A DNA stretch of 21,697 nt, from the IMG/VR virus record IMGVR_UViG_3300046557_000855, positions 1 to 21,697 of that record, one strand, 5' to 3'. Shown here piece by piece: positions 1 through 21,697 of the stretch (positions are counted from its first letter, which is position 1; each line of letters opens with the position of its first letter). Origin of the DNA: a virus. The position numbers were made by a program, and so were the translations under genes. The notes below the pieces were generated by a model. That model was not told where the DNA came from. It was given only the letters and a program-made list of their open reading frames with translations, and made no database searches.

Positions 1-213
1 CTAACCGCATAGGTCGCGACGTGTTGCCTGGATCTGTATTTCTATCCAGTCTTGCACCTCTCCTTCGATCCAGCCACTGGAATACCCAAGCTTTATTGGG
101 GGTGGAAATCTTTGCTTTTTAATGCGGTCGTAGACGACGCTACGACTAAGTCCGACCATCTTGCAGACTTCCGGCAGACGGATGATACGGCGTTGTACTT
201 TGTCGGTTGCCAT
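1..213 (-). CDS. AlpA-family DNA-binding regulator / excisionase-like protein
   Basis: A 70-residue protein with the AlpA/MerR-like winged-helix pattern. It opens with a basic N-terminus and RLPEVCKMVGLSRSVVYDRI (about residues 12-31), followed by the FPPPIKLG wing and a W-x-x-x-E-V-x-x-W segment typical of AlpA and phage Xis-like proteins. The family binds DNA and either activates a neighbouring integrase gene or acts as an excision factor. The length is normal for the family. GAGGAA lies about 7 bases before the ATG. It is the last gene of the leftward operon seen here, 10 bases after the 151-aa gene. The integrase that usually follows would lie beyond the left edge. The family call is secure; the Xis versus activator role is inferred from position. 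Confidence 0.85.
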   Translation of the reverse strand: MATDKVQRRIIRLPEVCKMVGLSRSVVYDRIKKQRFPPPIKLGYSSGWIEGEVQDWIEIQIQATRRDLCG

Positions 214-223
214 TAGACATTCC

Positions 224-679
224 TCATTTAGTCGTTGGCCACATGGCGCGGTCGAGCATCATTAGTCCTGTCTCGAGCTGGACGCCGGCTGCGCTGGCCC
301 ATGTGCGTGCTTCCTGTGCCGATTTGTGCCGGCTATAGCTGCCTACCTCATCGCGCATGAGGTCGAGCAGCTCGATATCCGCGCCAAGTGCGATGACCTC
401 AACCAGCTTGCGGATCTCAATGCGAAGGGCGTCGATACGGGCGAGGTTAGCGAGTCGGGAAACTGACTCGCTTTCCTTGGTCTGGATTGCCTTCCGCCGC
501 GCGAGCGGCGTTTCGTTTGTCTGGGTCGCTTGGGCGGGCGTGAGCCCGCTGCTGTTGAGGTCGTCACTCGATTCATTCGCCGGGATGGCGCGAGCGAGGG
601 AGAGCCGTGGGCGCTTATCAGCCGCTTCCCGCTTACGCGGCAGCGGACGCGGGGTAGAAATGGCCGTGCGAACCGTCAT
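224..679 (-). CDS. hypothetical protein, Ala/Arg-rich, helical C-terminal half
   Basis: A 151-residue protein that I do not recognise. Residues 1-65 are basic, proline/serine-rich and probably disordered. From about residue 75 onward the sequence looks mostly alpha-helical (LARIDALRIEIRKLVEVIALGADIELLD), possibly a short coiled coil. No catalytic motif, signal peptide or membrane segment is visible. Its ATG overlaps the TGA of the upstream ParB-like gene in an ATGA junction, which suggests translational coupling and perhaps a shared job. Codon use resembles its neighbours, and the strand and operon context support a real gene. A DNA-binding or partition accessory role is possible but speculative. 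Confidence 0.6.
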   Translation of the reverse strand: MTVRTAISTPRPLPRKREAADKRPRLSLARAIPANESSDDLNSSGLTPAQATQTNETPLARRKAIQTKESESVSRLANLARIDALRIEIRKLVEVIALGADIELLDLMRDEVGSYSRHKSAQEARTWASAAGVQLETGLMMLDRAMWPTTK

Positions 680-1944
680 TTATCCGCCTCCACTGCCATT
701 TTCTCGGTCCAGTCGGGATCGGGCGCCGTCCAAAGCAGTTCCAGCCACGCATGCACGCCTGGCATTTCTTTGGCGTTGCGGGTGTTCCACTGATCGAGCT
801 GCTTTCGAAGCGACTGGACAGCCGCGCGGATGGCCTGCCCTCGAGTCTGATAAGTCGTGTCAGCACCGCGTAGTTTGCAGGGGCTCGATCCAGCAGCCGT
901 GCCCATTGCATAGGACGTCGAGTAAATCCATTTGCCCAGGTCAACATGGGCAAGGTCGATCTCGACGGGGTGCTTGTTGGTACGCTTGAACAAGGGGGCT
1001 TTGAGCGTCTCGCAGTCCGTATAGACGCCGTGTTCATTCGGCCTGTGAATGCGATATTTCGCACGCGTTGCTGGAACGGCATCGAGCAGGTCAGCATGAG
1101 GCGTAAGTGCCGCGTGGACGCCTGCGATCGTGCCAGGTGATAGTTTGCCGAAAATCGGATCGTGCAAGACGGACTGCAACGCCTGCAAAAGTTGCTTTGC
1201 ATGCGCGTCGGTGACCCTGTGGGCCGCGAATTTCGCCAGTGCCTTCTTGGTGACCTTCGCCTTTCCGCCTGCCTTAACCTGCGCTGCGGCGTTTTGGAGT
1301 CGCTCAAGTGCCTTCTCTCCACCGTGTGCTCGGATCTCGTCGATAGCGAGTGTCGACGAGACAACCTTGTCACGGACCAGCTTGTGAAGTGCCGCTGGCG
1401 CTTTCGCGAGCAACAGCACGTCGCGGATCGTCTGGTCCGTAATGTTCAGTCGTTTGCAAATGGTCGCGTTCGGTTCACCGAGCTCCTGGAGCTCGACAAC
1501 CTTCTCGGCGAGTTGCAGCGGCGTGAGCTTCTCGCCATCGTTTGTCGTGATGCCGGCGTAAATCAGGTTTGCGCGATTGACGGACTTGGCTTCGTCGATA
1601 ACGATCGGAAGGCGATCGATCTGCGCGCCTTCTGATATAGCGAGCAGTGCGCCATGGAAGCGGTGCTGCCCGGCATAGACGTAGATTCTGTCTTCGCCAC
1701 CAACTTTACGCACGAAGCACCCGAGCGGTTGCTTGCGGTCGTAACCGTTCACCTTGATGAGGTTCGCCATATGTCGAACGCGATCGGGGTCGAGCGGCCG
1801 GACGTTATCGCGCGGATCATAGTGGATCTGATCCGGAGGTACGGTCCAAAGATCCGACGATCCGCCGCCGGCGGCTTTGACGGCTGCCTTCGTGTTGCCG
1901 GTGACGATCATCGCGTCGAGAACGAGTGGGCTGGTCTTAACCAT
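676..1944 (-). CDS. ParB/KorB-like nucleoid-binding or nuclease-fold protein
   Basis: A 422-residue protein. I place the start at MVKTSPLV (position 1944); the longer reading frame adds 30 residues that overlap the upstream gene. Residues 31-120 match a ParB N-terminal domain: the VPPDQIHYDPRDNVRPLD entry, a helix DRVRHMANLIKVNGYD, and the ParB box-like AGQHRFHGAL at about 91-100, which corresponds to the GERRxRA motif that binds CTP in ParB proteins. Residues 145-180 (LAEKVVELQELGEP.. and RLNITDQTIRDVL) form the central helix-turn-helix. The C-terminal 170 residues are not a known dimerisation domain to me. The ATG sits in ATGGTTAA, overlapping the upstream stop, so it is probably translationally coupled. 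No ParA gene is in the window. Phage ParB-like proteins can be regulators, partition proteins or nucleases; the sequence does not decide which. Confidence 0.8.
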   Translation of the reverse strand: MVKTSPLVLDAMIVTGNTKAAVKAAGGGSSDLWTVPPDQIHYDPRDNVRPLDPDRVRHMANLIKVNGYDRKQPLGCFVRKVGGEDRIYVYAGQHRFHGALLAISEGAQIDRLPIVIDEAKSVNRANLIYAGITTNDGEKLTPLQLAEKVVELQELGEPNATICKRLNITDQTIRDVLLLAKAPAALHKLVRDKVVSSTLAIDEIRAHGGEKALERLQNAAAQVKAGGKAKVTKKALAKFAAHRVTDAHAKQLLQALQSVLHDPIFGKLSPGTIAGVHAALTPHADLLDAVPATRAKYRIHRPNEHGVYTDCETLKAPLFKRTNKHPVEIDLAHVDLGKWIYSTSYAMGTAAGSSPCKLRGADTTYQTRGQAIRAAVQSLRKQLDQWNTRNAKEMPGVHAWLELLWTAPDPDWTEKMAVEADK

Positions 1945-2251
1945 GGTTGGCCCCTCCGGTCGACGGGATCTCGGCAACATCGGCGAACGTAGCGTCCGGT
2001 GCATAGTGGAACAACGTGCCATCGAACGGCGCAATCGTTACGCCTGCGAGCCAGTACACGAGGCGCTCGTCGGAGCGTCGAATCGCCTGCCGCACGACCG
2101 TAGCGCGTACCAAGGTATGCAGGCCGAGGCGGAGTGCTGGTCGATCGGCGTGGGGCATTGTGGCCTCAACATCGTCGATTGTGAGCGGATCGCGCTGGCC
2201 GGCGAAAAGCGCGATCAGCGCTTTGCAGATGGGGGAGAGATCATTGGGCAT
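1937..2251 (-). CDS. hypothetical protein, possible winged-helix
   Basis: A 104-residue protein without a family name I can give. Residues 1-70 have the rhythm of a winged-helix domain: ALIALFAGQRDPLTIDDVEATM as helices 1-2, RPALRLGLHTLVRATVVRQAI as a recognition-type helix leading into a strand, and RLVYWLAGV as a wing strand. No zinc or catalytic residues are apparent. A good GGAGG lies 5 bases before the ATG. The 3' end overlaps the ParB-like start by 8 bases and the 5' end overlaps the upstream membrane protein gene, so it sits in the middle of the operon. A DNA-binding role is an inference from the predicted shape only. Confidence 0.65.
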   Translation of the reverse strand: MPNDLSPICKALIALFAGQRDPLTIDDVEATMPHADRPALRLGLHTLVRATVVRQAIRRSDERLVYWLAGVTIAPFDGTLFHYAPDATFADVAEIPSTGGANHG

Positions 2252-2486
2252 GGTGCCTCCGGAGGCGGGAGTACAGGCTCACGCGCAGGAACGGTCGTGC
2301 GAAGCAAAGAGCGCAGAACGCGGCGACGATGATGACGAAGAGCTTGCCGGCCGACACGCCAGCGAACAGCCAGAGCACCGCGTCGGCGAGGCCGAACAGG
2401 AAACCGATGTGCCGGTGTTGAGCGGGTCCGGTGAGAAACCACGCCGTGCAGCACGTGGCGATAGCGACTAGAAAGGCGAAGATCAC
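2241..2486 (-). CDS. small three-helix membrane protein
   Basis: An 81-residue, strongly hydrophobic protein. Three likely membrane helices are visible: residues 1-19 (MIFAFLVAIATCCTAWFLT), 26-44 (IGFLFGLADAVLWLFAG) and 47-64 (GKLFVIIVAAFCALCFA). A short basic tail (SLYSRLRRHH) probably faces the cytoplasm. The start is a GTG overlapping the TGA of the upstream gene (GTGA), so translation is probably coupled. It lies in the leftward, probably repressor-controlled operon, away from any lysis genes, so I do not call it a holin. Superinfection exclusion or a membrane anchor are possible roles, but nothing in the sequence proves either. Confidence 0.65.
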   Translation of the reverse strand: MIFAFLVAIATCCTAWFLTGPAQHRHIGFLFGLADAVLWLFAGVSAGKLFVIIVAAFCALCFARPFLRVSLYSRLRRHHAQ

Positions 2487-2830
2487 GCGACCTCCTTAAT
2501 GCGTATAGCGCGCGGTTTCCGCTTCTTTGCCTTGGCGATCGTGCTCTCGCTTAGGGACTCTGCCTTCTTGCGTTGATTCCTTTTGATAGCCGATGCGCAG
2601 TCGTCTTCGCTCGGATACGAAATGGACGTGCTGATGACGGCGGTACCGTCAAGGATCATGTAGAGCGTGTGCACGCTGTCGGCAAGAGGTCGCCGCGCAA
2701 CGACGTACTTTCCGACTATGACCGGTGTGGTCGCGCGCGGCGCCATCGGGTCGTAAGGAACGATGGAGCGCAAGCCGATAGTGTCTCTGCGCGTCGGCTC
2801 CTGCGGGGCATTGAATGTTGGTCTATGCAT
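2483..2830 (-). CDS. hypothetical protein with basic C-terminus
   Basis: A 115-residue protein that I do not recognise. Residues 35-75 look like a small beta-rich core (VIVGKYVVARRPL, TLYMILDGTAVISTSI). Residues 85-115 are lysine/arginine-rich (KRNQRKKAESL, AKAKKRKPRAIRI) and could bind nucleic acid. It has no membrane segment or zinc motif. The ATG begins 6 bases after the stop of the 67-aa gene and its TGA overlaps the GTG of the next gene, so it is part of the same leftward operon. GGAG lies about 9 bases before the start. The operon packing argues for a real gene; its function is unknown. Confidence 0.6.
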   Translation of the reverse strand: MHRPTFNAPQEPTRRDTIGLRSIVPYDPMAPRATTPVIVGKYVVARRPLADSVHTLYMILDGTAVISTSISYPSEDDCASAIKRNQRKKAESLSESTIAKAKKRKPRAIRIKEVA

Positions 2831-2836
2831 GTGGCG

Positions 2837-3040
2837 TTACTCCGTGTCGCCTGCGGCGAGACGCTTGCCGTCCGGCGTGGATTGATCTCTTCGTTTCTGC
2901 TTTTTGCGCAGCTCGGCGCAATTGGTGAGGCAGATCCGCAAGGCGGGATTGGTAGCAGCGTCGCCAGGCGAGCCGCGTACGTGACGGAGACGGAATTCCC
3001 TGGCTATGTCGGCATCGCTAACGGGGATTCGCTCCGTCAT
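2837..3040 (-). CDS. small hypothetical protein
   Basis: A 67-residue protein starting at MTERIPVSDADIAREF. I chose this ATG because AGGTGG stands just before it and because a longer frame (106 residues) would run far into the upstream gene. The sequence begins with an acidic helix (PVSDADIAREFRLRHV), has two cysteines (ICLTNC) in the middle and ends with a charged, probably disordered tail (RKKQKRRDQST). There is no recognisable family. It is 8 bases downstream of the 68-aa membrane protein gene and 6 bases upstream of the 115-aa gene, so it belongs to the same transcript. Confidence 0.55.
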   Translation of the reverse strand: MTERIPVSDADIAREFRLRHVRGSPGDAATNPALRICLTNCAELRKKQKRRDQSTPDGKRLAAGDTE

Positions 3041-3048
3041 CGCGCCAC

Positions 3049-3255
3049 CTACACCCTTGCGTGAACTTGACTTGCAGTTGCAACTGCCGGGGGCGGCGCT
3101 AGCACATTGATGGTCACGACGATGGCCGCAACGGCGAAGGCGAGGCGCCATGTCCACGACTGTTCAAAGTCACTTTGCGGGGGCGGTAGTTCGGCCTGTG
3201 TGGCGCGGAGCCACGCCCGGCGGGCGCTTCCGGCTGAATCGGGTAGGGATTCCAT
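3049..3255 (-). CDS. small single-pass membrane protein, first gene of the leftward operon
   Basis: A 68-residue protein starting at MESLPDSAGSARRAW. I prefer this start over one 20 codons earlier because GGAG lies 6 bases upstream. Residues 1-33 are polar, then one clear membrane helix follows (WRLAFAVAAIVVTINVLAP, about 34-52), and a short alanine-rich tail ends with HARV. It is the first gene after the strong leftward promoter at 3303-3332, so it would be made whenever the operon is de-repressed. A perfect CAAAGTCACTTTG dyad lies inside the gene in a frame encoding QSDFE. No family is recognised. Confidence 0.6.
   Translation of the reverse strand: MESLPDSAGSARRAWLRATQAELPPPQSDFEQSWTWRLAFAVAAIVVTINVLAPPPAVATASQVHARV
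3165..3177. repeat. AAAGTNACTTT dyad copy 1
   Basis: CAAAGTCACTTTG, a perfect 13-bp inverted repeat in the first gene of the leftward operon. It is read in a different codon phase from the rightward copies, so the conservation is at DNA level. Confidence 0.65.
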
Positions 3256-3302
3256 GAGATCTCCGAGGGAGGAGCCGCACCGGGTGGCGCAACTTCCGTC
3301 GA

Positions 3303-3332
3303 AGGATATCCGCATGCGGAATTATGTGTCAA
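3303..3332 (-). promoter_or_regulatory. leftward early promoter (PL-like)
   Basis: On the minus strand a perfect -35 box TTGACA (3332 to 3327) is followed, after an 18-base spacer, by TATCCT (3308 to 3303) as a -10 box with 4 of 6 consensus bases. The spacer contains the 12-bp palindromic operator 3309-3320, and a second operator (3334-3345) lies directly upstream of the -35. The first gene starts about 50 bases downstream at 3255. This is the best sigma70-type promoter seen in the window, and its placement implies direct repression. Confidence 0.7.
3309..3320. promoter_or_regulatory. repressor operator candidate OL1
   Basis: TCCGCATGCGGA, a perfect 12-bp palindrome exactly within the spacer between the -35 and -10 boxes of the leftward promoter. 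It belongs to a family of five similar dyads in two clusters around the repressor gene. Confidence 0.65.
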
Positions 3333-3333
3333 T

Positions 3334-3345
3334 TCCTTATGCGGA
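3334..3345. promoter_or_regulatory. repressor operator candidate OL2
   Basis: TCCTTATGCGGA, 10 of 12 bases identical to OL1, centred 25 bp from it and next to the -35 box. A weaker look-alike, GCCGCCTGCGGA at 3374-3385, lies 40 bp further on inside the end of the 172-aa gene. Confidence 0.6.
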
Positions 3346-3359
3346 TATTTTTTGAAAAC

Positions 3360-3878
3360 TTAGGGTGTGGATTGCCGCCTGCGGATATGTTTCGTCTTCG
3401 TTTGAGCGATCCAGGCGGATGTCAGCTGGGCTGCCACGGAAAGAGCTGCGTCTATCCACGCAATGTCATTAACGTAGGTCAGTGCCGCGAAGCCGAGCGC
3501 GAAAACGATGGCAAGCGAGGCGGAGCCCTGGTGCCTGGGCTTTGGGGACTCGCGCCGAGCGTGAAGGCGTAGGCGCTGTGAGAGTTGGTCGAGTCCGTCT
3601 GCGAGTCGCAGTGCGTGCTCTGGCTCAACGCCAATGATGGAAAGTCCGATGCTGCCGTCGGTATGAGCGGTGGCGAGCGCCGCCGCGATGGCGGAGCCAT
3701 CGGCGAAAATGCTGCTGGTCAACTCGGCGCGTAAATGCGCCTGTCGTTCCTTCCTAGAGTCAATTGGTGGATCGAGCGATTCTTCCCGAGAATTGTTGTC
3801 CGCAGTTGAATGGATGAGGCGTAATTTACGCCCCTGTCGGCTTCTTTCGGCGGCCCCGTACACTATTTTGTCGTTCAT
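3360..3878 (-). CDS. membrane-anchored hypothetical protein overlapping the repressor gene
   Basis: A 172-residue protein I do not recognise. Residues 1-60 are polar and basic. Residues 60-110 include a helical stretch rich in leucine (EHALRLADGLDQLSQRLRLHARR). Two hydrophobic segments at about 119-135 (SASLAIVFALGFAALTY) and 139-158 (IAWIDAALSVAAQLTSAWIA) look like a membrane hairpin, leaving a soluble N-terminal domain and a short basic C-terminus. Its ATG lies 53 bases inside the 3' end of the repressor gene, without a clear Shine-Dalgarno, so it is probably translated by coupling. It should therefore be expressed in the lysogen together with the repressor. This location and a membrane anchor fit superinfection exclusion, which is an inference. 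Confidence 0.65.
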   Translation of the reverse strand: MNDKIVYGAAERSRQGRKLRLIHSTADNNSREESLDPPIDSRKERQAHLRAELTSSIFADGSAIAAALATAHTDGSIGLSIIGVEPEHALRLADGLDQLSQRLRLHARRESPKPRHQGSASLAIVFALGFAALTYVNDIAWIDAALSVAAQLTSAWIAQTKTKHIRRRQSTP

Positions 3879-4323
3879 GGCTGGTCAACGTTTGGTCTGA
3901 TGGTTTGCGTTGATTCAGCCGTTGAGCAACTTCAAGCTCTTCGTTCTGCGGATGCTGCCGTTCGGTGTGGGTCACCGGCGTGCCACTTGCTGCGGCCTCA
4001 TGAGAGGCAATGACGAACTCGATAAACGATTTGATCTTTTCCTTCTCCGTATGGGGAAGGGCTTTGTACTTCTCGTTAATGATCGCGGGAACATCGTCGC
4101 CGTCACCTTCCGTCAGAAGCGTCGCAATCGATACGCCGATAGCGTCCGCCAGTTTTCCTACTGTTTCGATTTCCGGCTCGGTGTCTTCATTGATGATCCG
4201 GTGAATCGAGCTCTGCGACATATGCGCGCGAGCGGCCAGCTTCGCCTGCGTGGCGACTTCGGGCACGACCAGCATAAGCCGTTTGACGTTTTGGGCAAGG
4301 ATGCGCTTCAGCGGTTTTTTCAT
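3826..4323 (-). CDS. XRE-family phage repressor (CI-like, no peptidase domain)
   Basis: A 165-residue protein with a helix-turn-helix domain at about residues 27-70: AKLAARAHMSQSSIHRIINEDTEPEIETVGKLADAIGVSIATLL, the usual HTH_3 pattern. The rest has a helix (TEKEKIKSFIEFVIASHEAAAS) that may mediate dimerisation and a basic, disordered tail. I start it at MKKPLKRIL. Upstream codons run through the operator region; AGG lies very close to the ATG, and a TTG two codons upstream is an alternative start. There is no S24/LexA-type peptidase domain, so RecA-stimulated self-cleavage is not expected. It reads leftward, divergent from the Cro-like gene, with three operator-like dyads in between. Role as lysogeny repressor: good inference from layout. 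Confidence 0.8.
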   Translation of the reverse strand: MKKPLKRILAQNVKRLMLVVPEVATQAKLAARAHMSQSSIHRIINEDTEPEIETVGKLADAIGVSIATLLTEGDGDDVPAIINEKYKALPHTEKEKIKSFIEFVIASHEAAASGTPVTHTERQHPQNEELEVAQRLNQRKPSDQTLTSHERQNSVRGRRKKPTGA

Positions 4324-4334
4324 CCTCAAATCAT

Positions 4335-4346
4335 TCCATGTGCGGA
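4335..4346. promoter_or_regulatory. repressor operator candidate OR1
   Basis: TCCATGTGCGGA, a member of the TCC-N6-GGA dyad family, 12 bases upstream of the repressor ATG. Confidence 0.55.
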
Positions 4347-4348
4347 AT

Positions 4349-4360
4349 TCCCTATGCGGA
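4349..4360. promoter_or_regulatory. repressor operator candidate OR2
   Basis: TCCCTATGCGGA, centred 14 bp from OR1 and sharing GGAATT flanks with it. It lies upstream of a possible rightward -10 box TATACT at 4372-4377. Confidence 0.6.
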
Positions 4361-4381
4361 ATTGTTTGAGTTATACTCGCT

Positions 4382-4393
4382 TCCGTATACGGA
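4382..4393. promoter_or_regulatory. repressor operator candidate OR3
   Basis: TCCGTATACGGA, a perfect 12-bp palindrome, centred 33 bp from OR2. It sits just downstream of the TATACT (plus) / TATAAC (minus) element, where bound protein would block either divergent promoter. Confidence 0.65.
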
Positions 4394-4420
4394 TATTCCG
4401 TGTTGAACTGGGGTGCGCGA

Positions 4421-4657
4421 ATGACGATATCAACGACTGAACCAATGCTTTCGACCGTCCTGCGGCGTCTGGATGGCGTGAAGGGGGAATGGCCGGACGT
4501 CGCCAAAGAAAGCGGTGTTCCCTATCAAACGCTTACCAAGATCGCGTGCCGGATCGTTGCGGATCCGCGTATTTCAACGGTGCAGACATTGTTCGACTAC
4601 TTCGCGGCTAGGTCGGAATCGCCGTCGACACCTCACAGCCCGGTCGCAAAACATTGA
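4421..4657 (+). CDS. Cro/YdaS-like small helix-turn-helix regulator
   Basis: A 78-residue protein starting at MTISTTEPML. A GTG 21 bases earlier would overlap the operator region, so I prefer this ATG, with GGGG about 8 bases upstream. Residues 15-60 look like a helix-turn-helix: VLRRLDGVKGEWPDVAKESGVPYQTLTKIA.., where WPDVAKESGVPYQTLTK is the turn and recognition helix. It is the first rightward gene, divergent from the repressor, the place of cro in lambdoid phages. The stop codon lies in the loop of an 8-bp inverted repeat (GGTCGCAA / TTGCGACC, 4642-4665). The assignment rests on size, fold pattern and position. Confidence 0.65.
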   Translation: MTISTTEPMLSTVLRRLDGVKGEWPDVAKESGVPYQTLTKIACRIVADPRISTVQTLFDYFAARSESPSTPHSPVAKH

Positions 4658-4762
4658 TTGCGACCTCGCATGACCACGCGGCTGTTGAGATTCGATATTA
4701 GCGATACAGCAGCGCAGTAAACAGAATGAAACACGGTGGCGCCAAAGATACGGGGGACTCAC

Positions 4763-5278
4763 ATGACCTGCAGATATAGCGGCACAGACTGGCTTGACGT
4801 TCTTTACACGTCAGTTCGAAACACGCCGGGGGGCGTCGCAGACGCAGCGGCTTTTCTGACCAATCGTCGCGGCAAGAGCATCGGCACCGAATCACTCCGC
4901 CTTCGTTTGCGCGGTGAAGGCGAGAACCGGCTCTCGATGGAAATGTTCGAGCTGCTGATCGAGTGGATGGAAGAAAAACGCCAGCCGCAGTGCTTTGAAG
5001 CGATTCACGCGCTCAACGCGCGTTTCGGTTTGCGTGCTACCGAGGCAACTGACCAGGATGCGGCGGACAGCGTCGACGCGGTCGCGCTTGGCGCACTGGA
5101 TTTCGCGCGGCAGTCGGGTGTCGTTGCCGGTGAAGTACGTACCGCGCTCGCAGACGGTGTTATCACGCCGCAAGAAGTCGATGCCATCGCCGTGGCTGCC
5201 CGCGCGAATCAGCGCTTGCTTGACCGACTCCTGCGCACCGTACAGGCCGTTAGCAGGTTGGGTCGCCGTCAAGCATGA
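4763..5278 (+). CDS. phage regulatory protein CII / CP76-like
   Basis: A 171-residue protein that resembles the CP76 (phage regulatory CII) family found in temperate phages of proteobacteria. LDVLYTSVRNTPGGVADAAAFL at residues 11-32 is the typical first part, followed by SLRLRLRGEGENRLSMEMFELLIEWM (44-69), which corresponds to the recognition helix and the LT/LS-xxExxxL helix. The C-terminal half (QSGVVAGEVRTALADGVITPQEVDAIAVAARANQRLLDRLLRTV) is helical and probably oligomerises. The ATG at 4763 follows GGGGGA by 6 bases; a GTG at 4736 is less likely. The family is thought to steer the lysis-lysogeny choice. Its TGA overlaps the next ATG (ATGA). Confidence 0.7.
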   Translation: MTCRYSGTDWLDVLYTSVRNTPGGVADAAAFLTNRRGKSIGTESLRLRLRGEGENRLSMEMFELLIEWMEEKRQPQCFEAIHALNARFGLRATEATDQDAADSVDAVALGALDFARQSGVVAGEVRTALADGVITPQEVDAIAVAARANQRLLDRLLRTVQAVSRLGRRQA

Positions 5279-5655
5279 GGTTTTGTCCTGGAATGTCATG
5301 CTGCAACCCGCACCGTGAACGGGTTGAACTGTCCTGCGATGTGAACCAGCAACTCGCGTGCGGCAGGTCCGCACTTCAGTGGATGGCCGATCGCAATCCG
5401 GACATCGTGCCGCAGTTTCTCGCTTCCCTCATCAACACATTCCCCGACCACCTTGCGCTCATCCGTGAAGCGGCTTTGTGGGCGGCTGTTATTCCCGTAT
5501 TCGTCGAACGCGCCGCACTGATCTGTGCCGCGCTTAAGACAAAAACCGAGCGACACGACTTCCGGCACCAGTTGGAGAGCGGACTCGCGCCTGCCGATCT
5601 GGAGCGCTTCGATCAGCTCATGTCCGCCGAATGGCGCCGCCTTCGCGGCAAGTAA
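5275..5655 (+). CDS. hypothetical early protein
   Basis: A 126-residue protein that I do not recognise. It starts with MRFCPGMSCCNPH, a cysteine-rich N-terminus (three Cys and one His in 13 residues) that could bind a metal. Residues 28-90 are helical and hydrophobic in part (DIVPQFLASLINTFPDH, EAALWAAVIPVFVERAALICAAL), but the segments look amphipathic rather than membrane spanning. The end is charged (PADLERFDQLMSAEWRRLRGK). Its ATG overlaps the stop of the CII-like gene, so the two are probably made together. A role in early regulation or replication is suggested only by position. Confidence 0.6.
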   Translation: MRFCPGMSCCNPHRERVELSCDVNQQLACGRSALQWMADRNPDIVPQFLASLINTFPDHLALIREAALWAAVIPVFVERAALICAALKTKTERHDFRHQLESGLAPADLERFDQLMSAEWRRLRGK

Positions 5656-5667
5656 TCAGGGAGATCT

Positions 5668-5680
5668 CAAAGTGACTTTG
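5668..5680. repeat. AAAGTNACTTT dyad copy 2
   Basis: CAAAGTGACTTTG, a perfect 13-bp inverted repeat with one central base, in the 162-bp gap between the 126-aa gene and the primase gene. The rest of that gap shows no convincing gene; a strong AGGAGGA ribosome site stands at its end. Confidence 0.7.
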
Positions 5681-5817
5681 CGCGGTGCGAGTTCATTGCT
5701 TCGCCGTAGTAATCCGTCGTTCGGACGTTCTCCGTCCGGTCCACAGATGTACGCCGCCGGCCGTGCCGCGTGGCGTGCGTTTTCTCACCAATGCGAACGC
5801 AAGAGGAGGATCAACAA

Positions 5818-8508
5818 ATGTCTTCAATACAGCAGATCGTTCAGCAGCTCGAGGCTGATGGTCATCCGAAACTGCCTGATGGCCATCCCATTGCTGATGG
5901 CAAACCGCATCGGTATGGGGCTGGCAAGAAATACTGGTACTCCCTCCACCAGATCGAGCGCGCGGGCAAGGTCCTCGGTTACACCGGCGCATTCGGTCGT
6001 TGGTCCGGCAATGACAACGGCGCTCAGGCTTTCCAGTGGCGCGGCGAGGAATTGACGCCGGAAGATGTAAGTGCAGCCCGACAGCGCCAGCAGGTAGCCG
6101 ATCGAGCCGAAGCTGAGAAGAAAGCGCATGCCGCGAAACTTGCCGCGAATCGCGCGCGCGATCAGTGGCAAAGAGCAAGTGACGACGGCACGTCCGGCTA
6201 TCTCGACAGAAAGCAGATCACGCCAGAGGGCGTGCGATTCGATTCCGAAGGCACGGTGTTTGTGCCGATGTTCCGGTACACCGACAGCATTCGTCTCGTT
6301 GGCTTGCAAAAGATCACGCCCGATGGCGCGAAGCGTTTCAACAAGGGTATGGAGAAGAAAGGCGCCGCGTACCTGCTCGGCGAGATCCGTGACGACGACA
6401 AGGTCGCCATGGTCGCGGAAGGGTATGCGACCGGCCGCTCGATCCGGATGGCGACCGACGAGGCTATCCCGGTGTCGATCTGCTTCGATGCCGGCGGCAT
6501 TCTGTCGGCAACGCGTTACCTGCGTGATGCATACCCCGATCTGCATCTGCTGATCTGCGCCGACGACGACTGGAAGATCGAACAGCGGCTGCGGGACTGC
6601 CTCGCCGAAGAGTTTGGCTATACCGGCGAGCTGGTAATCGGCGGCGATGCAGTACGCGTTGAAGCTAAAAATACCTGGTACATGATGCGCGCTGTGTTCA
6701 GACGCGACGATCAGGGTGTGGGCTATATCGAACTGTCTTATCGCAACGACGTCTCACCGGAGCGCCTCAAGCGGTTCGAGAACGCAGGCTTCAAGTATGC
6801 GTATGAGGCGGTCGCGGATGTTGGTAATGCAAGCGTCGTATTCCCGCGCTTCGCTAACCGCGGTGACCGTAAGCTGACAGACTTCAACGATCTGCATTGC
6901 GAGGAAGGTCTCGAGCTCGTGCGGCAGCAGATCCAGTCCGCGCTGCTGGCCGCTTTGGCACCGACCGCACAGGACATCCCGCTGGATGCGCTGATGCAGG
7001 ATCAGGATCTCGCAGGCGACCCTCTATACGATCGCGCTGTTGCGGTTGTACGGACTGCGACGCGTGCGTCCGTGTCGCTTGTGCAGCGGGCATTGAGCAT
7101 CGGCTTCAATCGCGCAGCCCGGCTGATCGAACGTATGGCCGCTGACGGCATCGTTTCGGACGAAAGCCCGAACGGTACGCGGTCGGTGATCGGCGCCGCC
7201 AATGCAGAGCGCGCGACGTCCGCTGGCGCTGCGACAGAGGAAAGCGACAGTCACGAGGTCGAGAACGGTGCGCACACCTGGGCGCGCGATCTGGCGCGAA
7301 GCGAGAAAGGCAACCTGCTGCCCACGCTCGGCAACGTGCATCAGATCCTTTCGAATCACAAGTCATGGCAGGGCGTTATCGCGCAGGATGACTTCGCCGG
7401 TCGCGTGGTGAAGCGGAAAAGGCCGCCGTTTCCGCAGGGCGAGGTCGGCGAATGGTCGGACATGGACGACATTCGCTGTGTGCTTTGGTTGTCGCAGAAA
7501 TACGGAATATCGGTGCGGCAGGACATCGTGATGAGCGCCGTGTTGCTTGTTGCCGATGCGACGCATTTTCACGACGTGCGCGAATACCTCGAAGGTGTCG
7601 TGTGGGACGGCGTCGCGCGCGTGCGTACCTGGGCAACGCGCTATATGAAGGTGGCCGATAGCGAGTATGTGCAACTGGCCGGCACGAAGTGGCTCATCGC
7701 GGCAGTCGCGCGCGTGATGCGGCCCGGCTGCAAAGCGGACAACGTGCTGATTCTGGAAGGCAAGCAGGGCTGGTACAAGTCGACGGCGCTGGAAGTGATT
7801 GCGGGCAAGCCGTGGTACACGAACTCACCGATCCGCATCGGCGACAAGGATACCTACGCCGTCATGGCGGGCAAGTGGATCATCGAACTGGCCGAGCTGG
7901 ATTCACTTAACAAAAGCGATTCGTCAGCCGCCAAAAGCTTCTTTGCGACCGAGACAGACCGCTTCCGTAACTTCTACGGCAAGCGAGCGACGGACGTGCA
8001 CCGGCAGGGTGTGTTCGCCGGCTCGGTCAACTTCGACACGTACCTCAAAGACGAATCCGGAAACCGGCGTTACTGGCCGCTGCGTGTAGGCGGGCCGATC
8101 CTTATCGACGACCTGCGTCGCGACCGCGACCAGTTGTGGGCAGAGGCCGTGCACCTGTACCGGCAAGGCGTCATCTGGCACGTGACCGAAGCTGAAAAAC
8201 CCCTGTTTGAAAGCGAGCAGACCGAACGCTATGAAGGCGATGTCTATGAGGACCGGATCGCGCGCGATCTGGAGCTCCGGCCGCGCGTCACGATGGAGGA
8301 GATCCTCGCCGACATTCTCAAGCTCGACACATCGAAGTGGACGCTGCCCGAACAGCGTCGCGTCGGCAAAGCACTGAAATCACTCGGATGGGTGCGCAAG
8401 CGGGAGTCGACGGGCCGGCGCGATTGGTACTACGTGAAGGAAGACGAAGCACCGGCACCCGTGATGGAACTTGCAACTGAGGGCGCGGACGATGACGCAC
8501 CGCTCTGA
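5818..8508 (+). CDS. replicative primase-helicase: Toprim, FtsK-gamma-like and VapE domains
   Basis: An 896-residue protein starting at MSSIQQIVQQ behind a strong AGGAGGA. Residues 20-75 hold DGHP/DGKPHR repeats seen at the start of phage Toprim primases. The Toprim-type core has the glutamate in VAMVAEGYATGRS (197-207), LLICADDDW (244-252) and DFNDLH (355-360). Residues 401-458 (DPLYDRAVAVV.., RASVSLVQRALSIGFNRAARL, MAADGIVS, NGTRSV) match the FtsK gamma winged helix. Residues 545-800 are a virulence-associated E helicase: Walker A GKQGWYKST (648-656), Walker B-like KWIIELAELD (686-695), arginine motif NRRYWPL (749-755). A winged-helix-like C-terminus (VTMEEILADIL..RVGKALKSLGW) follows. The protein should prime and unwind phage DNA. 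An unexplained segment of about 70 residues interrupts the Toprim region (271-350). Confidence 0.9.
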   Translation: MSSIQQIVQQLEADGHPKLPDGHPIADGKPHRYGAGKKYWYSLHQIERAGKVLGYTGAFGRWSGNDNGAQAFQWRGEELTPEDVSAARQRQQVADRAEAEKKAHAAKLAANRARDQWQRASDDGTSGYLDRKQITPEGVRFDSEGTVFVPMFRYTDSIRLVGLQKITPDGAKRFNKGMEKKGAAYLLGEIRDDDKVAMVAEGYATGRSIRMATDEAIPVSICFDAGGILSATRYLRDAYPDLHLLICADDDWKIEQRLRDCLAEEFGYTGELVIGGDAVRVEAKNTWYMMRAVFRRDDQGVGYIELSYRNDVSPERLKRFENAGFKYAYEAVADVGNASVVFPRFANRGDRKLTDFNDLHCEEGLELVRQQIQSALLAALAPTAQDIPLDALMQDQDLAGDPLYDRAVAVVRTATRASVSLVQRALSIGFNRAARLIERMAADGIVSDESPNGTRSVIGAANAERATSAGAATEESDSHEVENGAHTWARDLARSEKGNLLPTLGNVHQILSNHKSWQGVIAQDDFAGRVVKRKRPPFPQGEVGEWSDMDDIRCVLWLSQKYGISVRQDIVMSAVLLVADATHFHDVREYLEGVVWDGVARVRTWATRYMKVADSEYVQLAGTKWLIAAVARVMRPGCKADNVLILEGKQGWYKSTALEVIAGKPWYTNSPIRIGDKDTYAVMAGKWIIELAELDSLNKSDSSAAKSFFATETDRFRNFYGKRATDVHRQGVFAGSVNFDTYLKDESGNRRYWPLRVGGPILIDDLRRDRDQLWAEAVHLYRQGVIWHVTEAEKPLFESEQTERYEGDVYEDRIARDLELRPRVTMEEILADILKLDTSKWTLPEQRRVGKALKSLGWVRKRESTGRRDWYYVKEDEAPAPVMELATEGADDDAPL

Positions 8509-8600
8509 TTTCCCGTCTTTCTGGCGCGCTGCGCTTCGTTTCCCGGCGCGCTCTTGCGCCAGCTTTGGCGCGCCGATTCCGGGGTTCAACGCCGTCCTGT

Positions 8601-8731
8601 GTCCCAACGTCCCAAGCGATCGCCTTGCGTGTGTGCGCATGCCCGCGACGTGGGCGACGTGAGGGTGTGCGCATGTCGCGGGTGCGCACACACCCACAAG
8701 CTTTTCCTTTGGGACGTTAGGACATTGGGAC
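8601..8731. repeat. palindromic array of 8-bp repeats, candidate replication origin
   Basis: Outer arms: GTCCCAAC GTCCCAAG (8601-8616) on the left and TTTGGGAC GTTAGGAC ATTGGGAC (8708-8731) on the right, that is 8-bp units in inverted orientation. Between them is a second inverted repeat: 8624-8649 (CTTGCGTGTGTGCGCATG...) pairs with 8675-8700 (GTCGCGGGTGCGCACACACC...) with few mismatches. GTGTGCGCATG also occurs as a direct repeat (8631-8641, 8665-8675). The array fills most of the 238-bp gap after the primase gene, ending 15 bases before the next start. Repeats beside the primase suggest an origin; a transcription-terminating hairpin is the alternative, but no T-run follows. Confidence 0.65.
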
Positions 8732-8746
8732 AATAAGGGGTTAAAG

Positions 8747-9526
8747 ATGATCGACCTGAAAGAGCAAGCCGGGGTGGCGATGAACGTTCGCGGTCAGTTC
8801 TCTGATCCGATCGCCGATCCAAAAGTAACTTTGGGTGCGTTGGCCTTCGCTAACGACTTGGGTCGCGCACTCGTGCGGATGAAGTGTGGTCAGGATGTCA
8901 GGCCGGATAACGTGCGGCGCACGACGTTGCTGCTCGCGCAGTTGATCCGTCGAAGTGACCGTTTCGATCGCAGTAAATTTACGGGATTAGATTGCGCCCA
9001 GGCAAGAGACCATCGATCCGGTCGGGAAGTCGAACGAACCGAGGTCGACATCGTTGAGCGATTTGCACGTCGTCTACTAGTGGAGTGGATAGACGACCAG
9101 TGTCCGCGTTGTGAAGGTCGCGGCGTTTCAGGTCGCGTACTGGCGGCACGACCTGTCGCGGTTACCTGTCCGCAGTGTAGTGGGAAGCGGTCGATATGCC
9201 TTTCGGAGGAAAGCGTGCCGTTCTTTGCTCGCGCAGATGGGCGCGGACCGATCATGTTTCGCCACTACGAGCGGTGCGGGCACTGTCTGGGACGTGGCGC
9301 GATTTTGCAGCACGCACCAAAGATCCGCGAGGGCAGACAGATCTGTCCGGACTGCGATGGAAACGGACGATTGCCGGTTGACGAAGCTGCCCGATCGCAG
9401 GCTATTGGTGTGCCGTTACCGCGATACCGTCGCCATTGGGCGAAGCACTTTCGTGACATGCTCGCGTTGCTGGATCACGTCGATGGCGCAGTCGTGGACA
9501 CGATGCGTCGGCAGATGCGAGGATGA
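8747..9526 (+). CDS. four-CXXC zinc-finger protein, candidate late antiterminator (Q-like)
   Basis: A 259-residue protein with DnaJ-like cysteine motifs: CPRCEGRG (119-126), CPQCSGKR (141-148), CGHCLGRG (177-184) and CPDCDGNG (200-207). These four CXXC pairs could hold two zinc ions. The N-terminal 110 residues are helical and basic; the C-terminus is a helical charged region (RYRRHWAKHFRDMLALLDHVDG). AAGGGG stands about 7 bases before the ATG. It is the last early gene, directly before a strong terminator and the packaging genes, the position of lambda Q. Lambda Q also has a zinc finger, but I see no decisive sequence match, so antitermination is an inference. A DnaJ-type chaperone is unlikely because the J domain is missing. 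Confidence 0.65.
   Translation: MIDLKEQAGVAMNVRGQFSDPIADPKVTLGALAFANDLGRALVRMKCGQDVRPDNVRRTTLLLAQLIRRSDRFDRSKFTGLDCAQARDHRSGREVERTEVDIVERFARRLLVEWIDDQCPRCEGRGVSGRVLAARPVAVTCPQCSGKRSICLSEESVPFFARADGRGPIMFRHYERCGHCLGRGAILQHAPKIREGRQICPDCDGNGRLPVDEAARSQAIGVPLPRYRRHWAKHFRDMLALLDHVDGAVVDTMRRQMRG
8822..8832. repeat. AAAGTNACTTT dyad copy 3
   Basis: AAAGTAACTTT, a perfect 11-bp inverted repeat 75 bases into the zinc-finger gene, where it encodes KVTL. Confidence 0.65.
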
Positions 9527-9642
9527 AATGGCTTGCGTTCCAACAATCGATCGAATATATTTCGGCCATCCTTTACCGAGTCACTGGATACATGGAGCGC
9601 CCGCCAACTCGTGGCGCAACCCTTTCGGCGACATACGAATAA
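9523..9642 (+). CDS. possible 39-residue small ORF
   Basis: An ATG overlapping the TGA of the zinc-finger gene (ATGA) opens a 39-codon frame beginning MKWLAFQQSIEYISAIL, with a short hydrophobic start and a basic end. A second frame from ATG 9528 gives 43 residues (MACVPTIDRIYFGH...). Neither has a known family. The ATGA junction is the only support; the rest of 9643-9702 holds a small hairpin (AGGCG TT CGCCT near 9670) and no gene. Confidence 0.25.
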   Translation: MKWLAFQQSIEYISAILYRVTGYMERPPTRGATLSATYE

Positions 9643-9702
9643 TCAAAGGTGCCCGTTAGGTTGTGTGGAGGCGTTCGCCTTCACGAAACATAGAATCATC
9701 GA

Positions 9703-9733
9703 AGCCCTGTGTGCGTAAGCAACAGGGCTTTTT
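9703..9733 (+). terminator. intrinsic terminator at the early/late boundary
   Basis: AGCCCTGT (9703-9710) pairs perfectly with ACAGGGCT (9722-9729) around an 11-base loop, and five T residues follow (9729-9733). It lies between the early genes and the HNH/terminase genes, so late transcription must either start after it or read through it. Confidence 0.85.
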
Positions 9734-9749
9734 GCATTGGTCGCGTCAT

Positions 9750-10130
9750 ATGCCGAAGAAAGCACCGACACCATGTCGTCATCCCGGCTGCGCGCAAGTG
9801 GTCGAGCGCTCTGGCTATTGCGACGAGCATAAGCGTGACGCAGTCGGTTGGCGTTCTGACGCGCATCGCGGCAACCGGCACGAGCGCGGCTACGGATCCG
9901 AATGGACGCGATTGCGTATTCGCATCCTGAAACGCGACTGTGGGCTGTGCCAGCCTTGTCTTCGTGCAGGTGATGTCACGAACGCTTCGACCGTTGACCA
10001 CATCGTGCCAAAGTCAGAAGACGGCACGGACGACGACAACAACCTGCAGGCTATCTGCGATCCGTGCCACGCGGCCAAGACAGCACTTGAGAGCGCAAGG
10101 GCGCGACGGCGCGCAGCCGGTGGCCGTTAG
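9750..10130 (+). CDS. HNH endonuclease (packaging-associated)
   Basis: A 126-residue HNH nuclease. The N-terminus has a possible zinc cluster (C9, C14, C24, H27). The HNH core is CGLCQPC (64-70), VDHIVPKSEDG (82-92, with D83-H84), an asparagine in DDDNNLQAICD (94-104) and CDPCHAAKT (103-111), so metal-binding cysteine pairs and the catalytic histidine are present. The length is typical of the small HNH proteins encoded beside the terminase genes in HK97-like phages, where they assist cos cleavage by the terminase. It begins shortly after the terminator; the ATG 17 bases after the T-run has no strong ribosome site. It precedes the candidate cos region and TerS. Confidence 0.9.
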   Translation: MPKKAPTPCRHPGCAQVVERSGYCDEHKRDAVGWRSDAHRGNRHERGYGSEWTRLRIRILKRDCGLCQPCLRAGDVTNASTVDHIVPKSEDGTDDDNNLQAICDPCHAAKTALESARARRRAAGGR

Positions 10131-10294
10131 CCGATCCTATCGGGGGGGAGGCCAAAAGTCTGGGCCTATTGCGGCCGGGACCGCGTATTCAGGCTCGTTT
10201 CTGCGCGCGGCAAATTTTCGAGGGTGGGGGGGGTAAAAAATCGGTCCCCTGAGCCGCTCACAGTTACTTTTCCCAATTTTGACCAGGAGCCGTT
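10131..10294. other. non-coding candidate cos/packaging region
   Basis: The 164-bp gap between the HNH and TerS genes contains two long G-runs (G7 at 10142-10148 and G8 at 10226-10233, the second followed by TAAAAAA), a GC-rich segment with GGGCC and CGGCCGGG, and a near-copy of the AAAGTNACTTT dyad at 10260-10270. HK97-like cos phages commonly place cos in this gap between HNH and terminase genes, with G-rich stretches. I cannot point to the nick positions. Confidence 0.45.
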
Positions 10295-10798
10295 ATGGAG
10301 CCCACTACGCCCGCTCTCGGCGTGCTGGACGGCGCGGCTACCGCCGATCAACGCGTCGATGACGTGGTGTCGGAGGTGCCTGCGCCGCTAAAAGAGCTGT
10401 CGCTCGCGGAGCAACGTGTGTGGGACTACGTTGCTGGCGCATTGAAAGACTATGGTCTGATCCATCGCACGGACGCGATGCTGATGCATCTGATCGTGTC
10501 GACGTTCGTGCAGTGGGTCGATGCCGAAGCGGCGCTCGAAAAACACGTGGCCGAAAACAAAGGCTCGTTCATGGCGAAGACGCCGAACGGCTACGAGCAA
10601 CCGCACCAGTGCTACTACATGGCGCGGAATCTGAAAACCGAACTGCTGCGCATGCTGCCGGAAGCGTGCCTGACCATTCCGTCGTTCGCGAAGGTCAGGC
10701 AGGCGATGCGTGCGCCGCAGCAGGCTGACATGTTCGATCCGCTCGTGGCGTTCGTCTCGGGCAAACCGCAGCCGCCGAAACTCGTGCACTCGCGATGA
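10295..10798 (+). CDS. terS: terminase small subunit (P27 family)
   Basis: A 167-residue protein of the P27/Terminase_4 type. After a disordered N-terminus (1-35) comes a helical DNA-binding region (SLAEQRVWDYVAGALKDYGLIHRTDAMLMHLIVSTFVQWVDAEAAL), followed by the P27-like PNGYEQPHQCYYMARNLKTELLRMLPEACLTIPSFAKV (about 97-133). The family recognises the packaging site and recruits the large subunit. AGGAG stands 6 bases before the ATG. Its TGA overlaps the ATG of the large subunit gene (ATGA), so the two are translated together. The neighbouring HNH and TerL genes confirm the call. Confidence 0.9.
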   Translation: MEPTTPALGVLDGAATADQRVDDVVSEVPAPLKELSLAEQRVWDYVAGALKDYGLIHRTDAMLMHLIVSTFVQWVDAEAALEKHVAENKGSFMAKTPNGYEQPHQCYYMARNLKTELLRMLPEACLTIPSFAKVRQAMRAPQQADMFDPLVAFVSGKPQPPKLVHSR

Positions 10799-12483
10799 AA
10801 AATGCCGATCTTGACTGGGACGCGTACGGCCGTGACGTGCTCGCAGGAAAGATCGTGGTGTGCAAGTGGGTGCGCAAGGCCGTCGAGCGTCACTATCGCG
10901 ACCTCGAAACGGGCGCTGCGCGCGGCCTGATCTTTAGCGATGCGCACGCCCGGCATGTATTGTCGTTCTTTGACTTCCTGAAACACAGTAAAGACAAGTG
11001 GGCCGGCTCGCGTTTCGAGCTGTCGCTGTGGCAGGCGTTCTGGCTCGCGGTGCTGTTCGGCTGGTTGCGAGCCGACGGCACGCGGCGCTTTCGCAAGGCG
11101 TACTGGGAGATCGCGCGCAAGAACGGAAAATCGACGCTGCTATCCGGTGTGGGGCTGTATCTGCTGATCGGCGACGGCATAGCTGGCGCAGAGGTCTATA
11201 CGGCGGCGACCAAGCTGGATCAGGCCAAGATCGTGCATGAAGAGGCAAAGCGCATGGTCATGCAGTCGGCCGAACTGCGCAAGCACCTGCAGATCGTCAA
11301 GAACGACATCCTTTTGCCGGGCACCGCGAACACCTACAAGCCGCTAGGCGCTGACGCGTTGACGCAGGACGGGCTGAACCCGCACGGTGCAATTCTCGAC
11401 GAGCTGCACGCGCATCCGTCGCGTGCATTGTGGGACGTGATCGAGTCGGCGACGGGTTCGCGTTCGCAACCGTTGATGCTCGCAATTACGACGGCGGGTT
11501 TCAACACGGAAAACTCGATCTGCATCGAGCAGCGCAACTATGTGCGCCGCCTTCTGGAAGAGGCGATCGAAGACGACGCGTACTTCGGCGTGATCTACAC
11601 GCTTGACGGATACGACGGCGGCGAAGACGACGAAAAGGACGACTGGACCGATCCAAAACACTGGATCAAGGCGAATCCGAATCTAGGTCTCTCGGTGTTT
11701 CCAGACAATCTAGCAGAGTCGGTGCGTGTTGCTCAAAACGAACCGTCGGCTCAGGCAAATGTGCTGACAAAGCGCTTCAATATCTGGGTCAAGGCATCGC
11801 ATCTCTGGATGGCGATGGACAAGTGGAAGGCGTGCGGTGCGAGTTACACGCTCGAAGATCTGCAGGAGGTCGTCGCGGTGTACGGCGGTCTGGATCTGGC
11901 GAGTACTTCGGACCTCTGTTCGCTCGGTCTTCAGTTCATTCTTGAGGACGGCACACGCGCCTTGTGGGGCAAACACTACCTGCCAGAAGACGTCGCGCTC
12001 GATGCCGAGAATCGCAATCACCGTCTGTATCTCGTCTGGAAAGAGCAGGGCTGGTTGACCCTGACACCAGGAAACGTGACCGATTATGAGTTCATCAAAA
12101 GCGATGCCAGAAAGCTCATGGACCGGTTTCCCATCGCCGAGATAGCGTTCGACCGTTGGAATAGTTCGCAGCTGGTGACGGACCTGATGAACGATGGTGC
12201 AAACATGGTCCAGTTTGGCCAGGGTTACGCCAGCATGAGTCCGGCGATGAAGGAATTCGAGCGCCTCATCAAGGGGCGGCAGATGATCCACCCGAACGAT
12301 CCGGTAATGACGTGGGCGATGAGCAATGTGGTCGCGTCAAAGGATCCGGCCGGCAACATCAAGCCCGACAAGCAGAAAAGCGCAAACAAGATCGACCCGG
12401 CCGTCGCGCAGATCATGGCGGCCGGTCGGGCGGCACTCGCAACAATCGAGCCGGTCATCAAAACCGCATTCGTGGGACTCTAA
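10795..12483 (+). CDS. terL: terminase large subunit
   Basis: A 562-residue DNA-packaging motor protein of the Terminase_1 family. The ATPase has Walker A ARKNGKST (107-114) and Walker B GAILDELHAH (198-207, with the D-E pair); SATGSRSQPLMLAITTAG (218-235) is the coupling region. The nuclease half shows GGLDLASTSDL (364-374, first acidic residue) and AEIAFDRWNSSQLV with a further aspartate. It cuts and pumps phage DNA into the prohead through the portal. The length is normal, with no frameshift. The stop shares its last base with the portal start (TAATG). Confidence 0.95.
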   Translation: MKNADLDWDAYGRDVLAGKIVVCKWVRKAVERHYRDLETGAARGLIFSDAHARHVLSFFDFLKHSKDKWAGSRFELSLWQAFWLAVLFGWLRADGTRRFRKAYWEIARKNGKSTLLSGVGLYLLIGDGIAGAEVYTAATKLDQAKIVHEEAKRMVMQSAELRKHLQIVKNDILLPGTANTYKPLGADALTQDGLNPHGAILDELHAHPSRALWDVIESATGSRSQPLMLAITTAGFNTENSICIEQRNYVRRLLEEAIEDDAYFGVIYTLDGYDGGEDDEKDDWTDPKHWIKANPNLGLSVFPDNLAESVRVAQNEPSAQANVLTKRFNIWVKASHLWMAMDKWKACGASYTLEDLQEVVAVYGGLDLASTSDLCSLGLQFILEDGTRALWGKHYLPEDVALDAENRNHRLYLVWKEQGWLTLTPGNVTDYEFIKSDARKLMDRFPIAEIAFDRWNSSQLVTDLMNDGANMVQFGQGYASMSPAMKEFERLIKGRQMIHPNDPVMTWAMSNVVASKDPAGNIKPDKQKSANKIDPAVAQIMAAGRAALATIEPVIKTAFVGL

Positions 12484-13766
12484 TGTTCAACCTAAAGCAA
12501 CTTTGGGGCGCTCGCGATGCGGGCGTCCCGCCAGAGCGCATCGAGCCGTCGGGCGTGCCGACTATACACAACGAGCAGGCATCGACCGTCGTGTCTTCTG
12601 ACAGTTCTGGCATGGCGCAGCTATTCAACATCGAGCCGACGTTTGCGGGGACGGTCGTGACTCCGCAGAGCGCGATGCGCGTTTCGGCGGTGTATGCCTG
12701 CGTCAGGCTGATCGCGGGCGCCAAGGCGTCAATGCCGGTGCAAATGTTCCAGAAGGCAGAGGGCGCGAACAGCCGCGTCGATGACCATGCCTATCTGTCG
12801 TTGCTCAATGACGAACCCTCGCCGTGCTGTTCGGCTGCAGTCTTCTGGGAATTCACTGAAGCGAGCCGCCACCTGTACGGCGACGGCTTCGCATACATCT
12901 CGCGCAACCGGAATGGTGTCCCGCAGGAGCTGATCCCGCTGCACCCGTTGAGAGTGCAGAGCGAAAAACAGACGAACGGTCGCATCCTCTATTACGTGTC
13001 GTTCGACGACGGTACGTATCGCGGCGTCGACCAGGACGACATGCTGCAGTTCTGCAACTTCGGGTGGGATGGCCTGCGCAGCATGAGCACGATTCGCTGG
13101 GGCGCGCGGCAGAGCATTGGCACGTCGATCGCAGCGGAGAACCACGCCGGCAAGTTCTTCCAGAACGGTGTCATGCCGAGCGTGATTCTCGAATACGCCG
13201 GCAAGATGGATCAGGCGACAGTCGAGCAGTTGCGAGCCGAGTTCGAGCTCCGCTATGCCGGTGGTCCGAACGTCCACAAGCCAATGATTCTCACTGGCGG
13301 CACGAAGGCGCAGGGCCTCGCGATGAACGCGGCAGACGCCCAGTTGCTGGAGACCCGCAACTTTCAGGTGATCGATATTGCGCGCGCATTTGGTGTGCCA
13401 CCGTTCCTGATCGGTGAGAGCGAGAAGCAGTCGGCGTGGGGCTCAGGCATGGCAACCATGACGCAGGCGTTTATCACCTTCACGATGCAGCCGCATCTGG
13501 TGCGTGATGAGCAGGAGATCCGCCGCAAGCTGTTTCGCATCGGGCGCTATACGGTCAGGTTCGATCGTCGTGCATATCTTGCTGCGGACATGGAGAAGCT
13601 TGGTGCGTACTACCGCCAGGCGATCGGCGGTTCGCAGGGGCCGGGCTGGTTGTCGATCGACGAGATCCGCGGTTACGAAAACATGGGCCCCAAGCCGGGC
13701 GGGGACCAACTTTATTCACCCACACCGTTGCAAGGAGCTTCGAGTGAAACGCAACCCGCTGCTTAA
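12483..13766 (+). CDS. HK97-family portal protein
   Basis: A 427-residue portal protein. I start it at MFNLKQLWG (ATG at TAATG); the frame is open further upstream but overlaps the terminase gene. Typical portal features are the early SAMRVSAVYACVRLIAGAKASMPVQMF (63-89), PSPCCSAAVFWEFTEASRHLYGDGFAYISRN, the wing and clip region SPE-free middle ending in GPNVHKPMILTGGTKAQGLAMNAADAQLLETRNFQVIDIARAFGVPPFLIGE, and a basic C-terminal region. Twelve copies form the vertex ring for DNA entry. The 3' end overlaps the protease start by 23 bases. A near-copy of the AAAGTNACTTT dyad (12494-12504) lies near its start. Confidence 0.93.
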   Translation: MFNLKQLWGARDAGVPPERIEPSGVPTIHNEQASTVVSSDSSGMAQLFNIEPTFAGTVVTPQSAMRVSAVYACVRLIAGAKASMPVQMFQKAEGANSRVDDHAYLSLLNDEPSPCCSAAVFWEFTEASRHLYGDGFAYISRNRNGVPQELIPLHPLRVQSEKQTNGRILYYVSFDDGTYRGVDQDDMLQFCNFGWDGLRSMSTIRWGARQSIGTSIAAENHAGKFFQNGVMPSVILEYAGKMDQATVEQLRAEFELRYAGGPNVHKPMILTGGTKAQGLAMNAADAQLLETRNFQVIDIARAFGVPPFLIGESEKQSAWGSGMATMTQAFITFTMQPHLVRDEQEIRRKLFRIGRYTVRFDRRAYLAADMEKLGAYYRQAIGGSQGPGWLSIDEIRGYENMGPKPGGDQLYSPTPLQGASSETQPAA

Positions 13767-14460
13767 CCTGATCCGCGCCAACATGGATCGACCGCGATCG
13801 TTCAAGGTCGCCGCGTCCGACGAGCAGACGACGATCTACCTGTACGACGCGATCGACCCGTGGTGGGGAATTTCCGCTGAAGCTTTTGCGCAGCAGCTGA
13901 ACGCCATCGAGACGCCGAATATCAACCTGCGAATCAATAGCCCAGGCGGCGACGTTTTCGAGGCGCGTGCGATCGTGACCGCGATCAAACAGCATCCGGC
14001 CAACGTGAAGGCGTACGTGGACGGTGTCGCCGCGTCGGCAGCAAGTTACATCGCGCTGGCCGCTGCCGAGGTTGAGATTGCCGACGGCGCGTTCTTCATG
14101 ATCCACAAGGGCTGGACGATCGAGATGGGCAACGCTGACGATCTGCGGAAGACCGCCGGGCTGCTCGACAAGATCGACGATTCGATCGCCAACGACTATG
14201 CGGCGCGAACCGGCAAGCCGAAGGATGAGCTGCTGGCGCTGATGGCGGCAGAGACGTGGTACTCGGCGGCCGAAGCGAGAGACTTCGGTTTTGCCGATCA
14301 CATCGGCGGATCGGCAGACGTCGACAACGCCGGCCAGTGGAATCTGTCTGCTTACGCCAGGGTGCCGAAGGCACTGACCGATAAACCGGAACCGTCGCCG
14401 ACGCGTGACCGCGCAGCGTTGGAGCGTCGCATGGCGATGCTGGAACGAATCGCACCGTAA
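13744..14460 (+). CDS. ClpP-like prohead maturation protease (S14)
   Basis: A 238-residue ClpP-type serine protease that serves as the head protease in many HK97-like phages. It shows NLRINSPGGDVFEA (61-74), the nucleophile region GVAASAASYIAL with Ser98, FMIHKGW with His121, and the usual tail TWYSAAEARDFGFADHI; I could not assign the acidic residue safely. The start is GTG at 13744, with AAGGAG about 7 bases upstream, inside the 3' end of the portal gene. It should remove the N-terminal scaffold part of the capsid protein. A terminator-like hairpin follows its stop. Confidence 0.92.
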   Translation: MKRNPLLNLIRANMDRPRSFKVAASDEQTTIYLYDAIDPWWGISAEAFAQQLNAIETPNINLRINSPGGDVFEARAIVTAIKQHPANVKAYVDGVAASAASYIALAAAEVEIADGAFFMIHKGWTIEMGNADDLRKTAGLLDKIDDSIANDYAARTGKPKDELLALMAAETWYSAAEARDFGFADHIGGSADVDNAGQWNLSAYARVPKALTDKPEPSPTRDRAALERRMAMLERIAP

Positions 14461-14482
14461 GCGCTCTCGCTGGGGCGAATGA

Positions 14483-14509
14483 GGGCCGCACATTGTGTGC
14501 GGCCCTTTT
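14483..14509 (+). terminator. strong hairpin before the capsid gene, terminator or attenuator
   Basis: GGGCCGCACA (14483-14492) pairs perfectly with TGTGCGGCCC (14496-14505), followed by TTTT. It looks like an intrinsic terminator inside the morphogenesis operon, 31 bases before the capsid start. If antiterminated or leaky it may mainly mark or protect the capsid mRNA end. Confidence 0.75.
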
Positions 14510-14540
14510 CAATTGTATTAACCATTCTGAAAGGAACCAT

Positions 14541-15767
14541 ATGATCTCGATCCAGGCTCTGCGAGAGCAGCGCAACGAAATTGCGAAGGAAATGCGCAAC
14601 CTGCTCGACAACAACGCGGACGGCAAGTGGAAGGAGAACGGTTGCGACGCGAAGTGGACGGAACTCGATAACAGGCTCCGGGACATCGACGGCCAGATCG
14701 AGCGCGAGCAGCGCCTGCTCGACGCGAACGCCGAGCAGCGTTTCAATGCGCTGGCCGATGGCGCTGGCCGCGAGAACGGCAGCGACGGTCAACCATCCGC
14801 AGCCCGACAGCAATACGCACGCTGGCTGCGTGGTGGTCAGGACGCGTTGACGGCGGCGGAATGGACGGCGATCCGCAACACCATGAGCACGGACACGCCT
14901 GCTCAGGGTGGCTACACGGTGCAGACCGACGTCGCGAAGGCGATCATCGAGGCGCTGAAGTCATTCGGTGGCATGCGTCAGGTCGCCGAGGTCTTCACGA
15001 CGGCGCAGGGCAACCCGATGTCGTTCCCGACAAGCGACGGCACGGCCGAGCTGGGCGAGATCATCGGCCAGAACGCGACCGCAACGGGGCAGGACCCGAC
15101 GTTCGGTCAGGTCGGCCTGTCGCCGTACAAGTACAGCTCGAAGATTGTCGCCGTCCCGCTCGAGCTGCTGCAGGACTCGGAAGTCGATATCGAGGCATTC
15201 GTGCGCAGCCGCCTGGCGACCCGTCTCGGTCGCATCACCAACACTCACTTCACGGCCGGGGACGGTACGAACAAACCCAAGGGGTTGTTCCCGTCGTTGG
15301 GCGTGGGCGTGGCCGCTGCGGCGGGCGGTGCCTCGACGGTCACATACGACAACCTCGTCGATTTGCAGGAATCGATCGACGACGCGTATGCCGGCCCGAA
15401 CTGCAAGTGGATGTTCCACCAGAACACCCGGAAGGTCATTCGCAAGCTGAAGGATGCGAACGGCCGTCCGATCTGGACGCCGAGCTACGACGCAGGTATC
15501 GCGGGTAGTTCGCCGGATCAGCTGCTCGGTGCAGATATTCAGATCAACAACGATGCGCCGGTGATGGGTGCGAGCAACACGCCGATCGCATATGGCGACT
15601 TCTCCTACTACAAGATCCGCGACGTGATGGGCGTGACGCTCTTCCGCTTCGCGGACTCGGCCTATGCGTCCAAAGGCCAGGTTGGCTTCCTCGCCTGGAT
15701 GCGTTCCGGCGGTGCGTGGACCGATATCGGCGGCGCAGCGAAGACGTTCCAGAATTCGGCGACCTGA
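14541..15767 (+). CDS. major capsid protein, HK97 fold with delta domain
   Basis: A 408-residue HK97-type capsid protein starting at MISIQALREQ, with AAGGA 7 bases before the ATG. Residues 1-80 form the coiled-coil delta domain that acts as built-in scaffold (ALREQRNEIAKEMRNLL, ..LRDIDGQIEREQRLLDANAEQRF). The mature part starts somewhere after residue 90 and contains GGYTVQTDVAKAIIEALKSFGGMRQVAEVF, the E-loop and spine region up to LGEIIGQNATATGQDPTFGQVGLSPYKYSSKIVAVPLELLQDS, and the P/A domain region FTAGDGTNKPKGLF. The end, GAWTDIGGAAKTFQNSAT, is typical. It is the most abundant virion protein and is cleaved by the protease upstream. Confidence 0.95.
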   Translation: MISIQALREQRNEIAKEMRNLLDNNADGKWKENGCDAKWTELDNRLRDIDGQIEREQRLLDANAEQRFNALADGAGRENGSDGQPSAARQQYARWLRGGQDALTAAEWTAIRNTMSTDTPAQGGYTVQTDVAKAIIEALKSFGGMRQVAEVFTTAQGNPMSFPTSDGTAELGEIIGQNATATGQDPTFGQVGLSPYKYSSKIVAVPLELLQDSEVDIEAFVRSRLATRLGRITNTHFTAGDGTNKPKGLFPSLGVGVAAAAGGASTVTYDNLVDLQESIDDAYAGPNCKWMFHQNTRKVIRKLKDANGRPIWTPSYDAGIAGSSPDQLLGADIQINNDAPVMGASNTPIAYGDFSYYKIRDVMGVTLFRFADSAYASKGQVGFLAWMRSGGAWTDIGGAAKTFQNSAT

Positions 15768-15786
15768 CCGCTGCTGGACCTGTGCA

Positions 15787-15811
15787 TGACGTGCGGCGCC
15801 GCTGCACGTCA
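15787..15811 (+). other. hairpin after the capsid gene
   Basis: TGACGTGCGGC (15787-15797) pairs with GCTGCACGTCA (15801-15811) with one G-U pair and a three-base loop. CTTCTTTCC follows instead of a true T-run, so it is a weak terminator at best. With 14483-14505 it brackets the capsid gene. Confidence 0.6.
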
Positions 15812-15840
15812 CTTCTTTCCTGTATGTCTATGAGGGCCTT

Positions 15841-16209
15841 ATGGCTACCAAAAATGTACTCGTTCGCATCCTGCAGGCGATCCGGATTCACGCTACCGAT
15901 TATTTCTGCAATGACGTCGTCTCCATGCCCGCCAAGCTTGCTGCGGTACACGAGAAGTTCGGCAGCGTCGATTCCGATCCGGATGCCGTCGCCTTTGCGC
16001 GCGACGAGCTGGGCAAGGAGCCAATTGAACATGTTGTGCCCGAAGGCGCCTCGCTCGTTCCTGCTGCGGATCCGCAACCGGCTGCGACCGGCGGTGCTAC
16101 TGCGCCGGTATCAACGCAAGGCGCGGCGGACGGACAAGCAGATGCTCAAGCCCAAATCCCGGGCGTAGATCCGGCAGCGGACCCGGCAGCGCCGGCAGTG
16201 CAGCAATGA
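15841..16209 (+). CDS. hypothetical protein after capsid, Ala/Pro-rich tail
   Basis: A 122-residue protein that I cannot name. Residues 1-62 are a compact region (NVLVRILQAIRIHATDYFCNDVVSMPAKLAAVHEKFGSV.. DPDAVAFARDELGKEPIEHV). Residues 68-122 are low complexity with repeated Ala, Pro, Gly and Gln (PAADPQPAATGG, AQIPGVDPAADPAAPAVQQ) and should be flexible. Its ATG follows the capsid gene by 73 bases, with GAGGG before it, and its TGA overlaps the connector ATG. The place between capsid and connector suggests a head accessory or decoration role, but that is an inference. Confidence 0.6.
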   Translation: MATKNVLVRILQAIRIHATDYFCNDVVSMPAKLAAVHEKFGSVDSDPDAVAFARDELGKEPIEHVVPEGASLVPAADPQPAATGGATAPVSTQGAADGQADAQAQIPGVDPAADPAAPAVQQ

Positions 16210-16868
16210 CGGTCGGCCTCTCCCGCGTCGCGGGGGAGGCGGTCGACGAGCCGGTCAGTCTCGACGACGCGAAGCTCCACCTGCGCGTCGACGGGACTGC
16301 AGACGATGAACTGATCCGCTCGATGATCACCTCCGCGCGAGCGTCATGCGAACGGCGCATGCAGCGCAGCATCCTGCCGCAGTCGTGGGCGCTGACCCAA
16401 AGTAGCTTTCGCCACCCCTGGTTCGAGCACAACGGCCACCTGCTTCACGGCCTGACATTCAACGCGGACTGGTATCGCGCACGGACCCACGGTTCGCCTG
16501 ACTCGATCGCCTTGCCGAATCCGCCGATCAGGTCCGTTACGTCCGTTACGTACCTGAACACGGCGCTCCAGCGAGTCACGCTCGACCCATCCGCGTATCG
16601 GCTGGCAGTGATCGGTGAGACGCTCGCGCTGTTGCGGCCGGTCGGGGCGCAGTGGCCTCAGACCGCGCGCGAGCCGGACGCCGTTATCGTCACATACAAG
16701 GCAGGCTGGGCTGATCCCGCCCAGATCCCGGCACCGATCATTAGCTGGATCAAGCTGCGAATCGGAGCGCTATACGACAACCGCGAGGAGTTCTCTGCGG
16801 GTCAACCGGTGCCCGAGCTCGGGTTCGCGGATGGCCTGCTAGACCCATACAGCATTCCGGTGGTGTGA
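16206..16868 (+). CDS. head-tail connector protein (HK97 gp6-like)
   Basis: A 220-residue connector (adaptor) protein of the gp6-like family. It has the typical start VSLDDAKLHLRVDGTADDELIRSMITSARASCERRMQRSILPQSWALT (about residues 17-65), an inner beta region, and a late IPAPIISWIKLRIGALYDNREEF, where the family shows its conserved helix-and-YDNREE motif. It forms the ring below the portal. Its ATG overlaps the previous stop (ATGA). A small tandem repeat GTCCGTTAC x2 at 16532-16549 encodes SVTSVTY and is harmless. It also holds a one-mismatch copy of the AAAGTNACTTT dyad (16399-16409). Confidence 0.9.
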   Translation: MTVGLSRVAGEAVDEPVSLDDAKLHLRVDGTADDELIRSMITSARASCERRMQRSILPQSWALTQSSFRHPWFEHNGHLLHGLTFNADWYRARTHGSPDSIALPNPPIRSVTSVTYLNTALQRVTLDPSAYRLAVIGETLALLRPVGAQWPQTAREPDAVIVTYKAGWADPAQIPAPIISWIKLRIGALYDNREEFSAGQPVPELGFADGLLDPYSIPVV

Positions 16869-16869
16869 C

Positions 16870-17196
16870 ATGCGCGCAGGCAAATTAAGGCATCGCGTAA
16901 CGATCCAGCAGCGCGGTCCGGCTCGCGACTCTGCCGGCCAGCCGTCGATTAGCTGGGTCGATCTCGACACGGTATGGGCCGATGTCCGATATCTCAACGG
17001 TCGCCAATATCTCACGTCGAACGCCGAAGCGAACGGCGCAACGGTCAGCGTTCGCATCCGCCATCGGACCGATGTTACTGCGATCATGCGTGTGCTTTAC
17101 GGCACGGCCGTCTTCGACATTCTGGCCGTTCTGCCGGATGAGGATGGCCGGGACCATGTCGATCTCGCATGCAATACGGGAGTCAGCAATGGCTAA
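16870..17196 (+). CDS. head closure protein (phage head-tail joining family)
   Basis: A 108-residue protein of the head-tail joining/head closure family (SPP1 gp16, HK97 gp7-like). MRAGKLRHRVTIQQRGPARDSAGQPSISWVDLDTVWADVRYLNGRQYL is the classic start: a basic N-terminus, an R-V-T-I-Q-Q strand, then W-x-D and a V-W-A-D-V strand. The end shows FDILAVLPDEDGRDHVDLACN. It seals the head after packaging and links it to the tail. The gene starts 1 base after the connector stop, and its stop overlaps an 18-codon mini-ORF. Confidence 0.9.
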   Translation: MRAGKLRHRVTIQQRGPARDSAGQPSISWVDLDTVWADVRYLNGRQYLTSNAEANGATVSVRIRHRTDVTAIMRVLYGTAVFDILAVLPDEDGRDHVDLACNTGVSNG

Positions 17197-17246
17197 ACAA
17201 ATCACTCACGCCAGATCGCGGCAGCGAGGAGGCCAGTGTGGCTGAT
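17190..17246 (+). other. 18-codon mini-ORF, possible coupler or gene remnant
   Basis: ATGGCTAAACAAATC... opens within the stop of the head closure gene (AATGGCTAA) and closes at TGA 17244-17246, inside the start of the tail terminator gene (GTG 17238). The peptide MAKQITHARSRQRGGQCG has no known match. It fills the position where HK97-like phages carry gp10, which is found instead at 18766 here. Confidence 0.35.
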
Positions 17247-17594
17247 TCGATCGACACGATAGTCCGGGCGTCGCTCGACCCGCTCGTCGATGAGCGCGTT
17301 TTTCCGGACGTGGCTCCGCCAAAGACCGTGCGGCCATACATCACGTATCAGGGGGTAGGCGGTCAGGACGAAACATCGTTCGACGGCGTGAACGAGCAGC
17401 AGAACTCGCGTGTGCAGGTGAATGTTTGGGCGGACAAGCGGGTCGAGTGCACCGCAGTCATGCAGCAGGTTCGTCAGGCGCTGACGGCTGCGCCTGTTCT
17501 TGGTACGCCGATCGGCGCACCTGTCAGTGGGTACGAGGAAGGCACGCATTACTACGGCAGTCGCCTCGATTTTTCAATCTGGTTCAACGTTTGA
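17238..17594 (+). CDS. tail terminator / completion protein (DUF3168-like)
   Basis: A 118-residue protein. I start it at GTG 17238 (VADSIDTIVRASLDPLV) with GAGGAGG 6 bases before it. The motif order is typical of DUF3168/tail terminator proteins: DERVFPDVAPPKTVRPYITYQGV, then QQNSRVQVNVWADKRVECTAVMQQVRQALTAA, and a closing region DFSIWF. The protein caps the tail tube after length is set. It lies between head closure and tail tube, the expected place for the terminator, except that gp10 is absent from the slot just before it. Confidence 0.85.
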   Translation: MADSIDTIVRASLDPLVDERVFPDVAPPKTVRPYITYQGVGGQDETSFDGVNEQQNSRVQVNVWADKRVECTAVMQQVRQALTAAPVLGTPIGAPVSGYEEGTHYYGSRLDFSIWFNV

Positions 17595-17601
17595 GGTACA
17601 T

Positions 17602-18030
17602 ATGACCAGCACAGCAATCAGCGCCAAGGGCACCAGGATCTCGAAAAATACCGGTACTGCTTTGGCGCCGGTGTGGAGCCCGATCAAGAATGTGACCCAG
17701 TTCAGCGGGTTCTCCGGATCCGCTGCGGATATCGATGTCACCGACTTCGATAGCGACGCGAAGGAATCTCGACCCGGCCTGCAGGACTGGGATTCGATCT
17801 CGATCGACATTAACATCAACATGAAGGAGACGAGCCACACGACGTTGCTCGCCGACAAACAGTCGGGCGCTATCGGGCAATACCAGGCGTTGCTCTCCGA
17901 TGGCACGGCGATCGCGTTTGACGCGTATGTGAAGAGTTTCCCGATCGGCGGCGCAGTCGATGCTGTCTACAAGGGCACCGTCGTTATCAAACTCAGCGGC
18001 GACATCGAAGTTACGCCGCCGGCAGCCTAA
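17602..18030 (+). CDS. major tail tube protein
   Basis: A 142-residue tail tube protein. It starts at MTSTAISAKGTRI; the ATG is 7 bases after the terminator gene's stop, with GAGG before it. The pattern NVTQFSGFSGSAADIDVTDFDSDAKESRPGLQDWDSISIDI and the closing GGAVDAVYKGTVVIKLSGDIEVT are typical of siphovirus tube subunits (V-I-D-V-T-x-x-D-S-x-A-K-E). Stacked hexameric rings form the tube. There is no Ig-like extra domain, so this is a short version. Confidence 0.9.
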   Translation: MTSTAISAKGTRISKNTGTALAPVWSPIKNVTQFSGFSGSAADIDVTDFDSDAKESRPGLQDWDSISIDININMKETSHTTLLADKQSGAIGQYQALLSDGTAIAFDAYVKSFPIGGAVDAVYKGTVVIKLSGDIEVTPPAA

Positions 18031-18039
18031 GGAGGCAGG

Positions 18040-18414
18040 ATGCTCAGCAAAGAACAGTTGCTCGCGGCGCTGCAGCCGTCGGTGGAAGAAATCTCCGTCA
18101 AGGGGCTTCCGGACAAATTGCGCGTGAAGATAATGGACGGCTTCACGCGCGATGCGCTGCAGAAGACGTTGCAAACGCTCGGCACGAGCGACAGCATCTA
18201 TTTCTCTGCGGTGGTTTCCGCCTGCGTGGTCGACGAAGCCGGTGCACCGTATTTCAGCGAATCGGATCTCGAAACATTGCGCGGTTTGAATGCGGAGCTA
18301 ATCCGCAAGATCGGTCTTGAGTGCCAACGCATCAATGCCCTGGGACAAACGGCCGTCGACGAAGCGGAAAAAAACTCCGAAGCCATCCAGAACACCTCTT
18401 CTGGCATCGCCTAG
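18040..18414 (+). CDS. tail assembly chaperone G
   Basis: A 124-residue tail assembly chaperone. It starts at MLSKEQLLAALQPSVEEISVKG with AAGGAGG 4 bases before the ATG, just after the tube gene. It is mainly helical (DALQKTLQTLGTSDSIYFSAVVSACVVDE, ..ETLRGLNAELIRKIGLECQRIN). The gene and its size fit the lambda G-type product, which helps tape measure and tube protein assemble. Near the 3' end the zero frame reads GAA AAA AAC at 18367-18375, a slippery site that gives a longer GT fusion when ribosomes slip back by one base. Confidence 0.85.
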   Translation: MLSKEQLLAALQPSVEEISVKGLPDKLRVKIMDGFTRDALQKTLQTLGTSDSIYFSAVVSACVVDEAGAPYFSESDLETLRGLNAELIRKIGLECQRINALGQTAVDEAEKNSEAIQNTSSGIA

Positions 18415-18773
18415 CGCTTGGGCTCGGCATGTCGATCGCGCGTGCAATGCGCGAGATCGACAGCCGCGAGCTCACGTACTGGATGGCTTACTACAAGGTC
18501 GAGCCGTGGGGGCCACGAATGGACGACATTCGCATGGGCATGATCGCTTCGACCATTGCGAACTGCAATCGCGATCCGAAGAGAAAACCGGATCCCTTCC
18601 AGCCAATTGACTACATCCCATGGGCGCAGGAGCGGTCCGAATCAGAGTCAGTTCTCTTTGAGGATCCGGATGACCAGGCGCAGCTCGTCGCCTTGCAACT
18701 GTTCGGCATCGATCTGAACAGGATAAAGGCGGAAGGCAAAAAAGTTACTTTGAAACGGAAGCCGCATGGCTAG
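18040..18773 (+). CDS. tail assembly chaperone GT, made by -1 frameshift
   Basis: If ribosomes slip -1 at A AAA AAC (18369-18375), the first 112 codons of G join a second frame of 132 codons, giving about 244 residues. The T part reads LRSHPEHLFWHRLALGLGMS.. then REIDSRELTYWMAYYKVEPWGP, the pattern of phage T-type minor tail proteins. The frame relation is -1, as in lambda G/GT. The T part has no good start of its own near the overlap. A 6-bp hairpin (CCAGAA / TTCTGG, 18387-18404) stands 11 bases after the slippery site and may stimulate slipping. The last codons overlap the ATG of the next gene. Confidence 0.85.
18369..18375 (+). promoter_or_regulatory. programmed -1 ribosomal frameshift site
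   Basis: The heptamer A AAA AAC in zero-frame phase follows the X XXY YYZ rule and matches the known -1 site class. It lies 39 bases before the stop of G, where G and T frames overlap, and is followed by the hairpin at 18387-18404. Confidence 0.85.
18741..18751. repeat. AAAGTNACTTT dyad copy 4
   Basis: AAAGTTACTTT, a perfect 11-bp inverted repeat in the last codons of the T part (KVTL), 25 bases before the gp10-like start. Confidence 0.65.
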
Positions 18774-19200
18774 CAAAACCACGATCGAGAATCCGACGGC
18801 GTTGACCGACTATCTGGATCGACTGGAGACGGTAGCCAGTGAATCTGTTTTGCGTCAGGCAGCCGTTGCGGGCGCGCGAGTTATCCATGCCGAAGTGCAG
18901 CTAAGGGCACCCATTGGCAATGCATACGAGCGCAAAGGTACCAAGCACCTTCCCGGCACCCTCAAACGATCAATTCTGATTGCGTATGACCGGGAAGAGT
19001 CGGTCGCAGGGCGCATTGCTGTCTATCTCGTGACATGGTCGAAGGAGGCGTTTTACGGCCGCTTTGTGGAGTTAGGAACATCGCATGCGGCGGCCGATCC
19101 TTTCCTGCGACCGGGCTATGAAGCGAAGAAAAAGCAGGCGGCCACCGCCATGATTGAAGTGATCCAGAGCAAGGCTCAGGAGGCTGCCAATGGCAGATGA
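18766..19200 (+). CDS. HK97 gp10-like tail component
   Basis: A 144-residue protein resembling the HK97 gp10 family. Matching features are VLRQAAVAGARVIHAEVQLRAPIGN (28-52), the PGTLKRSI strand turn, and AFYGRFVELGTSHAAADPFLRPGYEAKKKQA, where F-Y-G-x-x-x-E-x-G-T..P-F-L-R-P is the family signature. The ATG overlaps the stop of the T part (ATGGCTAG). The family normally sits between head closure and tail terminator; here it stands between the chaperones and the tape measure gene. Its end overlaps the tape measure start by 11 bases. Confidence 0.88.
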   Translation: MASKTTIENPTALTDYLDRLETVASESVLRQAAVAGARVIHAEVQLRAPIGNAYERKGTKHLPGTLKRSILIAYDREESVAGRIAVYLVTWSKEAFYGRFVELGTSHAAADPFLRPGYEAKKKQAATAMIEVIQSKAQEAANGR

Positions 19201-21697
19201 AACCGTCGTAAAGGTCGGGGCGGACGCTTCCGGCTATACCGCAGAGCTCGACAAGGCTCGCAAGTCTGCCAACTCGTTCATTGCGACGCAGTCCGAGCTG
19301 GCGAAACGGACAGAGCTTGCTCAGGACGCGATCGCCGAAGCCACGGCCAACGGATCAGATGCCAGTGCGAGAGCGGTCAAAAGCTTTACCGACGCACTGC
19401 TGAAGAACGCGTCGACGGCAGGGAAATCGCGCGCCGAGATTCTGGCGATGCGTGCGGCCAATCTCGGTCTTACCGACTCGGTCAAGCCCTACATCGACCA
19501 GATCGCGAAGGCGTCGGAACATACGCACGGATTCAGCCTCGAGTCTGCCGGCGCCAAGCGCGAACTGCTGGTGTTAGGCCATGAGCTTTCGCAGGGAAAC
19601 TACAAGCAATTCGGTGGATCGATGCTTGTTATGGCTGAGCGTACGGGTGCTTTCACGGCCATCCTGCAGCCCGCAGTATTGGCAACTGGCGCATTCATCG
19701 GCGTGCTGGCGCTTGCTACTCATGCCACGTTTGCGGCGCGCGAAGAGCTGGCGTCGTACGGCGAGACCGTCGAGAAGATTTCGAAGCAGACCGGGCTTTC
19801 GACGGATGACGTCCAGAGATTCGGCTTTGCGGCGAAGACTGTCGGTGTCGAAACGAAAGATGCGGCGTCGGCGCTCGGCGATCTGACGAAGGCGCAGAAC
19901 GAAGCGCAGCACGGCAACAAGGATGCCGCCGCCGCGTTCGCGGCCGTGGGTATCTCGATGGCGGCGCTTAAGAATTCGAGCCCGGATCAACTGCTCGGCA
20001 AGGTTGCAGACGCGTTTTCGAAGAGCGCCGACGGAGCAGGAAAGGCGGCCCTCGCCAACGAGCTGTTCGGTGACAAGGGCAAAGACCTGATCCCGTTGCT
20101 GGATCAGGGCGCAGCGCACCTCTCCGCGCTGGGCGTCGTCGCTGATCAGGTTGGTGCCGTTCTGTCGTCAGGCATGATCGCGCAACTATCGGCGTTGCAG
20201 GAGCAGCTCGAGCTGTCGCACGCAAAGATGGACGCGATGACGCTCGCCGCGAAGACGGCACTGTTGCCGACGATCATCAACCTGACGAACGCACTGGCCG
20301 ACAACGTCGCCCTGAAGCCGCTGCTGAACGACTTCTATACAGGCGTCGCGTTCATCATGAAGACGGCCGCGAGCGCGATTGCAACGGTGGTGGTGGGCTT
20401 CGAGCAGACGTCGGAGGTCATCGCGACTCTCGCCACGGTCACCTATTACGGGATGACCGGGCAGTTCAGGATGGCGGCCGATGCGGCTCAGGTTGGATAC
20501 GACAACCTGAAGAAGCAGGGGCAAGGCTACGCGCAGTTCATGAACACGTTGTGGAGCAATATCACTCCCAGCCCGACACATAGCATCGCACCGACGCAGC
20601 AGATCAATTTCGCGAAGGGCGACAACTCACCGAAACCATACCAGGAGAGCCGCGGTGATTCGCTACTAGACCAGGCGAGGCAGGCGCAGGCGTCCCTGCA
20701 GGCGTCGCTCGACGGGCAGGAGAAGCTCACTGGCTGGGCGGCGAAGGAGGTCGAGCTGCGCTCGCAAATCGACGACTTCGCGGGCAAGACGTTGTCGAAG
20801 GTGCAGCAGAGCATTCTGGCGAACAGGCAGGCGCTGCTCGATCAGTACAGCCTGAATGCGTCGCTTGAGCAGCAGCTCGATCTGCGTACGCGAATGGACA
20901 AGCTGAACACGGAGGCGCGCGAGACCAACATCAAGATCGTGAACCAGAACGACGCGATCGCGGAGCAGCACCAGATCGAGTTGACGACGTTGGGTCTTGG
21001 GACGAAGGAGCGTCAGCGTCAGGTCGATCTGCTCAAGATCGAAACCGACCGACAGAAGGAGCTGGCCGAGTGGGCGAAGAAAGCGGCGGCACAGAACCTC
21101 ACCGGCACAGATCAGGACACCGACGAGCGGGCGCTGATCAATCAGCGATACGACTGGCGGCGCACCGAGCAGACGAACTTCAATGCCGGTCAGGATATGG
21201 CGAGTGCCAACTGGATGTCGGGTGCAAAGACCGGGCTTCAGGACATCATCGATAAAACGAACGACCTCGCCAGCGCGGCCAATGGAGCGGCGACGGATGC
21301 GATCAGCAATCTGGGCGACACGATCGCTAATTTCGTCACGACCGGAAAGCTCAGTTTTAGCGACTTTGCCAGATCGGTGGTCGCGAGTTTCGTGAAGATG
21401 GAGGCGGAAGCGTTTATCGCAAAGAGTGTGCTGGGTGCGTTCAACTTCTTTGGCGGCTCATCCGGCGCGTCTGCTGCTTCGACAAGCACGCCGGCCGATC
21501 TGATAGCCGGCTACACCGGCAAGGCGACTGGCGGCCTGATTACCGGGCCAGGCAGCGGCACGAGTGACAGCATCCCGATCCGTGTTTCGAACGGCGAGGG
21601 CATCGTCACTGCGGAGGGCATGAAGCGGCTCGGTGAACCGGGGCTGAACGCTATCAACAGTGGTGCGAGCGTACATGGTATGGCGCGGTTCGCTACG
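19190..21697 (+). CDS. tail tape measure protein (partial, runs off the window)
   Basis: An 836-codon open frame without stop at the window edge. It starts at MADETVVKVGADASGYTAELDKARKSANSF with AGGAGG 7 bases before the ATG. The first 150 residues match the TMP N-terminal domain type; a hydrophobic segment follows at about 153-183 (AFTAILQPAVLATGAFIGVLALATHA), then long helical coiled-coil regions rich in Ala, Gln and Lys (ARQAQASLQASLDGQEKL.., LEQQLDLRTRMDKLNTEARETN). Near the edge is the lambda-type C-terminal motif ATGGLITGPGSGTSDSIPIRVSNGEG, with MKRLGEPGLNAIN. The protein sets tail length. Most of the protein is therefore present and the true end should be close. Confidence 0.93.
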   Translation, partial: MADETVVKVGADASGYTAELDKARKSANSFIATQSELAKRTELAQDAIAEATANGSDASARAVKSFTDALLKNASTAGKSRAEILAMRAANLGLTDSVKPYIDQIAKASEHTHGFSLESAGAKRELLVLGHELSQGNYKQFGGSMLVMAERTGAFTAILQPAVLATGAFIGVLALATHATFAAREELASYGETVEKISKQTGLSTDDVQRFGFAAKTVGVETKDAASALGDLTKAQNEAQHGNKDAAAAFAAVGISMAALKNSSPDQLLGKVADAFSKSADGAGKAALANELFGDKGKDLIPLLDQGAAHLSALGVVADQVGAVLSSGMIAQLSALQEQLELSHAKMDAMTLAAKTALLPTIINLTNALADNVALKPLLNDFYTGVAFIMKTAASAIATVVVGFEQTSEVIATLATVTYYGMTGQFRMAADAAQVGYDNLKKQGQGYAQFMNTLWSNITPSPTHSIAPTQQINFAKGDNSPKPYQESRGDSLLDQARQAQASLQASLDGQEKLTGWAAKEVELRSQIDDFAGKTLSKVQQSILANRQALLDQYSLNASLEQQLDLRTRMDKLNTEARETNIKIVNQNDAIAEQHQIELTTLGLGTKERQRQVDLLKIETDRQKELAEWAKKAAAQNLTGTDQDTDERALINQRYDWRRTEQTNFNAGQDMASANWMSGAKTGLQDIIDKTNDLASAANGAATDAISNLGDTIANFVTTGKLSFSDFARSVVASFVKMEAEAFIAKSVLGAFNFFGGSSGASAASTSTPADLIAGYTGKATGGLITGPGSGTSDSIPIRVSNGEGIVTAEGMKRLGEPGLNAINSGASVHGMARFAT

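Follow-up and report, generated by a model that had tools for sequence, protein, structure and literature searches.

An FtsK gamma winged helix kept under selection within a phage primase-helicase as a putative accessory DNA-binding arm

Organisation of the locus

The window, meaning the whole 21,697-base virus record analysed here, looks like a temperate tailed phage, with genes for a Cro/CI-type HTH regulator, a CII-like activator, a Q-like antiterminator, a terminase and a capsid protein; a ParB-like partition protein (phrog_1033) is encoded near its left end (676-2034, minus strand). The gene considered here encodes an 896-aa protein whose nearest named relative, at 94% identity, belongs to Paraburkholderia sp. 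BL9I2N2 (L038). The protein, its domains and the region following its gene are laid out as follows.

5818-8505, plus strand: Toprim / FtsK-gamma / VapE primase-helicase, 896 aa (Pfam, phrog_2249, AlphaFold model with mean pLDDT 81.3)
5818-6957, plus strand: aa 1-380, N-terminal primase half, Toprim-like, with the Toprim label given by homology alone (phrog_2249; Toprim_3 in relative L059; ordered in the model)
6964-7014, plus strand: aa 383-399, disordered linker N-terminal to gamma (pLDDT <50)
7018-7191, plus strand: aa 401-458, FtsK gamma winged helix (PF09397, E 1.6e-20; fold match 2ve8/2ve9)
7195-7272, plus strand: aa 460-485, disordered linker C-terminal to gamma (model)
7588-8232, plus strand: aa 591-805, VapE-type AAA+ helicase (PF05272, E 3.9e-72; best fold match 7pds, PriRep1)
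8242-8442, plus strand: aa 809-875, C-terminal winged-helix-like domain, three helices followed by two strands in the model; proposed iteron reader by analogy with SaPI Rep/Cch2
8600-8732, no strand assigned: origin-like region, in which TTGGGACR octamers in inverted orientation, at 8600-8615 on the left and 8709-8732 on the right, flank an alternating purine/pyrimidine core

Only FtsK_gamma (aa 400-458) and VapE (aa 591-805) score above the Pfam cut-offs in the 896-aa protein, and no FtsK motor domain was detected in it at these curated thresholds. The phrog_2249 family ("DNA primase") spans aa 4-889. Pfam returned no Toprim match for the window protein, and relative L059 clears the Toprim_3 cut-off. 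The VapE/AAA+ core was recovered both by PF05272 and by a Foldseek match to 7pds (E 7.4e-29). The order of primase core, gamma domain and VapE helicase read in the first-pass annotation therefore holds, with VapE assigned by PF05272 and the Toprim-like label through relatives (L059, phrog_2249).

In an AlphaFold model, computed from 41 aligned window and locus proteins, the N-terminal half and the gamma domain are ordered, disordered linkers lie on either side of gamma (383-399 and 460-485), and the VapE core and a winged-helix-like C-terminus follow; at a pTM of 0.43, the placement of these domains relative to one another is unreliable. In the model, the gamma domain is predicted to be flexibly tethered between the Toprim-type half and the VapE helicase. 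Foldseek searches with the whole model ranked PriRep1 (7pds) first and the FtsK gamma structures 2ve8 and 2ve9 lower, and the C-terminal region gave a single, weak sequence match to solved chains (E 0.76). The Walker A motif (7756-7785, aa 647-656) reads EGKQGWYKST, with Tyr replacing the usual Gly before the Lys; many relatives carry Tyr, Phe, Arg, Lys, Met or Asn at this position.

Identity and recognition residues of the gamma domain

PF09397 matches aa 400-458 at 73 bits (cut-off 30.6), in agreement with the expectation of the first-pass annotation that Pfam would recognise Ftsk_gamma in residues 395-465, and a six-frame profile search placed the domain at 7015-7191 (E 1.2e-23) as its sole match in the whole record. 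Among solved chains, the stretch matched the FtsK gamma structures 2j5o, 2ve8/2ve9 and 2j5p (E 1.5e-13 to 9.6e-13). The modelled domain superposes on 2ve8/2ve9 with 56-57% identity over 58-59 columns; ten of the 11 chains among the matches listed lie at 0.5-0.7 A and the other at 1.4 A. Residues 401-459 are a real FtsK gamma winged helix, and a chance match is excluded; the domain originally proposed at residues 401-460 (7018-7197) stands in both position and identity by Pfam, solved chains and fold.

N1296, R1300 and E1303 of FtsK (PMC2533119), or R1300, E1303 and E1306 (PMC2680272), are named for KOPS recognition. Contact with XerD is assigned in PMC5052618 to R1289 and peptide 1289-1297, with RQFRIGYNR as the minimal activating peptide, and the XerD contacts of FtsK gamma are described there as a subset of its DNA contacts. 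The window protein keeps the equivalents of N1296 (N431), R1300 (R435), E1303 (E438) and R1289 (R424), presents Ala (A441) in place of E1306, and carries RALSIGFNR where FtsK has RQFRIGYNR. The domain hence resembles the FtsK/SpoIIIE gamma domains (2ve8/2ve9, 2j5p) in sequence, in fold, in N1296/R1300/E1303 and in the XerD-contact residue R1289, but differs from them in lying internally rather than at the C-terminus, in a phage protein devoid of the FtsK motor, and in the change at E1306.

Across 35 distinct primase gamma domains, R1289 is Arg in 33 and Lys in two, N1296 is kept in 31 and R1297 in 34. R1300 is kept in 29 (Ala in five, His in one), E1303 is Glu in 26, Asp in eight and Ala in one, and E1306 is Glu in 23, Ala in eight and Gln in four. 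The surface shared by DNA and XerD is steadier across these sequences than R1300 and E1306 and, because it is shared, its conservation does not tell binding to DNA apart from binding to XerD. The gamma domains of L021, L030, L031, L035 and L050 carry Ala at the R1300 position, which is the change causing the KOPS defect in E. coli.

Distribution and history of the gamma domain

The gamma domain was found in 39 of 152 full-length relatives, counting the window and keeping duplicates between collections, with loci classified by an FtsK profile that was built from two sequences and agrees with Pfam on 34 viral records. Some loci are one prophage drawn from two collections (L011/L048, L029/L047, L028/L046) and the 152 proteins are not independent; 77 representatives were chosen to reduce these duplicates. 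On the 77-row tree, obtained by a short search with the gamma residues removed, the domain needs at least eight state changes, the share of losses among them depending on the root. Of the 49 rows of the Burkholderiales branch, 24 carry it, spread over both of its main parts; it was found neither in the Pseudomonas branch (26 rows) nor in the two outlying rows. Among 34 viral records encoding a near relative, some of them fragments, 11 lack a gamma domain anywhere in the record. This repeated absence indicates that the domain is not essential to replication.

In seven loci (L009, L011, L015, L016, L017, L025 and L048), part of the gamma wing survives where the flanking halves join (VSPMAANGTRTV in L011, close variants in its group). 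Since the representative of this group, L009, is also sister to the gamma-bearing L019, the absence in the L009 group is a loss. L010, L012 and L029/L047 present other junctions with no clear gamma remnant, and loss or gain is not readable from the junction there or elsewhere.

In a weakly supported tree of 62 columns, 30 of 34 distinct primase gamma domains group apart from FtsK gammas, which argues against recent capture of the domain from the present hosts; those of L028, L033, L150 and L157 fall among FtsK.

The downstream octamer array and the presumed origin

Between the primase gene and the Q-like gene lies an array of TTGGGACA octamers, with a left arm (TGTCCCAACGTCCCAA) and a right arm (TTGGGACGTTAGGACATTGGGACA) that are mutually inverted. 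GGCGCGC blocks are repeated at 8518-8575, between the primase stop codon and the octamers, and occur in relatives as well.

According to PMC7581432, SaPI Rep binds iterons directly downstream of its gene through its C-terminal domain, and the C-terminal domain of Cch2 bound its putative origin. The phage protein shares with SaPI Rep/PriRep1 (7pds) and with Cch2 of SCCmec the VapE/AAA+ helicase, the C-terminal winged-helix-like domain and the repeats directly downstream of the gene; it differs in adding a Toprim-type half and the gamma domain, and in octamers that flank an alternating purine-pyrimidine core. We infer that the 8600-8732 region is the origin and, by analogy with these systems, the C-terminal winged helix should read its octamers.

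The first-pass annotation had instead suggested that the gamma domain directs the enzyme to this adjacent array (8601-8731), which would make it the origin-recognition domain. The octamers do have the length of KOPS and their unit contains GGGA, but the array persists in relatives that lack the domain. Scored as at least three copies of TGGGAC (TTGGCA in L028) no more than 420 bases from the gene, irrespective of strand and of the inverted layout, octamer cores follow the gene in 23 of the 24 gamma-bearing representatives of the Burkholderiales branch (L008 falls under the threshold) and in 24 of the 25 gamma-less ones (all but L131). The 11 gamma-less viral records, some of them fragments, encode no second gamma domain that could take over such a role, and downstream of the gene the gamma-less outliers L086 and L089 carry arrays of their own, made of other octamers (GTTCCGACC and GTGACGACC). 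In L028 the gamma domain and the octamers (GTTGGCA) are both altered, as the proposal would predict; since the C-terminal domain differs there too, this lineage does not discriminate. The claim is thus contradicted, and we regard array reading by gamma as very improbable.

The 300 bp following the gene are 94% identical between the gamma-bearing L019 and the gamma-less L009 or L011, 95% between L019 and L034 (both gamma-bearing) and 93% between L034 and the gamma-less L015. Comparisons with the window are looser, with 74% identity to the gamma-less L029, whose protein is also more distant from that of the window on the 77-row tree, and 90% and 86% to L007 and L002, both gamma-bearing. The number of TGGGAC copies showed no clear dependence on gamma, with means of 4.83 (gamma-bearing) and 6.21 (gamma-less) and medians of 4 and 4 over 51 rows, four of which belong to the Pseudomonas branch and contain two copies apiece by chance; eight independent gamma-bearing/gamma-less pairs mostly showed no difference and are too few for significance. 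On these comparisons, the array is independent of the gamma domain, and gamma loss in the L009 group left it in place. Origin reading, seemingly without need of gamma, would then be separable from whatever gamma does, and L019 set against L009 or L011, over near-identical presumed origins, provides a ready natural comparison of what the domain adds.

In the core between the octamer arms (8626-8676), 40 of 50 steps alternate purine with pyrimidine, a value that no other stretch of the same length in the 21.7 kb exceeds. Likewise, no stretch of the locus surpasses the best downstream alternating stretch in 43 of the 49 branch representatives, a count in which the top stretch of L012 lies at offset 0 rather than in the core and for which the core of L133 falls outside the scanned stretch, and also in L086 and L089. 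In the Pseudomonas branch, where the downstream regions have no such array, the top alternating stretch lies downstream in two of 26. Alternating purine-pyrimidine sequence is prone to adopt Z-DNA, and 8626-8676 is a possible Z-prone origin core; the phrase "alternating purine-pyrimidine" occurs in none of the 12 papers listed by a literature search.

Selection on the gamma domain

Estimates of dN/dS in four groups of close relatives, the window group first, were 0.099, 0.134, 0.109 and 0.165 for the gamma domain and 0.099, 0.115, 0.092 and 0.129 for the Toprim half, with lower values for the VapE core (0.020, 0.075, 0.028 and 0.133). The linker following gamma (aa 459-486 in the window group) lies above gamma in every group, at 0.424, 0.390, 0.250 and 0.440. 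The preceding linker offers no steady contrast (0.183, 0.112, 0.075 and 0.337) and is as constrained as gamma, or more so, in two of the four groups (0.112 vs 0.134; 0.075 vs 0.109), so the contrast in selection is that with the following linker. No stop codon falls within the gamma match in 23 gamma-bearing viral records. These data show that purifying selection keeps the gamma domain where it is present.

This bears on whether the domain is a decaying passenger devoid of function, as its many absences on the tree and the drift at R1300 and E1306 might suggest. A dN/dS of 0.10-0.17, below that of the following linker (0.25-0.44) in all four groups, together with the uninterrupted match in the 23 records, argues to the contrary, and a passenger is in our view a highly unlikely explanation.

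KOPS sites in phage and host genomes

The window contains two KOPS sites (GGGNAGGG), where 1.41 would be expected. Twenty gamma-bearing records contain 60 sites in 889 kb, versus 68 for the reversed pattern, and nine gamma-less records contain 19 in 359 kb, versus 21. Sites are co-oriented with the primase strand in ratios of 55:5 (gamma-bearing) and 16:3 (gamma-less), but the reversed pattern shows a similar bias (59:9 and 17:4), indicating that this co-orientation reflects strand composition. KOPS enrichment was hence rejected for the window and these 29 records, where the density is at chance level. A de novo comparison of octamers in seven gamma-bearing and three gamma-less genomes, the ends of some being left out, brought none to the fore; the top octamer (z 3.9) was likewise over-represented in the gamma-less genomes.

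In host genomes, GGGCAGGG is present in 173 to 573 copies, above its reversed-pattern control in all eight genomes searched; in the portions of two genomes for which its places were listed, it is strand-biased contig by contig. With the phages at chance level, most sites would lie in the host if gamma reads KOPS. As the first-pass annotation also suggested, the domain could then take the primase-helicase to KOPS sites of the host, where during induction it would exploit or obstruct the host's FtsK system. The host excess keeps this idea alive and lends it no direct support. It would fit the retention of the Asn, Arg and Glu residues in the window gamma and the NRAAR motif read in all the host FtsK gammas among those listed, but E1306 is Ala in the window, R1300 is missing from six of the 35 distinct primase gammas, the phages show no excess of KOPS and no corresponding phenotype is known. 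We consider host addressing unlikely.

XerD as a possible alternative partner

The constancy of R1289, which the R1300A group of primase gammas also retains, and the RALSIGFNR counterpart of the activating peptide raise the possibility that, like FtsK gamma, the domain is a ligand of XerD and modulates recombination by XerCD. This would accord with the behaviour of E. coli R1300A, which PMC2680272 reports as KOPS-defective yet able to support XerCD-dif recombination. Against it, conservation of a surface whose XerD contacts are a subset of its DNA contacts (PMC5052618) is not specific, and no dif-like site was found, using a dif consensus, in the window at up to three mismatches or in 237 loci searched with a shorter exact pattern. 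A tyrosine-integrase match is also present in 23 of 30 records, which together with the absent dif-like sites counts out integration through XerCD. A role in tuning XerCD recombination appears improbable.

A putative accessory arm on an initiator primase-helicase

Taken together, the protein would be a SaPI-Rep-like initiator primase-helicase of a temperate Burkholderiales phage (the host being that of the nearest named relative), in which an FtsK gamma homologue is inserted on flexible linkers between the primase and helicase halves. The C-terminal winged helix would read the octamers and load VapE hexamers, and gamma would act as an accessory duplex-DNA arm with KOPS-like but relaxed specificity, the specific octamer, if any, not being given by the sequence. 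Such an arm would hold the enzyme on double-stranded DNA, be it template or host, beside the origin-loaded ring. We favour this reading because it accommodates, with the least assumption, a selected DNA-facing surface, the absence of the domain with no change in the array, and drifting base-reading residues; a selected, optional accessory duplex-DNA-binding arm with a presumed target, rather than an origin finder, is nonetheless a proposal whose chances we put at about even. The interest of the case is that selection maintains a DNA reader of chromosome segregation within an enzyme of phage replication.

Gamma domains on other mobile-element proteins

Gamma domains outside FtsK are already known in phages, and the combination with a primase appears to be new. 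PMC8190038 describes FtsK_gamma at the N-terminus of the terminase small subunit of Bacillus phages Sam46 and Sam112, as well as single FtsK_gamma-like genes of unknown role in phages. As described there, the Sam46/Sam112 case resembles the present one in joining gamma to a phage DNA-processing protein, with a conserved DNA-binding site and few matches to known KOPS/SRS in the phage, and differs in involving a terminase rather than a replication enzyme, in Bacillus. A literature search, mostly without subscription papers and preprints, showed, among the papers listed, no published gamma-primase fusion and no published RdgC with FtsK gamma. No primase underlies the gamma match in the 60 listed of the 148 annotated phage records with such a match, and the nearest annotated phage primases (H1-H4, about 40% identity) were not among the annotated-phage gamma matches, for which all seven Pseudomonas records were listed and the tally includes no Marinobacter.

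RdgC carrying a C-terminal FtsK_gamma domain was detected in a Vibrio phage and a Pseudomonas plasmid (L233:1930-3192; L235:951-2195); gamma is likewise joined there to a mobile-element DNA-processing protein, with another partner and position and with no primase or helicase. Internal FtsK_gamma is present in a very large Comamonas plasmid protein (L236:1603-6177; annotated as LPD38, ddrB-ParB by Pfam), and gamma also occurs alone (170 aa) and in a 310-aa Pseudomonas phage protein. It is conceivable, if doubtful, that mobile elements repeatedly fuse gamma as an address domain to unrelated DNA-handling proteins, engaging the chromosome-polarity or XerD system of the host, and that the primase would pair a duplex reader of its own origin with a second one for a host address. 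Five gamma domains on other mobile-element proteins read R, R, E, K and A at the R1300 position, with IGYNRAA constant.

Follow-up and report, generated by a model that had tools for sequence, protein, structure and literature searches.

The stretch from 8523 to 8732 of the window, by which we mean the whole 21,697-nucleotide piece of viral DNA analysed here, is very probably an iteron-type replication origin of this temperate phage. We infer origin activity from the anatomy of the array, its conservation, its linkage to a primase-helicase gene, the change of its motif from lineage to lineage, a predicted winged helix in the encoded enzyme, and the homology of that enzyme to self-loading helicases. 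To our knowledge, replication origins have rarely been identified in temperate phages of Burkholderiales and Pseudomonas.

The array starts 92 bp past the stop codon of a VapE-type primase-helicase gene (Table 1). A preliminary description had reported two GTCCCAA-type units facing three TTGGGAC/TTAGGAC units at an 8-bp period, with a longer inverted repeat and a direct repeat between them. All units are where they were placed, and both additional repeats are present, the inverted one 14 nt long and nested between the iteron sets, the direct one formed by GCGACGTG. The 21.7-kb window contains five copies of GTCCCAA where 1.7 would be expected, a count reached in 2 of 100 shuffles, and four of the five copies fall within the 131-bp array stretch. 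It is conservation that decides against a chance arrangement, as an alignment of 25 relatives shows little or no variation in the iteron words. The GGCGCGC repeats lie past the primase stop and upstream of the left iterons, two helical turns apart, and are conserved in Burkholderiales-type relatives; over 57 loci, 66 of 76 adjacent pairs keep the 22-bp spacing. The inner GCGACRTG sites (8645–8679), two direct and one inverted, are nearly invariant in Burkholderiales-type relatives and are likely a second protein site. An Rfam scan returned no match, as did a blastn search of a 261-bp region against annotated phages.

Table 1. Positions of the array, its parts and the neighbouring genes in the window.
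Feature	Position	Strand	Remarks
ParB-like gene	676–2034	-	phrog_1033; early region
Primase-helicase gene	5818–8508	+	ATG at 5818; longer GTG ORF from 5770
FtsK-gamma winged-helix domain	7015–7191	+	between primase and helicase parts; PF09397, E 1.6e-20
VapE-like SF3/AAA+ helicase domain	about 7588–8232	+	PF05272, E 3.9e-72
C-terminal winged helix, proposed iteron reader	8242–8439	+	predicted fold; R860 codon at 8395–8397
GGCGCGC repeats, three	8523, 8545, 8567 (8523–8573)	+	exact 22-bp spacing
Left iterons, GTCCCAA, two	8601–8607, 8609–8615	-	8-bp period; almost invariant in the 25-relative alignment
GC-rich palindromic spacer	8616–8708	.	65% GC; alternating purine-pyrimidine tract 8626–8642
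Nested 14-nt inverted repeat	8626–8639/8683–8696		between the iteron sets
Inner conserved sites, GCGACGTG	8645–8652, 8654–8661		direct repeat; near-invariant in 25 aligned relatives
Inverted inner site, GCGCATGTCGC	8669–8679		mirrors the GCGACGTG direct repeat; near-invariant in 25 aligned relatives
Pyrimidine tract, CTTTTCCTTT	8701–8710	+	adjoins right iterons; T/C-rich tract here in relatives too
Right iterons, TTGGGAC/TTAGGAC/TTGGGAC	8709–8715, 8717–8723, 8725–8731	+	8-bp period
Q-like antitermination protein gene	8747–9526	+	phrog_127, E 1.7e-25; neighbour, outside the element
Terminase small subunit gene	10295		

The product of the primase-helicase gene matches phrog_2249, annotated 'DNA primase' (E 2.5e-203). 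Its closest solved structure is PriRep1, determined with dsDNA (7pds; profile E 3.5e-92), with which the C-terminal half shares a TM-score of 0.70–0.73 by target length. The FtsK-gamma domain inserted into the enzyme is 56% identical to the gamma domain of Pseudomonas aeruginosa FtsK (2ve8), and is lacking in related primases with the same array. In a phage primase, such a domain possibly binds host KOPS.

Relatives of the enzyme were encoded at 36 viral and 10 genome loci, with a wider set added later, and the closest come from Paraburkholderia. The array lies just 3' of the primase gene in nearly all full relatives. When loci were retrieved through the array itself, a primase was again found upstream, except in L052, which has no primase in the locus, L064, which breaks off at the array, and L059, which has a different primase-type helicase gene upstream. 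The 1-kb regions 3' of the gene in distinct relatives contain 401 occurrences of T(A/G)GGACA/TGTCC(C/T)A, compared with 9.6 expected from the remainder of the same loci. Among 41 non-redundant relatives, the inverted-iteron score exceeded that of every shuffle in 29 downstream of the gene, in 3 upstream and in 1 inside it. Across relatives the array tracks the primase-helicase gene and not the downstream gene, which differs in L054 and L060 with the array retained. The right iterons number from 2 to 6 units, units being gained or lost in 8-bp steps (L013, L056 and L027), and one branch (L098, L116 and L117) carries the same word at a 9-bp spacing. A strict search for the exact three-unit array gave no match in 369 whole genomes drawn across the class, the pattern being so strict that it also misses G001, a relative with TTAGGAC in its array. 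The distant primase relative PPpW-3 has only ~60 bp between the primase and the next gene and no array there, which we count against the origin reading.

Among divergent relatives the iteron word itself changes with lineage. It is TTGGCA in L028, GGTATGGAA in L167 and L170, GGTGGTCAC in L172, TGGACC in L169, GTGGACAC in L174 and in Variovorax phage VarioGold, and GGTGACCAG in Marinobacter phage PS3. The facing layout is kept in these relatives, so the left and right sides changed together. Motif similarity follows primase similarity with a Spearman coefficient of 0.66–0.69 (0 of 300 permutations for the C-terminus), where the consensus motifs were picked out visually in the 3' regions, a weakness of this test. 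The preliminary description had suggested that the repeats act as iterons at an origin, and had proposed comparing their spacing in relatives. Relatives proved to conserve the array together with its 8-bp spacing and its place 3' of the primase, and the co-variation of the word with the primase-helicase lends that suggestion further support, the activity itself being our interpretation. The copy-number steps of 8 bp and the two-sided change of word argue for protein-binding iterons and against a transcript hairpin.

Which part of the enzyme might read the iterons? The FtsK-gamma domain, a first guess from Pfam, was rejected, as 68 of 97 distinct primases that keep the array lack it; by the same count, the array does not behave as a KOPS-like site read by FtsK gamma. 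We also rejected the idea that the array acts like KOPS on chromosomes, given the lack of a three-unit match in the 369 genomes. The N-terminus is an unlikely reader, since L028 keeps all 52 conserved N-terminal residues and yet has a different word; this enzyme departs at 20 of 98 conserved positions in the helicase and at 3 of 16 in the C-terminal domain. A Fisher test of the L028 C-terminus against the rest was not significant (p 0.47), and partial correlations did not single out the C-terminal domain. The C-terminus has a predicted winged-helix fold, and a structure search with this part alone returned several winged-helix proteins among its matches, none of them significant.

In a first alignment of the Pseudomonas-type branch, one of 750 columns separated TAGGAC from TGGGAC arrays. 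In an alignment of 131 sequences and 742 columns, the column equivalent to R860 is the only perfect one, with Lys in 79 of 79 enzymes with TAGGAC arrays and Arg in 52 of 52 with TGGGAC arrays; another column reaches 99.2% separation. A later retrieval upheld the rule in 75 of 75 untied sequences; two R-type rows left out of the groups, L129 and L145, both break it. The switch is clustered on the tree, which needs only two changes, one of them firmly forced. From these sequence comparisons, there is a good, not conclusive, case that the winged helix would be the reader, recognizing G at iteron base 2 through Arg and A through Lys. If this code is true, Lys at the R860 position would shift the preference from G to A, that is, from TTGGGACA to TTAGGACA. 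For the last iteron base, column 718 seemed predictive in the initial set, and column 689 was dropped as a predictor after failing on later sequences.

The spacer between the iteron sets has no more than 10 A+T in its best 20-bp stretch in the window, and Pseudomonas-type relatives have an added A+T-rich stretch adjoining the right iterons, with 14–17 of 20. Its longest alternating purine-pyrimidine run is 17, compared with a shuffle mean of 10.2; over 23 relatives the mean is 21.2 versus 10.5 in dinucleotide shuffles. By its sequence, the pyrimidine tract CTTTTCCTTT is the only candidate weak-duplex stretch of the array. The 133-nt strand folds as a single nested hairpin of -43.8 kcal/mol (z -5.4), and no shuffle was equally stable. 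Such a strong fold, lying between co-directional genes and followed by a Q-like gene, would suit a palindrome that acts in RNA, either as a transcription terminator or as the recognition site of the antiterminator encoded downstream. We consider this very unlikely, because no terminator-like site was found within the array, compensatory change affects just 2 of 30 pairs between the arms, the two sides gain and lose copies independently, 8 bp at a time, and the array persists where no Q-like gene follows. An alignment of 25 Burkholderiales-type loci shows three near-invariant blocks, namely the two iteron sets and, between them, GCGACRTGCGCGACGTG ... GCGCATGTCGC; with pairing almost without compensatory support, these blocks look like protein sites on duplex DNA.

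Two further explanations place the array at the service of other proteins or other steps. Operators or parS-like sites can be iteron-like arrays, and the phage has a ParB-like gene, so the repeats could be an operator or partition site for that or another phage protein and not an origin. This is very unlikely when the word varies from one primase-helicase lineage to another and phages of differing gene order keep the array 3' of the primase-helicase gene. The hairpin could also be a single-strand initiation or priming site for the N-terminal primase, the strands being opened elsewhere; the strong nested palindrome, the conserved inner GCGACRTG sites and the preference of the SCCmec partner primase for iteron-region-like sequences (PMC7581432) would fit. 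We hold this, too, to be very unlikely, as the word is not tied to the N-terminal half, the conserved part of which is unaltered in L028.

The iteron-origin reading has close parallels in mobile elements. The C-terminal domain of the SaPI Rep helicase reads iterons directly 3' of its own gene, and that of the SCCmec helicase Cch2 binds short repeats at a putative origin just downstream of its operon (PMC7581432). In PICIs of both Gram types, the initiator gene is followed on its 3' side by two iteron sets with an AT-rich region between them, and the pri-rep-ori segment supports plasmid replication (PMC6092414). With PICIs and SaPIs the phage array shares its place immediately after the initiator gene, a set of short iterons on either side of a spacer (2 + 3 facing units at the 8-bp period), and an initiator homologous to self-loading SF3 Rep helicases, here PriRep1. 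It differs from them in having a 65% GC, palindromic spacer instead of an AT-rich region, in belonging to a temperate phage of full size that carries terminase, portal and capsid genes, and in the FtsK-gamma domain inserted in its enzyme. Because the window lacks the AT-rich spacer, we class the element as a variant of the PICI/SaPI type and not as a member. SCCmec differs from the phage in its three 5-nt iterons, separate polymerase-primase and D5-like helicase family. In phage P4, the alpha protein is a primase-helicase that reads the origin through its C-terminal domain, and the phage has short iterons and a separate crr. The combination of primase-helicase and short iterons is common to both phages, whereas the iteron words differ, and in place of a second iteron region like crr the complete relative U5 has a single cluster (28017–28278), the window being a fragment. 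In the open literature, we found no report on these repeats or on FtsK-gamma domains in phage primases.

In the mechanism we propose, the C-terminal winged helix of the primase-helicase encoded upstream would bind the 8-bp iterons, 5'-TTGGGACA and the inverse of this sequence, and the enzyme would assemble on both facing sets, probably in the form of two hexamers. Opening would follow at the palindromic spacer and at the pyrimidine tract beside it, and the SF3 helicase would load itself and unwind outward while the N-terminal part primes. Two further observations count against the origin reading: cumulative GC skew in two complete relatives is monotone, with no switch at the array, and proved uninformative as an origin mark, and the 65% GC spacer is unlike that of PICIs. 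More tentatively, phage primase-helicases of this kind may throughout the family be self-loading enzymes with cognate 3' iteron origins, an Arg/Lys–G/A code and a GC-rich, palindromic, alternating spacer as the opening site, a generalization we think possible and somewhat doubtful.

Facing 8–9-bp repeats 3' of VapE-type primases offer a rule for finding origins, and a layout described as unique to satellites would extend to full phages. The system also lends itself to a simple test of origin choice by such helicases, and a common origin word might let phages and satellites compete for one another's helicase or borrow it. In the 73-kb viral contig L059, similar TGGGACAG arrays at an 8-bp period (11398–11641) follow a different, P4/D5-like-looking helicase gene, which suggests that the word is common beyond this primase family. 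In another viral contig, an MCM-like helicase gene has TGGGACAGTGGGACAGTGGGACA within its coding sequence (L080, 3745–3767), either by chance or as an intragenic origin.
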